The position numbers and the translations under genes were made by a program. 64,000 bases of DNA from Crenobacter caeni. GTDB taxonomy: Bacteria; Pseudomonadota; Gammaproteobacteria; Burkholderiales; Chromobacteriaceae. The stretch spans positions 1 through 64,000 of the forward strand of contig NZ_JAAGAA010000003.1 in assembly GCF_010435965.1 (NCBI RefSeq). Reading direction: 5' to 3'. Numbering within the stretch: position 1 is the first letter of the stretch; each line of letters opens with the position of its first letter. The notes under the pieces were generated by a model. It saw only the letters and a list, made by a program, of their open reading frames with translations, made no database searches and had not been told where the DNA came from. Below, piece after piece: positions 1 through 64,000 of the stretch.

Positions 1-7
1 GTTAATG

Positions 8-121
8 TCTGGTGGCCATAGCGAGGTGGTCCCACGCCTTCCCATCCCGAACAGGACCGTGAAACACCTTAGCGCCGATGATAGTGTGGCATTCGCCATG
101 TGAAAGTAGGACACCGCCAGA
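8..121 (+). rRNA. rrf: 5S ribosomal RNA
   Basis: A bacterial 5S rRNA of about 114 nt. The 5' end (TCTGGTGGCC) pairs with the 3' end (ACCGCCAGA), and the conserved CCCATCCCGAACAG internal loop is at about 44-57. The 16S and 23S genes would lie upstream, outside the window. The exact ends are uncertain by one to three bases. It is followed 43 bases later by a tRNA-His on the same strand, probably in the same transcript. Confidence 0.95.
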
Positions 122-164
122 CGCCCCTTACCATCCGCTTGCTTAGGCAAGCGTGGTTTCGGTG

Positions 165-240
165 GTGGATATAGCTCAGTTGGTAGAGTCCCGGATTGTG
201 ATTCCGGTTGTCGTGGGTTCGAGTCCCATTATCCACCCCA
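165..240 (+). tRNA. tRNA-His (anticodon GTG)
   Basis: A 76-nt tRNA cloverleaf. The acceptor stem is GTGGATA at 165-171 paired with TATCCAC at 230-236. The anticodon stem is CCGGA/TCCGG with GTG at 198-200, and the T arm contains GGTTCGAGTC. The discriminator base is C at 237 and the CCA end is encoded at 238-240. A G at 164 sits opposite C237, as needed for the extra G-1 identity base of tRNA-His. It lies just downstream of the 5S gene and is followed by a strong terminator, so it is probably the last product of the rRNA operon. Confidence 0.95.
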
Positions 241-250
241 TCGCGAATTA

Positions 251-281
251 GCCCTGATTTCAGAAGAAATCAGGGCTTTTT
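251..281 (+). terminator. Rho-independent terminator of the rRNA / tRNA-His operon
   Basis: A perfect 11-bp stem, GCCCTGATTTC (251-261) with GAAATCAGGGC (266-276), has a 4-nt AGAA loop and is followed by TTTTT. It lies directly after tRNA-His and would end rRNA operon transcription. Confidence 0.9.
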
Positions 282-336
282 GCATTCTGTGCGCACATTC
301 CGCTACTCGGTGGCGTCGCGATTGCTGTCTGCAAAG

Positions 337-369
337 AAAAGCCCTGACCGTTTTCCGGCCAGGGCTTTT
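337..369. terminator. Bidirectional terminator downstream of the pst-type operon
   Basis: AAAAGCCCTG at 337-346 pairs with CAGGGCTTTT at 360-369, so a stem-loop has a U run on either strand. It sits between the rightward tRNA-His unit and the leftward transporter operon ending at 391, and would stop both transcripts. Confidence 0.75.
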
Positions 370-390
370 GCGCGTTCGGTGTGCGTGGCT

Positions 391-1080
391 TTATGCGGCC
401 AACCGTCCCGCTGCGAAGCGGACGATATGGTCGGCGATGCGTTCGGCCTGCGCCGGGTTGTGGCTGACCATTACCAGGGTATGCTTCGCCTTGAGGGCGA
501 TCAGTGCCGCTTCGAGCTTGCCGCCCGCCTCGCCGTCGAGCGACGCGGTCGGCTCGTCGAGCAGCAGGATTTGCGGCTGCAGGGCCAGCGCGCGGGCGAG
601 GCACAGCCGTTGCTGCTGGCCGCCGGACAGCGTGCTTGCCGGAGCATCCAGCCGGTCGTGCACCTCGTCCCACAGGCAGGCGTCGCGCAGCGCAGTTTCC
701 ACACGGCGGGCTACGGCTGCACGCGGCAGCGCGTGCACCAGCGTCAGCGGCAATTCGATATTGCGGCGGATCGAGCCGGGCAGCAGTTGCGGGTGCTGGA
801 ACACCATGCCGACGTGGCGGCGCAGCGCCACCGGGTCGGTGCCGGGCGCGTACGGGTCCAGCCAGCCGGTGTCCACCCGCACGCGGACACGGCCGCTGAC
901 GCGGGCGCCGGGGACCGTGTCGTGCAGGCGGTTCAGGCAGCGCAGAAAGCTGGTCTTGCCCGAGCCGGACGGGCCGAGCAGCACGCTGAGCCGGTGGGCG
1001 GGGAGGTGCAGGCTGATGTTGTCGAGCAGCGTGTGCTGACCGACGCTAAGCGACAGCTTTTCGCATTCGATCGCGTTCAT
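391..1080 (-). CDS. pstB: Phosphate-type ABC transporter, ATP-binding subunit (PstB-like)
   Basis: The 229-residue ATPase probably energises import of phosphate or a similar oxyanion at the inner membrane. Walker A GPSGSGKT is at residues 36-43, the ABC signature LSGGQ at about 151-155, Walker B ILLLDE at 171-176 and the switch histidine near residue 207. It is the last gene of a four-gene minus-strand operon and its start overlaps the upstream permease stop by 4 bases (ATGA), so translation is probably coupled. It is a little shorter than enterobacterial PstB (about 257 residues). No phoU follows, so a role in phosphate signalling is not supported here. The substrate is inferred from the operon layout; another oxyanion is possible. 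Confidence 0.8.
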   Translation of the reverse strand: MNAIECEKLSLSVGQHTLLDNISLHLPAHRLSVLLGPSGSGKTSFLRCLNRLHDTVPGARVSGRVRVRVDTGWLDPYAPGTDPVALRRHVGMVFQHPQLLPGSIRRNIELPLTLVHALPRAAVARRVETALRDACLWDEVHDRLDAPASTLSGGQQQRLCLARALALQPQILLLDEPTASLDGEAGGKLEAALIALKAKHTLVMVSHNPAQAERIADHIVRFAAGRLAA

Positions 1081-1937
1081 CGGACGGATTTTCCTTGCAG
1101 GCGACGGGCGAGGGTGAACAAGAGCGCGGAGAGACCGAGCAGCAGCAGGGCGGCGGCGAAGGCGCGCGCGAGCTGCTGCTCGTCGCGGTACTCGCTGGCG
1201 GTCACCATGATGAAGAAGGGCAGCGCCTCGAACGGGTCGAATACGCTGCGCGGCACGCCGAAGCTGGCGACCGCGCCGGTGAGCAGGATCACCGCGACGT
1301 CCTCCAGCGCGCGTCCGCAGGCGAGCACGGCACCGGCGCCTATCCCCTGCCGGCATTCGGGCAGGTAGACGTGAAAGATCGCTTGCATCCGGCTCATCCC
1401 CAGCGCGTCGCAGGCGAGCCTGAGCGTGGCGGGCAGGCGCAACAGCGCCTGCCGTGTGGCGACGGTCGGGTAGGGCAGGATCAACAGCGCGATGCAGCAG
1501 GCGGCGAGCAGCAGGGAGACGTTGGCATCTGGCCACACGCCGCGCAGGAGCACGATCAGCATGAAGCCGCTCAGGCCCAGCACGATGGACGGCATGCCCG
1601 AGAGCAGGTCGGTCATCGCGCGCGACGCGCGCAGCGCCGGCGAGTCGAACTCGGCCTGCGCGATGCCGGCGGCGACGCCCAGCGGCAGCGCGATGGCGAG
1701 CGCGACCAGCGTCAGCAGCGTACTGCCAACCAGCGCGGGCCACAGCCCGTCCCACACCATCTCCTCCCCGATCATTGCGCGCCACGGGTCGGCGTCGCCG
1801 AACAGCAGGTCGCCATCCAGCGCCGGCGCGGCGTGTACGGCGAGAAAGGCCAGCATGGTCGCGAACAGGGCGAACAGCAGCAGTGCGGCCAGCCAGCTGG
1901 CAGCGATGACCGCGCGTTCGATCAGGCGGCGCGTCAT
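1077..1937 (-). CDS. pstA: Phosphate-type ABC transporter permease (PstA-like)
   Basis: This 286-residue inner-membrane permease has about six hydrophobic segments. A long N-terminal segment lies at about residues 12-35. The EAA-type cytoplasmic loop that docks with the ATPase carries CDALGMSRMQAI around residues 185-196. PstA and PstC normally form the heterodimeric channel. The ATG at 1937 was chosen because it overlaps the upstream permease stop by 4 bases, and the open frame upstream of it has no membrane-protein character. Its own stop overlaps the pstB start. The layout S-C-A-B matches phosphate importers. The extracytoplasmic loop containing LFGDADPWRAM is typical of PstA-like proteins. 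Confidence 0.8.
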   Translation of the reverse strand: MTRRLIERAVIAASWLAALLLFALFATMLAFLAVHAAPALDGDLLFGDADPWRAMIGEEMVWDGLWPALVGSTLLTLVALAIALPLGVAAGIAQAEFDSPALRASRAMTDLLSGMPSIVLGLSGFMLIVLLRGVWPDANVSLLLAACCIALLILPYPTVATRQALLRLPATLRLACDALGMSRMQAIFHVYLPECRQGIGAGAVLACGRALEDVAVILLTGAVASFGVPRSVFDPFEALPFFIMVTASEYRDEQQLARAFAAALLLLGLSALLFTLARRLQGKSVR

Positions 1938-2770
1938 CGGACGAGCCTGCGCGAGAGGAGGTGGCTGAGGCTGACCCACGCCAGCAGCAACAGGCTGCTC
2001 GCGTAGACCGCCGCGTACGCGGTGCTTTCGGTGTCGGTCGCCAGCGACAGCGCGATATGCGCGCTGAGCACGCGCAAGGGATCGGCCGGCGAGTGCGGCA
2101 GCCACGGTGCGTTGCCCGACAGCATCAGCGCGATCAGCGTGTCGCCGGCGGCGCGGCCGGCCGCGACCAGCAGTACCGACAGCATCAGCGGCCTGTGTGC
2201 GGGCAGGGTGACCCACAACAGGCGCTGCGCCCGGCTGATCCCCAGCGCGTCGCAGACCGGCGCAAGCGACGCGTCGGCAGGTGCGAGCACGCCGATCAGC
2301 GGCAGCGCGACGGTCGGCACCAGCATCAGCCCCAAAGTGAGTGATGCCGCCAGCCACGAGAAGCCCATGCCGACGCCGGCGCTGTCGCGCAGCCAGGGCA
2401 CCAGCAGCCAGACGGCGACGAAGGCGTAGACGACGGTCGGCACGCCGGCCATCAGCGTGAGCACCTGGCGTAGCAGCTGCGCGAGCACGCGCGGCCCCAG
2501 CGCGAGCACGAACAGCACGCACAGGAGGCCGAGCGGGAAGGCGAGCGCGAGCGCGCCGGACGACAGCAAGAGGGTGCCGGCGAACATCGCGCCCAGCCCG
2601 TACTGGCCGGCAGCCGGGTTCCAGCTGAACCCCGCGAGCGAGGCGAGCGCGGCCGGGTCCTGCCACAGCGGGCGGCCCAGCCACGCGAACAGCAGCAGGG
2701 TGAGCACGACCCACAGCGTCGAGACCTGGGCCGCGGCTAGCAGCAGCGCCCCGGACAGGCGCGTGCGCAT
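1934..2770 (-). CDS. pstC: Phosphate-type ABC transporter permease (PstC-like)
   Basis: This 278-residue integral membrane protein is the second channel subunit. A hydrophobic N-terminal segment (about residues 8-32) is followed by a periplasmic loop with GFSWNPAAGQYGLGAM, a motif typical of PstC. Further membrane spans follow, then an EAA-like loop with CDALGISRAQRLL near residues 187-200. That loop closely resembles the one in the partner permease. The ATG start overlaps the stop codon of the upstream binding-protein gene by one base and its stop overlaps the next permease, so the operon is tightly packed. At about 280 residues it is shorter than E. coli PstC (319). Confidence 0.8.
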   Translation of the reverse strand: MRTRLSGALLLAAAQVSTLWVVLTLLLFAWLGRPLWQDPAALASLAGFSWNPAAGQYGLGAMFAGTLLLSSGALALAFPLGLLCVLFVLALGPRVLAQLLRQVLTLMAGVPTVVYAFVAVWLLVPWLRDSAGVGMGFSWLAASLTLGLMLVPTVALPLIGVLAPADASLAPVCDALGISRAQRLLWVTLPAHRPLMLSVLLVAAGRAAGDTLIALMLSGNAPWLPHSPADPLRVLSAHIALSLATDTESTAYAAVYASSLLLLAWVSLSHLLSRRLVR

Positions 2771-3603
2771 CAGAAGGCCGGGATGTAGCCGTGCGCGCGG
2801 ATCAGCGACTGGCCTTCGCCGGTTTTCAGGTAGCGGTAAAAGGCCGACGCGAGCGCGTTGGGTTCGCCGCGGGTATTGAAGTAGAGGCCGCGCACGATCG
2901 GGTAGGCGCCGGACTTGGCGTTTTCCTGGCTGGGCGCGTGGCCGTCGATGGCGACCGGCTTCACGCTCGCGTCGACGTAGCCGAGGCCCAGGTAGCCGAT
3001 CGCGCCCTTGTCGCGGGCGATCGCCGTCTTGATCGCGCCGTTGGACGCGACCACCGTCGCGTTCGCCGCCGGCGACTGGCCCTTGCCGAGCACCTTGTCG
3101 ACGAACACCTCGCGGGTCGCGCTCGCCTCGTCGCGGCTGTACAGATGGATGCGCTGGTCGGCACCGCCGAAGGTTTTCCAGTTGTCGACGCGGCCGCTGA
3201 AGATGTCGGCCAGTTGCACGCGGCTGAGGTTCTTGACCGGGTTGGCCGGGTGGACGGCGACGGCGACGCCGTCGAGCGCGAACTGGAAGGGCTTCAGATT
3301 GTACTTGGCGACTTCTTCGGCGCTCGGCGCGCGGCCGGTGCTGCCGATGTCGACGAGGCCGGCGCCGACCTTCTGGATGCCGACGCCGCTGCCGCCGCCG
3401 CTGACCGAGATGCGCACGTTGGGGTTGGCTTTGGCGACGTGGCGGGCGACGTCCTGCACGACAGGGATATGCGCAGTGCCACCGGCGACGTCGAGCTTGC
3501 CGGACAAGCCCTTGAAGGCGTCGATGTCGGCGGCGCCGGCGTGGGTGGCGGCAAAGAGGGTGACCAGGCCGGCAAAGGCGGCCGCGATGCGGTGCTTGTT
3601 CAT
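2770..3603 (-). CDS. pstS: Periplasmic phosphate-binding protein of PstS type
   Basis: This 277-residue exported protein should capture the substrate in the periplasm for the PstCAB-like importer. A Sec signal peptide occupies about residues 1-24, ending near THAGA. The mature part has type-II periplasmic-binding-protein features. SGGGSGVGIQKV is at about residues 68-79, GSTGRAPS follows it, and a serine-rich SRDEASATREVF segment lies in the second lobe. These serine and glycine stretches match the oxyanion-binding loops of PstS relatives. It is compact compared with E. coli PstS (346 residues) and belongs to the shorter PstS-like family. It is the first gene of the operon, with a promoter-like TATAAT upstream. 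Confidence 0.82.
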   Translation of the reverse strand: MNKHRIAAAFAGLVTLFAATHAGAADIDAFKGLSGKLDVAGGTAHIPVVQDVARHVAKANPNVRISVSGGGSGVGIQKVGAGLVDIGSTGRAPSAEEVAKYNLKPFQFALDGVAVAVHPANPVKNLSRVQLADIFSGRVDNWKTFGGADQRIHLYSRDEASATREVFVDKVLGKGQSPAANATVVASNGAIKTAIARDKGAIGYLGLGYVDASVKPVAIDGHAPSQENAKSGAYPIVRGLYFNTRGEPNALASAFYRYLKTGEGQSLIRAHGYIPAF

Positions 3604-3658
3604 GGGGAAAACCTCGTCTGGGGTGGTGCGCCGGCTAAAGGCGGCGCAAAAGCCGCGA

Positions 3659-3664
3659 ATTATA
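3659..3664 (-). promoter_or_regulatory. Putative -10 element for the pst-type operon
   Basis: On the minus strand the bases read TATAAT, a perfect -10 hexamer, about 55 bases upstream of the binding-protein ATG. No convincing -35 hexamer is seen 17 bases upstream, and no obvious Pho box (two TGTCAT-like repeats) is visible. Confidence 0.45.
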
Positions 3665-3714
3665 GCGTGCGCACACCTGAATGGCCGCGCTGATCGAATG
3701 GGATTTGACGAGGA

Positions 3715-5217
3715 TCAGCGCCGGACGGCGAAGCCGTCGGAGGCCTGCAGCAGGCGGGCCAACCGCGTGGCGGCGTGCGCGAGCGCCCGATCCTCGACGC
3801 CGGCGTAGCCGAGTACCAGCGCCCGTGTGCCGGTCGGGGTCAGGCAGTGGCGCTGCCAGGTGCGCAGCCACAGCCCCTCGCTTGCGGCGCTGCGCTCGAG
3901 CGCGTCTTCGTCGAAGTTGTCCGGCAGGCGGGCGATCAGGTGCAGGCCCGCTTCGCCGGCGGACAGCGGCAGTGCGTCGCCCAGTTCGCGCGCGAGCACC
4001 GCGCGCAGCAGCGCCTGGCGCTGCCGGTAGAGTTCGCGCATCGCGCGGATATGGCGGGCGAAGTGGCCGTCGCCGATAAAGCGCGCCAGCGCGGCCTGCT
4101 CGGGGTAGTGCCCTTCGCGGTAGAGGCGTGCCGCCGCACGGCGGAACGGGTCGACCAGCGCGTCAGGCAGCACCAGGTAGCCCAGGCGCAGCGCCGGGTA
4201 CAGCACCTTGCTAAAGGTGCCGACGTAGATCACCCGCCCCTGCTTGTCGAGCCCCTGCAGTGCCGGGATCGGCGCCGAGCTGTAGCGGAACTCGCTGTCG
4301 TAGTCGTCCTCGATCAGCCAAGCATCGTGGCGCGCGGCCGTCTCGAGCAGTTCGAGGCGGCGGGTGACCGGCATCACCACACCGCCCGGGTACTGGTGCG
4401 ACGGGGTCAGGTAGATCAGCCGCGGCGAGGGGAGGTCCGGTGCGGCATCCGGCGACAGGCCGTGTTCGTCGACAGGCTTCGGTTGCATGGACAGCGCGGC
4501 CGCGTCGAACGCCGCGTGCGCGCCGCCGTAGCCGGGCTCCTCGACCCATACGGTGTCGCCCGGCTCGGCCAAGAGGCGCGCGGTCAATTCGAGCGCGGCT
4601 TGCGCGCCGGGCACGATCAGGATCTGGGCAGCGTCGCAGCGCACGCCGCGCGACAGCGTCAGGTAGTCGGCCAGCGCCTCGCGCAGCAGCGGGTGTCCGC
4701 CGTCCTGTCGGTACGCGAAGAGCTCGAGGCCGGCCTTGCGCTGCGCCTGCCCGACCAGGCGCTGCCAGGTCGCGTGCGGGAAGCGCGCGATTTCCGGCAC
4801 GCCCGGCGCGAAGGCGCCGGTCAGCCCGTTCGGCAGCCGGCTCGCCGCAACCAGCGCGTGGCCGCGCGCGGACAGCCCGCGCGGGTTGGCGGTGGGCGCC
4901 TCGGTGGCCGTGCTGATCAGCGTCGGCGCACTGACGTAGGTACCGCTGCCGTGGCGGGCGGCGAGGTAGCCCTCGGCGACCAGTTGCTCGTACGCGGCGC
5001 TGACGCTGCCGCGGGCGACGCCCAGTTCGCCCGCGAGTGCGCGGCTGGACGGCAGGCGGGCGCCGTGCGGCAGGCGGCCGGCCGCGATCCAGCGGCGCAG
5101 CGCATGTGCGAGCGCTTGTGCGCCGCGGCAGTGTTCGGCGAGCAGCGCCTCGGTCAGCCAGTCTGCGTGCAAGTGGTCCATTCCTTGTGCGGACAAGTGG
5201 CTCTGATCATGGGCCAC
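3715..5217 (-). CDS. MocR/PdxR-type transcriptional regulator with aminotransferase-like domain
   Basis: This 500-residue regulator fuses a GntR-type winged helix (about residues 25-95, with LPSSRALAGELGVARGSVS as the recognition region) to a fold-type I, PLP-binding aminotransferase-like domain. The domain includes EEPGYGG and IEDDYDSEFRY, and the PLP lysine sits in TFSKVLYPALRLGY. Family members sense PLP or amino-compound ligands rather than catalyse. It is divergent from a paiB-type gene with only 45 bases between the two start codons, and repeated AAGTGG motifs lie in that gap and over its own start. Autoregulation and control of the divergent operon are therefore likely. The start used is GTG; an ATG at 5181 is an alternative. 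The regulated pathway is unknown. Confidence 0.88.
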   Translation of the reverse strand: MAHDQSHLSAQGMDHLHADWLTEALLAEHCRGAQALAHALRRWIAAGRLPHGARLPSSRALAGELGVARGSVSAAYEQLVAEGYLAARHGSGTYVSAPTLISTATEAPTANPRGLSARGHALVAASRLPNGLTGAFAPGVPEIARFPHATWQRLVGQAQRKAGLELFAYRQDGGHPLLREALADYLTLSRGVRCDAAQILIVPGAQAALELTARLLAEPGDTVWVEEPGYGGAHAAFDAAALSMQPKPVDEHGLSPDAAPDLPSPRLIYLTPSHQYPGGVVMPVTRRLELLETAARHDAWLIEDDYDSEFRYSSAPIPALQGLDKQGRVIYVGTFSKVLYPALRLGYLVLPDALVDPFRRAAARLYREGHYPEQAALARFIGDGHFARHIRAMRELYRQRQALLRAVLARELGDALPLSAGEAGLHLIARLPDNFDEDALERSAASEGLWLRTWQRHCLTPTGTRALVLGYAGVEDRALAHAATRLARLLQASDGFAVRR

Positions 5218-5220
5218 TTG
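5169..5220. promoter_or_regulatory. Candidate MocR operator: three AAGTGG motifs
   Basis: CAAGTGG occurs directly at 5170-5176 and 5194-5200 and inverted as CCACTTG at 5214-5220. The last two extend to CAAGTGGC and GCCACTTG around an 11-bp spacer. A TATGAT -10-like hexamer for the rightward paiB gene is at 5227-5232, so a bound regulator would cover the -35 region. The motif also overlaps the regulator's own start region. MocR proteins commonly bind such short direct and inverted repeats. Confidence 0.6.
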
Positions 5221-5262
5221 CAGCCCTATGATAAGCGGGAATCATCTGCCCAGGAGCCTCGC

Positions 5263-5901
5263 GTGTATTGCCCGCCTTTGTTTGCCGCCAACGACCCCGC
5301 GCATTGCTACGCGCTGATGCGCGCGCACCCGCTCGCCCACCTGGTGCGGCAGGACGGCGGTGCGCTCGCCGCCGACGCCGTCGTGCTGTGGCCGGACGCG
5401 GAAGCGGGCGTGTTGCGCGGCCATGTCGCACGGGTCAATCCGCTGTCCGCCTGCGATGGCGCCGGGGTGCTGGCGATCTTCAGCGCAGGCGACGCTTACG
5501 TGTCGCCGGGCTGGCTGCCCGGCAAGGCCGAGCACGGGCGGGTGGTGCCGACCTGGAATTATCGCGTCGTGCACGCGCACGGCCGCTTGCGTGTCGTCGA
5601 CGACGCTGCGTGGTTGCGCGCGCAGATGGAGGTGTTGACGGACGCGCAGGAAGGGGTGCTCGGCGCCAACTGGCGGGTGGACGACGCGCCGGCCGACTAT
5701 ATCGCCGCGATGCTGGGGGTGGTGGTTGGTATCGAAATCGCGATCAGTGCGCTTGAGGGCAAGGACAAATTGAGCCAGAACCGCAGCGTGGCCGAGCGGG
5801 CCGGCGTCCGGCAGGGGCTCGCCGCGCGCGGTGAGGCCGCGTCGGCCGCCATCGCCGCGGCCATGAACAGGATCGAAGCAGACCAGGGAGAGAGATCATG
5901 A
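5263..5901 (+). CDS. PaiB-family FMN-binding protein, putative negative regulator
   Basis: The product is 212 residues, matching the usual PaiB length of about 205. The family has a split-barrel flavin-binding fold. It is named after a Bacillus subtilis protein that affects protease production and sporulation; its biochemical role in Proteobacteria is poorly defined. Family features are the N-terminal YCPPLFAAND, the central HVARVNPL, the GDAYVSPGWLP segment with PTWNYRVVHAHG, and a C-terminal GIEIAISALEGKDKLSQNR. The GTG start at 5263 has CAGGAG seven bases upstream. It heads an operon in which the next gene's ATG overlaps its stop. The divergent MocR regulator probably controls it. Confidence 0.82.
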   Translation: MYCPPLFAANDPAHCYALMRAHPLAHLVRQDGGALAADAVVLWPDAEAGVLRGHVARVNPLSACDGAGVLAIFSAGDAYVSPGWLPGKAEHGRVVPTWNYRVVHAHGRLRVVDDAAWLRAQMEVLTDAQEGVLGANWRVDDAPADYIAAMLGVVVGIEIAISALEGKDKLSQNRSVAERAGVRQGLAARGEAASAAIAAAMNRIEADQGERS

Positions 5902-6296
5902 AGGCGGAAGACTTTTACCTCGCCAAACTCGAGTACGAGACCGACAGCTACGACGTATACAGCGCGCTTACGCGCGGCGAGCCGCTGCTGCTCATCGACG
6001 GCCGCTCGGCTGCGGCGTTTGCTGCCGAGACCCTGCCCGGCGCGGTCAACCTGCCGCACCGCACGATAGACGCGGCGTCGACCGCGCACCTGCCGCGCGA
6101 CGTGCTGCTGGTCGCTTTTTGCGACGGCATCGGCTGCAACGCGTCGACCAAGACCGCGCTGGCGCTCTCCCGGCTCGGCTTCAGGGTCAAGGAGTTGCAA
6201 GGCGGGCTCGACTGGTGGAAACGCGATGGTTACGCGACGAGCAAGGGCAGTAGCGACGCCGCCGCGTGCGGCTGCGCGGGGGAGGCCACATGCTGA
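5898..6296 (+). CDS. Rhodanese-like sulfurtransferase domain protein
   Basis: This 132-residue single rhodanese domain includes LLLIDGRSAAAFAAETLPGA (about residues 30-49). The active-site loop FCDGIGCNAST starts near residue 74, with Cys75 the probable persulfide carrier. The ATG overlaps the paiB stop by 4 bases, and its own end overlaps the next gene, so the three genes are probably translated together. The C-terminus ends in a short cysteine cluster (ACGCAGEATC) outside the normal rhodanese fold, which could bind metal or accept sulfur. The substrate is not evident from the sequence. Confidence 0.78.
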   Translation: MKAEDFYLAKLEYETDSYDVYSALTRGEPLLLIDGRSAAAFAAETLPGAVNLPHRTIDAASTAHLPRDVLLVAFCDGIGCNASTKTALALSRLGFRVKELQGGLDWWKRDGYATSKGSSDAAACGCAGEATC

Positions 6297-6745
6297 CGGT
6301 GGTGGCTTTGCACGACGAGGCCGGCCGCCTGCTGCGCGAGGACCTGCTCGCGGCAGCGCTGCCGGTGCACCGCCAGCTGCGCCCCAATCTGCCGGACGAG
6401 CCGGCCGCGTACCGGGCGATGATGGCGCGGGTGTTTGCCGGTGGCGCGCGGATGTTTGTCGCGCTGGATGACGCAGACCAGGTGCAGGGCGTCGCGCTGT
6501 GGCGAGTGTACGAGAACACCTACCAGGGGCGGCGGCTGTATCTGGACGACCTGGTGACGGGCGAGGCGCACCGCTCGCAGGGGGTGGGCAAGGCTTTGCT
6601 TGCCGCGTGCGAAGCCGAGGCTGCACGGCAGGGTTGCGGGTATTTCTCGCTCGACTCGGGCACCTGGCGCACCGACGCACACCGTTTCTATTTCCGCGAG
6701 GGCTTCACCATCCAGTCGTTCCACTTCGTGCGGCCGCTCGGCTAA
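6290..6745 (+). CDS. GNAT-family N-acetyltransferase
   Basis: The 151-residue product has the GNAT fold. The acetyl-CoA pyrophosphate loop is in the segment VTGEAHRSQGVGKALL (about residues 91-106), preceded by a beta strand GRRLYLDDL and followed by a C-terminal FYFREGFTIQSFHFV typical of small GNAT enzymes. The ATG at 6290 overlaps the end of the rhodanese gene by 7 bases and has GGGGGAGG just upstream. The acceptor substrate cannot be read from sequence. A PaiB / rhodanese / acetyltransferase unit next to a MocR regulator suggests a small stress or amine-modification operon (inference). Confidence 0.8.
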   Translation: MLTVVALHDEAGRLLREDLLAAALPVHRQLRPNLPDEPAAYRAMMARVFAGGARMFVALDDADQVQGVALWRVYENTYQGRRLYLDDLVTGEAHRSQGVGKALLAACEAEAARQGCGYFSLDSGTWRTDAHRFYFREGFTIQSFHFVRPLG

Positions 6746-6812
6746 CACCGGCGCGCGTGCGCGCGGTACAATGACCGGCTCAGCAACGACGCCAGCCATC
6801 ATCCGGAACGCC

Positions 6813-8249
6813 ATGAAACCGCATCCCCGCAACGCACGCATCAAGGGCGACCCCTTCATCCCCAGCCGCTTCATCTTTGGCGACGCGGTGGACGACAAGG
6901 GGCTCGAGCCCTGCGAGTACATCGTGCATACCGAGGAGCCGGCGTTCATCTGTCGCCTGGTCGGCCACGACGACACGCCGTTTGCCGGCCGCGACAACGA
7001 GGCGTACGCGAGTGCGGTGCTGTTCGACGACGAGGAGAACATCACCGTCTACGTGTGCAACAAGGGCTTCCGCCTGTTCGACTTCAACTTCTGGGACGAG
7101 CCGCCGACTGCCGCGCAACTGCAGCGCATCTGCGACGAGGCGATCACCGTATACGACCGCCTGAACCAGGCGTACCAGGAGCGCGACACCAACCCGCCGG
7201 CGCGCGAGATGCGCGTGGTGCCGACCGAGCCCCTGCCGCCGGCCGAGCGCCAGGCGGCGATCCAGGACCTGATGGCGAAGGCGCGCGAGGCGGCGGCGCA
7301 GCCGATGGCGCGCGTGCAGCTGGCCGCCAGCGTGCAGCTCGCGCTGCAAGGCGGCGACCAGGCGGTGTTCACCGAGGCGCAGCTCGGGCTGCAGGGCGAG
7401 GCCGCCGCGCGTGCGCAGCTGGTCGACACCGCGCGCAAGCTGATCGCCAACCCCGAGGTGATCCGCAAGGACGGCAGCTTCGCGTCGTTCGAGCTGTGGG
7501 CGATGCCGATCGCGTTCTCGCGTGCTAAGGGCGGCGTGTGGTGGCACTTCCCGCTGATGGAGCGGGTCGAGGTCGCGCTGGCCGACGCGCTCGAGGTGCC
7601 GGAGAAGGCGATCCTGTGGATGTCGCCGACGCTGTTCACCCTCGACATGCTCAACGAGCGCGCCTGCCAGAGCCTGATCCACCTCGCGCCCATCATGGAC
7701 GCCGGCTGCGACATCGCGCCGGAAGACCCGGAGGCCGCGCGCGCGACCTTCGAGGCGGCCAACCAGACGGGCGACGCGCAGCTGGTGATCGCGTGGATCC
7801 CGTTCATCGTCGAGCGCGGCGTGCTCGATGCGCAAGCGGTGCGCCAGAAGGCGCGCAAGGCGCTGGACGCGACCATGCCGCTGGTGCAGCAGGCGATCAG
7901 CAACGAGATGGAGTACGGCGAGGCCGAGCTGTTCGCGCCCTTGCCGATCTGGGAGGCGCTGGAGGCCGGCGTGCGCGCGTGGAACCGCAAGCGGCTGGGG
8001 CTGACCGTCGCCGTCGCCGCGGCGGGGCTTGCGCACCTGCGCGACCTCGAGGCCGTCGCCGAGTACCAGCCCGAACTGCAAGGCTACGAGATCGCGCTCA
8101 AGGCGCGTGGCGGCGAGGCGATCGCGCGCACGCCGTGGCTGGTGGTGCCAGACGTCGCGTCCGACCGCCAGGCGTGCTGGCAGGACCTCGCCGAGTGCAT
8201 GCAGGAGGCGGGCATCGCGCTGACCGAGCAGCAGACGCGCTGGCATTGA
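6813..8249 (+). CDS. Conserved-looking hypothetical protein (478 residues)
   Basis: I do not recognise this protein with certainty. It could belong to a betaproteobacterial uncharacterised family such as DUF2863, which I could not check. It has no signal peptide or membrane span. The N-terminal 130 residues are rich in acidic and aromatic residues (FRLFDFNFWDEPP). A central alanine/glutamine-rich helical part follows (about 130-210). The C-terminal half has hydrophobic strands and helices such as LVIAWIPFIVERGVL. The ATG at 6813 precedes MKPHPRNARIKGDPFIPSRF; an in-frame ATG at 6770 is less likely because it overlaps a TACAAT -10-like motif at 6765-6770. It appears to be transcribed alone. 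Confidence 0.6.
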   Translation: MKPHPRNARIKGDPFIPSRFIFGDAVDDKGLEPCEYIVHTEEPAFICRLVGHDDTPFAGRDNEAYASAVLFDDEENITVYVCNKGFRLFDFNFWDEPPTAAQLQRICDEAITVYDRLNQAYQERDTNPPAREMRVVPTEPLPPAERQAAIQDLMAKAREAAAQPMARVQLAASVQLALQGGDQAVFTEAQLGLQGEAAARAQLVDTARKLIANPEVIRKDGSFASFELWAMPIAFSRAKGGVWWHFPLMERVEVALADALEVPEKAILWMSPTLFTLDMLNERACQSLIHLAPIMDAGCDIAPEDPEAARATFEAANQTGDAQLVIAWIPFIVERGVLDAQAVRQKARKALDATMPLVQQAISNEMEYGEAELFAPLPIWEALEAGVRAWNRKRLGLTVAVAAAGLAHLRDLEAVAEYQPELQGYEIALKARGGEAIARTPWLVVPDVASDRQACWQDLAECMQEAGIALTEQQTRWH

Positions 8250-8260
8250 GCCTGCTGCTG

Positions 8261-8303
8261 GGCAATTCTATTAATTTGGTATATTTTCTCCGGCAATTCT
8301 ATT
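8261..8303. repeat. 12-bp direct repeat upstream of the diguanylate cyclase
   Basis: GGCAATTCTATT occurs exactly at 8261-8272 and again at 8292-8303, 31 bases apart (about three helical turns). The repeats flank an AT-rich stretch with TATATT at 8280-8285 that could be a -10 element. This AT-rich patch stands out from the high-GC surroundings. It looks like a tandem activator or repressor site for the gene starting at 8320. Confidence 0.55.
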
Positions 8304-8319
8304 TGTAGAGGATTGCCAG

Positions 8320-10635
8320 GTGCGCGTCCTGCGGCTTGTCGACACGCGCTCGCTCAAGTTCAGGGCGGCGCTCTTTTGCGCGGTATTCGGCTGGCTGCTC
8401 AGCGCCGTGCTGATCGGCGCCTATTATCTTGAGTCGCGCGGCGCGCTCGAAGCCATGCAGCGCGCGCAGGTCGCGGCGCTGGTCGAGCGCACGGCGACCG
8501 ACTTCGACGACCGCCTGCGCCAGCGCCTGCGGCTGGTTTCCGAGGGGGCGGCGCAGCTGACGGTGGACGCGGAGCAACTGCCGCGCGAAGCGGCATCGCT
8601 GGTCACGCGCTTCAGCCATTTCAAGGGGCCGTTTTCGGCGGCCATCCTCTACGACCGCCATGGCAACATCATCGCCGACTACCCGAGCCAGCCCGGCCGG
8701 GTCGGCGTCAGCGTCGCCGAGCGCGACTACTTCCGGCTGACCCGCGACACGCTCAGGCCGCAGATCTCCGATCCTTTCCTCGCCAAGACCGGGCGGCGCC
8801 TCTTGGTCGTCACCGCGCCCATCCTCGGGCCGGACGGCGAGTTCGCCGGCATGCTCGCGGGCTCGCTCGAGCTGTTTTCGCAGGAAATGTTCGGCGAACT
8901 GGCCGGGATCCGCATCGGCGAGCAGGGCTATATCGTGCTGCTGTCGAAGCAGAGCGGACGCTTCATCTACCATCCGGCGCCGACGCTGATCGACCGTTCG
9001 TTCCAGCTTGCCGGCGAGTTGCCGTCGCTCGCGCGCGCCCTCGCCGGGGGCGTGGCCAGCGTCGGCCGCGAGGGCCTGCCCGACGGCGGCGAGGGCATCA
9101 CTGCCTACCGCCCGCTGCAGGCCGCTGGCTGGGTGCTCGGCGGCGCCTTGCCGGCCAGCGAAGCGGACGCGCCGCTGCTCGCGCTCACGCGAACCCTGCT
9201 GGGGCTGGGGCTGGTCTGGCTCTTGCTGGTGCCGCCCTTGGCGTGGTGGCTGATGCGCCGCCTGTTGCGCCCGCTGGACGCGATCGAGGCGCAGCTTGAG
9301 CGTGCGCAGGCGGGCGACGGCCATGTGCCGCTGGCCGAGGACGGCGTACGCGAACTGGCCCACCTGGCCCGCGCATACAACCGTGCGCTGGCGGCGCGCG
9401 AGGCGAGCGAAGCTGACGCGGCCGAGCGCGAGGCGTTCTTCAGGGCGCTCAACGAAGCTTCGCCGCTGGGCGTGCTGGTGTGCAGCCGTTCGGGGGCACC
9501 GCGCTATATGAACCAGATGGCGCACACCCTGCTTGGCGCAACTGACGGGCGCTGGCTGCACAACGCGCACGGCGACGATTGCGCACGCATCCTGCGCGCG
9601 CTCGCCGACGCGGGCGAAAGTGCCGGCGTCACCCAGTTGCGCGCGCGTTTTCGCACCCCGGGCGGCGAGCGGCTGCTCGAGGCGAGCGTCGTCGCGCTGG
9701 ACGCCGCGTGCTGTCTGGTCGTGCTACTCGACATCACCCGGCAGGACGCAGAATTCCAGGCATTGCAGGGCGAGCGCGAGCGGCAGGCGGCGATCCTCGA
9801 ATCGATCGCCGACGCGGTGGTGCTGACCAATCACCGCGACGAGGTCGAATACCTGAACGCGCCGGCCCAGCGCATGCTCGGCGTGCGCGGCGCCGGCGCG
9901 CTCGGGCGGCGGCTGGGGGCCGTGGTCGGCCTGCTCGCGCCGGAGAGCGGTTTGCCGATCGGCGCCCGCGTGCTCGAGGCCGAGGGGCGCAAGACGCTGG
10001 AGCTGGACCTGGAGACGGCGAGCGGCAGCCGGCGCGCGGTGACGCTGACGCTGTCGTCGGTATGCGCGCAAGGGGCGATGCAGGGTTACCGCGTCTACGT
10101 GCTGCACGACGACACCGAGCGGCGCGCACGCGAGGCCAGCCACCGCTACCAGGCGCTGCACGATCCGCTGACCGGGCTTTTCAACCGCCGGGGGCTGGAG
10201 GCAGCGCTGCACCAGGCGCTGCAGGCCGGCACTGTCCGTGCCGCGCTGGCGGTGCTCGACCTGGACGGCTTCAAGGCGGTCAACGACCGGGGCGGACACG
10301 CGGCGGGCGACCTGATGTTGCAGCAGGTGGGCCAGTTGCTGGCGCAGCGGGTGCGCGAGGGCGACACCGTCGCCCGGCTGGGCGGGGACGAGTTTGCCCT
10401 GCTGTTGCCCGGCTGCCCGCCGGACGCCGCGCAGCAGCTGCTCGAGCGGATCGGCACGGAAATTACCCGCCTGCGGGTGGCTGCAGCCGACGGCTCGGCG
10501 CTCGGCCTGAGCGCGAGTGCCGGGGTGACCGCGCTGTCGGCGGACGACGACGCGGCCACGGCCCTCGCGCGGGCCGACGCGGCGTGCTACCGCGCCAAGC
10601 ACGCCGGCCGCGACCGCGTCGAACTGGCGGTCTGA
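8320..10635 (+). CDS. Membrane sensor diguanylate cyclase (Cache-like, HAMP-like, PAS, GGDEF)
   Basis: The 771-residue protein should make cyclic di-GMP in response to a periplasmic signal. A first membrane span is at about residues 15-37. An extracytoplasmic sensor resembling a double-Cache domain follows, with typical AILYDRHGNIIADYP and SVAERDYFRL segments. A second span lies at about 288-312 and a HAMP-like linker after it. Two PAS-like regions follow, then a complete GGDEF motif at 688-692. The product-inhibition site RxxD (REGD, 679-682) is five residues upstream, so feedback control is expected. There is no EAL domain. The GTG start has GAGGA seven bases upstream. Confidence 0.9.
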   Translation: MRVLRLVDTRSLKFRAALFCAVFGWLLSAVLIGAYYLESRGALEAMQRAQVAALVERTATDFDDRLRQRLRLVSEGAAQLTVDAEQLPREAASLVTRFSHFKGPFSAAILYDRHGNIIADYPSQPGRVGVSVAERDYFRLTRDTLRPQISDPFLAKTGRRLLVVTAPILGPDGEFAGMLAGSLELFSQEMFGELAGIRIGEQGYIVLLSKQSGRFIYHPAPTLIDRSFQLAGELPSLARALAGGVASVGREGLPDGGEGITAYRPLQAAGWVLGGALPASEADAPLLALTRTLLGLGLVWLLLVPPLAWWLMRRLLRPLDAIEAQLERAQAGDGHVPLAEDGVRELAHLARAYNRALAAREASEADAAEREAFFRALNEASPLGVLVCSRSGAPRYMNQMAHTLLGATDGRWLHNAHGDDCARILRALADAGESAGVTQLRARFRTPGGERLLEASVVALDAACCLVVLLDITRQDAEFQALQGERERQAAILESIADAVVLTNHRDEVEYLNAPAQRMLGVRGAGALGRRLGAVVGLLAPESGLPIGARVLEAEGRKTLELDLETASGSRRAVTLTLSSVCAQGAMQGYRVYVLHDDTERRAREASHRYQALHDPLTGLFNRRGLEAALHQALQAGTVRAALAVLDLDGFKAVNDRGGHAAGDLMLQQVGQLLAQRVREGDTVARLGGDEFALLLPGCPPDAAQQLLERIGTEITRLRVAAADGSALGLSASAGVTALSADDDAATALARADAACYRAKHAGRDRVELAV

Positions 10636-10636
10636 C

Positions 10637-11929
10637 TCAGACGCCGACCTTGTCGCGCACGCCGTACCACCACGCGCCCAGCGTCAGCATCGGCACGCGC
10701 AGCAAGCGCCCGCCCGGGAACGGGTAGTGCGGCAGCGCGGCGAACGCGTCGAAGCGCTCGTTCTGGCCGCGGATCGCCTCGGACAGCAGGCGGCCGGCCA
10801 GGTGGGTGTAGGTGACGCCGTGGCCCGAGCAGCCCTGCGAGTAGTAGACGTTGCGGCCGATGCGGCCGGCCTGCGGCAGGCGGCTGAGCGTCAGCGAGAA
10901 GTTGCCGGTCCAGGTGTAGTCGATCTTGACGCCCGCAAGCTGCGGGAAGGTCTTCTCCAGCTTGGGGCGGATCAGCGACTCGATTTCGCCCGGGTCGCGC
11001 GCGCCGTACACGGTGCCGCCGCCGTACAGCAGGCGGTTATCGGCGGTCAGCCGGTAGTAGTCGAGCAGAAAGTTGCAGTCCTCGACGCAGTTGTCGCCCG
11101 GCAGCAGGCTGCGCGCGAGCGCCGGGTCCAGCGGCGCGGTGGTGACCACCTGCGTGCCGCAGGGCAGCGTCTTCTCGGCGAGCCTGGGGATCAGGTTGCC
11201 CAGATAGGCGTTGCCGGCGACGACCGCGAAGTCGGCCTCGACTTCACCGTGGGCGGTACGCACGCGCACCTTCTCGCCCTCGACGAGGGCGGTGACCGGG
11301 CTCGTTTCGCAGATCACGCCGCCTAGCGACTCGAATGCGGCCGCCTCGCCCAGTACCAGGTTCAAGGGGTGCAGGTGGCCACCCCAGGTATCGAGCAGCG
11401 CGCCGCAGTACGCGTCGCTGTCGACGATGCCGCGCATGCCGGCCTTGTCGACCATGCGGATGCCGGTGTGGCCGTAACGCTCCCACAGCGCCTTCTTGGC
11501 AGAGAGTTCGTCCAGCTGCTTCTGGGTGAACGCGGCGAACACGTTGCCGTCTTTCAGGTCGCACTGGATGCCGTAGCGCGCGATGCGCTCGCGGATGATG
11601 CGACCGCCCTCGAAGGCCATCGCCCCCAGCCGTGCGGCGGCTTCCTTGCCGTGGCGCGCCTCGATCACGTCGATGTCGCGGCTGTAGCTGTTGACGATCT
11701 GCCCGCCGTTGCGCCCCGACGCGCCCCAGCCGACCCGCGCGGCTTCAAGCACGACCACCTTGTAGCCGGCTTCGGCTAGGTGCAGCGCGGTCGAGATACC
11801 GGTAAACCCTGCGCCGATCACGCATACGTCGGCACGGACCTTGCCCGCGAGGGCAGGGCGCTCGGGGCTCGGGTTGGCGCTGGCGGCGTAGTAGGACGGC
11901 GCGTGGCGGCTGAAATCTTCCTTGTGCAT
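10637..11929 (-). CDS. puuB: FAD-dependent amine oxidase, gamma-glutamylputrescine oxidase-like
   Basis: This 430-residue DAO-family flavoprotein is close to the length of E. coli PuuB (426). The dinucleotide-binding motif CVIGAGFTGISTALHLAE is near residues 35-52, and the FAD-contacting GWGASGRNGGQIV follows at about 66-78. The C-terminal QGCSGHGVTYTHLAGRL closes the flavin site. PuuB-type enzymes oxidise gamma-glutamylputrescine to the aldehyde with H2O2 release. The ATG at 11929 has AGGGAA upstream; a longer in-frame start exists but adds a non-family N-terminus. It lies downstream of gabT and gabD on the same strand, consistent with putrescine-to-GABA catabolism. No puuA or puuC is visible here. 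Confidence 0.78.
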   Translation of the reverse strand: MHKEDFSRHAPSYYAASANPSPERPALAGKVRADVCVIGAGFTGISTALHLAEAGYKVVVLEAARVGWGASGRNGGQIVNSYSRDIDVIEARHGKEAAARLGAMAFEGGRIIRERIARYGIQCDLKDGNVFAAFTQKQLDELSAKKALWERYGHTGIRMVDKAGMRGIVDSDAYCGALLDTWGGHLHPLNLVLGEAAAFESLGGVICETSPVTALVEGEKVRVRTAHGEVEADFAVVAGNAYLGNLIPRLAEKTLPCGTQVVTTAPLDPALARSLLPGDNCVEDCNFLLDYYRLTADNRLLYGGGTVYGARDPGEIESLIRPKLEKTFPQLAGVKIDYTWTGNFSLTLSRLPQAGRIGRNVYYSQGCSGHGVTYTHLAGRLLSEAIRGQNERFDAFAALPHYPFPGGRLLRVPMLTLGAWWYGVRDKVGV

Positions 11930-11960
11930 GGCTGTTCCCTTGCTTGTTGTTATGGTGTGC

Positions 11961-11984
11961 AAAGGGCCGCCCGCAGGCGGCCCC
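11961..11984 (-). terminator. Possible terminator or attenuating hairpin after gabD
   Basis: GGGCCGCC and GGCGGCCC form an 8-bp GC stem with a CGCA loop in the gap between the dehydrogenase and oxidase genes. On the minus strand it is followed only by CTTTGC, so termination may be partial and the oxidase may still be read from the upstream operon. Confidence 0.45.
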
Positions 11985-12006
11985 TCGCTTGCGCCCGGGC
12001 GGGCGT

Positions 12007-13467
12007 TTAGCGGTCGACGCCGCCGATCAGCACGTACTTGATCTCGAGGTAGTCCTCGATGCCGTACTTGGAACCTTCGCGGCCGAGGCCGGACTGCTTG
12101 ATGCCGCCGAAGGGCGCCATCTCATTGGACAGGATGCCGGTGTTGGCGGCGACCATGCCGTACTCCAGCCCTTCGCTGACGCGGAAGATGCGGCCGATGT
12201 CTCGCGCGTAGAAGTACGAGGCGAGGCCGAATTCGGTGTCGTTGGCCATCGAGAGCGCCTCTTCTTCGCTCTTGAAGCGGAACACCGGCGCCAGCGGGCC
12301 GAAGGTCTCCTCGCGGGCGACCTTCATCGCCGGGGTGACGTCGCGGATGATGGTCGGCTCGAAGAAGGAGCCGCCCAGCGCGTGGCGATGGCCACCGCTC
12401 ACCAGCGTGCCGCCTTTGGCCAGCGCGTCGGCGATGTGTTCTTCGACCTTGGCGACCGCCTTGGCGTCGATCATCGGGCCCTGGTTGACGCCGTCGTCCA
12501 TGCCGTTGCCGACCTTGAGTTTGGCGACCGCGGCGGCGAACTTCTCGACGAAGGCGTCGTACACGCCGTCCTGCACCAGGATGCGGTTCGCGCACACGCA
12601 GGTCTGGCCGGCGTTGCGGTACTTGGAGATCATCGCCCCTTCGACCGCCGCGTCGAGGTCGGCGTCGTCGAACACGATAAACGGCGCGTTGCCGCCCAGC
12701 TCCATCGACACCTTCTTGATGGTCGCCGCGCACTGCGCGGTCAGCAGGCGGCCGACCTCGGTCGAGCCGGTGAAGCTGAACTTCTTGACGGTGTCCGAGC
12801 CGGTGAGCACACCGCCGATTTCGGTCGAGCCGCCGGTGATCACCGAGAACACGCCGGCGGGCACGCCGGCGCGCTCGGCGAGCACGGCGATCGCCAGCGC
12901 CGAGAACGGCGTCTGCGAGGCCGGGCGCACCACCATCGGGCAACCGGCGGCCAGCGCCGGCGCGGCCTTGCGGGTGATCATCGCGTTCGGGAAGTTCCAC
13001 GGCGTGATCGCGGCGGTGACGCCGATCGGCTCGCGATTGACCAGGATGCGGCGATCTAGGCCGGGGCCGGGGATGGTGTCGCCGTAGACGCGCTTGGCTT
13101 CCTCGCCGTACCACTCGATGTAGGACGCGCCGTAGGCGATCTCGCCGCGCGCTTCCGCCAGCGGCTTGCCCTGTTCGGCCGTCAGGATGACGGCGAGGTC
13201 TTCCTGGTTGGCCATCATCAGGTCGAACCAGCGGCGCAGCACCTGCGCGCGTTCCTTGGCGGTCTTCTTCTTCCACAGCTTGAACGCGTCGGCCGCCGCG
13301 GCGACGGCGCGTTCGGCCTCGGCACGGCCCATCTTCGGCACGGTGCCGATCAGCTCGCCGGTGGCCGGGTTGTGTACCGGGATCGTCTCGCCGTTGTCGG
13401 CGTCGACCCACTGGCCGGCCAGATAGCACTGCTCGCGAAGCAGGGTCGGGTCTTTCAGTTGCAACAT
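12007..13467 (-). CDS. gabD: NADP-dependent succinate/glutarate semialdehyde dehydrogenase
   Basis: This 486-residue aldehyde dehydrogenase matches GabD/DavD in length and motifs. It has the cofactor segment ITPWNFPNAMITRKAAPALA, the general-base glutamate in MELGGNAPFIVF and the catalytic cysteine in NAGQTCVCANR. It oxidises succinate semialdehyde to succinate, or glutarate semialdehyde to glutarate; the two activities cannot be separated from sequence alone. The gene starts 25 bases after the aminotransferase stop, so the two form an operon. Glutarate use is attractive because glutaryl-CoA dehydrogenase and a CoA-transferase lie about 9 kb away. Confidence 0.88.
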   Translation of the reverse strand: MLQLKDPTLLREQCYLAGQWVDADNGETIPVHNPATGELIGTVPKMGRAEAERAVAAAADAFKLWKKKTAKERAQVLRRWFDLMMANQEDLAVILTAEQGKPLAEARGEIAYGASYIEWYGEEAKRVYGDTIPGPGLDRRILVNREPIGVTAAITPWNFPNAMITRKAAPALAAGCPMVVRPASQTPFSALAIAVLAERAGVPAGVFSVITGGSTEIGGVLTGSDTVKKFSFTGSTEVGRLLTAQCAATIKKVSMELGGNAPFIVFDDADLDAAVEGAMISKYRNAGQTCVCANRILVQDGVYDAFVEKFAAAVAKLKVGNGMDDGVNQGPMIDAKAVAKVEEHIADALAKGGTLVSGGHRHALGGSFFEPTIIRDVTPAMKVAREETFGPLAPVFRFKSEEEALSMANDTEFGLASYFYARDIGRIFRVSEGLEYGMVAANTGILSNEMAPFGGIKQSGLGREGSKYGIEDYLEIKYVLIGGVDR

Positions 13468-13492
13468 GTCGGGCTTCCTTGTCGGCGTGGGC

Positions 13493-14761
13493 TCAGGCGA
13501 GCAGGGCGGCTTCCAGCTTGGACAGCGCCTCGGCGAAGATTTCGTCTTCGATGGTCAGCGGGAACAGGAAACGCACCACGTTGTAGTTGACGCCGCAGGT
13601 GAGCAGGATCAGCCCGTTAGCCAAGGCGTGCGCCTGCACCTTCTTGGCAAAGTCGGCGTCCGGGCCGCTGCCGTCGGCCTTGTTGAACTCGACGGCGACC
13701 ATCGCGCCGGGGCCGCGCACGTCGGCGATCTGCGGCACGACCTTCTTCATGGCGGTGAGTTTTTCCTTGAGCGCCGCGCCCAGGCGCTCGGCGCGCTCGA
13801 GCAGCTTCTCTTCCTCGATCGCGTCGATCACCGCGTCGGCGGCGGCCAGCGCGAGCGGGCTGCCGGCGTAGGTGCCGCCCAGGCCGCCCGGCGCCGGCGC
13901 GTCCATCACGTCGGCACGGCCGACCACCGCGGAGAGCGGGAAGCCGCCGGCCAGCGACTTGGCGGTGGTGATCAGGTCGGGGGCGACGCCGTAGTGTTCG
14001 CTGGCGAAGAACTTGCCGGTACGCGCGAAGCCGGCCTGCACCTCGTCGGCGATCATCAGGATGCCGTGGGCGTCGCACAGCTTGCGGATCGCGGCGACCC
14101 ACTCGGCTGGCGCGGTGTAGAAGCCGCCTTCACCCTGTACCGGCTCGTAAATGATCGCGGCGACGCGGGAGGGCTCGATGTCGCACTTGAACAGCTTCTC
14201 GATGCTGGCGATCGAATCCTCGATGGACACGCCGTACAGCGCGTTCGGGAAGACCGCGTGGAAAACCTCGGCCGGGAACGGGCCGAAGCCGATCTTGTAC
14301 GGCGCGACCTTGCCGGTCAGCGCCATGCCCATCATGGTGCGGCCGTGGAAGCCGCCGCCGAAGGCGATCACGCCCGAGCGGCCGGTCGCCGCGCGCGCGA
14401 TCTTGATCGCGTTCTCGACGGCTTCGGCGCCGGTGGTGAAGAAGGCGGTCTTCTTGGCGAAGTCGCCCGGCGCGCGCGTGTTGATCTTCTCGGCGACGCG
14501 GATATAGCTCTCGTACGGCACCACCTGGTAGCAGGTGTGGCTGAACTTGTTCAGTTGCTCGGCGACCGCGCGCTGCACCTTGTCGTGCAGGTGGCCGGTA
14601 TTGAGCACGCCGATGCCGCCGGCAAAGTCGATGTAGCGGCGGCCCTCGCTGTCCCACAGCTCGGCATTCTTCGCGCGCTCGGCGAAGAAGTTGCACATCA
14701 CGCCCACGCCGCGCGGGGTGGCCTGGGCCTTGCGTTCGAGAAGGTCTTTGCTGTCGGTCAT
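13493..14761 (-). CDS. gabT: 4-aminobutyrate (or 5-aminovalerate) aminotransferase
   Basis: This 422-residue class-III, PLP-dependent aminotransferase has the expected length. IADEVQAGFARTGKFFA carries the aspartate that contacts the pyridine nitrogen, and the Schiff-base lysine lies in TTAKSLAGGFPLSAV. The N-terminal RGVGVMCNFFAERAKNAELWD is also typical. It converts GABA plus 2-oxoglutarate to succinate semialdehyde and glutamate, or 5-aminovalerate to glutarate semialdehyde. It is the first gene of the leftward unit gabT-gabD and probably the oxidase. The upstream gap carries an inverted-repeat cluster that may be an operator. Confidence 0.9.
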   Translation of the reverse strand: MTDSKDLLERKAQATPRGVGVMCNFFAERAKNAELWDSEGRRYIDFAGGIGVLNTGHLHDKVQRAVAEQLNKFSHTCYQVVPYESYIRVAEKINTRAPGDFAKKTAFFTTGAEAVENAIKIARAATGRSGVIAFGGGFHGRTMMGMALTGKVAPYKIGFGPFPAEVFHAVFPNALYGVSIEDSIASIEKLFKCDIEPSRVAAIIYEPVQGEGGFYTAPAEWVAAIRKLCDAHGILMIADEVQAGFARTGKFFASEHYGVAPDLITTAKSLAGGFPLSAVVGRADVMDAPAPGGLGGTYAGSPLALAAADAVIDAIEEEKLLERAERLGAALKEKLTAMKKVVPQIADVRGPGAMVAVEFNKADGSGPDADFAKKVQAHALANGLILLTCGVNYNVVRFLFPLTIEDEIFAEALSKLEAALLA

Positions 14762-14797
14762 GGTTTGCCTCGTCTTCGTTGTTCTGTCGCTGTGAGC

Positions 14798-14819
14798 GTC
14801 CGGATTGTCGGACAGTCCG
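14798..14819. promoter_or_regulatory. Inverted-repeat cluster upstream of gabT
   Basis: The half-site GTCCG/CGGAC occurs three times in 22 bases: GTCCG (14798), CGGAC (about 14809) and GTCCG (about 14815). This forms the palindrome CGGAC-A-GTCCG and a second inverted pair. It starts 37 bases upstream of the gabT ATG and could be an operator. No regulator gene is adjacent. Confidence 0.4.
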
Positions 14820-14997
14820 CCGGATCATTCTAATCGGCTGTTTAGCGACTTGCTACAGGCATATCGATAAATTAAACACCCCGCGCGAGGGTGTTGGCGA
14901 AATGGCGACAGAACGGCGAGGGGACAGTGATGTACCGGTGACAACGGCAGCCGGCAAGGGCGTCAGGAGGGCAGGGGCCTGCCCCGGGATGCAGCAA

Positions 14998-15020
14998 GGC
15001 GGCGCCCAGCAGGCGCCGCC
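14998..15020 (-). terminator. Hairpin downstream of the TolC-type gene
   Basis: GGCGGCGCC and GGCGCCGCC form a perfect 9-bp stem with a 5-nt loop just beyond the tolC-type stop. On the minus strand only TTGCTG follows, so the U run is weak. The rest of 14762-14997 holds the gabT promoter region and a small AACACCC/GGGTGTT hairpin at about 14875-14895. Confidence 0.45.
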
Positions 15021-15027
15021 CCGTGAC

Positions 15028-16344
15028 TCAGAAGTAGCGGTTGACGCTGCGCAGCGTGGTTTCGGAGAGTTCGCCCGCGGCGAGCGCCAGTTGCAGCTGG
15101 GCGGTCAGGTAGTTGTAGCGCGACTCGGCGAGCGTGCGCTCGGCCTCGTAGTAAGACTGCTCGGCGGAGAGCAAATCGAGGATGGTGCGCACGCCGACTT
15201 CGCGGCCCAGCCTTGTTGCGTCCAGCTGGTTCTTCGCCGAGACCAGCAGCCGCTCGTTGGCGTCGACCAGCGCGGCGCCGTTGGCGACGCCGAGGAAGGC
15301 CGCGCGCACGTTCTCGCGCACCTTGCGGCGGGTTGCCTCCAGCGTCTCGCTCGCCTGCTCGCGCAGCGCGACCGACTCGGCGACTTTTGAGTTGATGCCG
15401 CCGCCGGCGTAAAGCGGCATGCTCAGCGTCACGCCGACCGAGCTGCCACGGCTGTCGTCGACCTGCTGCAGCACCGAGTTGGGGTTATTGGTCGTGCGGT
15501 CCTGGTAGGCAGCCGACAGCGCGAGCTTGGGCAGGTGCTGGCCGCGCGCGGCAGTCACGTCCTGCTCGGCGAGCGCAAGCTGCTGCGCCGCGGCGGTGAC
15601 GGACGGGTTCTGCGCGAGCGCGCGCTCTATCCACGGTTCGACGGTGTCCGGCGTCGGCGGCGCGAGCGCGACCTTGCCCTTGAGCGGCGCGATGGCCTGC
15701 GCGTCGAGCCCGGTCAGGGTTTTGAGCGCGTTGCGGCGCACCTCGAGCTCGGAGAGCGCGGCGATCTCGCGCGCGGTCGCCGCGTTGAAGCGTGCCTGCG
15801 CCTCGTAGGTGTCGAGGATGGTCGAGGTGCCGACGTCGAACGACTTCTTCGCCTGCTCGAGCTGTTTGGCGAACGCCTTCTTGGCCGCCTGCACCGACGC
15901 GACGGTGTCCTGCGCCAGCAGCACGCCGAAGTAGGCGCGGGCGACGTCGAGGATCAGCGTCTGGGTGGCCGCGTCAAAGCGGGTGTCGGCCAGGCGGCTG
16001 GTGAGCTTGCCCTTCTGGTAGCCGGTCCACGCGCCGACGTCGAACAGCGGCTGGCTGAGCGACGCCTGCCAGCCGTGGCTGCCGTAGCTGCCCGCAGGCG
16101 AGATCTTCGCAGGCTCGATATCGTTGCTGCGCGTGTAACTGGCCCCGGCGTTCACCTGCGGCAGCAGCCCGGCGAGGCCCTGTTCGCGCTTTTGCAGGCC
16201 AGCGTCGCGCTCGGCCTTTTGCGCGGCAAAATTCGCGTCGTACTGGCGGGCGGCGGCCCACGCCTCGTACAGGTCGAACGCGTGCGCGGCGGGAGCCAGG
16301 CAGGCGGCGGCGAGGACGGCGAGCGTTGGTGCGATGCGGTTCAT
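15028..16344 (-). CDS. tolC: TolC-family outer-membrane efflux channel
   Basis: The 438-residue protein has a signal peptide (about residues 1-22, ending AAHA) and the two long repeated helical halves of TolC channels. FDLYEAWAAARQYDANFAAQ opens the first half. A second NPSV...ALAEQDV unit starts the second half near residue 240. The C-terminal RTILDLLSAEQSYYEAERTL is typical. It forms the trimeric outer-membrane exit duct for the RND pump encoded just upstream (25 bases apart, same strand). It is the last gene of a tetR / MFP / RND / TolC operon, so it is probably dedicated to that pump, though such channels can serve several exporters. Confidence 0.9.
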   Translation of the reverse strand: MNRIAPTLAVLAAACLAPAAHAFDLYEAWAAARQYDANFAAQKAERDAGLQKREQGLAGLLPQVNAGASYTRSNDIEPAKISPAGSYGSHGWQASLSQPLFDVGAWTGYQKGKLTSRLADTRFDAATQTLILDVARAYFGVLLAQDTVASVQAAKKAFAKQLEQAKKSFDVGTSTILDTYEAQARFNAATAREIAALSELEVRRNALKTLTGLDAQAIAPLKGKVALAPPTPDTVEPWIERALAQNPSVTAAAQQLALAEQDVTAARGQHLPKLALSAAYQDRTTNNPNSVLQQVDDSRGSSVGVTLSMPLYAGGGINSKVAESVALREQASETLEATRRKVRENVRAAFLGVANGAALVDANERLLVSAKNQLDATRLGREVGVRTILDLLSAEQSYYEAERTLAESRYNYLTAQLQLALAAGELSETTLRSVNRYF

Positions 16345-16369
16345 GCTTGGTCTTTCTTGTCTGTCAGGT

Positions 16370-19300
16370 TCAGGCCGCGGCCGCCGGTCGGCGCACGCGG
16401 AACCATTGCGCGTAGAGCGCCGGCAAAAACAGCAGGGTCAGCACGGTCGCGACCAGCAGGCCCCCCATGATCGCCACCGCCATCGGCCCCCAGAACGTGC
16501 TGCGGGTCAGCGGGATCATCGCGAGGATCGCCGCCAGCGCGGTCAGCATGATCGGCCGGAAACGGCGCACCGTCGAGCCGACCACCGCCTCGAACGGGTC
16601 GATGCCGTCGCCGATGTCGCTCTCGATCTGGTCGACCAGGATCACCGAGTTGCGCATGATCATGCCGGAGAGCGCGATCACGCCGAGCATGGCGACGAAG
16701 CCGAACGGCGCGGCGAACGCGATCAGCGCCATGGTCACCCCGATCAGCCCCAGAGGCGCGGTCAGTACCACCATCAGCGTGCGCTGGAAGCTCTTCAGCT
16801 GCAGCATCAACAGCGTCAGCACGACCACCACCATCAGCGGTACCACCTGGCCGATCGCCTGCTGCGATTTCTGGCTCGCCTCGAGCGAACCGCCCAGCTC
16901 GATGTGGTAGCCCAGCGGCAGCGTCTTCTGCATGTCCTGCAGCTTGGGCCACAGCGCGCGCGAGATGTCGGAGGCCTGCACACCGTCGACGGCGTCGGCG
17001 CGCACGGTGACGGTCGGCAGCCGGTTGCGCCGCCACACGATGCTCTCCTCGGGCACGTATTCGACCTTGCCCAGCTGGGAGACCGGCACGTAGCGGCCAC
17101 TGGCCGTTTGTACCATCAATTGGCCGAGCTTGCCGACGTCCAGTTGTTCACCTTTGTTAAGTCTGGCCATCACCGCGACGGTGCGGTCGCCTTCGCGCAA
17201 CTCGGTGAGCTGCGCGCCCGAGATCAAGAGCTGCAGCTGGCGGGCCAGGTTCTGGTTGGAGACGCCGAGTACGCGCGCCTTGTCCTGGTCGATGCTCACC
17301 TTCAGCGACTTGATCTGCTCGCCCCAGTCGTTGTTGACCTGGCGCGTGCCGGGGTGGGCACGCAGGGTGTCTTCCACCCTGCTCGCGATGGCGCGCACTT
17401 CGTCGTGGTCCGGCCCCATCACGCGGAACTGCACCGGGTAGCCGACCGGCGGGCCGTTCTCCAGGCGGGTGACGCGGCCGCGCACCAGCGGGAAGTCGGT
17501 GTCGAACAGCGTGCGGATCCGGGCGCGCACCGCCTCGCGGCTTTCCTGGTCGCGCGTCATGATCATCAGCTGCGCGAAGTTGGGGTGCTGCTGCTGCTGG
17601 TCGAGCGACAGGAAAAAGCGCGGGCTGCCGGCTCCGACGTAGGTGGTCATGCTGGTGATGCCGGTCTCGCCGGCGAGCTTCGCCTCGAGCTTCTTAGCCT
17701 CGCGCTCGGTCGCCGCGTAGCTCGCGCCCTGCGGCAGCCACATGTCGACCATCAGCTCGACGCGGTTGGACGCCGGGAAGAACTGCTGCGCGACAAACAG
17801 CTTGAACGCGCCGACCGACAGCACGAAGGCGCCGAAGGTGGCCGCGATCACCAGCTTGCGGTGGTCGAGGCACCAGACGACCGCCTGGCGGAACCTGCGG
17901 TAGAAAGGCTTCTGGTAGACGTCGTCGTGGCCGTGAGCGTGCGCGCGTTCTGGCAGCAACAGGTAGCCAAGGTAGGGCGTGAACACCACGGCGACGATCC
18001 ACGAAAGGACCAGCGCGATGGTGACCACCGAGAACAGGCTGAACACGTACTCGCCGGCGTTCGACTTGGCGAAGCCGACCGGCAGGAAGGTCGCGGCGGT
18101 GATCAGCGTGCCGGTGAGCATCGGGAAGGCGGTGCTGGTGTACGCGAAGGTCGCCGCCTGGAAGCGGTTCCAGCCCTGCTCGAGCTTGAGCGCCATCATC
18201 TCGACCGCGATGATCGCGTCGTCGACCAGCAGGCCCAGCGCGATGATCAGCGAGCCCAGCGAGATGCGCTGCAGGTCGATCTTGAAGAAGTACATCGCGA
18301 TGAAGGTCATCGCCAGCACCAGCGGGATCGATAGCGCGACGACGATGCCGGTGCGCCAGCCTAGGCTGAAGAAGCTGACCGCGAGCACGATGACCACCGC
18401 CTCGATCAGCGCCTTCATGAATTCGCCGACGGCGTTCTTCACCACCTTGGGCTGGTCGGAGATCGCGTCGACCGCGATGCCGACCGGCAGCGCGCGCTCG
18501 ACCGCGTCCATCTGGCTCGCCAGCGCGGCGCCGAACTTCAGCACGTCGCCGCCTTCCTTCATGCTGACCGCGAGGCCGATCGCCGGCTTGCCGTTGAAGC
18601 GCATGCGCATCGCCGGCGGGTCGGCGTAGCCGCGGGAAACAGCCGCGATGTCCCCCAGGCGGAACACGCGGCCGCCGGCGGCGATAGGCGTGTTCTCGAT
18701 TTCGTCGACCGTGTCGTAGGTGCCGCTGGGGCGCACCCACACTCGCTCGTCTGCGGTGTGGAACACGCCGGCGCCGGCCGTCGTGTTCTGCTCGGCGAGC
18801 GCCGCCCAGATCAGGCGGGCGTCTAGCCCGAGCGTGGCGAGGCGCGCGTTGTCGAGGTCGACCCAGATCCGCTCCTCCTGCTCGCCGACGAATTCGGCCT
18901 TGCCCACGTCGGGTACGCGCAGCACCTCGCGGCGCGCCTTGTCGACTTCGCGCCTCAGCTCCTCGTAGCTGAAGCCGTCGCCGGTGAAGGCGTACATATT
19001 GCCGAAGGTGTCGCCGAACTCGTCGTTGAAGTAGGGGCCGCGCACGTCGGGCGGCAGCGTGTGGCGGATGTCGCCGAGCTTCTTCCTGACCTGGTACCAG
19101 TAGTCCTTGACCTTCTTCGGGTCGACGCCTTCGCGCAGGTTGAGGATGAACAGCGCCTCGCCGGGCTTGCTGTAGCTCTTCACGTACTCGAGCTCGCCCA
19201 TCTCCTGCAGCTTGCGCTCGAGCTTGTCGGTGACCTGCTCCTCGACGTCCAGCGCGGTCGCGCCGGGCCACACCACGCGCACCATCATCGCCTTGAAGGT

Positions 19301-19426
19301 GAATTCGGGGTCTTCCTTCTGCCCGAGCTGCGCGTACGCCCAGGCGCCGGCGATCAGCAGCACCACCAACAGGTAGCGCACCAGGGGCTGGTTCTTCAGC
19401 GCCCATTCCGAAAGGTTCAGTCGCAT
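16370..19426 (-). CDS. RND-family efflux pump inner-membrane transporter
   Basis: The 1018-residue protein has the RND layout: an N-terminal span (about residues 17-36), a large periplasmic loop, spans 2-6, a second periplasmic loop, and spans 8-12. The proton-relay motif in span 4 is present as GLLVDDAIIAVEMM with the paired aspartates. VDAIS near the porter domain and the symmetrical VPLMVVVVLTLLMLQLKSF in the second half fit the HAE1/AcrB superfamily. It is slightly shorter than AcrB (1049). With the fusion protein, 9 bases upstream, and TolC downstream it should form a tripartite drug or metabolite exporter powered by proton motive force. Substrates are unknown. Confidence 0.9.
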   Translation of the reverse strand: MRLNLSEWALKNQPLVRYLLVVLLIAGAWAYAQLGQKEDPEFTFKAMMVRVVWPGATALDVEEQVTDKLERKLQEMGELEYVKSYSKPGEALFILNLREGVDPKKVKDYWYQVRKKLGDIRHTLPPDVRGPYFNDEFGDTFGNMYAFTGDGFSYEELRREVDKARREVLRVPDVGKAEFVGEQEERIWVDLDNARLATLGLDARLIWAALAEQNTTAGAGVFHTADERVWVRPSGTYDTVDEIENTPIAAGGRVFRLGDIAAVSRGYADPPAMRMRFNGKPAIGLAVSMKEGGDVLKFGAALASQMDAVERALPVGIAVDAISDQPKVVKNAVGEFMKALIEAVVIVLAVSFFSLGWRTGIVVALSIPLVLAMTFIAMYFFKIDLQRISLGSLIIALGLLVDDAIIAVEMMALKLEQGWNRFQAATFAYTSTAFPMLTGTLITAATFLPVGFAKSNAGEYVFSLFSVVTIALVLSWIVAVVFTPYLGYLLLPERAHAHGHDDVYQKPFYRRFRQAVVWCLDHRKLVIAATFGAFVLSVGAFKLFVAQQFFPASNRVELMVDMWLPQGASYAATEREAKKLEAKLAGETGITSMTTYVGAGSPRFFLSLDQQQQHPNFAQLMIMTRDQESREAVRARIRTLFDTDFPLVRGRVTRLENGPPVGYPVQFRVMGPDHDEVRAIASRVEDTLRAHPGTRQVNNDWGEQIKSLKVSIDQDKARVLGVSNQNLARQLQLLISGAQLTELREGDRTVAVMARLNKGEQLDVGKLGQLMVQTASGRYVPVSQLGKVEYVPEESIVWRRNRLPTVTVRADAVDGVQASDISRALWPKLQDMQKTLPLGYHIELGGSLEASQKSQQAIGQVVPLMVVVVLTLLMLQLKSFQRTLMVVLTAPLGLIGVTMALIAFAAPFGFVAMLGVIALSGMIMRNSVILVDQIESDIGDGIDPFEAVVGSTVRRFRPIMLTALAAILAMIPLTRSTFWGPMAVAIMGGLLVATVLTLLFLPALYAQWFRVRRPAAAA

Positions 19427-19435
19427 CGTGTTCCC

Positions 19436-20503
19436 TTAGGGCTTGAGCAGGGTGACTTTCTGGCCTTCGCGCAACAGGTGCACGCCGGCGGTGACCACGG
19501 TCTCGCCGCCGGCGAGTCCGCGCGAGACGGTCGCCTGCTGGCTGTCCAGGCCGGCAATGCCGACTTCGCGCCGCTTGACGGTCTGCGTCTTCGCGTCGAC
19601 CAGCCACACGTAGTGGCGCCCGCCCGTGTCGAGGATGGCGGTCAGGGGCAGTGCGATGGCGCTGACGGCCGGCGCGGGCAATTCGACGCGCGCGGTCTGC
19701 CCCAGCGTCAGGCGTCCGGCGGGCGCGTCGACGCTGACGCGCGCGGCGTAGGTGCGCGTTGCCGGGTCGGCGTCGCCGGCGATCTCGCGAAGCTTGGCCG
19801 GGTAGCGATCGCCTCCGCTCCACAGCACCACGGAAAGCGCCTTGGCCGCGCGCACGCCGGCGATCGCGTCCTCGGGCAACTGGATGGCGACCTCGCGGGC
19901 GCCGTCGGCGGCGAGCCGCGCGACGGGGGTGCCGGCGGCGACCACCAGCCCCGGCTCGGCGCTGATCTCGCTGACGATGCCGTCGGCGTCGGCGCGCAGT
20001 ACCGCGTAGTCCTGCTGGTTGCCGGCGAAGCTTGCCTGCGCCTGCGCCGATTTCGCCTGTGCGCGCGCGGCGTCGAGCGCGGCCACCTGGCGGTCGTACT
20101 GCGCCTGGCTGATGAAGGCCTGCGCGAGCAGTTCGCGCGCGCGCTTGAGGTCGGCCTCCTGCTGCGCGAGCTGCGCGCGCGCGGCGCCCAGCTGCGCGGC
20201 CTTGGCGCCGGCGTCCAGCGCGTAGTCGGTCGCGTCCAGCCGCGCCAGCGGCTGCCCCTTCTTCACGCGCTCGCCTGCGCTCACGAAACGCTCGACAACC
20301 TTGCCCGGCACCCGGAACGCGAGGCGGGTCTCGTGGCGGGCGCGGATCTCGCCCGGGTAGCTGGTGCTTGCGCCTGCCGCGGCGCTGCCCGCCTGCACCG
20401 TCTTCACCGGGCGCACCTCTTCGCCGGGGGCAGGGGCCTTGTTGCATGCGCTGGTGGCGAGCGCGAGCGAGACGGCGATCAGGCCGGTCCATGGGGTCTT
20501 CAT
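19436..20503 (-). CDS. RND efflux membrane fusion protein (AcrA-like lipoprotein)
   Basis: This 355-residue periplasmic adaptor links the RND pump to the TolC channel. The N-terminus is a lipoprotein signal with Cys20 in LALATSAC, so the protein is probably lipid-anchored to the inner membrane. The lipoyl/barrel-sandwich halves flank a coiled-coil hairpin. The first half-lipoyl contains FRVPGKVVERFVSAGERVKK, the hairpin covers about residues 95-160 (alanine- and glutamine-rich), and the second half contains ADGIVSEISAEPGLVVAAG. The ATG overlaps the upstream tetR stop by 4 bases, so expression is coupled to the repressor. Confidence 0.9.
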   Translation of the reverse strand: MKTPWTGLIAVSLALATSACNKAPAPGEEVRPVKTVQAGSAAAGASTSYPGEIRARHETRLAFRVPGKVVERFVSAGERVKKGQPLARLDATDYALDAGAKAAQLGAARAQLAQQEADLKRARELLAQAFISQAQYDRQVAALDAARAQAKSAQAQASFAGNQQDYAVLRADADGIVSEISAEPGLVVAAGTPVARLAADGAREVAIQLPEDAIAGVRAAKALSVVLWSGGDRYPAKLREIAGDADPATRTYAARVSVDAPAGRLTLGQTARVELPAPAVSAIALPLTAILDTGGRHYVWLVDAKTQTVKRREVGIAGLDSQQATVSRGLAGGETVVTAGVHLLREGQKVTLLKP

Positions 20504-21168
20504 GTGGTGGGGTTCCCTTGTCGTGTGCTGTCCGCCGCCGTCAGGGTGGCGAGGACCAGGTCCAGCGTGGTTTGCAGGCGCTGCTTGGTGTAGCCGCCTG
20601 CCCCACTTTCGTCGAAGCGGGCGAACGAGTGCTGCCAGATCATGTTCATCAACAGCGGCGCCTGCAGCGCGTCGATCACGGCGTCGGTGTCGGGCATCGC
20701 CCGGAACTCGCCTTCGCGTACGCCGTCCTGCAGCACCGCGCGCATCAGCGCGCGGCTGCGCACGATCACCTCGTCGTGGTAGAAGCGCGCAAGCTCGGGG
20801 AAGTTGGCCGCCTCGGCGACCATCAGCTTGCACAGGCCGGCCAATTCGGTGCTGCCGACCTCGTCCCACCACTTGAGCAGCAGGCGACGGATCAGCGCGG
20901 TGCGGCTGCCGCGGTCCTCGCGGCACTCGGCCTCGATTTCGCCCAGGCGGTCGATCAGCGTCGCGCGTACCACCGCCTTGAGGATCGCTTCCTTGCCGTC
21001 GAAGTAGAGGTAGGGCGTGCCCTTGGTGACGCCGGCGGCGCGCGCGATGTCGTCGAGCTTGGTCGCGCTGAAGCCCTTTTCGCAAAAGAGCCCGAGCGCG
21101 GCCTCGATGATCTCGCCCGTACGTTCGTCCTTGCGGCGCTGCCAGCGGCGTGGGGAGGGCGCTTCCAT
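20500..21168 (-). CDS. TetR-family repressor of the adjacent RND pump
   Basis: The 222-residue regulator has the TetR helix-turn-helix at about residues 15-60. LGLFCEKGFSATKLDDIARA and AGVTKGTPYLYFDGKEAIL are typical. The C-terminal two-thirds is a ligand-binding helical domain matching the AcrR/TetR-C type. It is the first gene of the efflux operon and overlaps the fusion-protein gene by 4 bases, so it is likely an autorepressor. The ATG at 21168 is preceded by AGGAAG. Upstream, within the shared promoter region with argB, there is an AT-rich inverted repeat that may be the operator. A longer in-frame TTG start at 21231 would run through that region and is rejected. Confidence 0.87.
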   Translation of the reverse strand: MEAPSPRRWQRRKDERTGEIIEAALGLFCEKGFSATKLDDIARAAGVTKGTPYLYFDGKEAILKAVVRATLIDRLGEIEAECREDRGSRTALIRRLLLKWWDEVGSTELAGLCKLMVAEAANFPELARFYHDEVIVRSRALMRAVLQDGVREGEFRAMPDTDAVIDALQAPLLMNMIWQHSFARFDESGAGGYTKQRLQTTLDLVLATLTAADSTRQGNPTT

Positions 21169-21184
21169 GCTTCCTGAACCCGTG

Positions 21185-21239
21185 TTTATTAATGTGCGCT
21201 GCAATTTAATCCAGACAAATTTGCTTGGCAATTAATAAA
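21185..21239. promoter_or_regulatory. AT-rich inverted repeats between tetR and argB
   Basis: TTTATTAAT (21185-21193) and ATTAATAAA (21231-21239) are exact inverse complements 37 bases apart. Between them AATTTGC and GCAATT form a shorter inverted pair (about 21218-21233). This strongly AT-rich patch in a high-GC genome holds both promoters of the divergent pair and is the best candidate for the TetR operator. Confidence 0.45.
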
Positions 21240-21266
21240 TGTCATTTCACTAAATCGAGTGGTTAA

Positions 21267-22175
<909 letters not shown>

Positions 22176-22214
22176 CAGCGGTTTGCCTGCCCTTTGCGCT
22201 GGCCGGCGCCTGTC

Positions 22215-22220
22215 TATACT
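22215..22220 (+). promoter_or_regulatory. Putative -10 element for the CBS-pair gene
   Basis: TATACT lies 44 bases upstream of the CBS-protein ATG in the gap after argB. A weak TTGCGC (22194-22199) is 15 bases further upstream, closer than ideal. Confidence 0.3.
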
Positions 22221-22263
22221 CATGACATGCGCCGGGGCGGCGCGTGCCACAAGGGAGGGTCAG

Positions 22264-22713
22264 ATGCAGACAGTCAGGCAGTTGCTAGCCGCCAAGGCAG
22301 GCGGCAAGCTGGTGTACGTCGCGCCGCAGGTGTCGGTGTTGCAGGCCTTGCGGGTGATGGCCGAGGAAAACGTCGGCGCGGTGCTGGTGATGGGCGAGGG
22401 CCACGTCGAGGGCATCTTCTCCGAACGCGACTACGCGCGGCGCATCATCCTCGAAGGCCGCTCGTCCGCGTCGACACAGGTCAGCGAAGTGATGACCAGC
22501 AAGGTGATCTGCGTGGGCCCCGACCAGCGGCTGGACGAATGCATGGCGCTGATGACCGACAAGCGCATCCGCCACCTGCCGGTGATCGACGGCGGCGAGG
22601 TCGAGGGCGTGATCTCGATCGGCGACGTGGTACGCGCGACTATCGCCGAGCAGCAGTTCGTGATCGAACAGCTGGTCCATTACATCAATAACGTGCCGCC
22701 GCAGGCGGCGTAA
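22264..22713 (+). CDS. CBS-domain pair protein
   Basis: The 149-residue protein consists almost wholly of two tandem CBS domains (about residues 10-65 and 78-135), which form a Bateman module that binds adenosyl ligands such as AMP, ATP or NADH. ENVGAVLVM and the GIFSERDYARRI strand-helix are in the first domain. RIRHLPVIDGGEVEGVISI is in the second. No catalytic domain is attached, so it is probably a ligand-sensing regulatory partner of an unidentified enzyme. The ATG has GGGAGGG upstream. It may be read from its own promoter or from argB. Confidence 0.85.
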   Translation: MQTVRQLLAAKAGGKLVYVAPQVSVLQALRVMAEENVGAVLVMGEGHVEGIFSERDYARRIILEGRSSASTQVSEVMTSKVICVGPDQRLDECMALMTDKRIRHLPVIDGGEVEGVISIGDVVRATIAEQQFVIEQLVHYINNVPPQAA

Positions 22714-22717
22714 GCAC

Positions 22718-23485
22718 CTAGGCGCCGGGCACCAGCGCCGCGCGCAGCGCGGCCAGTGCCGGCGCCACTTCCATGCGCATCTTTTCGGCGTCCCAGCTGA
22801 AGCTGGGGCCGCTTGCGTTCAGGCTCATGCCGCTGCTATGGCCTGCCAGCGCCGGCAGCGGTACCGCCACCGCCATCACCTCCGCTTCAAACTCGCCGAA
22901 CGACTCGCAAAAGCCGTCGGCCAGATACTGTGCACGGGCAGCCACGAGCGAGGCGGCCAGCGGTGGCCACGCCTCGCCGTAGCGTTCGGTCAGATCTTGA
23001 TCCAGTTGCGCGCGCTCGGCGTCGGTCAGCCCCGCGTAGCAGGCGCGGCCGATCGCGGTGGTCGCCAGCGGCACGCGCGAGCCCACGGTCAGCTGCACGG
23101 TCACCCGCGCCTGGCTGCGGCAGGTCTCCAGGTACACCATGTCGGTGCCGTCGCGCAGCGCGAGGCTGACCGACACCCCCTGCTCGTTGGCCAGCGCGCG
23201 CATCAAGGGCGCCGCGCGGGTGCGGATGTCGTAGCCGGACAACACCGCCGACCCCAGCGCGAGCACGGCGAGCCCCAGCCGGTAAAAGCCGCTGTCGCCG
23301 TCCTGCTGCAAATAACCCAGTTGCAGCAGGGTGTAGGTCAGGCGCGACACCGTCGATTTGGGCAGGCCGGTGCGCTGCGCCAGCGTCTGGTTGGAGAGCG
23401 CGGCCTCGCCCGGCCTGAACGCCGCGAGTACCGCCAAGCCCCGCGCGAGCGCGGTGACGAACAGCCTGTCCTTGTCGTTTTCCAT
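22718..23485 (-). CDS. IclR-family transcriptional regulator, probably of the glutarate genes
   Basis: The 255-residue protein has the IclR winged helix (about residues 8-65: LAQRTGLPKSTVSRLTYTLL) and the C-terminal effector-binding GAF-like domain, with GSRVPLATTAIGRACYAGL and FGEFEAEVMAVAVPL. It is divergent from glutaryl-CoA dehydrogenase, and two matched palindromes lie in the 130-bp gap between the start codons, close to the dehydrogenase gene. Control of gcdH and the CoA-transferase is the simplest reading. In Pseudomonas the equivalent regulator is of LysR type, so this is a different control for the same genes. The effector (glutarate or a CoA ester) is a guess. Confidence 0.87.
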   Translation of the reverse strand: MENDKDRLFVTALARGLAVLAAFRPGEAALSNQTLAQRTGLPKSTVSRLTYTLLQLGYLQQDGDSGFYRLGLAVLALGSAVLSGYDIRTRAAPLMRALANEQGVSVSLALRDGTDMVYLETCRSQARVTVQLTVGSRVPLATTAIGRACYAGLTDAERAQLDQDLTERYGEAWPPLAASLVAARAQYLADGFCESFGEFEAEVMAVAVPLPALAGHSSGMSLNASGPSFSWDAEKMRMEVAPALAALRAALVPGA

Positions 23486-23557
23486 GTCCTTGCTTTCCGT
23501 TTATGGCGCCGTCGGGCGCAGGCGTGCTTTACACGCCGGAATCGAGTTGCTAGTCTA

Positions 23558-23592
23558 TTTTGCAATGTAAAACAAAATTCCGCAATGCGGAA
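23558..23592. promoter_or_regulatory. Twin 15-bp palindromes: candidate IclR operators
   Basis: TTTTGCAATGTAAAA (23558-23572) and TTCCGCAATGCGGAA (23578-23592) are both 6-3-6 palindromes with the same AAT centre; the second is perfect and the first has one mismatch. Their centres are exactly 20 bp apart, about two helical turns. The TTCCGC/GCGGAA arms resemble known IclR-family sites. They lie 24 bases upstream of the gcdH ATG. Confidence 0.65.
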
Positions 23593-23615
23593 CAACTCGA
23601 CCCGGAGAAACCATC

Positions 23616-24803
23616 ATGGCTGCCAATACCGTTCGTGCCCCGTTCAATTGGGAAGACCCGCTGCTGCTCGACTCCCTGCTGACCGAAGAGGAGCGCATGG
23701 TGCGCGATGCCGCGCACGCGTACTGCCAGGAGCGGCTGATGCCGCGTGTCTTGACCGCCAACCGCGAGGAGCGCTTCGACCGCGAGATCCTCAGCGAGAT
23801 GGGCGAGCTCGGCCTGCTCGGTTGCACCATCGAAGGCTACGGCTGCGCCGGCCTCTCCAGCGTTGCCTACGGGCTGATCGCCCGCGAAGTCGAGCGGGTC
23901 GACTCCGGCTACCGCTCGGCGATGAGTGTGCAGTCGAGCTTGGTGATGCACCCGATCTGGGCGTACGGCTCGGACGCGCAGAAGGACAAGTACCTGCCCA
24001 AGCTCGCTACGGGTGAGTGGGTCGGCTGCTTCGGGCTGACCGAGCCGGACGCGGGCTCCGACCCGGGCTCGATGCGCACCCGCGCGAGGAAGGTCGACGG
24101 GGGTTATCTGCTGAAGGGCAGCAAGCTGTGGATCACCAACAGCCCGATCGCCGACGTGCTGGTGGTGTGGGCGAAGGACGACGCGGGCGAGATCCGCGGC
24201 TTCGTGCTGGAGAAGGGCATGCCGGGCCTCACCGCCCCGAAGATCGAGGGCAAGTTCAGCCTGCGCGCGTCGATCACCGGCGAAATCGTGATGGACGACG
24301 TGTTCGTGCCGGACGAGAACCTGCTGCCGGGCGTGACCGGCCTGAAGGGGCCGTTCGGCTGCCTGAACAAGGCGCGCTACGGTATCGCGTGGGGCGCGAT
24401 GGGCGCGGCGGAGTTCTGCTTCCACGCCGCGCGCAACTACCAGCTCGACCGCCAGCAGTTCGGCCGTCCGCTCGCCGCCAACCAGATTCCGCAGCTCAAG
24501 CTCGCCAATATGCAGACCGAGATCGCGCTGGGCCTGCAGGCCGCGCTGCAGGTCGGCCGCCTGATGGACGTGGGGCGCGCCGCGCCGGAGATGATCTCGC
24601 TGATCAAGCGCAACAATTGCGGCAAGGCGCTGGAGATCGCCCGCGTCGCGCGCGACATGCACGGCGGCAACGGCATCTCGGACGAGTTCCACGTGATCCG
24701 CCACGCGATGAACCTCGAGGCGGTCAACACCTACGAGGGCACGCACGACGTGCACGCGCTGATCCTCGGCCGCGCGATCACCGGCATCGCCGCGTTCGCG
24801 TAA
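23616..24803 (+). CDS. gcdH: Glutaryl-CoA dehydrogenase
   Basis: The 395-residue flavoenzyme oxidises and decarboxylates glutaryl-CoA to crotonyl-CoA, a late step of lysine, tryptophan or glutarate catabolism, and passes electrons to ETF. It has the acyl-CoA dehydrogenase signature [16 protein letters not shown] and [17 protein letters not shown] at the flavin site. The catalytic glutamate is at about residue 374 in NTYEGTHD. The YEGTHD segment and [19 protein letters not shown] are typical of GcdH rather than other acyl-CoA dehydrogenases. The CoA-transferase gene follows 10 bases later, forming an operon, and ETF-QO is nearby. Confidence 0.93.
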
Positions 24804-24813
24804 GGAGGCGGCG

Positions 24814-26004
24814 ATGCGTGCGCCTTTGCAGGGAATCCGCGTCGTCGACCTGAGCCGGGTGCTGGCCGGCCCGTGGGCCAGCCAGCTGTTAGCCGACCTC
24901 GGCGCCGACGTGGTGAAGATCGAGCGCCCGGGGCAGGGCGACGACACGCGCCAGTGGGCGCCGCCGGCGAGCGACAACGGCACCGCCGCGTACTTTCTGG
25001 CCACCAACCGCGGCAAGCGTTCGCTGACGCTCGACATCACCCGCGCCGAGGGGCAAGCCATCGTGCGGCAACTGGTGGCGGAGGCCGACGTGCTGATCGA
25101 GAACTACAAGGTCGGCGGCCTCGCCAAGTACGGCCTCGACTACGCCAGCCTGTCGGCGGTCAACCCGCGCCTCGTCTACTGCTCGGTCACCGGCTTCGGC
25201 CAGGACGGCCCGTACGCCGACGCGCCCGGTTACGACTACATCGTGCAGGGGATGAGCGGGCTGATGAGCATTACCGGCCCGGCCGACGGCGAGCCGCACA
25301 AGGTCGGGGTGGCGGTGACCGACCTCTTCACCGGGCTTTACGCGGCCAACGCGGTGCAGGCCGCGCTACTCGAGCGCGCGACAAGCGGGCGCGGTGCACA
25401 TGTCGACATGGCGCTGTTCGATTGCTCGCTCGCCATGCTCGCCAACGTCGGCATGAACTGGCTGGTCGGCCGCACGGTGCCGCCGCGCCTCGGTAACGCG
25501 CACCCGAATATCGTGCCCTACCAGGTGTTCGCGTCGGCCGACGGCCACTTCATCCTCGCCTGCGGCAACGACCGCCAGTTCGCCGCGGTGTGCGCGGTGA
25601 TCGGCCGGCCCGAACTCGCGTCTGACACGCGTTTCGCGCGCAACCCGGATCGGGTCGCGCACCGCGACGCACTGACGGCCCAGCTGGCGGACGCCTTCGC
25701 CACGCGCGGCCGCGACGAGTGGCTTGCCCTCTTGGATGAGGCCGGCGTGCCGTGCGGGCCGATCAATACGGTGGACGAGGCGTTCGCCGACCCGCAAGCG
25801 GTGGCGCGCGGCATGTCCTTCGCGTTTGACGACGGCGCGGGCGGCACGCTGCCGCAGATCGCGTGCCCGCTGGTGATCGACGGCGAGCGCGTGCGTGCCG
25901 GGCGCCGCCCGCCCAAGCTTGGCGAGCACAGCGACGAGGTGCTCGCCGCGCTCGGCTACGGCGAGCGCGACATCGAAGGGCTGCGCCGCGACGGCGTAAT
26001 CTGA
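24814..26004 (+). CDS. gcdG: Class-III CoA-transferase, probably succinyl-CoA:glutarate CoA-transferase
   Basis: The 396-residue protein is a CaiB/BaiF (class III) CoA-transferase. Family segments are IRVVDLSRVLAGPWASQLLA, DVVKIERPGQGDDTR and HVDMALFDCSLAMLANVG, which contains the region of the catalytic aspartate. The C-terminal part carries GVPCGPINTVDEAF. It sits 10 bases downstream of gcdH with a strong AAGGAGG site. In Pseudomonas and in mammals the partner of GcdH is a class-III enzyme that activates glutarate with succinyl-CoA, so that role is inferred from context. Sequence alone would not exclude other dicarboxylate acceptors. Confidence 0.82.
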   Translation: MRAPLQGIRVVDLSRVLAGPWASQLLADLGADVVKIERPGQGDDTRQWAPPASDNGTAAYFLATNRGKRSLTLDITRAEGQAIVRQLVAEADVLIENYKVGGLAKYGLDYASLSAVNPRLVYCSVTGFGQDGPYADAPGYDYIVQGMSGLMSITGPADGEPHKVGVAVTDLFTGLYAANAVQAALLERATSGRGAHVDMALFDCSLAMLANVGMNWLVGRTVPPRLGNAHPNIVPYQVFASADGHFILACGNDRQFAAVCAVIGRPELASDTRFARNPDRVAHRDALTAQLADAFATRGRDEWLALLDEAGVPCGPINTVDEAFADPQAVARGMSFAFDDGAGGTLPQIACPLVIDGERVRAGRRPPKLGEHSDEVLAALGYGERDIEGLRRDGVI

Positions 26005-26036
26005 GGGTGAACGCTACCGGTAAAACGCTCGTTTGA

Positions 26037-26057
26037 TTTTGACGCACAGCATCAAAA
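26037..26057. promoter_or_regulatory. Inverted repeat upstream of ETF-QO
   Basis: TTTTGA (26037-26042) and TCAAAA (26052-26057) are inverse complements with a 9-bp spacer, in the 108-bp AT-rich gap between the CoA-transferase and the ETF-QO gene. The gap probably contains a separate promoter for ETF-QO. Confidence 0.35.
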
Positions 26058-26112
26058 ATTGCAGAATGCTATGCAATAAGCAAAAAGCCTGTGCGGGCGT
26101 TAAGGAGAAGCG

Positions 26113-27750
26113 GTGGAACGCGAATATATGGAATACGACGTGGTGGTCGTCGGCGGCGGGCCTTCCGGCCTGGCCGCGGCCATCCGTCTGAAGCAGCTTG
26201 CTGCGCAGACCGGGCAGGACCTGAGCGTCTGCCTGCTGGAGAAAGGCTCCGAGGTCGGCGCGCATATCCTGTCCGGCGCGGTGATCGAGCCCAGGGCGCT
26301 CGAAGAGCTGTTCCCGGACTGGAAGGAACGCGGCGCGCCGCTCAATACGGCGGCGAAGAAGGACCAGTTCCTGCTGCTGACCGAGACCGAGTCGGTGCAG
26401 CTGCCGACGCCGCCGCAGATGCACAACGAGGGCAACTACATCGTCAGCCTCGGCAACGTCTGCCGCTGGCTCGCCCAGCAGGCCGAAGAGCTCGGCGTCG
26501 AGATCTACCCGGGCTTTGCCGCGGCCGAAGTGCTGTACGACGAGGACGGCGCGGTCAAGGGCGTGGCCACCGGCGACATGGGCATCGGCAAGGATGGCGA
26601 GAAGACCGACGCCTGGCAGCCGGGCATGGAGCTGTGGGCCAAGCAGACCGTGTTCGCCGAAGGCTGCCGCGGCTCGCTGACCAAGACGCTGTTCGACCGG
26701 TTCGACTTGCGCCGCGACTGCGACGTGCAGACCTACGGCATCGGCATCAAGGAATTGTGGGAAGTCGCGCCCGAGCAGCACGAGGCAGGCAAGATCGTGC
26801 ACACCGTCGGCTGGCCGCTGAAGAACGACACCTACGGCGGCACCTTCCTCTACCACCTGGAGAACAACCAGGTGGTGGTCGGCTTCGTGCTCGGCCTTGA
26901 CTACCAGAACCCCTACCTGTCGCCGTTCGAGGAGTTCCAGCGCTTCAAGACCCACCCGGCGATCCGCAAGACCTTCGAAGGCGGCCGCCGTCTGTCGTAC
27001 GGCGCGCGCGCGCTGTCCGAAGGCGGCCTGCAGAGCCTGCCCAAGCTGACCTTCCCGGGCGGCGTGCTGGTCGGCGACACCGCCGGTTTCCTCAACATGC
27101 CGAAGATCAAGGGCACGCATACCGCGATGAAGTCGGGCATGCTGGCCGCCGACTCGGTGTTCGAGCTGCTGTGCTGCGAAGGCCAGGAAGGCAAGGAGGC
27201 GAAGGCCTACCAGGGCAAGTTCGAGAAGAGCTGGCTGTTCGACGAACTGCACCGCGCGCGCAACATCCGCCCGTCGTTCCGCTGGGGGCTGTGGGGCGCG
27301 ATGGCGTACGCTGCGCTCGACACCTATCTGTTCCGCGGCAAGGCTCCGTGGACGATGCGCCACAAGCACAGCGACCACGAATGCCTGCGCCCGGCCGACG
27401 AGTTCAGCCCGATTGCGTACCCGAAGCCGGACGGCAAGCTGACCTTCGACCGGCTGAGCTCGGTGTTCATCTCGAACGTCAACCACAGCGAAGACCAGCC
27501 GCCGCACCTGAAGCTGAAGAACGCCGCGGTGCCGATCGAGGTCAACCTGGCCAAGTACGCGGCGCCCGAGCAGCGCTACTGCCCGGCCGGCGTGTATGAG
27601 ATCGTCGGGCTGGATGAGGCTGAGCCGCGCCTGCAGATCAACGCGCAGAACTGTGTGCACTGCAAGACCTGCGACATCAAGGACCCGACGCAGAACATCA
27701 ACTGGACGACGCCGGAAGGCGGTGGCGGGCCGAACTACCCGAACATGTAA
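26113..27750 (+). CDS. Electron transfer flavoprotein-ubiquinone oxidoreductase
   Basis: The 545-residue membrane-associated flavoprotein takes electrons from ETF and reduces ubiquinone, serving acyl-CoA dehydrogenases such as GcdH. The FAD motif VVVVGGGPSGLAAAIRLK starts at about residue 9. A single 4Fe-4S cluster is held by cysteines at about 490, 514, 517 and 520, the last three in NCVHCKTCDIKDPTQNINW, a diagnostic ETF-QO segment. The GTG at 26113 has AAGGAG five bases upstream; the ATG at 26128 is too far from it. No etfA or etfB genes are in the window. Confidence 0.95.
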   Translation: MEREYMEYDVVVVGGGPSGLAAAIRLKQLAAQTGQDLSVCLLEKGSEVGAHILSGAVIEPRALEELFPDWKERGAPLNTAAKKDQFLLLTETESVQLPTPPQMHNEGNYIVSLGNVCRWLAQQAEELGVEIYPGFAAAEVLYDEDGAVKGVATGDMGIGKDGEKTDAWQPGMELWAKQTVFAEGCRGSLTKTLFDRFDLRRDCDVQTYGIGIKELWEVAPEQHEAGKIVHTVGWPLKNDTYGGTFLYHLENNQVVVGFVLGLDYQNPYLSPFEEFQRFKTHPAIRKTFEGGRRLSYGARALSEGGLQSLPKLTFPGGVLVGDTAGFLNMPKIKGTHTAMKSGMLAADSVFELLCCEGQEGKEAKAYQGKFEKSWLFDELHRARNIRPSFRWGLWGAMAYAALDTYLFRGKAPWTMRHKHSDHECLRPADEFSPIAYPKPDGKLTFDRLSSVFISNVNHSEDQPPHLKLKNAAVPIEVNLAKYAAPEQRYCPAGVYEIVGLDEAEPRLQINAQNCVHCKTCDIKDPTQNINWTTPEGGGGPNYPNM

Positions 27751-27770
27751 GTGTTGGTAGCCCCAAGGAG

Positions 27771-27798
27771 CCCGGCCCCGCGCCGGGTTTTTGTTTTC
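27771..27798 (+). terminator. Rho-independent terminator of ETF-QO
   Basis: A 6-bp GC stem CCCGGC/GCCGGG with a 5-nt loop is followed by TTTTTGTTTT. It lies 20 bases after the stop codon and would isolate the downstream leader region from upstream transcription. Confidence 0.85.
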
Positions 27799-27823
27799 TG
27801 CCAACAGCTTGCCCGCGCCACGC

Positions 27824-27852
27824 TTGACAAGGCGCACCCGCCTTGTCAGGAT
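27824..27852 (+). promoter_or_regulatory. Putative promoter with inverted repeat in its spacer
   Basis: A perfect -35 hexamer TTGACA (27824-27829) is followed 17 bp later by CAGGAT (27847-27852), a weak -10. A perfect 9-bp inverted repeat GACAAGGCG/CGCCTTGTC with a 4-base centre (27826-27847) fills the spacer, so a repressor bound there would block RNA polymerase. Transcripts would begin within a few bases of the leader-peptide ATG at 27860. Confidence 0.5.
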
Positions 27853-27859
27853 GACACGC

Positions 27860-27940
27860 ATGACTACCCGGATCCTCAGCAACGCCGCTTACTATTACTG
27901 GTACCGCTCCAATCATGGCGGCGCCTGCGGACTTGCGTGA
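27860..27940 (+). CDS. Putative 26-residue attenuator leader peptide with Tyr/Trp run
   Basis: A short ORF starts MTTRILSN and then reads Ala-Ala-Tyr-Tyr-Tyr-Trp-Tyr-Arg, with the five aromatic codons at 27890-27904, and ends in TGA at 27938. CAGGA lies eight bases upstream of the ATG; an earlier in-frame ATG at 27851 is also possible. The Gly-Gly codons at 27917-27922 (GGCGGC) can pair with GCCGCC at 27967-27972 in the downstream terminator stem, the arrangement expected of an antiterminator. This is the classical layout of ribosome-mediated attenuation by aromatic aminoacyl-tRNA level. I do not know of a published leader with this sequence, and the downstream genes are not recognisable aromatic biosynthesis genes. 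Confidence 0.6.
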   Translation: MTTRILSNAAYYYWYRSNHGGACGLA

Positions 27941-27960
27941 CCGAAAAACACCAAATCCAG

Positions 27961-27996
27961 ACAAATGCCGCCGCAGCCAGGCGGCATTTGTGCTTT
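27961..27996 (+). terminator. Attenuator-type terminator hairpin after the leader peptide
   Basis: ACAAATGCCGCC (27961-27972) and GGCGGCATTTGT (27980-27991) form a perfect 12-bp stem with a 7-nt loop, followed by GCTTTC, a short U tract. It lies 20 bases after the leader stop codon and about 50 bases upstream of the next gene. Its left arm overlaps the proposed antiterminator pairing with 27917-27922 (or CTGCGG at 27925-27930 with CCGCAG at 27971-27976). Confidence 0.65.
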
Positions 27997-28047
27997 CAGT
28001 CCTCTCCGGCACACGGACCGCCCAGGCAAAGTGGGGCCAGGGAGAAC

Positions 28048-28590
28048 ATGAGCATGGAGCAGGTCCTGAATATCCGCGCATCGGCCGTACCGGCACCGGC
28101 AGCGCTGCTGGCGCTGCGCGTCCTCGCCGACGCCGAGCCGCTGTCCCGTGGCGTACCGCAAGCTTGCCTGCCGCTGGGCGTCGACGTGGCGGAGTCGCTG
28201 CTGCCTGAAGTGCGCCAGTTGGCCATCCTGCTGGCGGCCCGCAGGCAGTTGCCGTGCTCGAGGACGCCCGACCGCCTGACCGACACCGCCGACTGGCTGG
28301 CCGCCCGCATCGTGCTGTTCGAACTCGCCTCGCTCGCGCTGCCGGCTGCCGAGCTGCCGCTGTTGGCCGAAGCCAACGCGCGCATCCGTGCGCTGGGCCA
28401 GGCGCTGGGCCTCTCCCTGCCGACCGCGCAGCTCGCGCCCTTGTCCGATGCGCAGGACGTACTGCTCGTCTACAGCCGGCTGCCGCTGTTGCCCGACGCG
28501 CTTTCGCGGCCACTGGTCGAGCGCTGCGCGCTGATGCGTTCGCTGGTGCGCCTGCGCGCGCAGCCCTTGTTCGCCCGGCTGGGCCTGTGA
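28048..28590 (+). CDS. Hypothetical 180-residue leucine/alanine-rich protein
   Basis: I do not recognise this protein. It is very rich in leucine and alanine, mostly predicted helical, with no signal peptide or clear membrane span. A central tryptophan-containing helix TADWLAARIVLFELASLALP (about residues 77-96) is the most distinctive part. It starts at an ATG with GGAGAA just upstream, directly after the leader peptide and terminator, so it is the first gene they could control. The next gene begins 20 bases downstream and is probably cotranscribed. Function unknown. Confidence 0.6.
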   Translation: MSMEQVLNIRASAVPAPAALLALRVLADAEPLSRGVPQACLPLGVDVAESLLPEVRQLAILLAARRQLPCSRTPDRLTDTADWLAARIVLFELASLALPAAELPLLAEANARIRALGQALGLSLPTAQLAPLSDAQDVLLVYSRLPLLPDALSRPLVERCALMRSLVRLRAQPLFARLGL

Positions 28591-28610
28591 CCCCCAACCA
28601 AAGGAAAACG

Positions 28611-28949
28611 ATGGACTACGAAGTGGTATCGCCGGACGACCGGCGTTTCAACAACCTGGTGCTGCTGGTGTACGCGATCCAGGCGATCAGCCTGTTCACC
28701 GGCCTGCCGGCGGTGATCGGCCTGATCATCAACTATCTGAAGCTCTCTGAGATGCGCGGCACCCGCTACGAGAGCCATTTCCGCTGGCAAATCCGCTCGT
28801 TCTGGTGGGCGCTCGCGTGGTCGGTGCTGGGCGGTGTGCTCAGCCTGATCCTGGTCGGCTACCTGGTACTCGGCGCCGTCTGGCTGTGGTTTGCCTACCG
28901 CGTGCTGCGCGGCTTTATCGCGCTGAACGACGGCCGCGCGATGCCGTAA
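28611..28949 (+). CDS. Small integral membrane protein, DUF4870-like
   Basis: This 112-residue protein has about three hydrophobic segments (roughly residues 17-43, 65-83 and 84-100). The order is typical of small DUF4870-like membrane proteins, with the conserved ESHFRWQIRSFWW motif between the first two. NYLKLSEMRGT precedes that motif. The function of the family is not established. The ATG has AAAGGA upstream and the gene lies 20 bases after the unknown 180-residue gene, so both would respond to the upstream leader. A terminator-like hairpin follows. Confidence 0.72.
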   Translation: MDYEVVSPDDRRFNNLVLLVYAIQAISLFTGLPAVIGLIINYLKLSEMRGTRYESHFRWQIRSFWWALAWSVLGGVLSLILVGYLVLGAVWLWFAYRVLRGFIALNDGRAMP

Positions 28950-28978
28950 AAAAACGGGCACCGCCTGTGACGGTGCCC
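28947..28978. terminator. Hairpin after the DUF4870-like gene
   Basis: GGGCACCG/CGGTGCCC forms an 8-bp stem with a 7-nt loop at 28956-28978, preceded by AAAAAAA. The U run is therefore on the minus-strand transcript; on the plus strand it lacks one. The remaining gap to 29165 has a second hairpin (CTCGGC/GCCGAG, 29010-29026) and no recognisable gene. Confidence 0.5.
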
Positions 28979-29165
28979 GAGCGGGCTCTGCGCGAACCTG
29001 TAAGCGTGACTCGGCAAATAGCCGAGGAATTCACTCATGATTTTACGGGATTGTGACTAGGCGCGGCGCACTGTTCCCGCCGGGCTTGACGCCGGTCAAC
29101 AGAGGACGGCGTGACAGCCGCCCCCCGCACGGGCACAATCGCGGCTCCCACCTGCCCAGGCCGCC

Positions 29166-29378
29166 ATGGATCCCGAACTGCTCTCCCTGATCGCCACCCG
29201 TACCATGCCCTACGGCAAGTACAAGGGGATGGTGATTGCCGATTTGCCGCTGGCGTATCTGACGTGGTTTGCCCGCAAGGGCTTTCCGCCGGGCGAGATC
29301 GGCCGCCTGCTGGCGCTGACCCTGGAAATCAAACACAACGGCCTCGCTGACTTGCTGCGGCCACTGAGAAAGCACTGA
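29166..29378 (+). CDS. DUF3820-family small protein
   Basis: The 70-residue protein carries the DUF3820 motif MPYGKYKGMVIADLPLAYL followed by TWFARKGFPPGEIGRLL. The family is widespread and small, and has been linked by name to quorum-sensing-regulated virulence factors, but no biochemical role is established. The gene ends three bases before the ATG of ylqF, so the two are cotranscribed and possibly coupled. Confidence 0.8.
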   Translation: MDPELLSLIATRTMPYGKYKGMVIADLPLAYLTWFARKGFPPGEIGRLLALTLEIKHNGLADLLRPLRKH

Positions 29379-29380
29379 AT

Positions 29381-30316
29381 ATGGCCATCCAATGGTTCCC
29401 CGGCCACATGAACAAGGCCAAGAAGGACGTCGCCGCCCGCCTCAAGGGCATCGACGTGGTGATCGAGATGCTCGACGCCCGCCTGCCGGCGTCCAGCGCC
29501 AACCCGATGATCAAGGCACTGTCGCGCGGCAAGCCGACGCTGAAGGTCCTCAACAAGCAGGATCTGGCCGACCCGAACGTCACCCGCCTGTGGCTGGACT
29601 GGTACAACGCCAAGCCGGGCACGCGCGCGCTGGGGCTGGACGCGTCCGAGCGCTCGCCCGCGCAGCGTCTGGTCGCCGCCTGCCGCGAGCTGGTCCCCAA
29701 CCGCGGCGGCCTGGAAAAGCCGATCCGCGTGATGATCTGCGGCATCCCCAACGTCGGCAAGTCGACGCTGATCAACACCATGACCGGGCGCAAGATCGCC
29801 AAGACCGGCAATATGCCGGGGGTGACCAAGGGCGAGCAGCGCATCCTGTTGGCCGACGACGTCGAACTCTACGACACGCCGGGCATGCTGTGGCCGAAGA
29901 TCGAGGTCGAAGAGGGCGGCTACAACCTCGCCGCCAGCGGCGCGGTCGGCCGCAACGCGATGGACGAGGAGGAGGTCGCGCTCGAATTGATCGCCTACCT
30001 GATGCGCCACTACGCGGACGCGCTGACCGCGCGCTACCGGCTTGACGACATCTCGGCGCTGCAGGACTTCGAGGTGCTGGAGATGGTCGCGAAGAAACGC
30101 GGCGCGATGTTCGGCGGCGGCCGCCCGAACATGCAGAAGGCGTCCGAGATCGTGCTCACCGAGTTCCGCGATGGCGTGATCGGCCGCATCACCCTCGAGC
30201 GTCCGGACGAATGGACGGCGTGGGTGAAGAAGGCCAAGGAATTGGCCGCGCAGCGCGCAGCCGAGAAGCAGGCGCGCATCGCCGAGTACGAGGCGAAGAA
30301 GAACAAGGGGCGCTGA
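29381..30316 (+). CDS. ylqF: Ribosome biogenesis GTPase YlqF/RbgA
   Basis: The 311-residue GTPase has the circularly permuted order of the YlqF/YawG group. G4 (NKQD) is at residues 58-61, ahead of G1 GIPNVGKST (121-129), and G3 DTPG is at 165-168. The N-terminal WFPGHMNKAKKD is the family signature. The protein assists late assembly of the large ribosomal subunit, around the central protuberance in Bacillus. The C-terminal basic tail (about 285-311) probably binds rRNA. It follows the DUF3820 gene by three bases, and a GTG-started gene follows it closely. Confidence 0.93.
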   Translation: MAIQWFPGHMNKAKKDVAARLKGIDVVIEMLDARLPASSANPMIKALSRGKPTLKVLNKQDLADPNVTRLWLDWYNAKPGTRALGLDASERSPAQRLVAACRELVPNRGGLEKPIRVMICGIPNVGKSTLINTMTGRKIAKTGNMPGVTKGEQRILLADDVELYDTPGMLWPKIEVEEGGYNLAASGAVGRNAMDEEEVALELIAYLMRHYADALTARYRLDDISALQDFEVLEMVAKKRGAMFGGGRPNMQKASEIVLTEFRDGVIGRITLERPDEWTAWVKKAKELAAQRAAEKQARIAEYEAKKNKGR

Positions 30317-30317
30317 G

Positions 30318-30779
30318 GTGTTCAAGCTGATGCCCTTGCTGCTGATCGCCGTCGGTGTCGCCGCATTCGCCTATCTTTGGCGGCTGGGCGAAACCGGCCG
30401 CGCGGCCGAGGCTTGGCCGCAGGCGGTGGGTGAGGTCACCGGGAGCCGCGTCGACACCCGGCTGCGCCCCGGCGGCGGCGACGCGAGCCGCCAAGAGCAG
30501 TACAAGGCCGAGATCCGTTACACCTACCGTTACGGCGGACGCGACTACCAGGGCGCAACCGTCGCCTTCCCAGATCCGGGCTACGGGCAGAGCCTCACGC
30601 AGGCCGAGGCGCGCGCCGCGCGCTACCCGGCTGGCACTCAGGTACGCGTCTACGTGAACCCGGCCAACCCGGCGCAGGCCTGCCTCGAGGCCGGCCGTCA
30701 CTGGACGGTGTGGGCGGGGCTCGCGCTGTGCCTTGCCTTTGTCGGCGCCGGTGTCGGCCTGCTCACCGGCATCCTCTAG
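30318..30779 (+). CDS. DUF3592-family membrane protein
   Basis: The 153-residue protein has two membrane spans (about residues 5-23 and 128-150) enclosing an extracytoplasmic beta-rich domain. The domain has YTYRYGGRDYQGATVAFPD and the closing YPAGTQVRVYVNPANPAQACLE typical of DUF3592. Function unknown; family members are small envelope proteins. The GTG start is one base after the ylqF stop codon, with GAGG overlapping the ylqF end, so it is the last gene of that operon. A bidirectional terminator follows. Confidence 0.75.
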   Translation: MFKLMPLLLIAVGVAAFAYLWRLGETGRAAEAWPQAVGEVTGSRVDTRLRPGGGDASRQEQYKAEIRYTYRYGGRDYQGATVAFPDPGYGQSLTQAEARAARYPAGTQVRVYVNPANPAQACLEAGRHWTVWAGLALCLAFVGAGVGLLTGIL

Positions 30780-30794
30780 CGCAAGCCACCCATG

Positions 30795-30829
30795 AAAAAG
30801 CCGCCTGTTGGTCACAGGCGGCTTTTTTG
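30795..30829. terminator. Bidirectional terminator between convergent DUF3592 and hpt genes
   Basis: AAAAAGCCGCCTGT (30795-30808) pairs with ACAGGCGGCTTTTTT around a short loop, giving a strong stem with U runs in both directions between two convergent genes. Confidence 0.92.
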
Positions 30830-30847
30830 TCGGCGGCGTCGCGCGGC

Positions 30848-31390
30848 TTACTTGAGCGCGCGGATTTCCGGCAGGTTGCGCCAGATGCCGCGCACGTCCA
30901 TGCCGTAGCCGAACACGTAGCGGTTGGGCACGTCGATGCCGACGAAGTCGGCGGTGATCGGCTTGGCCTGGTCGATCAGCTTGTTGGCGAACACGCCGCT
31001 GTAGAACGCCTTGGCGCCCATCTCCATCACCTTGTCGCGGATGGCAGCCATGGTGTGGCCCTCGTCGAGGATGTCGTCGAGCACCAGCACGACGCGGTCC
31101 TTCACGTCTTCCTTCGGCGCGGTGCGCCAGACGAGTTCGCCGCCGTGCGTCTTGTCGCCGTAGCGGGACACGTGTACGTAGTCGAAGTCGAGCGGGAACA
31201 ACAGGCGCGGCAACAGCTGGCCGGTGAACACGACGGCACCGCCCATCACCGACAGCACCAGCGGGTATTCGCCGGAAAGCTTCTCGGTGATCGCGGCAGC
31301 CATGCGGTCGGCCGCGGCGCTGACTTCCTCGGCGCTGAACAGCACGTCGGAGTTTTCGATGATGGCTTGCGCTTCGGCAAGATTGGGCAT
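30848..31390 (-). CDS. hpt: Hypoxanthine-guanine phosphoribosyltransferase
   Basis: This 180-residue purine salvage enzyme joins hypoxanthine or guanine to PRPP to give IMP or GMP. The PRPP-binding motif VLVLDDILDEGHTM is at about residues 101-114. The segment VSRYGDKTHGGEL is the flexible catalytic loop region, and the C-terminal FVGIDVPNRYVFGYGMD contacts the purine. The ATG is preceded by AAGGAG. It lies 53 bases downstream of galU on the same strand and may be partly cotranscribed with it. Confidence 0.93.
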   Translation of the reverse strand: MPNLAEAQAIIENSDVLFSAEEVSAAADRMAAAITEKLSGEYPLVLSVMGGAVVFTGQLLPRLLFPLDFDYVHVSRYGDKTHGGELVWRTAPKEDVKDRVVLVLDDILDEGHTMAAIRDKVMEMGAKAFYSGVFANKLIDQAKPITADFVGIDVPNRYVFGYGMDVRGIWRNLPEIRALK

Positions 31391-31443
31391 GGGGATGACT
31401 CCTTGGAGGAAGGGGTTACGGGCGCACGCACGGCGCCCTTCGT

Positions 31444-32319
31444 TTATTTGGGTGCGCTCGCGCGGCTGGCGAGGAAGGCGGCGAACGCCTCACCGACCTC
31501 GGGGTGTTCGAGCGCGAGGTCGACGGTCGCCTTCAGGTAACCGAGCTTGGAGCCGCAGTCGTAGCGGGTGCCGCGCAGCGGCAGCGCGAGTACCGCCTCG
31601 TCCTTCATCAGCGCGGCGATGCCGTCGGTGAGTTGGATCTCGCCGCCGGCGCCCGGTTGCGTCGCGACCAGCTTGTCGAACACGCGCGGGGTCAGGATGT
31701 AGCGGCCGACCACGGCGAGCGTCGACGGCGCGACATCCGGGTGCGGCTTCTCGACGATGCTGGTCACCCGCTGGTGGCCGCGCTCGTCACTCACTTCGAC
31801 GATGCCGTAGGCGCCGGTCTGCGCGCGCGGCACCTCCTCGACGCCGAGCACCGAACTGTGCGTCTCGTCGAACACCTTGACCATCTGTTCGAGCGCGCCG
31901 GGTTCGCCGTGCATCAAGTCGTCGGCGAGGATCACTGCGAACGGCTCGTTGCCGACCGCCGGGCGCGCGCACAGCACGGCGTGGCCCAGGCCGAGCGCCT
32001 CGGCCTGGCGGATGTAGATGCAGCTGACCGTCGGCGGCAGGATGCCCTGCACGATGTCGAGCAGCTTTTGCTTGTTGCGGTTTTCCAGCTCGGTTTCCAG
32101 CTCGTACGCCTTGTCGAAGTGGTCCTCGATCGAGCGTTTGTTGCGGCCGGTGATGAAGATCAGCTCGGTGATGCCGGCGGCGACCGCTTCCTCTACCGCG
32201 TACTGGATCAGCGGCTTGTCGACCACGGGCAGCATCTCCTTCGGACTGGCCTTGGTCGCGGGCAGGAAGCGGGTGCCCATCCCGGCGACCGGGAACACGG
32301 CTTTGGTGATCTTCTTCAT
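31444..32319 (-). CDS. galU: UTP-glucose-1-phosphate uridylyltransferase
   Basis: The 291-residue enzyme makes UDP-glucose for surface polysaccharides and sugar metabolism. The nucleotidyltransferase signature [20 protein letters not shown] occurs near residues 13-32, and [16 protein letters not shown] carries the metal/nucleotide-binding aspartate. The ATG at 32319 gives the standard [14 protein letters not shown]-terminus; the open frame upstream is ignored. It follows ligA by 90 bases on the same strand, the order found in related Neisseriales. Confidence 0.94.
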
Positions 32320-32409
32320 CGAATCTCCTCGAGCAGGGCAGCAGAAGCTGCGCATTGTAGTGGTTTTGCCGCGCGGCCGGGAGGGGCACGCTGGCGCGGC
32401 GCGGTTTGT

Positions 32410-34908
<2,499 letters not shown>

Positions 34909-36066
34909 TCAGGCGAACAGCCGCAGCGCGGCGACGCTGCCCGGCGCGATGCCACGGTCGTCCATGCTGCCGTAAATCTGCACCAGCTGCGCACGGATGC
35001 GCGCGAGGCTCTGCGCGGTCAGCGGCCGGCGCTTGTCGTCGACCAGCGCTGCGTCGAATTCGGCGGCGAGCTGGCGGCAGAAGTCGACCGCGCGGTCGAA
35101 CACGTCGATGGCGCCGGCGACGCGCGGCACGTCGTAGAGCAGGGTGAGCCCGGCAAAACGCTGGTCGATCAGGTTATGGTAGGTGAACGGCTTCTGGTCG
35201 GCCGCGGTCAGCGAATAGAGCGTGTTGCCCGAATCGGACAGGTAGTGGAAGGCGCCGTCCGGTTCGAGCTCGAGGCCGTAGGCCTCGGCGAAGCTCCTGA
35301 GGCGCGCGCCCTCGATCGGGCTGGCCGGGACGATATTGATGCCGATCAGGATGTCGACGTTGGCGCAGAAGGCGTCGAGTTCGCGCGCGCACGCCAGTTT
35401 CTGCTGGTGCTGCGGGAAGCTTGCCTTGGCGCCGTGCGCGGTGGCGTATTCGTTCACCTGCGCGCAGAAATTCGCCAGGTCGTCCTCGGACAGCGCGCCG
35501 CTGCGGTCGACCAGTTGCAGGCCGACGTTCAGCTGGCGGTAGCGCACGCCGGGCAGCGCCTCGGCCGGCTTCCACAGGCCGCGCTCGGTGCGGCCGATCA
35601 GCTGCACGCGCTTGGCAACCGCGAAGCGCGGCAGCGCGGCCAGCTCGTACGGGCGCTCGAACACGATCTCGGCGATGAAGTCGAGCGAGGGGTCGAGCAT
35701 CGCGGTGACCAGCGCCTGATGGTCGTCGTGGTCGAACGCTTCCAGTTCGGCTTCGGCCTCAGGCTCGGGCGCGTCGAATTCGACCGGCTGCGCCGACTGG
35801 ACCGCTTGCACCGCCGGCATGTCCAGGGGCTCGTCGAGGTCGGGCAAGGGCAGGGGGTCGTCGTCGATCACCGGCTCGAGCCTGTCGTGGCGCGCGCCGT
35901 CGCGGACGTTGTTTTTCGGCACGTCAAGCAGCACGTCGTCGTGCTCGCGCGCGAAAGCCTGGCGTGTCTTCTGCTTGAAGCGCCATTCCTGGTAGAAGTT
36001 GAAGCCCAGCACCAGCGCGATAAACGCGGCGCCCAGCACCAGCAAGCCGATCTGTAATTCGCTCAT
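34909..36066 (-). CDS. zipA: Cell division protein ZipA homologue
   Basis: This 385-residue divisome protein anchors FtsZ to the inner membrane. It has one N-terminal span (about residues 5-23, ELQIGLLVLGAAFIALVLGF), a charged and acidic/proline-rich linker (about 45-115), and a C-terminal FtsZ-binding domain. That domain includes LDFIAEIVFERPYELAALPR and FHYLSDSGNTLYSLTAAD. The assignment rests on topology, domain features and the smc-zipA-ligA gene order; ZipA proteins diverge strongly in sequence. The ATG at 36066 gives the standard MSELQ start. Here the gene is separated from smc by two unrelated genes. Confidence 0.85.
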   Translation of the reverse strand: MSELQIGLLVLGAAFIALVLGFNFYQEWRFKQKTRQAFAREHDDVLLDVPKNNVRDGARHDRLEPVIDDDPLPLPDLDEPLDMPAVQAVQSAQPVEFDAPEPEAEAELEAFDHDDHQALVTAMLDPSLDFIAEIVFERPYELAALPRFAVAKRVQLIGRTERGLWKPAEALPGVRYRQLNVGLQLVDRSGALSEDDLANFCAQVNEYATAHGAKASFPQHQQKLACARELDAFCANVDILIGINIVPASPIEGARLRSFAEAYGLELEPDGAFHYLSDSGNTLYSLTAADQKPFTYHNLIDQRFAGLTLLYDVPRVAGAIDVFDRAVDFCRQLAAEFDAALVDDKRRPLTAQSLARIRAQLVQIYGSMDDRGIAPGSVAALRLFA

Positions 36067-36123
36067 GCCAGCCCTATCCGCAATGCGGCAGATTAAACAT
36101 TGTCCGCCAGTATACCAAAGCAG

Positions 36124-36146
36124 GGCACGCAATCCGCGTGCCTTTT
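36124..36146. terminator. Hairpin terminator between the TonB-like gene and zipA
   Basis: GGCACGC (36124-36130) and GCGTGCC (36136-36142) form a 7-bp stem with a 5-nt loop. TTTT follows on the plus strand and CTGCTTTGG on the minus strand. It lies just after the TonB-like stop and ahead of the zipA promoter region. Confidence 0.6.
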
Positions 36147-36159
36147 GCCGCAATGCATC

Positions 36160-36885
36160 TCAATTGGCCTGCTCGAAGCGGATCGGCACGTCCACGCTGT
36201 CCTCGACGGCGACGCCGCCTTGCCTTGCCGGCACGAAGCGCCAGCGCCCCACCGCCTCGCGCGCCGCGCGGTCCAGCCGGGGGTAGCCGCTGCCTTGTAT
36301 CACGCTCACCTCGAGCGCGCGCCCGTCGGCACCGACGCGTACGCGCAACACGACGCGACCCTGCTCGCCGAGCGCGCGTGAGCGCTCCGGGTAGACGGGC
36401 TTGGGGTTGGCGGCGAGCGCGGCGCGCCAGTCGACGCCCTGGCGCGCCGCGCCAGCGCCGTCCGCAGTAGTGCCCGGCCCGCCCGTGGCAGGCGCGGCGG
36501 GCGCCTTGCCCGTATCTGCCGGTGCTGCCGCCGCGCTGCCGGCGGCCGGCGTAGGCGTGGGCGGGCGTTCAGTGGCGGGGGCCGGGCGTGCGACGCTTGC
36601 CTGCGCCTTGGGGGGCGCTGCCGCGTGCGGTCTGGGCGCAGATGGCCGCGCGGGGAGCGTGGCGGGCTGCGGCCGGGGCGGGGCCGCTTGTGCGGGCGGT
36701 GCGGGGCGAGCAGCTGGGGAGGCCGGAGCCTGGCCTGCCGGCGCCGCCGGCACGGGCAGCAGGCTGACGCTCAGGGGGCGCGGCGGGGGAGCGCCCACGG
36801 CGAAGGCGCCTGCGAGCGCCGCGGCCGCCAGTGCGTGCAGGGTCAGCGAGGCGGCCAGCGGCCAGCGTCGGGCGAGGCGTTTCAT
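36160..36885 (-). CDS. TonB-like energy transducer protein
   Basis: The 241-residue protein has a TonB plan. A single N-terminal span (about residues 9-30, with a histidine in SLTLHALAAAALAGAF like the TonB SxxxH motif) is followed by a long alanine/proline-rich periplasmic spacer (about 33-155). The C-terminal TonB domain contains PVYPERSRALGEQGRVVLRV, GSGYPRLDRAA and the closing WRFVPARQGG. TonB proteins carry proton-motive energy to outer-membrane receptors. No exbB, exbD or receptor gene is adjacent. Instead its start codon overlaps the stop of a nitrate transporter gene (TGATG), which is an unusual pairing. Confidence 0.78.
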   Translation of the reverse strand: MKRLARRWPLAASLTLHALAAAALAGAFAVGAPPPRPLSVSLLPVPAAPAGQAPASPAARPAPPAQAAPPRPQPATLPARPSAPRPHAAAPPKAQASVARPAPATERPPTPTPAAGSAAAAPADTGKAPAAPATGGPGTTADGAGAARQGVDWRAALAANPKPVYPERSRALGEQGRVVLRVRVGADGRALEVSVIQGSGYPRLDRAAREAVGRWRFVPARQGGVAVEDSVDVPIRFEQAN

Positions 36886-38255
36886 CAGCAACGAAGCTTT
36901 GCCCCGGCGCGCGCGTAGTGGCGCCACGCGACCCAGGTGCACGCGGCGTAGAACAGCAGGAACACGCCGAAGGCGGGCAGGAAGCTGCCGGTCAGGTGCA
37001 GCATGGTGCCGAAGGTCTCGGGGATCGCGAAGCCGGCGGCCGCCGCGAAGATGGAGCTCACGCTCATCGCCGCGGTGCCGTCGCGGGTGCCGCGCCGGTA
37101 CGCCTCGGCGACGTCATCGCCCGCGCTGCGGCCGGCCTTGAGCAGGAACACCTTGGGCGAGAGCTGGTAGGTCGCGCCGTTGCCGACGCCGGCGGCGATG
37201 AACAGCACCTGGCACAGCGCGAGAAAGCCCCAGAACGAGCCCACGCTTTCTTCGGTCGGCAAACAGGCGAAGAGGCCCAGGGTGGCCACGATCATCGAGG
37301 CGAAGCAGGCGATCGCGGTGACGCCGCCGCCGACGCGGTCGCCCAGCCAGCCGCCGAACGGGCGCACCAGCGCCGCCAGCATCGGGCCGACGAACAGGTA
37401 GGGGGTCGCGTCCTCCAGCGGAAACAGCGTGCGCGCCAACAGCGGGAACGCCGCGGCGAAGCCGAGGAAGGTGCCGTACGCGCCCATGTAGAGCAGGCAG
37501 ATCCGCCAGGTGTCGACGTCCTTCATCATCCGCCACTGGTCAAGCGGGGTCAGTCTGAGCTTGGGCAGGTCGTGGCTGAACAGGAAGCAGAGGACGGCGA
37601 CCGCGATGACGGGCAGCACCCACAGGTAGCCCGCGTTCTGCAGCCACACTTCGCGCACTTCGGCGCCCTGGCCCCAGATCTGCGGCGCGCCTGCGAGCGC
37701 GCCGAACAGTGGCAGCGAGATCGCCAGCGGGATCAGCAGCTGGGCGACCGACACGCCGAGGTTGCCGATGCCGGCGTTCAGCCCCATCGCCAGCCCCTTG
37801 ACCGACTTCGGGAAGAACAGCGCGGTGTTGGAGAGATGCGAGCTCGACGCGCCGCCACCGATGCCGCAACTGGCGCCGACGGCGAGCAGTAGCCAGAACG
37901 GGGTGGTCAAATCCTGCACCACCTGCGCGACGCCGACGGCCGGGATCAGCAGCAGCAGCGTCGAGATGCCCAGCCAGCGGCCGCCGCCGACCCAGCTCCA
38001 CACCGACGAATAGACGATGCGCATCAGTGCGCCGGTCAAGGGCGGGATCGCGACCAGCAGGAACTGCTGCTGCGAGGAAAGCACGAAGCCGACCGCCGGC
38101 AGGTTGACGACCACCATGCTCCACATCATCCACACATTGAAGTTCAGGTGCAGCGCGAGGATGGACAGCACGAGGTTGCGCCGCGCGATCGGTTCGCCGC
38201 GCGCGCGCCAGAAGACGATGTTTTCCGGTTCCCAGCGCCGGATGCTGACGGGCAT
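36885..38255 (-). CDS. narK: NarK-type nitrate/nitrite transporter (MFS)
   Basis: The 456-residue major-facilitator protein has about 12 membrane spans. The nitrate-porter signature is clear in GIGGGASSSHLSNTALFFPK, followed by SVKGLAMGLNAGIGNLGVSV. A second glycine-rich signature in the C-terminal half is FIAAGVGNGATYQLSPKVF. Such proteins import nitrate or exchange it for nitrite. No nitrate reductase genes are nearby. It starts at 38255, 95 bases downstream of smc, and its end overlaps the TonB-like gene. The two genes split the usual smc-zipA neighbourhood. Confidence 0.9.
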   Translation of the reverse strand: MPVSIRRWEPENIVFWRARGEPIARRNLVLSILALHLNFNVWMMWSMVVVNLPAVGFVLSSQQQFLLVAIPPLTGALMRIVYSSVWSWVGGGRWLGISTLLLLIPAVGVAQVVQDLTTPFWLLLAVGASCGIGGGASSSHLSNTALFFPKSVKGLAMGLNAGIGNLGVSVAQLLIPLAISLPLFGALAGAPQIWGQGAEVREVWLQNAGYLWVLPVIAVAVLCFLFSHDLPKLRLTPLDQWRMMKDVDTWRICLLYMGAYGTFLGFAAAFPLLARTLFPLEDATPYLFVGPMLAALVRPFGGWLGDRVGGGVTAIACFASMIVATLGLFACLPTEESVGSFWGFLALCQVLFIAAGVGNGATYQLSPKVFLLKAGRSAGDDVAEAYRRGTRDGTAAMSVSSIFAAAAGFAIPETFGTMLHLTGSFLPAFGVFLLFYAACTWVAWRHYARAGAKLRC

Positions 38256-38350
38256 TGCTGTCTGTTACTCCATGTCATGAAGCGGGGCGGCGGATTATCC
38301 GGCTATCGCCCGCGCGGCCGCCTTGCGGCAGATCAAGTATGCCTTGTGCG

Positions 38351-41300
38351 TCAGGAGGTTTCGCGCAGCCGGAGCGCCTCGACGATGTCGACGGCGACGA
38401 TGCGGCTGACCCCCTTCTCCTGCATAGTCACGCCAACCAGCTGTTCGGCCATTTCCATGGTCAGCCGGTTATGGCTGATATAGAGGAACTGCGTGTTGGC
38501 CGACATCTGCTTGACCAGTTCGCAGAAGCGGCCGGTGTTGGCGTCGTCCAGCGGCGCGTCGACCTCGTCGAGCAGGCAGAACGGCGCCGGGTTCAGCGAG
38601 AACAGCGCGAACACCAGGCTCATCGCGGTCAATGCCTTCTCGCCGCCGGACAAGAGATGAATGGTGCTGTTCTTCTTGCCCGGCGGCTGCGCGATGATCT
38701 GCACGCCGGCGTCCAGGAGGTCGTCGCCGGTCAGTACCAGCTCGGCGCGGCCGCCGCCGAACAGGGTCGGGAAGAACTCGCTCATCTTGGTGTTGACCGC
38801 CGCGTAGGTGGTGGAGAGCAGGCCGCGCGTCTCCTCGTCGATGCGCGCGATCGCCTCCTCCAGCGTCGCCATCGCCTGCGTGAGGTCGGTGCGCTGCGCG
38901 GCCAGATACTCGCCGCGGTTGCGCGCCTCGGTCAGTTCCTCCAGCGCGGCGAGGTTGACCGCGCCCAGCGCCTCGATGGCACGGGCGAGGCGGGCGATCT
39001 CGGCGGCGAGTGCGGCGGGCTTGACCGCGTCGCTGAGCTGCTCGCGCAGCGCCGCCTCGTCAGCGCCGGCTTCCACCAGTTCCCCGGCGTAGCGCTCGAC
39101 GTTAAGCCTTGCTTCCTGGTGCCTGAGCAGCCACTGGCTGCGCGCCTCGCGCAGCTCGGGCAGGCGGGTGGCGAGCGCGTGGCTGGTGGCGGCGAGTTCC
39201 CGCTGCTGCGCGGTGAGCGCGTTCTGCGCGTCGCGGCAACTGGCGAGCGCCGCCTCGCGCGCCTCGCGCTCGGCGAGCGCCGCGTACAGGGCGTCCGGCG
39301 CGACGGTCTCCTCGACGGTTTCGGCCTCTTCCAACAGCGCCTGCAGCCGCTCGGCGAGCGCCTCTTCGCGCTCGGCCGCCTCCGCGGCGCGGCGCGCAAG
39401 CTCGGCACAGCGCTGGCGGGCGTCCTGCAAGGCGAGCGCGCATGCGTGCAGGCGCCGCTCGTCTTCGCGCGCGCGGCCGCGCACGGCTTCCTGCGCGCGG
39501 GAGGCCGCCTCGCGCGCTTCGCGCGCGGCCTCCAGCGCAAGCGTGACGTCTTCCAGCGCGAGTGCAGCCTCTTCGGCCTCGATGGCGGCCTCGTCGATCG
39601 AGCCTTGCGCGTGCTGCGTCTCGTCTGCGATGCGCGCGCGCTCGGCCGCGATCGCGTCGCCGCGCGCGGCGCCCTGGCGCGCCATCTGTTCGAGGCGTAC
39701 CGCCTCCAGGCTCGCGCTGGCGAGCGCCTCTTCCTGCCGGGTCAGCGCGCCCTTGAGCGCACGCAGCGCCTCGGCGCGCAGCCCCTGTTCGGCCGCGAGC
39801 GCGTCGCGCCGGCGGGTGAGCGTGTCGATCTGGGGCAGGCAGGCGTCGGCGCGCGCGCGCGCATCCGCAAGTTCCGCCTTGCGTTCGAGCAGCGAGCCGC
39901 CCACGTCGGCGCCGTGGTAGTGCACGCTCGCCGCGTCGACGCGGTGGCCCTCCGGCGTGATCCATGCGGTGCCCGGTGCGAGTTCGCCCCGGCGCGCGAG
40001 CGCGTCGTCAAGAGATTCGGCGCAGTAAAGCCCGGCAAGCCAGCCGGTGAGCGCCGGGCCGAACGGCGCGTCGGCCTGCGCGTGAGCAGCGAGTGCCTCG
40101 GCAGGAGCTACCGCCGCGCTGCCGGCTGCGCTGTCGACGACGGCGAGCGGCGCCGGCGGCGTAAAGTCGGGCAGCGCGCCCGCGCGCGCGGCGAGCCTGG
40201 CCGGCCCCAGCGCCGCTTCCACCGCGCGTTGCCAGCTTGGGGTGACCTCCAGCGACTGCCACAGCTGCGGCGCGGCTCCCAAGGCGTGTTGCGAGAGCGC
40301 CGTCTCCAGCGCGTCGCCCGCCGCCTCGCGCGCGATCAGCGCTGCGAGCGCGCCCGCCTCGGCGTCGGCGCGGGCGTGGCGGGCGCTAGCGTCGGCGAGC
40401 GCGTGTGCGAGCTGTTCGGCTTCGCGGGCGAGCGCGGCGAGCTTCTCCTCTTCGGAGGCCAGGCGCGCGCGCTGGGTCGCCAGATGCGCGCGCGCGGCGT
40501 CGGCGGCGGCCTGCGCGGCGGTGACCGCCTCCGGCTCGGGCAGCGCGAGCGCCGCGTGCTCCTCGTCGAGCGCCCGGCGGCGCGCCGCCAGGCGCGTGAG
40601 CGTGTCGGCGTGGTGGCGCTGGCTTTGCCCGGCCAGATCGCGCGCGCGGGTGAGCGCAGCCTCTCGGCTGGCAAGCTGGGTGAGCGCGGCGTCGGCCGCG
40701 GCAAAGCGCGCCTCGGCCTCGGGCAGGGCGTCGGCGCCCCCCTCGGCGGCGAGCTGCGCCTCTTCCTCGGCGAGCTGCGCCTCTTCCAGCCTGTGCCGCC
40801 ACTCGTCCTGATCGGCGGCGAGTGCGGTGCGCGTTTCGGCCAGTTGCTGGCGCTCGGCCTGCAGCTTCTGCGTTTCGCGTGTGATGCGCGCGCGCTGCTC
40901 GCCCTGGTGGCGCTGCTGCTCCTCCAGACGGGAGAGCAGGGCGCTCGCCTCGTACAGCGCCTGCTGCGCGACGTGCACCGCCTCGCCCGCGGCGAAGTGC
41001 GCCTCGCGGTTGCTGTCGAGCGCAATCTCCAGGCGCGTCTGCTCGGCCTCCTGCGCGGCTTCCTCGGTCTCGATGCGCGCCAGCTCAGTGCGCGCGGCGG
41101 CTTCCTGCGCGGCGGCTTCCTCGCGGCGGGCGAGCGCGAGCAGGTTCTGCTTGTCGGTCAGCGCGTGGCGCAAGTCGTGGTAACGGCCGGCGACTTCGGC
41201 CTGCGCCGACAGGTGCTCGACCTGGCGGGCGAGTTCCTGCTCGAGGTCGGCGATGCGCTCGAGGTTGTCGCGGGTATCGCGCAGGCGGTGTTCGGTCTCG

Positions 41301-41833
41301 CGGCGGCGCTCCTTGTAGCGCGACACGCCGGCGGCTTCCTCCAGGTAGGCGCGCAGCTCCTCCGGGCGCGCCTCGATGATGCGCGAGATCATGCCCTGTT
41401 CAATTACCGCGTAGCCGCGCGCGCCGACGCCGGTGCCGAGGAAGAGGTCGGTGATGTCGCGCCGGCGCACCTGCTGGCCGTTGATGTAGTAGCTCGACTC
41501 GCCCTGGCGGGTCAGCACCCGCTTGATCGCGACTTCGGCGTACTGCCCCCAGCTGCCGGCGAGGGTGTGGTCGGCGTTGTCGAACACCAGTTCTACCGAC
41601 GCGCGGCTGACCGGCTTGCGGGTGGTCGCGCCGTTGAAGATCACGTCCTGCATCGACTCGCCGCGCAGCTGCTTGGCGCTCGACTCGCCGAGCACCCAGC
41701 GCACCGCGTCGATCACGTTCGACTTGCCGCACCCGTTGGGGCCGATCACCGCGACCAGTTGGCCGGGCACCGGAATGGTGGTCGGGTCTACGAAGGATTT
41801 GAAGCCGGCAAGCTTGATATGGGTCAGGCGCAA
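38351..41833 (-). CDS. smc: Chromosome segregation protein SMC
   Basis: The 1160-residue condensin subunit organises and segregates the chromosome. The N-terminal ATPase has Walker A GPNGCGKSN (about residues 31-39). Two very long alanine/glutamate/arginine-rich coiled coils surround a hinge around the middle (about 490-640). The C-terminal lobe has LSGGEKALTAMSLVFAL and Walker B CLLDEVDAPLDDANTG. The start is TTG at 41833, giving the family N-terminus (M)RLTHIKLAGFKSFVDPT; an in-frame ATG-led extension to 42016 is non-family sequence. ScpA and ScpB genes are not in the window. Confidence 0.95.
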   Translation of the reverse strand: MRLTHIKLAGFKSFVDPTTIPVPGQLVAVIGPNGCGKSNVIDAVRWVLGESSAKQLRGESMQDVIFNGATTRKPVSRASVELVFDNADHTLAGSWGQYAEVAIKRVLTRQGESSYYINGQQVRRRDITDLFLGTGVGARGYAVIEQGMISRIIEARPEELRAYLEEAAGVSRYKERRRETEHRLRDTRDNLERIADLEQELARQVEHLSAQAEVAGRYHDLRHALTDKQNLLALARREEAAAQEAAARTELARIETEEAAQEAEQTRLEIALDSNREAHFAAGEAVHVAQQALYEASALLSRLEEQQRHQGEQRARITRETQKLQAERQQLAETRTALAADQDEWRHRLEEAQLAEEEAQLAAEGGADALPEAEARFAAADAALTQLASREAALTRARDLAGQSQRHHADTLTRLAARRRALDEEHAALALPEPEAVTAAQAAADAARAHLATQRARLASEEEKLAALAREAEQLAHALADASARHARADAEAGALAALIAREAAGDALETALSQHALGAAPQLWQSLEVTPSWQRAVEAALGPARLAARAGALPDFTPPAPLAVVDSAAGSAAVAPAEALAAHAQADAPFGPALTGWLAGLYCAESLDDALARRGELAPGTAWITPEGHRVDAASVHYHGADVGGSLLERKAELADARARADACLPQIDTLTRRRDALAAEQGLRAEALRALKGALTRQEEALASASLEAVRLEQMARQGAARGDAIAAERARIADETQHAQGSIDEAAIEAEEAALALEDVTLALEAAREAREAASRAQEAVRGRAREDERRLHACALALQDARQRCAELARRAAEAAEREEALAERLQALLEEAETVEETVAPDALYAALAEREAREAALASCRDAQNALTAQQRELAATSHALATRLPELREARSQWLLRHQEARLNVERYAGELVEAGADEAALREQLSDAVKPAALAAEIARLARAIEALGAVNLAALEELTEARNRGEYLAAQRTDLTQAMATLEEAIARIDEETRGLLSTTYAAVNTKMSEFFPTLFGGGRAELVLTGDDLLDAGVQIIAQPPGKKNSTIHLLSGGEKALTAMSLVFALFSLNPAPFCLLDEVDAPLDDANTGRFCELVKQMSANTQFLYISHNRLTMEMAEQLVGVTMQEKGVSRIVAVDIVEALRLRETS

Positions 41834-41969
41834 GGTGTTTCTTTCGCGGCGGCGAGTCAAAACGCCGATTCTAACGGCAAGCGCGTGCGCGCGCCGAACT
41901 TGGACGCAAGCGGCGATCGCCGCCCGGCCGGCCTTGCCCTTGCGTGCGCCGCGTACCCATAATGCGCAC

Positions 41970-42530
41970 ATGAGCGCGCTAAACCTTGCCCACCACTTCC
42001 TGATCGCCATGCCCAATATGGTCGACCCGCTGTTTGCCCGTTCGCTGATCTACCTGTGCGACCATGGCGAGCACGGAGCGATGGGGGTGATCGTCAACAA
42101 ACCCTCCGGCGTGCTGATGGCGCAGCTCTTTGAGCAGCTCGAACTGCCGCTGCCCGACACCCGCCTCGCCGCCGAGCCGGTGCTGTTCGGCGGGCCGGTG
42201 CAGACCGAACGCGGCTTCGTGCTGCACAGCCCGATCGGCTCGTGGCAGTCCAGCCTGGTCGTCGACGACGAACTGGCGCTGACCACCTCGAAAGACGTGC
42301 TGGTCGCCGTCTCCGAAGCGAACGGCCCCGAGCGCATGCTGGTGTCGCTCGGCTACTCGGGCTGGGAGAAGGGTCAACTGGAGGAAGAGCTGGCCGCTAA
42401 CGCGTGGCTGACCGTCGCCGCCGACCCGGCGGTGCTGTTTTCCTTGCCGGCGGACGCGCGCTACGACGCGGCGATCGCGCTATTGGGCTTCGACCCCATG
42501 CTGTTGTCGGGGGACGTCGGCCATGCCTGA
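41970..42530 (+). CDS. algH: YqgE/AlgH family protein
   Basis: The 186-residue protein has the DUF179 family features: [35 protein letters not shown] and the [13 protein letters not shown] motif. It is a cytosolic protein of unclear role, linked to alginate control in Pseudomonas. It is commonly followed by ruvX, and here the two overlap by 8 bases. It is divergent from smc, sharing a 136-bp promoter gap. Confidence 0.92.
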
Positions 42531-42951
42531 AGGTTCGGTACTCGGCTTCGACTTCGGCGAGCGGCGCATCGGCGTCGCGCTGGGCGAGACGCTGATCGGC
42601 ATTGCCCACCCGCACGCGACGATAGACACCGTGGTCAACGACGAGCGCTTCGCGGCGATCGCACGGCTGATCACCGACTGGCAGCCGGTCGCGCTGGTGG
42701 TCGGCCTGCCGACCCACGCCGACGGCACGCCGCACGAGATGACGCGCCTCGCCACCCGCTTCGGCAACCGGCTGAAGAGCCGCTACGGCCTGCCGGTGTA
42801 TATGGTCGACGAGCGGCACACCTCGCAGGTCGCCGAGAGCATGCTGGGCGAAGCCGGCGTGCGCGGGCGCAAGCAAAAGCCGGTGCTCGACCAGGTCGCC
42901 GCACAGGCGATTTTGCAGTCGTTTTTCGACGGGCTCGGCGTCCCGCTGTAG
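42523..42951 (+). CDS. ruvX: YqgF/RuvX family nuclease (Holliday-junction resolvase-like)
   Basis: The 142-residue RNase H-fold protein starts with [17 protein letters not shown], containing the first catalytic aspartate. It also has [16 protein letters not shown], and [17 protein letters not shown] holds a further acidic residue. Family members process the 5' end of pre-16S rRNA in E. coli, and a resolvase role has been proposed. The start overlaps algH by 8 bases, a conserved coupling. A strong hairpin follows at 42996. Confidence 0.92.
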
Positions 42952-42995
42952 CGTGCGCGCCCGCCGCGCCGGCACTTTTCACCTTTTTGATCTAT

Positions 42996-43019
42996 AGCAG
43001 CCACCCGAGGGTGGCTGCT
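42996..43019 (+). terminator. Hairpin after ruvX
   Basis: AGCAGCCACCC (42996-43006) and GGGTGGCTGCT (43009-43019) form an 11-bp stem; the tight centre would open to a larger loop. GTGTTTC follows, a weak U tract. Confidence 0.65.
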
Positions 43020-43096
43020 GTGTTTCAATAGGGGCTGTTTCAAATCCGGCGCGGGCTAGGCCCGCGTGCAGCGCCGCTCGCCGGCCAGGAGGCCAG

Positions 43097-43855
43097 ATGC
43101 TCGCCATTATCGGCGGCAGGGGGCTCAACCACCTGCCCAACCTCGAAGTCACCCACCGTCAGGTGATCCGCACCCCGTACGGCGATCCGTCGTGCCCGCT
43201 GACCTACGGGCGCATCGGCGGCACCGGCGTGGTGTTCATGGCGCGCCACGGCTACGGCCACTCGTTCGCGCCGCACGAGATCAACTACCGCGCCAACCTG
43301 TGGGCGCTGCATTCGCAAGGCGTGCAGGGCGTGCTCGCCGTCGGCGCGGTCGGCTGCATCCGCGCCGACCTCGCGCCGGGCACGCTGGTGCTGCCGGACG
43401 ACATCATCGACTACACCTGGGGCCGCAAGCACACCTACTTCGACGGCCCCGACCAGCCGGTGGTGCACGCCGACTTCACCCGCCCGTACTGCCCGCAACT
43501 GCGCGCGCGCTTGCTGGCCGCAGCTGAAGCGCTCGGCGTGCCGCTCGCCACCGGCGCCACCTACGGCGTCACCCAGGGCCCGCGGCTGGAGACCCGCGCC
43601 GAGATCGCGCGCCTCGAGCGCGACGGTTGCGACGTGGTCGGCATGACCGGCATGCCCGAAGCCGCGCTCGCGCGCGAACTGAAGCTGCCGTACGCGCACC
43701 TGTGCCTGGTCGTCAACGACGCGGCGGGCAAGGGCGCGTCGCAGGAGAGCGTCGCCTTTGACCTGGTGCGCCTGTCGGCCGGCATGGACACCGTCGGCCA
43801 GCTGATCGAGGCGGTGTGCCGGGGTCCCAGCGCCGCGCCTTGCCCGACCGCTTGA
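43097..43855 (+). CDS. S-methyl-5'-thioinosine phosphorylase-like enzyme
   Basis: The 252-residue MTAP-type phosphorylase cleaves a 5'-methylthio nucleoside with phosphate, part of methionine-sulfur recycling. Family features are AIIGGRGLNHL, the phosphate-loop region FMARHGYGHSFAPHEINYR, and GPRLETRAEIARLERDGCD leading to VVGMTGMPEAALARELKL. Close resemblance to the Pseudomonas methylthioinosine phosphorylase type, including MTGMPEAALAREL, favours methylthioinosine over methylthioadenosine as substrate. AGGAGG lies just upstream of the ATG. The next gene begins 15 bases after its stop. Confidence 0.85.
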   Translation: MLAIIGGRGLNHLPNLEVTHRQVIRTPYGDPSCPLTYGRIGGTGVVFMARHGYGHSFAPHEINYRANLWALHSQGVQGVLAVGAVGCIRADLAPGTLVLPDDIIDYTWGRKHTYFDGPDQPVVHADFTRPYCPQLRARLLAAAEALGVPLATGATYGVTQGPRLETRAEIARLERDGCDVVGMTGMPEAALARELKLPYAHLCLVVNDAAGKGASQESVAFDLVRLSAGMDTVGQLIEAVCRGPSAAPCPTA

Positions 43856-43870
43856 ATATTGGAGAGCCCG

Positions 43871-45058
43871 ATGCAAAACCTGCACGCCGATATGCTGGTG
43901 CCCGCCTACCTGAGCCGTTTTTCCTGCCTGGGCCCGGCGTGCCCGGATACCTGTTGTTACGGCTGGAATATCGCGGTCGAACACGATAGCTACCAGCGCC
44001 TGAAGAACCTGCCTGACCGAGAGCTGAAACCGCTGATCGCGCAGGCGCTCAAGCGCGGCCAGGGCAAAAGTGGCAGCGCCGATTTCGGCTTTCTGGCCGT
44101 CGGCGGCGCCGACGGGCGCTGTCCGCTCTTTAGTAACGATGGGCTGTGCCGGCTGCACGCCCGCTGCGGCGAGGCGATGTTGCCCGCTGTCTGTGCGACC
44201 TACCCGCGCACCACCATCGAAGCGGCCGGACAGTACGTGCAGACCGCGTCGCCGTCGTGCCCCGAGGTGGCGCGCTTGCTGGTCGAGGATGCCGGCGCGG
44301 TGGAGTTGACCATCATGCCGTGCATTGCAAGGCCGCATATGGTGAATGCTCTCCCCGGAAATGCGTTGAATGAAAATGCAAGGGTGCTCTACCTTGGCGT
44401 GCTGGGCAGTCAGGACATCCCGCTCTGGCAGCGGCTGGGCTTGCTGCTGCTGATCGCCGAGGCGATCGACGCGGCGCGGCTTGCTCCTTTGGCCGCGGGT
44501 GTCACACGCGAGGTCGGGATCCAGCGCGTGCTGGATGAGTGGCAGCACTTGCTGGCGTCGGGCGACGCCATGCAGGCGGTTGCCTTGTGGCAGCGTGACG
44601 ACGACTTGCACCTGCAACTATTGGCCGCGCTCAGTCGCCTGCGCACGCGCTGGGCGCTGACGCGGCGCCGCTATTGCGAACTGGTCGACGAAGCCGCGGC
44701 CGGTTGGGATAGCGGCGTGCCGGCCGCATCCGCGTTGGCGGACGAGCAGATGGACGAGGTGCTGGCGCGGGTGCTGTACAACCACGCGCTGGGCAGCTAC
44801 GCGCCGCTGGCGCCGGAGCCGTCACTGGTCGCCAATACCGTGCTGCTGTGTACCCAGTACCTGAGCCTGCGTTTCTGGTGGGCCGGGCTCGCGCTGGCGC
44901 GCGGCCGCGCACTGGTTGCGCCAGAACAGGCCGAGCTGCTCGCCAATTACTACCGCGAGGTGATGCATAACCCGGCCTACCTGACCGGGTGCGTGCGCGT
45001 GCTGGAGGAGGTTGGCTTTGCCAAGCCCGAGCACTGGTTGCGGGTGCTGCCGGCCTGA
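43871..45058 (+). CDS. fliB: FliB-type flagellin lysine N-methylase
   Basis: The 395-residue protein resembles FliB, which methylates lysines of flagellin in Salmonella. An N-terminal cysteine-rich motif FSCLGPACPDTCCYGW (cysteines at 19, 24, 28 and 29) is followed by further cysteines at about 84, 93, 99 and 108 in GRCPLF, GLCRLHARCG and PAVCATYPRT. This suggests a metal- or FeS-binding domain. The ATG at 43871 has GGAGAG five bases upstream and is preferred over a TTG at 43859. It sits directly upstream of the flagellin gene, which has its own sigma-28 promoter. Confidence 0.85.
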   Translation: MQNLHADMLVPAYLSRFSCLGPACPDTCCYGWNIAVEHDSYQRLKNLPDRELKPLIAQALKRGQGKSGSADFGFLAVGGADGRCPLFSNDGLCRLHARCGEAMLPAVCATYPRTTIEAAGQYVQTASPSCPEVARLLVEDAGAVELTIMPCIARPHMVNALPGNALNENARVLYLGVLGSQDIPLWQRLGLLLLIAEAIDAARLAPLAAGVTREVGIQRVLDEWQHLLASGDAMQAVALWQRDDDLHLQLLAALSRLRTRWALTRRRYCELVDEAAAGWDSGVPAASALADEQMDEVLARVLYNHALGSYAPLAPEPSLVANTVLLCTQYLSLRFWWAGLALARGRALVAPEQAELLANYYREVMHNPAYLTGCVRVLEEVGFAKPEHWLRVLPA

Positions 45059-45150
45059 ACCATGCGGGGAACGGGATGCTGCCGGGGAGGGCTTTGGTGG
45101 CGGTGGGCACTCGCTCGAGCAGCGTCGGGCAAAAAAATATAAAAAAGCCC

Positions 45151-45177
45151 TAAAGGGTTGATAAGGGGTGACGATAA
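45151..45177 (+). promoter_or_regulatory. Sigma-28 (FliA) flagellin promoter
   Basis: TAAA (45151-45154), 15 bases, then GACGATAA (45170-45177) fits the FliA consensus TAAA-N15-GCCGATAA with one mismatch. It lies 75 bases upstream of the flagellin ATG, so the mRNA has an untranslated leader of about 70 bases. This makes fliC a late flagellar gene. Confidence 0.9.
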
Positions 45178-45252
45178 AGCTGGTGAAGGCTGCACACCGG
45201 CATGGGGTCGGGGTGGCGGGCCTGATGGATAACCTAGTCAAGGAGCATCATC

Positions 45253-46728
45253 ATGTCGATGACCATCAACACCAACGTCGCTTCGCTCAACGCCCAGCGC
45301 AACCTGTCCGGTTCCCAGTCTGCCCTGTCGACTTCCCTGCAGCGACTCTCTTCGGGCATGCGCATCAACAGCGCCAAGGACGACGCCGCCGGCCTCGCCA
45401 TCTCCGAGCGCATGAGCAGCCAGATCCGTGGCCTCGACCAGGCGCGCCGCAACGCCAACGACGGCATCTCGCTGGCGCAGACCGCCGAAGGCGGCATGAC
45501 CTCCGCGTCCGACATGCTGCAGCGCATGCGCGAACTGGCGGTGCAGTCGGCCAACGACACCAACTCGGCGTCCGACCGCAAGGCAATCCAGTCCGAAGTG
45601 AACCAGTTGAAGGAAGAACTGAACCGTCTGGTCGATACCACCCAGTTCAACGGCAAGAACATCCTTGATGGTTCGATGAGCAACGCCCAGTTCCAGGTCG
45701 GCGCCAATGCCCAGCAGACCATCAACGTGTCGGTCGGCAGCATCCGCGGTACCGATATCGGCAACTATCAGGCAACCACCAATACCGCAGCAGCCAGCAA
45801 GCTGGGTAAAGCCGCTGCTCCGGCAGCTGACTCCACCGGCGGTAATGGCGTACTGGCTACCGACAAATTTGCGGTGTCCGGTAACGGTCAGACTGCTGCT
45901 ATCGATGTGGCCGCTGGCGACAGCGCTAAGGCGATCGCGGCCAAGGTCAACGCTACGAGTGGCTCGACCGGGGTGTCGGCGACGGCGGAAACCAAGGCAT
46001 CGCTGTCCGGCATCGCTGCGGGTACTGTGTCGTTCGAACTCAAGGGTGACAACGCGACGGCCGTGACCATTTCCGCCACCGTGGGCGGCGATTACAAGGC
46101 GTTGGCCGAGGCGGTAAACGCGCAGACTGCGACCACCGGCATTTCTGCTACGGTTGGCAAGACTGGCGAGCTGGAACTGTCGAACAAGAACGGTGCCGAC
46201 ATCAAGATCGACAACTTTACCACCGACGCCACCACCAAGACGGTGAAGGTCAAGACCCCGAACGACTCGACCGGTATTGATCTGACCTCAGGTGCGGCTA
46301 CTGATTCGACCACGATCAGCGGCACCATCTCCTTCGATTCGACCTCGGCATTCACCTTGGCCGCCGGTGCGGGTACCACGGCCGGTGTGGTGGCTCCGGC
46401 CAACGCCAAGCTGACTGCAGTGGACGCCGTCGATCTCAGTACGGCAGACGGCGCCAACAATGCCCTGAAGGTGCTCGACGCCGCCTTGTCGACCGTGAAC
46501 GCCCGCCGTGCCGACCTCGGTGCCGTGCAAAACCGCTTCAGCAGCACCATCTCCAACCTGCAGTCGAGCGCGGAGAACCTGAACGCGTCGCGCGGCCGCA
46601 TTCTGGACACCGACTTCGCGGCGGAAACCGCCAAGATGTCGCGCAACCAGGTGCTGCAGCAGGCCGGTACCGCCATGCTGGCGCAGGCCAACCAGCTGCC
46701 GCAGCAGGTGCTGCAGCTGCTGCGCTAA
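45253..46728 (+). CDS. fliC: Flagellin
   Basis: The 491-residue filament protein has the conserved N-terminal D0/D1 region (about residues 1-140, INTNVASLNAQRNLSGSQ and ERMSSQIRGL) and the C-terminal D1/D0 region (about 400-491, ending QLPQQVLQLLR). The middle is a variable threonine/alanine-rich surface domain. It contains two flagellin-IN-like units, one around AAIDVAAGDSAKAIAAKVNA (about 216-235) and one around YKALAEAVNAQTATTGISAT (about 280-299). It is transcribed from a sigma-28 promoter, has AGGAG seven bases upstream of the ATG and is followed by a strong terminator. The FliB-type methylase is encoded next door. Confidence 0.97.
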   Translation: MSMTINTNVASLNAQRNLSGSQSALSTSLQRLSSGMRINSAKDDAAGLAISERMSSQIRGLDQARRNANDGISLAQTAEGGMTSASDMLQRMRELAVQSANDTNSASDRKAIQSEVNQLKEELNRLVDTTQFNGKNILDGSMSNAQFQVGANAQQTINVSVGSIRGTDIGNYQATTNTAAASKLGKAAAPAADSTGGNGVLATDKFAVSGNGQTAAIDVAAGDSAKAIAAKVNATSGSTGVSATAETKASLSGIAAGTVSFELKGDNATAVTISATVGGDYKALAEAVNAQTATTGISATVGKTGELELSNKNGADIKIDNFTTDATTKTVKVKTPNDSTGIDLTSGAATDSTTISGTISFDSTSAFTLAAGAGTTAGVVAPANAKLTAVDAVDLSTADGANNALKVLDAALSTVNARRADLGAVQNRFSSTISNLQSSAENLNASRGRILDTDFAAETAKMSRNQVLQQAGTAMLAQANQLPQQVLQLLR

Positions 46729-46765
46729 GCGCCGCCGGCGGGGTGAAGCAATAAGTCAGACCACG

Positions 46766-46792
46766 ACCCGGCGGCGACCCCGCCGGGTTTTT
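46766..46792 (+). terminator. Rho-independent terminator of fliC
   Basis: ACCCGGCGG and CCGCCGGGT form a 9-bp stem with a 5-nt loop, followed by TTTTT. It separates the highly expressed flagellin gene from flaG. Confidence 0.9.
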
Positions 46793-46811
46793 GTTGGTAA
46801 GGGAGAACACC

Positions 46812-47222
46812 ATGACGACGATGGGTCCGGTTAGTCCGGCAGGCGGCGGTTACGCGCCGCCGGTGCAGCAGGAAAACAGTGGCCGTGCGCAGGCGCTGCC
46901 CTCGCAGCAAAGCAGCGCGCCGACTGTCGCGGTGCCGACGCAGGCGGTGCAGGCGCTGGGTAGCGGCGAGGCTGGGCGCCAGTTGAAGGGCGGCGCCGAA
47001 GAGCGCGACCTGAAGGGGGCGCTCGAGAAGGTGAACAAGCTGGTGAGCGCTTACTCGAGCGAGCTGAAATTCAGCGTCGACGAGGAGACCGGCATTGATG
47101 TCGTGAAGGTGATCGACAAGTCTACCGACGAGGTGATCCGCCAGATGCCGTCGGAGGAAATGCTGAAAATCGCGCAGAGCCTGGACAAGATCGTCGGCGT
47201 GCTGTTCAGGGACAAGGCGTAG
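46812..47222 (+). CDS. flaG: FlaG family flagellar protein
   Basis: The 136-residue protein has a low-complexity glycine/glutamine/proline N-terminus (about residues 1-60) and the conserved FlaG C-terminal domain, including LKFSVDEETGIDVVKVID and VIRQMPSEEMLKIAQ. FlaG affects filament length in Pseudomonas and related polar flagellates. It lies between fliC and fliD, the common position. The ATG at 46812 has GGGAG eight bases upstream; an upstream TTG at 46791 is less likely. Confidence 0.87.
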   Translation: MTTMGPVSPAGGGYAPPVQQENSGRAQALPSQQSSAPTVAVPTQAVQALGSGEAGRQLKGGAEERDLKGALEKVNKLVSAYSSELKFSVDEETGIDVVKVIDKSTDEVIRQMPSEEMLKIAQSLDKIVGVLFRDKA

Positions 47223-47315
47223 GCGTGGTAATCACACCGCCTTGCCGACGCGCAAGGCGATGGCGCGCCATTTTGTGCTAGGGTGCGCCGGTTAACGGAT
47301 GTGGAAGGAGCGGGT

Positions 47316-49292
47316 ATGGCGTTGAGCGTGGGGGGACTGGGCTCGGGGATGGATATCGACGGGCTGATCAAGAACCTGATGGCGATCGAGTCACGCCCGC
47401 TGTTGCAACTGCAGCAGAAGGAAGCGCTGCTGCAGCAGAAGATCTCGGCGGTCGGCCAGGTCAAGAGCGCGGTGACCGCCTTTCAGGGCGCGGTGAAGGC
47501 GCTGCAGGACGCCGGCAAGTTCGTGTCGTACAAGGGCACCACCAGTTCGGAAGACCATGTCGGCATTTCCGCGTCCAGCAAGGCGCCGACCGGCTCGTTC
47601 TCGGTGAAGGTGTTGCAGCTCGCGCAAGAGCAGAAGCTGGCGTCGGGCAACTTTACCAGTGCCAAGTCGGCGATCACCGGCGGCACGGAAAGCAAGCTGA
47701 CCTTTTCGTCCGCAGCCGACCCCAGCAAGCCGCCCAAGAGCGTGACCATCCCGCCCAACGCGACGCTGGAGGATATCCGCGACGCGGTGAACAAGGCGGA
47801 CGTCGGCGTGAACGCCAGCATCGTCAACGACGGCTCGGGCTACAAGCTGGTGTATTCGTCGAAAAATACCGGTACGCAGAACACGATCAAGGTGCAGGCG
47901 AGCGACGACGCACTCAACCAGCTTTCGACGCACGGCAAGGACGGCAAACCTCTGCTCGCTGCCGACGGCAAGCCGATGCTGGCCGAGGTGCAGGCGGCCA
48001 AGGACGCCAGGTTCCTGCTCGACGGCATCGAGGTGACCAAGCAGAGCAACACGGTGACGGACGCCATCGACGGCGTGACGCTGACCATCAAGAAGCTGCA
48101 CAAGGATGAGGAACCCGCTCGTCTGAGCGTGAGCAAGGATACCTCGGGCATCAAAGAGTCGCTCGCAGGGCTGGTCAAGGGTTACAACGACCTGATGAAG
48201 ACTCTGAAGGACGTGTCCGGCGTGAACCTCGACGCGACGGTCAAGCCGGGCGAGGCGCGCCCGGCCGGCATCCTCAACGGCGCGAGCATCATCCGCGCCA
48301 TCCAGAGCCAGGTGCGTACGGCGTTCAACCAGAGCTCGGACAACGGCGGCGCGTTTACGCTGGCGTCCGAGTTCGGGCTGACCTTCAACGCCGATGGCAC
48401 CATGAAGCTCGACGAAAAGGTGCTCGACAAGGCGCTGGAGAAGAACGCCGACGATATCGCCAAGTTCTTCGCGACCGACGCGGTGACCACGGACGCCGGC
48501 ATCAGCTACGTGGGTGGCAGCAGCAAGACGCAGCCGGGTGACTATGAGGTGGTGATCACCCAGTTGCTCAACGGCACCAAGGAGGCGGAAGGCAAGCCTT
48601 CGCTGACGGTGGACGCGAGCAACAAGGACTTCACGATCAAGGTCGACGGCAAGGAAGTGAAGGTTTCTCTGGCCGAGAAGACTTACGGCTCGGCAGCCGA
48701 ACTGGCGCACGCGATCGAATCCGGTATCAACGAGAAGCTGGGCAAGGACGGCAAGGTGTCGGTGATCGTCGACCCGGATAGCGGCAAGCTGGCGATCCAG
48801 TCGGCCAAGACCGGCAAGGAATCGTCGGTCGAGCTGGTCTCCGGCCTTGGCTTTGCCGGTTTCAAGCCCGGCGCCGGCATCCCCGGCGGCGACAGCGTGG
48901 CCGGCACCATCGGCGGCCACCCGGCCAAGGGCGACGGCAACAAGCTTACCGGTGCGGTCGGCTCCCCGGTCGAAGGGCTGACCATTTCCGTCAGCGGCGG
49001 GATGACCGGCAACCGCGGTACCATCTCGTTCAGCAAGGGCTTCGCGTTCGACCTCGACCAGACGCTGGAAGGCCTGGTCAAGAAGGACGGCGCGATCGAC
49101 GCGTTCAGCAACGGCCTGAGCGAATCGGCCAAGGGCTTGACTACCCAGCAGGAGCAACTGGAGCGGCGGCTCATCGAGACCGAGAAGCGCTACCGCGCGC
49201 AGTTCTCGGCGATGGACGCGCTCTTGGCGCAGTACAACAATATGAGCAATTTCCTGACCCAGCAGCTGGCTGGCCTGTCGGGTGGCAATTAA
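47316..49292 (+). CDS. fliD: Flagellar filament cap protein FliD
   Basis: The 658-residue protein caps the growing filament and folds flagellin into place. The N-terminal segment SVGGLGSGMDIDGLIKNLMA is diagnostic. The C-terminal conserved region includes FSNGLSESAKGLTTQQEQLE and RRLIETEKRYRAQFSAMDAL. The middle is a long variable domain with flagellin-IN-like stretches. It is longer than Salmonella FliD (467), the difference lying in the middle. The ATG at 47316 has AAGGAG upstream. fliS begins 23 bases after its stop codon. Confidence 0.95.
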   Translation: MALSVGGLGSGMDIDGLIKNLMAIESRPLLQLQQKEALLQQKISAVGQVKSAVTAFQGAVKALQDAGKFVSYKGTTSSEDHVGISASSKAPTGSFSVKVLQLAQEQKLASGNFTSAKSAITGGTESKLTFSSAADPSKPPKSVTIPPNATLEDIRDAVNKADVGVNASIVNDGSGYKLVYSSKNTGTQNTIKVQASDDALNQLSTHGKDGKPLLAADGKPMLAEVQAAKDARFLLDGIEVTKQSNTVTDAIDGVTLTIKKLHKDEEPARLSVSKDTSGIKESLAGLVKGYNDLMKTLKDVSGVNLDATVKPGEARPAGILNGASIIRAIQSQVRTAFNQSSDNGGAFTLASEFGLTFNADGTMKLDEKVLDKALEKNADDIAKFFATDAVTTDAGISYVGGSSKTQPGDYEVVITQLLNGTKEAEGKPSLTVDASNKDFTIKVDGKEVKVSLAEKTYGSAAELAHAIESGINEKLGKDGKVSVIVDPDSGKLAIQSAKTGKESSVELVSGLGFAGFKPGAGIPGGDSVAGTIGGHPAKGDGNKLTGAVGSPVEGLTISVSGGMTGNRGTISFSKGFAFDLDQTLEGLVKKDGAIDAFSNGLSESAKGLTTQQEQLERRLIETEKRYRAQFSAMDALLAQYNNMSNFLTQQLAGLSGGN

Positions 49293-49314
49293 CGAAGAAG
49301 TCGAGGAGCAAGCA

Positions 49315-49725
49315 GTGATTAGCCGCAGAATGCAGCAGGCGTACGGCAGTTCGGCGCTGGAAACCGAGGTGGCGTCGGCCAGCCCGCACAAGCTGGTGCA
49401 GATGCTGCTCGACGGCGCCTTGCAGGCGATCCGGCTGGCGCGCCTGCAGATGGCGCAGGGCAAGGTCGCCGAGAAGGGGCGCCTGATCGGCAAGGCGATC
49501 GCCATCGTCGACGAGGGCTTGCGCAACGCGCTGGACATGCAGCAGGGAGATCTGGCGGCCAATTTGTCGGCGCTCTACGAGTACTGTACGGCGCGCCTCT
49601 TGCACGCCAACCTGAACAACGACGCGGCGGCGCTGGACGAGGTCGAGGCCTTGCTCGGCGAGATCCGCGAGGCGTGGGTCGGCATCGGCCAGCCGCAGCC
49701 GGTGGCCGCGCATGCAGGGCGCTGA
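49315..49725 (+). CDS. fliS: Flagellin export chaperone FliS
   Basis: The 136-residue helical protein binds the flagellin C-terminus before export. It has RMQQAYGSSALETEVASASP followed by HKLVQMLLDGALQAIRLA, the FliS signature, and a closing LLGEIREAW. The GTG at 49315 has GAGGAG six bases upstream and is preferred over a GTG at 49282 that overlaps fliD. The next gene overlaps it by 14 bases. Confidence 0.9.
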   Translation: MISRRMQQAYGSSALETEVASASPHKLVQMLLDGALQAIRLARLQMAQGKVAEKGRLIGKAIAIVDEGLRNALDMQQGDLAANLSALYEYCTARLLHANLNNDAAALDEVEALLGEIREAWVGIGQPQPVAAHAGR

Positions 49726-50035
49726 ACAACAGGCCTGGCTCGATTGCCTGGCACTGTCCGAGGCGGCGTGCCAGGCGGCGCGTGCGCAGTACTGGGACGA
49801 GGCGCTCTCGCTGGGTGCGCGCCTCTCCGCCATGCAGGAGCGCCTGCCTCCGGTGGCCACGCTGGCACTGGATGCGCAAGAGCGGCTGGCGCTGCGTGAG
49901 ACAGTGTCGGCCGTTCAGGCTAATATCATGGAAGCCTCCCGCCTGCTGCGTGCCGAGCGGGACGTCCTTTCCGCTGAAATGCAATTGTTGCGTACGCAAA
50001 ACCGGGTGCTCGACGCCTACAGCAAGGGAGCCTGA
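49712..50035 (+). CDS. Small helical flagellar protein, FliT-like
   Basis: The 107-residue, all-helical, charged protein lies in the usual fliT position after fliS and overlaps it by 14 bases. It ends in RAERDVLSAEMQLLRTQNRV, a coiled-coil-like stretch. FliT binds FliD and the flagellar regulator FlhDC in enterics. Sequence resemblance is weak and the call depends on context and size. It could be a species-specific FliD chaperone. Confidence 0.6.
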   Translation: MQGAEQQAWLDCLALSEAACQAARAQYWDEALSLGARLSAMQERLPPVATLALDAQERLALRETVSAVQANIMEASRLLRAERDVLSAEMQLLRTQNRVLDAYSKGA

Positions 50036-50064
50036 CCCGGCACCGGCGCGCGCAGGAGGGCAGC

Positions 50065-50460
50065 ATGTTGGGTTGGCTTGAACTGGTTGTCGTGCTCGCG
50101 CTGTGGACCGCGGCGCTTGCGCTGCCTTGCGTGTTCTGGCTGCGCCGCCAGCAAAGCCTGCGCGCGCTCGACGAACACCGTTTCGACCAGATGCAGGCGC
50201 AGATCAGCCGCCTGCAAAAAGACCTGCACGCGCAGGCGGGCGCCCAGCCCTCTGCGGTTAGCCAGGCGCCCGCGCCGGCCCGGCGCCGTGCCGACGTACC
50301 GGCACCCATCGAGCCGTCGGGCGGCGGTTCCCCCTACAATCAGGCGATCGAGCTGGCCCGCCACGGCCTGTCGGCCGGCGAGGTGGCCGAGCGCTGCGGC
50401 ATTTCGCGCAGCGAGGCCGAGCTGATCGTCTCCCTTTACCGCAATAGCCCCACCGCATGA
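50065..50460 (+). CDS. DUF2802-family flagellar-locus membrane protein
   Basis: The 131-residue protein has one N-terminal span (about residues 5-25), a helical charged segment (LDEHRFDQMQAQISRLQKDL), a proline/alanine linker and a C-terminal helix-turn-helix-like DUF2802 domain, YNQAIELARHGLSAGEVAER followed by CGISRSEAELIVSLYR. The family is found in flagellar clusters of Beta- and Gammaproteobacteria with no established role. The next gene begins inside its last codons (ATGA overlap). Confidence 0.82.
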   Translation: MLGWLELVVVLALWTAALALPCVFWLRRQQSLRALDEHRFDQMQAQISRLQKDLHAQAGAQPSAVSQAPAPARRRADVPAPIEPSGGGSPYNQAIELARHGLSAGEVAERCGISRSEAELIVSLYRNSPTA

Positions 50461-51515
50461 TTCCAGCCTTAGGCGCGCAGGTCGGCCGCGCGCTCTCGTC
50501 CCTGTCCGGCGTCGACAACGCCAAACTGCTCAAAGATACCAGCCGGCTGTTAATCGGCGTCGACAAGGTGCCGGCCAAGTTGCCGCCCTTGCTGCTGGGC
50601 GAGACGGTCAGCGCGCGTGTGCTCGAGCGCCAACCGGAAGGCCGCATGCTCGCACTGATCAAGAACGGCCTGTTTACCCTGCAGCTGCCGCCGCAACTGT
50701 CGGCCAAGGGCGAGACGCTGCAACTGCGCGTGGCGTCCCTTACGCCGCAGCTCACCTTCGCGCTGGCGGGCGAGGCGAAAGAAGGCAGCGCCAACACCTC
50801 GGTTGCGGTACGCCTGAGCGACGCGACCCACTACATGAACGCGCTATTGCGCGCGGCGCCGCAGGCCGGGGCCTCGCGTGCCGTGCCGACCCTGCTCGCC
50901 GACCCGCAGGCGGCAGCCGGCAGCCGCGGCGAGCAGCTCGCGCAGACGGTCAAGGACAGCGGCGTGTTTTATGAGGCGTCGCAGAAGGCGTGGGTTGAGG
51001 GGCGCCTGCCGCTGGAGAAGCTGCAGTCGCAGCCGCAGGCGCAGCTGGGCGAACAACTGAAGGCGCAACCGGCCGGCCGCGCCGAGGCGGCGGCCGAGCT
51101 GGGCGCGCTGGTCGCCCGCCAGCTCGACACGCTGGAGACGCGCACCGTCAACGTGCAGGTCAACGCATGGCCGGGGCAGCCGGCGCAGTGGCAGATCGAG
51201 CGCGAGGCCGACCCCGAGCGCGAGGCGGACGGCAGCGACGAACAGCAAGCGTGGTCGACCCGCCTCAACCTCGAACTGCCGGCGCTGGGCGAACTGGGTG
51301 CGCGCCTACGCCTGGTCGGCAAGCAGGTGCAACTGTCGCTCGCCGCCGACGCGGCGACCCTGCAACTGGCGAGCGAACACCGCGCGCGGCTGGAAGAGGC
51401 ACTGGCGGCCGCCGGCCTGCAATTGGCCGCGCTGAACCTGCGCGAAGCGGTGCCCGGGGATCAGGCCGAGAGTCAGGCACAGGATGGTCCGGCGCCGGCG
51501 GAGGGCACGCCGTGA
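50457..51515 (+). CDS. FliK-like flagellar hook-length control protein
   Basis: The 352-residue protein is rich in alanine, glutamine and leucine. Its C-terminal part (about 235-330) has a beta-rich pattern, TRLNLELPALGELGARLRLV followed by KQVQLSLAADAATLQLASEH, which resembles the C-terminal domain of FliK. It overlaps the DUF2802 gene by 4 bases and the FlhB-like gene by 4. In many Proteobacteria a FliK-like protein pairs with a stand-alone FlhB C-terminal-like protein at this position. Whether it is the true hook ruler or a paralogue cannot be told here. Confidence 0.7.
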   Translation: MIPALGAQVGRALSSLSGVDNAKLLKDTSRLLIGVDKVPAKLPPLLLGETVSARVLERQPEGRMLALIKNGLFTLQLPPQLSAKGETLQLRVASLTPQLTFALAGEAKEGSANTSVAVRLSDATHYMNALLRAAPQAGASRAVPTLLADPQAAAGSRGEQLAQTVKDSGVFYEASQKAWVEGRLPLEKLQSQPQAQLGEQLKAQPAGRAEAAAELGALVARQLDTLETRTVNVQVNAWPGQPAQWQIEREADPEREADGSDEQQAWSTRLNLELPALGELGARLRLVGKQVQLSLAADAATLQLASEHRARLEEALAAAGLQLAALNLREAVPGDQAESQAQDGPAPAEGTP

Positions 51516-51799
51516 GCGCGCGCGGCCCGCGCAATTCGGCCGTCGCGCTGACCTACCGCGACGGCGCAGCCGCGCCCAAGGTGGTCGCCAAGGGATACGG
51601 CCAGATGGCTGAGCGTATCATCGAGCGCGCGCGCGAAGCCGGCGTGTTCGTGCACGATTCCCCCGAGCTGGTCGGCCTGCTGATGCGGGTCGACCTCGAC
51701 GAGCAGATCCCGGCCGACCTCTACCGCGCCGTCGCCGAACTCTTAGCCTTCGTCTACTTCCTCGAGCAGCAGGCCGCCGCAGCGGGCGGCAAGGTATGA
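51512..51799 (+). CDS. Stand-alone FlhB C-terminal-domain-like protein
   Basis: The 95-residue protein resembles the cytoplasmic domain of the flagellar export-gate protein FlhB, without its membrane part: SAVALTYRDGAAAPKVVAKG, the following GVFVHDSPELVGLLMRVDLD and EQIPADLYRAVAELLAFVYF. The NPTH autocleavage motif is not present; the corresponding position reads NSAVAL. The GTG start overlaps the FliK-like stop (GTGA). Such FlhB2-type proteins can partly replace the FlhB domain in some bacteria. Confidence 0.8.
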   Translation: MSARGPRNSAVALTYRDGAAAPKVVAKGYGQMAERIIERAREAGVFVHDSPELVGLLMRVDLDEQIPADLYRAVAELLAFVYFLEQQAAAAGGKV

Positions 51800-51826
51800 T
51801 GTGGTTTTTGCTTTGCTGGGGGTGAA

Positions 51827-52684
51827 ATGAAAGTTGGATATATCGGGCTCGGCATCATGGGCCGGCCGTGCGTGCTGAATCTGCTGCAGGCAGGCTTCGA
51901 GGTGACGGTATGGGCGCGGCGGCCCGAGTCGGCGCAGCCGCTGTTGGACGTCGGCGCCCACTGGGCAGGCAGCGTCGCCGAACTCGCCGCCAGCGTCGAC
52001 GTGCTGGTCAGCAACGTGTCGGATACCCCCGACGTCGAGGCCATCACCGACATCGTTGCCGAACACGGCCGCGAGGGCTTGGTGTGCGTCGACATGAGTA
52101 CCATCTCGCCGATCGGCGCGCGCCGCGTCGCCGCCAAGCTGGCCGCACGTGGCGTCCTGTTTCTTGACTGCCCAGTCTCCGGCGGCGAGGCCGGCGCCAT
52201 CGCCGGCACCCTCACCATCATGGTCGGCGGCCGCGAGGATGCGCTGGAAACCGCGCGCCCGGCGCTCGCGGCGATGGGCAAGACCATCACCCGTATCGGC
52301 GACAGTGGCGCCGGACAGGTCGCCAAAGCGTGCAACCAGATCGCGGTCGGCGCCGGCATCGCGGCGGTGGCCGAGATCGTCAAGCTTGCCCGCGCCTGCG
52401 GCGTCGACCCGGCACCGGTGCGCGAGGCGCTGCTCGGCGGCTTCGCGCAGAGCCGCGCGCTCGAGGTGCACGGGCAGCGCATGATAGACGATAACTACGC
52501 GCCCGGTTTCAAGGCGGTGCTGCACCAAAAGGACATGGGCATCGTGCTCGACACCGCGCGCGAACTGGGCGTCACCCTGCCCGAGGCAACCCGCGTCAAG
52601 GCGCTGATCGACGAGCTGGTGCAAGCGGGCGACGGCGAGCTCGATTCCTCTGCCATCGCGCGGCTGGTGTGGCAGGAGCGCTGA
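51827..52684 (+). CDS. 3-hydroxyisobutyrate dehydrogenase-family oxidoreductase (GarR/GlxR-like)
   Basis: The 285-residue beta-hydroxyacid dehydrogenase has the N-terminal NAD-binding motif GYIGLGIMGRPCVLNLL, the substrate motif FLDCPVSGGEAGAIAGTLTI and the catalytic lysine in GAGQVAKACNQIAVG (about residues 164-178). The overall pattern is closest to tartronate semialdehyde reductases, but 3-hydroxyisobutyrate or another short hydroxyacid is possible. It is not obviously connected to its flagellar neighbours and has its own Shine-Dalgarno (GGGGG upstream). No hydroxypyruvate isomerase or glyoxylate carboligase is next to it. Confidence 0.8.
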   Translation: MKVGYIGLGIMGRPCVLNLLQAGFEVTVWARRPESAQPLLDVGAHWAGSVAELAASVDVLVSNVSDTPDVEAITDIVAEHGREGLVCVDMSTISPIGARRVAAKLAARGVLFLDCPVSGGEAGAIAGTLTIMVGGREDALETARPALAAMGKTITRIGDSGAGQVAKACNQIAVGAGIAAVAEIVKLARACGVDPAPVREALLGGFAQSRALEVHGQRMIDDNYAPGFKAVLHQKDMGIVLDTARELGVTLPEATRVKALIDELVQAGDGELDSSAIARLVWQER

Positions 52685-52760
52685 GCGCGTAGCCCTGCCG
52701 GCAAGGGGGGCTATATTCAGCGAGGCCGCATGTGTGGCCGCAGACACAGAAGGAGTCATC

Positions 52761-52892
52761 GTGTCTACCCTGCGCCGCGTGCTGTCGATTACGGCAGCCG
52801 CACTGGTTCTCACCGCGCTGGTCGGGTGTTCAACCTCCGGCCAAAGTCACAAATCGGGCTCTTACCTGCAACAGCAGTACAGTGGGGATTAG
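52761..52892 (+). CDS. Tiny lipoprotein (43 residues)
   Basis: A short ORF starts at GTG with AAGGAG five bases upstream. It encodes a basic N-terminus MSTLRRVL, a hydrophobic stretch and a lipobox LVGC at about residue 23, then a polar tail ending in LQQQYSGD. The mature peptide would be about 21 residues, lipid-anchored. A TATATT -10-like box is at 52712-52717 and a terminator follows at 52938, so it is a complete small transcription unit. It resembles entericidin-size lipoproteins but I cannot assign a family. Confidence 0.72.
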   Translation: MSTLRRVLSITAAALVLTALVGCSTSGQSHKSGSYLQQQYSGD

Positions 52893-52937
52893 GGCTCCAA
52901 GCCCGGCCAAGCACCGGTCTTTGGCGCTTCAGCAAAC

Positions 52938-52961
52938 CGCCCGGCTCAGCCGGGCGTTCTG
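52938..52961 (+). terminator. Terminator after the tiny lipoprotein gene
   Basis: CGCCCGGC (52938-52945) and GCCGGGCG (52949-52956) form an 8-bp stem with a 3-nt loop, followed by TTCTGTTT. Confidence 0.75.
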
Positions 52962-53063
52962 TTTGGCGGCTCAGTCGCTGCGGGGCTTGCCGGCAGTGGC
53001 AGGTGCCGCTGCGGAGATTCGCGCGGCTGAGGCTCTGCTCGCTTAATGCCAATGAGCGCAGCG

Positions 53064-54272
53064 TCAGATCTTCTGCTGCTCGGTCAGTTTGCCCTGCATG
53101 CTCGCGAACGCGTCGTCGACCGTCTCTCGGCTGAAGCCCATTTGTGCCGAAATGCGCAGTTTGCCGTTTTCGCTCATGTTCGTCTCGAAACTGGCGATAC
53201 CCAGCGTGCGGTTGAGGACGGTGGCGCGCTGGGTGGTCTTGAGGTGGGTGACCGTGATGTCGCGCAGGCCGTTTTCCTGAGCCACCAGCAGCGGGCCATC
53301 CGCCGTATTCATCCACTGGATGCGCCAGAAATAATGGGTCTGGTTGGGGCGGCCATTTTGATCGAACAGCGAATCGAAACTCGCCATATTCCTGCACTGG
53401 TTGACATACTTGATTTTGCTGGGCGTACAGCCGCTGTAGAAATGGGCGTTCTTGTCCTCGATCGATACATTGATCGGCAGCGTCGTGTTGTTCCGCGTAT
53501 TGAGCAGCAGGTAGTCTTCTTTTTTGGTAACGCCCAACAGGCTGCCCAGCGACTTGACCGTGCCGATCAGGCTGTCGATATCCTGATCGCCGGTGATGCG
53601 CTGGTCATCCTGGCGCCGCTCCAGCAGCAGGTAGCCGGTCGACGCCATGTCGCCATTCTGGAAGCGGGCAAAATCAAAGCCGTCCGGCGCGGCGATGCTT
53701 CTGAGCCCTTCGCCAAACAGGTAGCTGAAGCCGGTACTTTCCCGTCCCAGCATGAAGCCGCGCGACAGGGGAATGATTTTGTCGCCGGCCAGTGTTTTGC
53801 CGGAGACCGTCTTGAATTTCCAGATGTCGCCGCTGAGTACGCCGGAGGCCAGCGAAACCGGTTCGCCCCCGGCGCGCATCACCTTGATCAGTGCGCTATC
53901 GTCTCCGTTTTTAACGACGTAACCCACGTCGCCGGTAACCGAATCAAACTGGTAGGCGACTATCTGGCCGTCGGGGTCGATATGCCGGGTGCCATTGAAC
54001 GCGAAGCCGTCCCGGTAGCGTTTGAAGAACATCACCGACTGGCTTTTGGGCCATGAGGCGTACAGTTTAGCCTGCTGCTGCTCCGACATCGGCGGCAGTT
54101 CGACCGAGGCCGGGCTCGCAGGGATGGCGGCTGGCGCAATTTGTTGCTGCTTGCTAAGGGCCTGCAGCAGTTGCAGCAACTGCACTTGTTCTGCGTTTGG
54201 ATCAGCCAAGGCGGGGCTGGCGGCGAGGGTGAGGGCAAGCAGGGGAATGAGCGGTTTGACTTTAAGGTTCAT
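53064..54272 (-). CDS. Exported protein of unknown function (402 residues)
   Basis: I do not recognise this protein. It has a signal peptide (about residues 1-23, PLIPLLALTLAASPALA) and a glutamine-rich segment (QLLQLLQALSKQQQ). A long, beta-rich, aromatic, serine/asparagine-rich body follows. Two cysteines in SGCTPSKIKYVNQCRNM could form a disulfide. Base composition is visibly lower in GC than the neighbours and the following gap is AT-rich, suggesting a different history. The ATG at 54272 has GGAG upstream. It is flanked by its own gap and stands alone. Confidence 0.65.
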   Translation of the reverse strand: MNLKVKPLIPLLALTLAASPALADPNAEQVQLLQLLQALSKQQQIAPAAIPASPASVELPPMSEQQQAKLYASWPKSQSVMFFKRYRDGFAFNGTRHIDPDGQIVAYQFDSVTGDVGYVVKNGDDSALIKVMRAGGEPVSLASGVLSGDIWKFKTVSGKTLAGDKIIPLSRGFMLGRESTGFSYLFGEGLRSIAAPDGFDFARFQNGDMASTGYLLLERRQDDQRITGDQDIDSLIGTVKSLGSLLGVTKKEDYLLLNTRNNTTLPINVSIEDKNAHFYSGCTPSKIKYVNQCRNMASFDSLFDQNGRPNQTHYFWRIQWMNTADGPLLVAQENGLRDITVTHLKTTQRATVLNRTLGIASFETNMSENGKLRISAQMGFSRETVDDAFASMQGKLTEQQKI

Positions 54273-54537
54273 GGAGGCTCCTGACTGTTGGTCCACGGAT
54301 GCCTGCGCCGGTCACGATGGACTGGCTGGGCAGCGGGCGGTTTGATGGTTTTTGTAGTACTAAAAAATCGTTTGGCATAACGATAGAGTGGATATTTGCA
54401 GGAGCGAAGTCTTTTTATTTTCTTGTGTAAAACAGGCAACAGGGTCAAGCACCCACATGGATGCTGTGCCGGCTGATCGATTTTCTGTGCGTCTGTTTAC
54501 GCTCAGGCGGGGACCTCAGGTAATTGCTGAAAAAATA
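54273..54537. other. AT-rich gap upstream of the exported-protein gene
   Basis: About 265 bases with no gene. The stretch 54345-54430 is markedly AT-rich for this genome and contains an ATCGTT/AACGAT hairpin (54367-54384) and GTAGTACTA, and probably the leftward promoter of the gene at 54272. No clear -35/-10 pair stands out. Confidence 0.5.
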
Positions 54538-54560
54538 AAGCCCCGTTGAACGGGGCTTTG
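54538..54560. terminator. Bidirectional terminator after yicC
   Basis: AAAGCCCCGTT and AACGGGGCTTT are exact inverse complements around one base, with A and T runs at the ends; it lies just after the yicC stop on the minus strand. Confidence 0.85.
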
Positions 54561-54582
54561 CAGATCGTGGCAACTGGGGTGT

Positions 54583-55449
54583 TTACTCGATGTTCTGGAT
54601 CTGCTCGCGCATCTGTTCGATCAGCACCTTCAGCTCGACCGACGCCTGCGTGGTTTCGGTGGAGACCGACTTGGAACCCAGCGTGTTGGCTTCGCGGTTG
54701 AGTTCCTGCATCAGGAAGTCCAGCCGCTTGCCGGTCTGGCCGCCGGCCTTGAGAATGCGGCGCACCTCGGCGATATGGGTGGTGAGGCGGGTCAGCTCCT
54801 CGTCGACGTCGATCTTCTGCGCGAACAGGGCGAACTCCTGCTTGATGCGGTCGTCGTCGACGCTGCCCAGCGCGTCCGCGAGGCGCGCGGAGAGGCGGGC
54901 GAGGTAGCCGTCGAGGATCAGCGGCAGGCGCGGCTTGATCTCGCGTACGATCTTTTCCATCGCGTCCAGCCGTTCGGTCAGGATCTGCGCGAGCTTGGCG
55001 CCTTCGCGCTGGCGGCTCGCGTTGAAGTCGGCGAGCACGCTGTCCAGGCATTCGCTGCACAGCTGCTGCAGCACGGCCGGCGGCAGCTCGTTGCTCTTGA
55101 GCACGCCCGGCCAGCGCATCAGCTCGCCCAGGCTCAGGTCCTTGGCGTTGGGCGCCAGCGTGCGCGCCTCGGCGCTGAGCGCGAGCAGGCCCTGCAGGAG
55201 TTCGCGGTTGAGCTCGAGGGTCGGCGCCTGGTCGGCGGCCTGGTTGAGGCTGACCCGGCATTCGAGCTTGCCGCGCGAAGCGCGCGCGGCGATCTTTTCG
55301 CGCAGTTGCGGCTCGATCACGCGCAGCTCTTCCGGCAGGCGCATCTGTACGTCGAGGTAACGGTGGTTGACGGCGCGGATTTCCATCGCCAGCATACCTC
55401 CGGTGAATTCACGGGTGGCGGACGCAAATCCGGTCATGCTGAGAATCAT
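54583..55449 (-). CDS. yicC: YicC-family endoribonuclease-like protein
   Basis: The 288-residue protein matches the usual YicC length (287) and has the family N-terminus MILSMTGFASATRE, VNHRYLDVQMRLPEELR, and the C-terminal KRLDFLMQELNREANTLGSK with STETTQASVELKVLIEQMRE. E. coli YicC has been reported to have endoribonuclease activity. It is divergent from the kinase gene across an 87-bp gap. Confidence 0.93.
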   Translation of the reverse strand: MILSMTGFASATREFTGGMLAMEIRAVNHRYLDVQMRLPEELRVIEPQLREKIAARASRGKLECRVSLNQAADQAPTLELNRELLQGLLALSAEARTLAPNAKDLSLGELMRWPGVLKSNELPPAVLQQLCSECLDSVLADFNASRQREGAKLAQILTERLDAMEKIVREIKPRLPLILDGYLARLSARLADALGSVDDDRIKQEFALFAQKIDVDEELTRLTTHIAEVRRILKAGGQTGKRLDFLMQELNREANTLGSKSVSTETTQASVELKVLIEQMREQIQNIE

Positions 55450-55536
55450 GGGGGAGCTCCCGGTTAGGGTGACAAAGAGGAACCGGGTCCGGAGGGCTTG
55501 GGCTGCCTCCGGGCCCAACACACTATAACAACAGCG

Positions 55537-56490
55537 ATGACGCAAACCAAGCAAACGACAGGACTGCCGGCCGGACACCGGCTGGATGCGTACACCATTG
55601 TCCGCGAGCTGAGCCAGGGGGGATTCAGTCGCGTCTACCTCGCACTGGACGACGCCGACCGCAAGCTGGCGATCAAGGAATACCTGCCCGGCTCGATGGC
55701 CCGCCACAACGCCGACCTGCAGGTCGAGGTCATCAGCGAGCTCGACGCAGAGCCCTTCCGGGTCGGCAAGAAGTGCTTCTTCGAGGAGGCGAGGGTGCTC
55801 GCCGACATCCAGCACCCCAATGTGGTGCGCGTGCGCAACTTTTTCGCCGCGAACCAGACCGTGTACATGGTGATGGACTACACGGAAGGGCGGCCGCTCT
55901 CCCGCGAGATCGAACTTGCCGGCGGCGCGCTCGAAGAGGCCCGCCTGCGCCGCCTGTTCGTCGAGCTGGTCGGCGGCCTGCGCGAGGTGCATAGCCGCCG
56001 CCTGCTGCACCTGGACCTCAAGCCCGCCAATATCTACCTGCGCAGGAACGGCTCGCCGGTATTGCTCGACTTCGGCGCGGCGCGGCAGAACGCACAGCGC
56101 CAGCAAGGCCAGGCAGTGTCGATGTACACGCCGGCGTTTGCGCCGCCCGAGCAGACGCGAGCGGACGCGCGGCTCGGCCCGTGGACCGACATCTACAGCC
56201 TCGGCGCCTGCCTGTACGCGTGCCTGGGCATCGGTGCGCCGCCGCCCGCGAAGCAGCGCGAGCCGGGCGCGGCGCCGCCCGCACTGGCGGAGGCGGCGGC
56301 CCGCTACTCCTTAGAGTTGCTCGCGCTGGTCAGCCGCAGCATGGCGCTGGACCCGGAGCAGCGTCCCGGTTCCTTGCTCGAGGTGCAAAAGGCGCTGCAG
56401 GCGCCGTTCTCCCCGCCGGCCAAACCCGACGGACTGTTGCAGAAACTGGGCGGCTGGCTGCGCCCCGAACGCGTCAAGGAGCGTGGATGA
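55537..56490 (+). CDS. Hanks-type serine/threonine protein kinase
   Basis: The 317-residue soluble kinase has the glycine loop [12 protein letters not shown], the ATP lysine at residue 47 (AIKEY), the catalytic loop [11 protein letters not shown] (aspartate 160, asparagine 165), DFG at 178-180 and APPEQ in the activation segment. The usual HRD arginine is leucine (HLD), so it is a non-RD kinase. There is no transmembrane segment or sensor domain. The phosphatase gene overlaps its stop by 4 bases, so kinase and phosphatase form an opposing pair. Targets unknown. Confidence 0.9.
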
Positions 56491-57332
56491 AATTTGCGTG
56501 GATGGCCGGCAGCCGGATCGGATCCCGCAGCTACAACGAAGACCGCGTGCTGACGCTGCACTCGCGCGAGGCATGGCTGCTGGTCGTCGCCGACGGCATG
56601 GGCGGCCACCTGAACGGCGAACTGGCCGCGCAGATGGTGATCGACACCCTGTCGCACCGCTTCGAGATGGGCGCGCGGCCGGTGCTGGCCGATCCGCAGG
56701 CCTTCCTGCGCGAGGGGCTTGCCGAGATCCAGGCCGCGCTCGAACGCATGGCCTTGCTGCGGCGCTTTCCCGAGGTGCCCAGCGCGACGGTGGCGATCGC
56801 GCTGGTCCAGCGCGGGCAGTTGTACGCCGTGTGGGCGGGCGACGCGCGCGCCTACCTGCTGCGGGACGGGGCGGTTCTCTGGCGCAGCCGAGACCATTCG
56901 ACGGTGCAGCGGCTGATCGATTGCGGCCAGCTCACCCCGGAGGCGGCGCTCGCGCACCCCGAGCGCAACCGGGTGACCAGCTGCCTGGGCGGCATCGACC
57001 AGCCGGAAGTCGGCGAGGCGGGGCCGCTCCCGCTAGGGCGCGGCGACGCGGTGCTGGTCTGCTCGGACGGCGTCTGGTCGCAGTTCGGCGACGAGGAGCT
57101 GGCGCGCGCGCTGACGGCCCGGGCGCCGCAGCGGGTGGTGCCCGCGCTGTTGCAGGTGGCCGAGCGCCGGGCCGGCGAGCGCAGCGACAACCTGAGCGCC
57201 GCCGCGCTGATGCCGCTCGCCGACGACGCGGCCGGCGCCGAGGTGCTCGACAGCGCGCAGGCGCCCGAAGTGCCCGACGCGCTGGGCGCGACGCTGGAGA
57301 GCGAGATGCTCGCCGCAGGCGGCGGGCTGTAG
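56487..57332 (+). CDS. PP2C-type serine/threonine phosphatase
   Basis: The 281-residue PPM/PP2C phosphatase has the metal-binding motifs YNEDRVL (aspartate 19), [16 protein letters not shown] (aspartate 36), [14 protein letters not shown] and [12 protein letters not shown], and a terminal [11 protein letters not shown]. It should dephosphorylate substrates of the kinase encoded immediately upstream, with which it is translationally coupled (ATGA). The C-terminal extension (about 245-281) is acidic and alanine-rich. Confidence 0.9.
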
Positions 57333-57367
57333 GCCGGCCCGGCCTTGGGGGTCGCACGCAAGTTGCT

Positions 57368-57373
57368 GTACAA
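57368..57373 (+). promoter_or_regulatory. Putative -10 element for rph
   Basis: TACAAT lies about 31 bases upstream of the rph ATG, in the gap after the phosphatase gene. No clear -35 is seen. Weak evidence. Confidence 0.35.
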
Positions 57374-57403
57374 TCGGGCGTTTTTTGCGGATCGATGTTT
57401 GCC

Positions 57404-58116
57404 ATGCGCCCCTCCGAGCGAAGCTGTGACGCCCTGCGCCGCGTCAGCCTGACCCGTCACTACACCCGCCACGCCGAAGGTTCGGTCCTCGTCGAATTCG
57501 GCGACACCAAGGTGATCTGTACCGCCAGCGTCGAAGAGAACGTGCCGCCCTTCCTCAAGGGCAAGGGGCAGGGCTGGGTGACCGCCGAGTACGGCATGCT
57601 GCCGCGCTCGACCGGCAGCCGCATGCGCCGCGAGGCCGCCAGCGGCAAGCAGTCCGGCCGCACCCAGGAAATCCAGCGCCTGATCGGGCGCAGCCTGCGC
57701 GCGGTGGTCGACCTGCAGAAGCTGGGCGAGCGGCAGATCGTGGTCGACTGCGACGTGATCCAGGCCGACGGCGGCACCCGCACCGCCAGCATCACCGGCG
57801 CCTTCGTCGCGCTGAGCGACGCCATCGCCGGCCTGATCGCCGCCGGCAAGCTCGCCGAGAGCCCGATCCGCGAGGCGGTGGCGGCGGTGTCGGTCGGCAT
57901 CTACGAAGGCCAGCCGGTGCTGGACCTCGACTACCCGGAAGACTCGGCGTGCGAGACCGACATGAACGTGGTGATGACCGCGTCCGGCCGCTTCGTCGAG
58001 GTGCAGGGCACCGCCGAGGGCGTGCCGTTCAGCCGCGAAGAGCTGAACGCGCTGCTTGAGCTCGCCGAGAAGGGCGTGCGCGAGCTGATCGGCCTGCAGT
58101 CGGAGGCGCTGTCCAA

Positions 58117-58120
<4 letters not shown>
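57404..58120 (+). CDS. rph: Ribonuclease PH
   Basis: The 238-residue phosphorolytic 3'-5' exoribonuclease trims tRNA 3' ends. Its length matches E. coli RNase PH. Family segments are [20 protein letters not shown], the RNase-PH core [35 protein letters not shown] and the C-terminal [20 protein letters not shown]. The ATG at 57404 fits the family N-terminus; an ATG nine bases upstream is an alternative. It is conserved next to the kinase/phosphatase genes in related genomes, and dusA overlaps its stop. Confidence 0.93.
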
Positions 58121-59121
<1,001 letters not shown>

Positions 59122-59188
59122 ACTGCCCGTTTTTTTAGCGGCGGCCCGAGCGGGCCGTCGCCCTGATCTGTCTGGAGGTGAACCTGAA

Positions 59189-60259
59189 TTGAACAAGCTG
59201 ACTGTTACATTGTTGTCCGCGCTGGCGTCGACCAGCGTGCTGGCCGGTCCGAACGACGTGCTCCACCTGTATAACTGGAGCGGTTCGCTGTCGGACGCCA
59301 CCATCAAGCGCTTCGAGAAGAGCTGCGATTGCCGCGTGGTGCAGGACTTCTACGGTGACAACGAGGAAATGCTGGCCAAGCTCTCCGCGGGCGCCAAGGG
59401 TTACGACGTGGTGTTCCCGTCGTCCTTCGTGATCCAGCCGATGGTCAAGCAGAAGTTGTTGCAGCCGTTGAACAAGCAGCTGATCCCCAATCTCAGGAAC
59501 GTCGACCCGGCCTACCTCAACCAGAGCTACGACCCGGGCAACCGCTACGAAGTGCCGACCGTGCTCAGCCTGACCAGCGTCGGCTACAACGACGTGCGGC
59601 TGAAGAAGCTCGGCGTCGACCCGACGAGCTGGTCGGTGATCTTCGACCCCAAGGTGCTGGCCAGGATCAAGGGCAAGGTCACCGTGCTGGACAGCCCGCG
59701 CGAGGTGTTCTCGGCGGCGATGTTCTACCTGGGCAAGGACCCGAACAAGGCGACCGAGGCCGACTACCGCGCAGCCAAGGACGTGATCGCGCGCGCCAAG
59801 CCCTACTGGGCGGCGTTCTCCAACGCGAGCTACCTCAAAGAGCTGGCGGTCGGCAATATCTGGGTCGCGCTGGGTTACTCGACCGAGTTCCACCAGGCCG
59901 CCGAGGACGCCAAGGCGGCCCGCCGTCCGTTCAAGGTCGCGATGAGCGCGCAGCGCGAGGGCAACGAGCTGGGGGTGGACACCATGGCCATCCTCGCCAG
60001 CGCCAAGCGCCCGGACCTTGCGCACAAGTTCATCAACTTCATGCTCGACGGCAAGAACGCGGCCGAGCTGACCAACCTGAACGGCGCGACCAACCCGGTG
60101 AAGACCGCCGAGCCCTTCTTCCGTGCCGACCTCAAGGCCAACCCGGTAGTCAACCCGACGCCGCAGACGGTCGCCAAGTGGACGGTGCTGCGCGAGCAGA
60201 CGCCGAAGGAGCGCCGGCTGATGAACCGCCTGTGGACCCAGGTGAAGGCCGGCCACTAA
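59189..60259 (+). CDS. Orphan polyamine-type periplasmic binding protein (PotD/PotF-like)
   Basis: This 356-residue exported binding protein has a signal peptide (about residues 1-19, TLLSALASTSVLA). LHLYNWSGSLSDATIKRFEK is the characteristic polyamine-binding-protein start, followed by YDVVFPSSFVIQPMVKQ and YEVPTVLSLTSVGYND. The start is a TTG with GGAGG about 11 bases upstream, unusual but the only good option. No permease or ATPase genes are adjacent, so its transporter must lie elsewhere or it may serve as a sensor. A strong terminator follows. Confidence 0.85.
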   Translation: MNKLTVTLLSALASTSVLAGPNDVLHLYNWSGSLSDATIKRFEKSCDCRVVQDFYGDNEEMLAKLSAGAKGYDVVFPSSFVIQPMVKQKLLQPLNKQLIPNLRNVDPAYLNQSYDPGNRYEVPTVLSLTSVGYNDVRLKKLGVDPTSWSVIFDPKVLARIKGKVTVLDSPREVFSAAMFYLGKDPNKATEADYRAAKDVIARAKPYWAAFSNASYLKELAVGNIWVALGYSTEFHQAAEDAKAARRPFKVAMSAQREGNELGVDTMAILASAKRPDLAHKFINFMLDGKNAAELTNLNGATNPVKTAEPFFRADLKANPVVNPTPQTVAKWTVLREQTPKERRLMNRLWTQVKAGH

Positions 60260-60269
60260 GGCCGGATGC

Positions 60270-60294
60270 GGGGCGCCGGTGGCGCCCCGTTTTT
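60270..60294 (+). terminator. Rho-independent terminator after the polyamine-binding-type gene
   Basis: GGGGCGCC and GGCGCCCC form an 8-bp stem with a 3-nt loop followed by GTTTTT. rdgB starts 22 bases later. Confidence 0.9.
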
Positions 60295-60315
60295 GCAGAA
60301 AGACAAGGAAAGACC

Positions 60316-60909
60316 ATGTTCGACCAACTGGTGCTCGCCAGCGGCAACGCCGGCAAGCTGCGCGAATTCTCGGCGCTCCTCGCGCCGCTCGGGGTGAAGG
60401 TGGTGCCGCAGCAGGCGCTCGGCGTCTCCGAGTGTGCCGAGCCTTACCACACCTTCGTCGAGAACGCATTGGAGAAGGCGCGCCACGCCAGCCGCGAGAC
60501 CGGCCTGCCGGCGCTGGCCGACGACTCCGGCCTGTGCGTCGAGGCGCTGGGCGGCGCGCCCGGCGTGCTCTCCGCGCGCTTTGCCGGCGAGCCGAAGAGC
60601 GACGCGCGCAACAACGCGCTGCTGCTTGAGAAGATGCAGGGCGAGCACAACCGCCGCTGCTGGTACACCTGCGTGCTGGTGCTGGTGCGCCACGCCGACG
60701 ACCCGCATCCGCTGATCGTCGACGCGGTGTGGCTGGGCGAAGTTGCAGACGCGGCCTCGGGCGACGGCGGTTTCGGCTACGACCCGCTGGTGCGGATCCC
60801 CGCGTACGGCTGCTCGGTGGCCGAGCTGCCGGCTGAAGAGAAGAACCGGGTCAGCCACCGCGGCCAGGCGATGCAGGCCTTGCTCTCTCGCCTGACGGCG
60901 TTCGCATGA
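60316..60909 (+). CDS. rdgB: XTP/dITP diphosphatase (RdgB/HAM1)
   Basis: The 197-residue house-cleaning enzyme hydrolyses non-canonical purine triphosphates. Family features are LVLASGNAGKLREFSALLAP, ADDSGLCVEALGGAPGVLSA with the catalytic aspartates, GDGGFGYDPLVRIPAYG and the C-terminal SHRGQAMQALL. hemW overlaps its stop by 4 bases, a gene pairing common in Proteobacteria. Confidence 0.95.
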   Translation: MFDQLVLASGNAGKLREFSALLAPLGVKVVPQQALGVSECAEPYHTFVENALEKARHASRETGLPALADDSGLCVEALGGAPGVLSARFAGEPKSDARNNALLLEKMQGEHNRRCWYTCVLVLVRHADDPHPLIVDAVWLGEVADAASGDGGFGYDPLVRIPAYGCSVAELPAEEKNRVSHRGQAMQALLSRLTAFA

Positions 60910-62093
60910 GCGTGATCGACCTCTCGGCGCTGACGGGTGGCCTCAAGAGCCTGCCGCCCCTGTCGCTCTACATCCACTTCCCGTGGTGCGTGCGCAAGTG
61001 CCCGTACTGCGACTTCAATTCGCACGAGGCGAAAGCGGGTTTTGACGAGGCGGGCTACGTCGACGCCTTGCTCGCCGACCTCGAGCTTGCGCTGCCCGCA
61101 GTATGGGGGCGGCCGGTGACGACCATCTTCATGGGCGGTGGCACGCCCAGCCTGTTCTCGCCGGAGGCGATCGACCACCTGCTCGCCGGCGTGCGCGCGC
61201 GCGTGCGCGTGCACCCGGACGCCGAGATCAGCATGGAGGCCAACCCGGGCACCGTCGAGCATGGCCGTTTCGAGGGCTACCGCGCGGCCGGCGTCAACCG
61301 CCTGTCGCTCGGCATCCAGAGTTTCGACGACGGCTTCCTGCGTACGCTCGGCCGCATCCACGGCGGCGCCGAGGCGCGCGGCGCGCTTGAGGCGGCGCTT
61401 CAGCACTTCGACAACGTCAACGCCGACCTGATGTACGCGTTGCCCGGGCAGACGCTGGATCAAGCGCTCGCCGACGTCGACACGGCGCTCTCCGCCGGCG
61501 TCACCCATTTGTCGGCGTACCATCTGACCATCGAGCCCAACACGCTGTTCGCGCGCTACGAGCCGGAAAACCTGCCCGACGACGAGCGCTCGGCCGACAT
61601 GCAGGAGGCGATCGAGGAAAGGCTGGCGGCGGCCGGTTTCCAGCACTACGAGACCTCTGCGTTCGCGCGCCCCGGCCGGCAGTGCCGGCATAATCTCAAT
61701 TACTGGACCTTTGGCGACTACCTGGGCATCGGCGCCGGCGCGCACGGCAAGGTCAGCGCGCACGACGGCGTACGCCGCCAGATGCGCTACAAGCAGCCGG
61801 CGGCCTACCTGAAGGCGGTCGCCGCGGGCGAGCCGGTGCAGGAGGCGCACAAGGTCGGCCGCCGCGATTTGCCGTTCGAATTCATGATGAACGCGCTGCG
61901 GCTGACCGGCGGCTTCGACGAGTCGCTGTTTGCCGCGCATACCGGCCTGCCGCTGGTGCAGATCGCCCGCGAGCTGGACGAGGCGGTGCGGCGCGGCCTG
62001 ATCGAGCGGCAAGGCGGGCTGATCCGGCCGACACTCGCCGGCCAGCGTTTCCTGAACGACTTGTTAACCCTGTTCCTCAACGACAAAGCGTGA
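60906..62093 (+). CDS. hemW: Radical-SAM heme chaperone HemW
   Basis: The 395-residue protein belongs to the HemN/HemW radical-SAM group. The CxxxCxxC cluster ligands are Cys28, Cys32 and Cys35 in [17 protein letters not shown], followed by [18 protein letters not shown]. The N-terminal extra cysteine typical of true coproporphyrinogen dehydrogenase HemN is absent, supporting the heme chaperone role that delivers heme to respiratory proteins. It is coupled with rdgB upstream and ridA immediately downstream. Confidence 0.93.
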
Positions 62094-62098
62094 ACACC

Positions 62099-62482
62099 AT
62101 GACCAAGAAAATCATCCACACCGACCAGGCCCCGGCAGCGATCGGCGCGTACTCGCAGGCCGTGCAGGCCGGCAACACCGTCTACCTGTCCGGGCAGATC
62201 CCGCTCGACCCGGCGACCATGACCGTGGTCGAGGGCGGCTTCGAGGCGGAAACGCGCCAGGTGTTCGCCAACCTGAAGGCGGTGTGCGAGGCGGCCGGCG
62301 GTTCGCTGAACGACATCGTCAAGCTCAATGCCTACCTGACCGACCTCGCCAACTTCGCGACCTTCAACAAGGTGATGGCTGAATTCATGGCCGAGCCGTT
62401 CCCGGCGCGCGCCGCGGTCGGCGTCGCCAGCCTGCCGCGTGGCGTACAGGTCGAAGCGGAAGCGGTGATGGTGCTGGGCTAA
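62099..62482 (+). CDS. ridA: RidA-family reactive imine deaminase
   Basis: The 127-residue protein hydrolyses reactive enamine/imine intermediates such as 2-aminoacrylate from PLP enzymes. It has [20 protein letters not shown] and [10 protein letters not shown], the C-terminal [19 protein letters not shown], and the conserved arginine in PARAAVGV that anchors the substrate carboxylate. The ATG at 62099 fits the family start; a GTG nine bases upstream overlaps the hemW stop. Confidence 0.92.
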
Positions 62483-62508
62483 ACCCGGACTCTGCCGTTT
62501 TTGCCATA

Positions 62509-62537
62509 CGCCGCCGTGCTTTTGCCGGCGGCGTTTT
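62509..62537 (+). terminator. Rho-independent terminator after ridA
   Basis: CGCCGCCG (62509-62516) and CGGCGGCG (62526-62533) form an 8-bp stem with a 9-nt loop followed by TTTT. Confidence 0.85.
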
Positions 62538-62584
62538 GCCGTGTGCCGTCCGTGTGATCCAATAGACAATTTCGGGGGAAAACC

Positions 62585-63430
62585 GTGGCCGCACTTCCTT
62601 ACTGCATCGTCAACGTATTCAGCGACGGCAGCCGTTTCGGCGGCAACCCGCTCGCGGTGTTTACCGACGCCCGCAAGCTTCGTGATGACGAGATGCAGGC
62701 GATCGCGCGCCAGTTCAACCTGGCCGAGACCGTGTTCGTGCTGCCGGGCGAGGCAGACGGCACCGCCGCGCGCCTGCGCATCTTCACGCCGGCGACCGAG
62801 CTGCCGTTTGCCGGGCATCCGGTGCTCGGCGCGGCGGCGGTGCTCGCCGCGCAGCGCGCGCTGGGGCCAGCGTTCACCCTTCGCTGCAACGCGGGGCCGA
62901 TCGGGGTGTACGAAGCGGACGGACACTGGTTCTTGTGGGTGCCCACGGCGACACTGCGCCCGGCGGCGCTCTCGGCAAGCGACGCCGCCGCGATGCTGGG
63001 GCTGGCGGAAGGTGCGGTTTGCGGCGCGCCGCAATGGGTGAACACCGGCTCCGAGCAGTTGCTGATCCGGGTCAGCAGCCGCGACGCGGTGCGCGCGGCA
63101 AGGCCCGATCTTGCGCGGCTCATCGCCGGCGCGACGCTGCGACCCGGGCGCAGCATCGCCTACCTGTGGCACGCAGCGGAGGGCGTCGCGACGGTGCGGT
63201 ATTTCTACGTGCAAGACGGGGCGGTGCTCGAAGACATCGGCACCGGCTCGGCGTGCGCGAACCTGGGCGGTTATCTGGCGCTAGGCGGTGAACGGGACCT
63301 CGACTGGTGTGTCGAGCAGGGGGAGACCGCCGGTCGGCCGAACCGCCTGCGCCTGTGCATCGACGCGACGGGGCAGGTCAGCGTCGGCGGGCGCGTGCGC
63401 GCGATGGCAGACGGTGATTTCCGCGGATGA
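62585..63430 (+). CDS. PhzF-family isomerase-like protein
   Basis: The 281-residue protein has the PhzF fold features: VNVFSDGSRFGGNPLAVFTD, NLAETVFVLP with the conserved catalytic glutamate, RIFTPATELPFAGHPVLGAA and the C-terminal DIGTGSACANLGGYL. PhzF isomerises a phenazine precursor in Pseudomonas, but most family members lie outside phenazine loci and have unknown substrates; no other phenazine genes are present here. The GTG start has GGGGAAAA upstream. Confidence 0.88.
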   Translation: MAALPYCIVNVFSDGSRFGGNPLAVFTDARKLRDDEMQAIARQFNLAETVFVLPGEADGTAARLRIFTPATELPFAGHPVLGAAAVLAAQRALGPAFTLRCNAGPIGVYEADGHWFLWVPTATLRPAALSASDAAAMLGLAEGAVCGAPQWVNTGSEQLLIRVSSRDAVRAARPDLARLIAGATLRPGRSIAYLWHAAEGVATVRYFYVQDGAVLEDIGTGSACANLGGYLALGGERDLDWCVEQGETAGRPNRLRLCIDATGQVSVGGRVRAMADGDFRG

Positions 63431-63513
63431 TGCCGGTGTTCTTGACGGGAGCAGGCGGTGTTGGCATCCTCGAGCAACCACTCAAACCACCGTTTGAAAA
63501 CGAGGAGAAAATA

Positions 63514-63942
63514 ATGAAGGGGATCCTGAACAAGGGCGCGGCGGTGCTCGCCGGCGTGCTGTTGTGCGGCAGCGCCTGGGCGGCCGGCGCGGTTGGCACC
63601 TGGAAGACCATCGACGACGAGACCAAGCAGCCCAAGGCGCTGGTGCAGATCTCGGAGTCGGCTTCGGGTGAGCTTAGCGGCAAGATCGTCAAACTGTTCA
63701 ACAACCCGGACGCCGTGTGCGGCAAGTGCGACGGCGCCAACAAGGACAAGCCGGTGGTCGGCATGAACATCCTGTGGGGCCTGAAGAAAGATGGCGACGC
63801 ATGGGAAGGCGGCAAGATCCTCGACCCGAAAACGGGCAAGGTCTACAGCGCCAAGCTCAAGGTGGTCGGCGACAAGCTCGAGGTGCGCGGTTTCCTCGGC
63901 ATGGCCTTGCTTGGCCGCACCCAGACCTGGGTCAAGCCGTAA
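63514..63942 (+). CDS. Exported DUF2147-family protein
   Basis: The 142-residue protein has a signal peptide (about residues 1-23, AGVLLCGSAWA) and the DUF2147 pattern: GTWKTIDDETKQPKALVQIS, two cysteines in AVCGKCDGANKDKPVVGMNI, and GGKILDPKTGKVYSAKLKVV with a closing LEVRGFLGMALLGRTQTW. The family is periplasmic with unknown function and is sometimes near carbohydrate or stress genes. The ATG has GAGGAG seven bases upstream. A strong terminator follows at the window end. Confidence 0.88.
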   Translation: MKGILNKGAAVLAGVLLCGSAWAAGAVGTWKTIDDETKQPKALVQISESASGELSGKIVKLFNNPDAVCGKCDGANKDKPVVGMNILWGLKKDGDAWEGGKILDPKTGKVYSAKLKVVGDKLEVRGFLGMALLGRTQTWVKP

Positions 63943-63965
63943 GCACTCTGCCCTTGCGGTACAGA

Positions 63966-63995
63966 ACGGAAGGCCGGAGGGCTTTCCGTTTTTTT
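63966..63995 (+). terminator. Rho-independent terminator after the DUF2147 gene
   Basis: ACGGAAGGCC (63966-63975) pairs with GGCTTTCCGT (one G-U pair), followed by TTTTTTT. Confidence 0.9.
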
Positions 63996-64000
63996 ATTTC

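Follow-up and report, generated by a model that had tools for sequence, protein, structure and literature searches.

Ribosome-mediated transcription attenuators of the trp, phe and his type are known in proteobacteria, and so are synthetase-like proteins that have lost the ability to charge tRNA, such as HisZ, PoxA/EpmA and YadB, which derive from HisRS, LysRS and GluRS. To our knowledge, none of these proteins is found under an aromatic leader. Here, we analyzed a locus of Crenobacter caeni at which, in our judgment, a ribosome-mediated attenuator that reads aromatic aminoacyl-tRNA, above all tyrosyl-tRNA, quite likely controls the gene of a degenerate tryptophanyl-tRNA synthetase (TrpRS; pseudo-TrpRS hereafter), a reading made without expression, ribosome-profiling or tRNA-charging data. 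Among the literature matches listed, judged by title or by the start of the abstract, no paper dealt with this leader or protein, and no paper among the matches listed dealt with tyrosine-led attenuation.

The leader lies in a window of 64,000 nucleotides, the whole stretch of DNA that was analyzed, and the coordinates of every element in the initial annotation were reproduced to the base when the window sequence was read again. The elements and the two genes that follow are these:

27824-27852, + strand: promoter, with TTGACA at 27824-27829, a 17-nt spacer and CAGGAT at 27847-27852 (start predicted, not mapped)
27860-27940, + strand: leader peptide ORF of 26 codons, from ATG (27860) to TGA (27940), encoding MTTRILSNAAYYYWYRSNHGGACGLA
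27890-27904, + strand: control codons TAC TAT TAC TGG TAC (Tyr-Tyr-Tyr-Trp-Tyr), the invariant Tyr being 27896-27898
27900-27907, + strand: arm 1, GGTACCGC, partner of arm 2 in the protector hairpin (at least 6 of 8 pairs in 66/66 leaders, no excess over arm shuffles)
27917-27925, + strand: arm 2, GGCGGCGCC, partner of arm 1 or, in the antiterminator, of arm 3
27961-27972, + strand: arm 3, ACAAATGCCGCC, left arm of the terminator
27980-27991, + strand: arm 4, GGCGGCATTTGT, right arm of the terminator, with a weak U tract after it
28048-28590, + strand: regulated gene, encoding a 180-residue, putatively degenerate TrpRS-like protein without HIGH and KMSKS (from models, profile comparison and motif count)
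28611-28949, + strand: gene of a small membrane protein, DUF4870-like below the cut-off (by sequence), the probable second operon gene in Chromobacteriaceae

The promoter-like TTGACA, the 26-codon ORF with its five aromatic codons and the 12-bp terminator hairpin of the initial annotation are all present, the stem between 27961-27972 and 27980-27991 being perfect, and the complementarity of GGCGGC (27917-27922) to GCCGCC (27967-27972), on which an antiterminator had been proposed, was confirmed. The U tract after the terminator is poor in the window (GGCGGCATTTGTGCTTTCAG) and reads TTTGTTTTT in many relatives. Counting Tyr, Trp and Phe codons as aromatic, the leader run is the sole stretch of at least five in any of the six window frames; 100 sequences simulated from the window dinucleotide frequencies contained no such run. 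Searching 27600-28300 against Rfam at E up to 5 returned no amino-acid leader family within 27824-28047; the four weak matches in the searched region (best E 0.61) all fall outside 27824-28047, and none is an amino-acid leader family. These sub-threshold matches, one of which resembles the rnk leader and lies at the terminator that ends the upstream gene, were rejected as chance. By eye, a 9-bp inverted repeat (TGACAAGGC / GCCTTGTCA) spans the window promoter at 27825-27848; it could be an operator or chance, and it is not evident by eye in the aligned relatives.

The 180-residue protein is present in 139 of the 144 genomes searched from two families, namely 60/61 Chromobacteriaceae genomes and 79/83 genomes of a second family, f44, in which both members of a small-genome genus (g72) are without it. 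We read f44 as Neisseriaceae because Neisseria (L164) and Conchiformibius (L152) share the leader or the match position with its genomes G467 and G430. A profile search of an order-wide draw of 300 genomes found the protein outside its own family only in f44 (7 genomes). Genera with the same protein include Crenobacter, Craterilacuibacter, Chromobacterium, Aquitalea, Pseudogulbenkiania, Paludibacterium and Gulbenkiania. For the analysis of loci, 61 of the 66 listed own-family places were used, leaving out G035:C65 (contig end), G020:C307, G049:C321, G023:C63 (E 0.0037) and G002:C45 (E 0.0088).

At the DNA level, 27820-28060 matches 32 of 101 genomes (its own and 100 relatives). An aromatic leader ORF lies upstream of the pseudo-TrpRS gene in 57/61 Chromobacteriaceae loci, and the same pattern occurs in 4/366 control windows taken from them; L082, L091, L095 and L100, the four that lack the ORF, are all second gene copies. 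In Neisseriaceae, the leader is present in 7/7 loci of one set, at L152 and L164, and in all 30 search loci read (29 by pattern and L293 by eye), which overlap with the earlier Neisseriaceae loci. Leaders of this family were read only in those 30 of the 79 matches that were given as loci, plus L136, L138 and L152. Altogether, 95 leaders reduced to 86 distinct ones, with L293 left out of the 86. A strict pattern, TAYTGGTACCGC-N5..14-GCGGCNCCANG, was found in 42 of the 61 own-family genomes, once in each and always at the pseudo-TrpRS locus, so that within these 61 genomes it never stands apart from the gene, and the reversed pattern had no match in them. The 19 genomes without a strict match (four of genus g1, 13 of g5, G010 and G036) have leaders that, where read, deviate from it. 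Loss of the reading frame and of the aromatic codons in relatives would have refuted the initial annotation; both are kept in two families, and this conservation supports the trp/phe-type logic it had put forward. Judged by this comparative evidence, the predicted attenuator is real and not a product of chance.

The second copies belong to genus g8, four genomes of which carry a further, leaderless pseudo-TrpRS gene elsewhere; three of these four proteins, as called, start later.

The leaders are 23-29 codons long, and the residues ahead of the aromatic run vary among them. The central control codon is Tyr in 86/86 distinct leaders (TAT in 82, TAC in 4), under a search pattern that permitted Tyr, Phe or Trp there. 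It is followed by Trp in 75/86 and by Gly in 11/86, and the codon after that is again Tyr in 84/86. The runs include YYYWY, YYWY, YFYWY, YWYWY, YSYWY, FYWY, YYYGY and CFYWC, and the 11 leaders read from genus g5, which are those with Gly, have no Trp codon at all. Since Tyr is central in every distinct leader and the run is otherwise variable, we take Tyr as the constant signal, with Phe and Trp optional. Of the two amino acids whose codons had been suggested as the control, it is Tyr, and not Trp, that is constant. The preference for TAT at the invariant codon, which is TAC in the window, could bear on queuosine-modified tRNA-Tyr or on a short arm.

A TTGA[CT] motif stands 35-40 nt 5′ of the leader ATG in 65/86 distinct leaders, against 8/430 control windows. 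The 21 leaders without the motif at that distance are all from Neisseriaceae and must use a different promoter. In the window, the transcription start is predicted at or just before the leader ATG, an inference that has not been mapped. The position of the motif and the 17-nt spacer make a leaderless leader ORF probable in Chromobacteriaceae.

Folding of 27890-28000 gave the protector hairpin together with the terminator at -40.5 kcal/mol (z -3.39), and 0/200 shuffles were as stable. Without the right terminator arm, the window RNA folded into the antiterminator at -21.4 kcal/mol, with a z of only -1.14 and 29/200 shuffles as stable. The Trp codon contains the start of arm 1; arm 2 follows the central Tyr codon at a distance of 18-22 nt in 86/86 distinct leaders, and arm 3 starts 40-74 nt past arm 2. 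A stalled ribosome with its A site on a codon covers about 15 nt downstream, and for stall folding a footprint of this length was masked at the invariant Tyr, with arm 2:arm 3 pairing counted from at least 4 pairs. In this computation, the free RNA has arm 2 paired with arm 3 in its minimum-energy fold in 85/86 leaders, compared with 446/1720 (26%) when spacers were dinucleotide-shuffled; the single miss is L301, where the hairpin search probably picked the wrong terminator. In 80/86 leaders, the upstream segment that pairs best with arm 3 overlaps arm 2; the mean z against dinucleotide shuffles is -1.76, and values fall under -1 in 59/86.

Covariation of the pairings, which had been proposed as a check, is seen for the terminator; for the protector hairpin, none is seen above arm shuffles. 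Terminator pairs 5-11 are paired in 84% of cells, against 73% in arm shuffles, and 0/2000 shuffles reach the observed value; the comparison uses 34 distinct rows, taken from 63 of the 66 leaders (three were skipped, as the core motif differed), and a few rows are register-shifted and lower the observed pairing. Arms 1 and 2 form 6 to 8 of 8 pairs in 66/66 leaders, and 1072/2000 arm shuffles reach this pairing, because the changes are mostly wobble. The outer protector pairs change on both sides only in Neisseriaceae (AC/GT, TC/GA, CT/AG), which suggests selection on the hairpin, although the shuffle test shows no excess. Ribosome-free RNA ending before arm 4 folds with arms 1 and 2 paired in only 28/86 leaders, other folds mostly being favored by energy, so the basal state must rest on folding order, that is, on kinetics.

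We propose that RNA polymerase would begin at the leader ATG or close beside it, with a ribosome translating the leader behind it. With ample charged tRNA-Tyr, the ribosome would reach the stop codon and cover arm 2, leaving arms 3 and 4 to form the terminator. With charged tRNA-Tyr in short supply, and in many species tRNA-Trp or tRNA-Phe too, the ribosome would stall on the aromatic run and cover arm 1, the free arm 2 would pair with arm 3, no terminator would form, and the gene would be transcribed. The product, which has a predicted TrpRS fold, would be a non-charging pseudo-synthetase made upon starvation. The anatomy of the leader, its conservation and the potential for alternative pairing are established by sequence comparison, and stalling on uncharged tRNA and antitermination in the cell are inferred from them.

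Sequence searches alone did not identify the regulated protein: profile searches of Pfam, NCBIfam and PDB sequences named no family for it and did not find TrpRS, and with the E limit set at 1, no curated synthetase model of Pfam or NCBIfam matched any of 30 members. An AlphaFold model built from 30 own-family sequences (pLDDT 83.5) had TrpRS in 49 of the 50 best matches listed, both with Foldseek (best E 1.7e-3, TM by query about 0.4) and with VIA (top Z 12.7, 143 aligned, rmsd 3.4, model residues 17-180). A model built from nine Neisseriaceae sequences only (pLDDT 80.6) again had TrpRS in 49 of the 50 best matches listed with Foldseek (best E 9.7e-4, TM by query about 0.4) and in 49 of the 50 with VIA (top Z 10.1, 137 aligned, rmsd 3.9). 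The odd match, entry 3u1v, is a designed esterase that we take to have been built on TrpRS. A TrpRS-like fold is shared by both predicted models.

Comparison of profiles (hhalign) between 70 homologues and 52 TrpRS sequences gave E 4.4e-4, a score of 34.9 and a probability of 34%; column-shuffled profiles scored at most 19.0 (0/100 reached 34.9), and the best of 14 neighbor families used as controls had E 0.047. Narrower TrpRS sets were weaker (E 0.012 with the 340-aa type alone), and Neisseriaceae homologues alone against the diverse TrpRS set alone gave E 0.095. When the homologue profile was used in hmmsearch, three TrpRS sequences came first (E 0.0017-0.0034) and an unrelated control fourth (E 0.007). 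Usable reading frames for these sets came from 11/30 tyrS loci, 12/13 trpS2 loci and 22/30 diverse TrpRS loci. Descent from TyrRS was also considered and is not supported (profile E 0.58 with 11 TyrRS sequences), and global profile alignment with TrpRS yielded nothing usable. The profile alignment pairs ESLLPEIR with QSLVPEL and LAARI with QAADI, in a register that was not compared residue by residue with the structural alignment.

HIGH and KMSKS are found in 0/70 homologues, an absence that can be read directly from their sequences. All 75 compared synthetases have both motifs; they were chosen by them and are no independent control. The Asp of the tryptophan pocket, which we take to be Asp132 of the Bacillus enzyme and to recognize tryptophan, corresponds by profile alignment to an Arg in 68/70 homologues, at the end of a D[WF]xAAR-type motif, and to Thr in the other two (L096 and L113). 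With no HIGH or KMSKS and with Arg in place of the pocket Asp, the protein should not charge tRNA. It thus does not qualify as a TrpRS enzyme, and the origin with the best support is kinship with TrpRS in fold and sequence. On the models and the profile comparison, a degenerate TrpRS is the most likely identity, a kinship that is supported by predicted structures and profiles with modest scores. The downstream genes had been described as not known to serve aromatic biosynthesis; the first gene does not encode a biosynthetic enzyme, but it is probably derived from TrpRS and hence has a link to aromatic amino acids after all.

The two downstream genes had also been treated as a pair, which applies to Chromobacteriaceae and not to Neisseriaceae: the cluster of the second gene adjoins the regulated gene in 10 Chromobacteriaceae loci and in 0/9 Neisseriaceae loci. 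Simple ORF picking masked the second gene in other Chromobacteriaceae loci, the window among them. Its product matches DUF4870 (PF09685) with 14.7 bits, below the curated cut-off of 25. In Chromobacteriaceae, the regulated gene is flanked by ETF-QO and by what we take, from its sequence, to be a YlqF-like GTPase. In Neisseriaceae, a presumably ubiX-like gene lies upstream of the unit in two loci (L132 and L164), and a presumed small lipoprotein-like gene lies downstream in four (L133, L134, L135 and L137), both names being inferred from sequence. As the flanking genes differ between the two families, reading a role from the neighbors was dropped. Two genes past the first gene of the unit, 29166-29378 encodes a small protein matching PF12843 (putative quorum-sensing-regulated virulence factor).

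A parallel for the unit is found at full-length trpS. A canonical TrpRS match is present in 61/61 family genomes, of a 340-aa type, a 400-aa type or both. In 28/30 loci (L170-L199), the 340-aa trpS is preceded by a short leader ORF of its own, such as MNSRNAFASFTWWWRLF, in which Trp codons form a run. The run is WWW in 25 of the 28 and SWW behind a Phe run in 3, and GGC/GCC arms directly follow it in the loci examined in detail. Ten of these leaders were detailed, of which L174 and L180 were in the wrong frame, and folds were viewed for eight. The leader of the 340-aa trpS is thus an apparent Trp attenuator on a TrpRS gene. Neither the ~400-aa trpS type nor tyrS has such leaders; small ORFs with three consecutive aromatic residues lie upstream of 1/12 and 3/11, none of them alike. 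The genome of the window, G001 and G003 have no 340-aa trpS, only two halves of the 400-aa type matching, and they keep the pseudo-TrpRS unit. We propose that this unit probably arose by duplication from a leader-controlled trpS, with W-W-R in the leader becoming Y-W-Y-R and the enzyme losing catalysis. These data suggest, without proving it, that both leaders descend from one ancestor.

This parallel also bears on what the leader senses. If it was inherited from a trpS-type Trp leader, the element could respond to tryptophan or to general aromatic supply, with the Tyr codons secondary, as the Trp-run leader in 28/30 full-length trpS loci, the Trp codon in 75/86 leaders and the resemblance of the regulated protein to TrpRS would lead one to expect. 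We find this rather unlikely, since Tyr is the constant codon and the 11 g5 leaders lack Trp, while three of the four trpS loci read in the same genus (L189, L193 and L198; none was found at L183) keep their leader Trp codons. The constancy of Tyr could alternatively reflect an arrest peptide, in which the nascent Y-W-Y chain binds a free ligand in the ribosome tunnel and stalls regardless of tRNA charging, comparable to TnaC, whose nascent chain stalls with tryptophan as ligand. Tyr after Trp or Gly in 84/86 leaders is more constant than a mere count of codons needs, and the distance from the central Tyr to arm 2 is constant as well. However, the residues before the run vary, as does length (23-29 codons), Gly replaces Trp in 11/86, and the runs differ (YYYWY, YFYWY, YWYWY, FYWY, CFYWC) as they would for counted codons; the constancy of W-Y-R is moreover partly explained by the pairing of arm 1, so we consider an arrest peptide improbable. 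Finally, the leader transcript itself could be the product, as a terminated small RNA or as a leader peptide acting in trans, which the Sinorhizobium trp leader peptide reportedly does. The RNA set free by termination would measure about 130 nt, and leader conservation is strong, but the leader stays beside the pseudo-TrpRS gene in two families whose other neighbors differ, and the strict pattern never occurs apart from that gene in 61 genomes, which makes a product in trans very improbable.

The protein may likewise be read otherwise, as not derived from TrpRS, with the fold match a generic Rossmann resemblance. Family and PDB sequence searches did not find TrpRS, the Foldseek E-values are modest, and one unrelated control came close to TrpRS in hmmsearch. 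Yet models from two separate families had TrpRS in 49 of the 50 best matches listed in every structure search, the profile score of 34.9 stands against at most 19.0 in 100 column shuffles, and the alignment with TyrRS reached only E 0.58; we regard a generic resemblance as having little chance of being the explanation. For the tyrosine-led attenuator over a degenerate TrpRS gene, which remains our preferred reading, the role of the protein is inferred, as a starvation-induced regulatory pseudo-synthetase that binds an aromatic ligand, tRNA or the true TrpRS, for which no direct evidence exists. Tentatively, it is quite possible that a duplicated, lineage-specific leader-plus-synthetase unit, near universal in Neisseriaceae and Chromobacteriaceae, changed its leader from Trp to Tyr and its enzyme into a starvation-induced regulator, for example one that, as tyrosine becomes exhausted, holds tRNA, TrpRS or an aromatic metabolite.

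The unit is a candidate for tyrosine-led attenuation, and a gene that has no Pfam or NCBIfam name is given a probable ancestry together with a probable inducing signal. If the proposal is true, the unit would make it possible to test directly what a catalytically dead synthetase is for when amino acids run short, and it would be a natural case of a leader peptide switching amino acid between paralogues. It also points to an undescribed starvation response.

In relation to known systems, three features of trp-type attenuators are present: an ORF with control codons, an intrinsic terminator before the gene and, by computation only, an exclusive antiterminator upon stalling. As in the trp, phe and his attenuators, a short leader ORF and a run of control codons are combined with protector, antiterminator and terminator arms in the classical order and spacing. 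Unlike in those systems, Tyr is constant and mixed with Phe and Trp, the regulated gene does not encode a biosynthetic enzyme, and a leaderless leader ORF is probable in Chromobacteriaceae. The 340-aa trpS leader also precedes a TrpRS, ends in W-W-R where ours ends in W-Y-R, and has GGC/GCC arms right after the run in the loci examined in detail, but its run is WWW in 25/28 and SWW in 3/28, and it controls an intact TrpRS with HIGH and KMSKS. The protein shares with TrpRS (class Ic) the predicted fold over most of its length and the aligned segments ESLLPEIR/QSLVPEL and LAARI/QAADI, and differs in having 180 instead of 340 residues, with the N-terminal part missing, no HIGH or KMSKS and, by alignment, Arg for the Asp of the pocket. 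Three points are new here: the unit covers two families and nearly all genomes searched, its leader has a constant Tyr codon, and the regulated gene is given a probable identity. Like HisZ, PoxA/EpmA and YadB, its product would be a synthetase paralogue taken over for another task.
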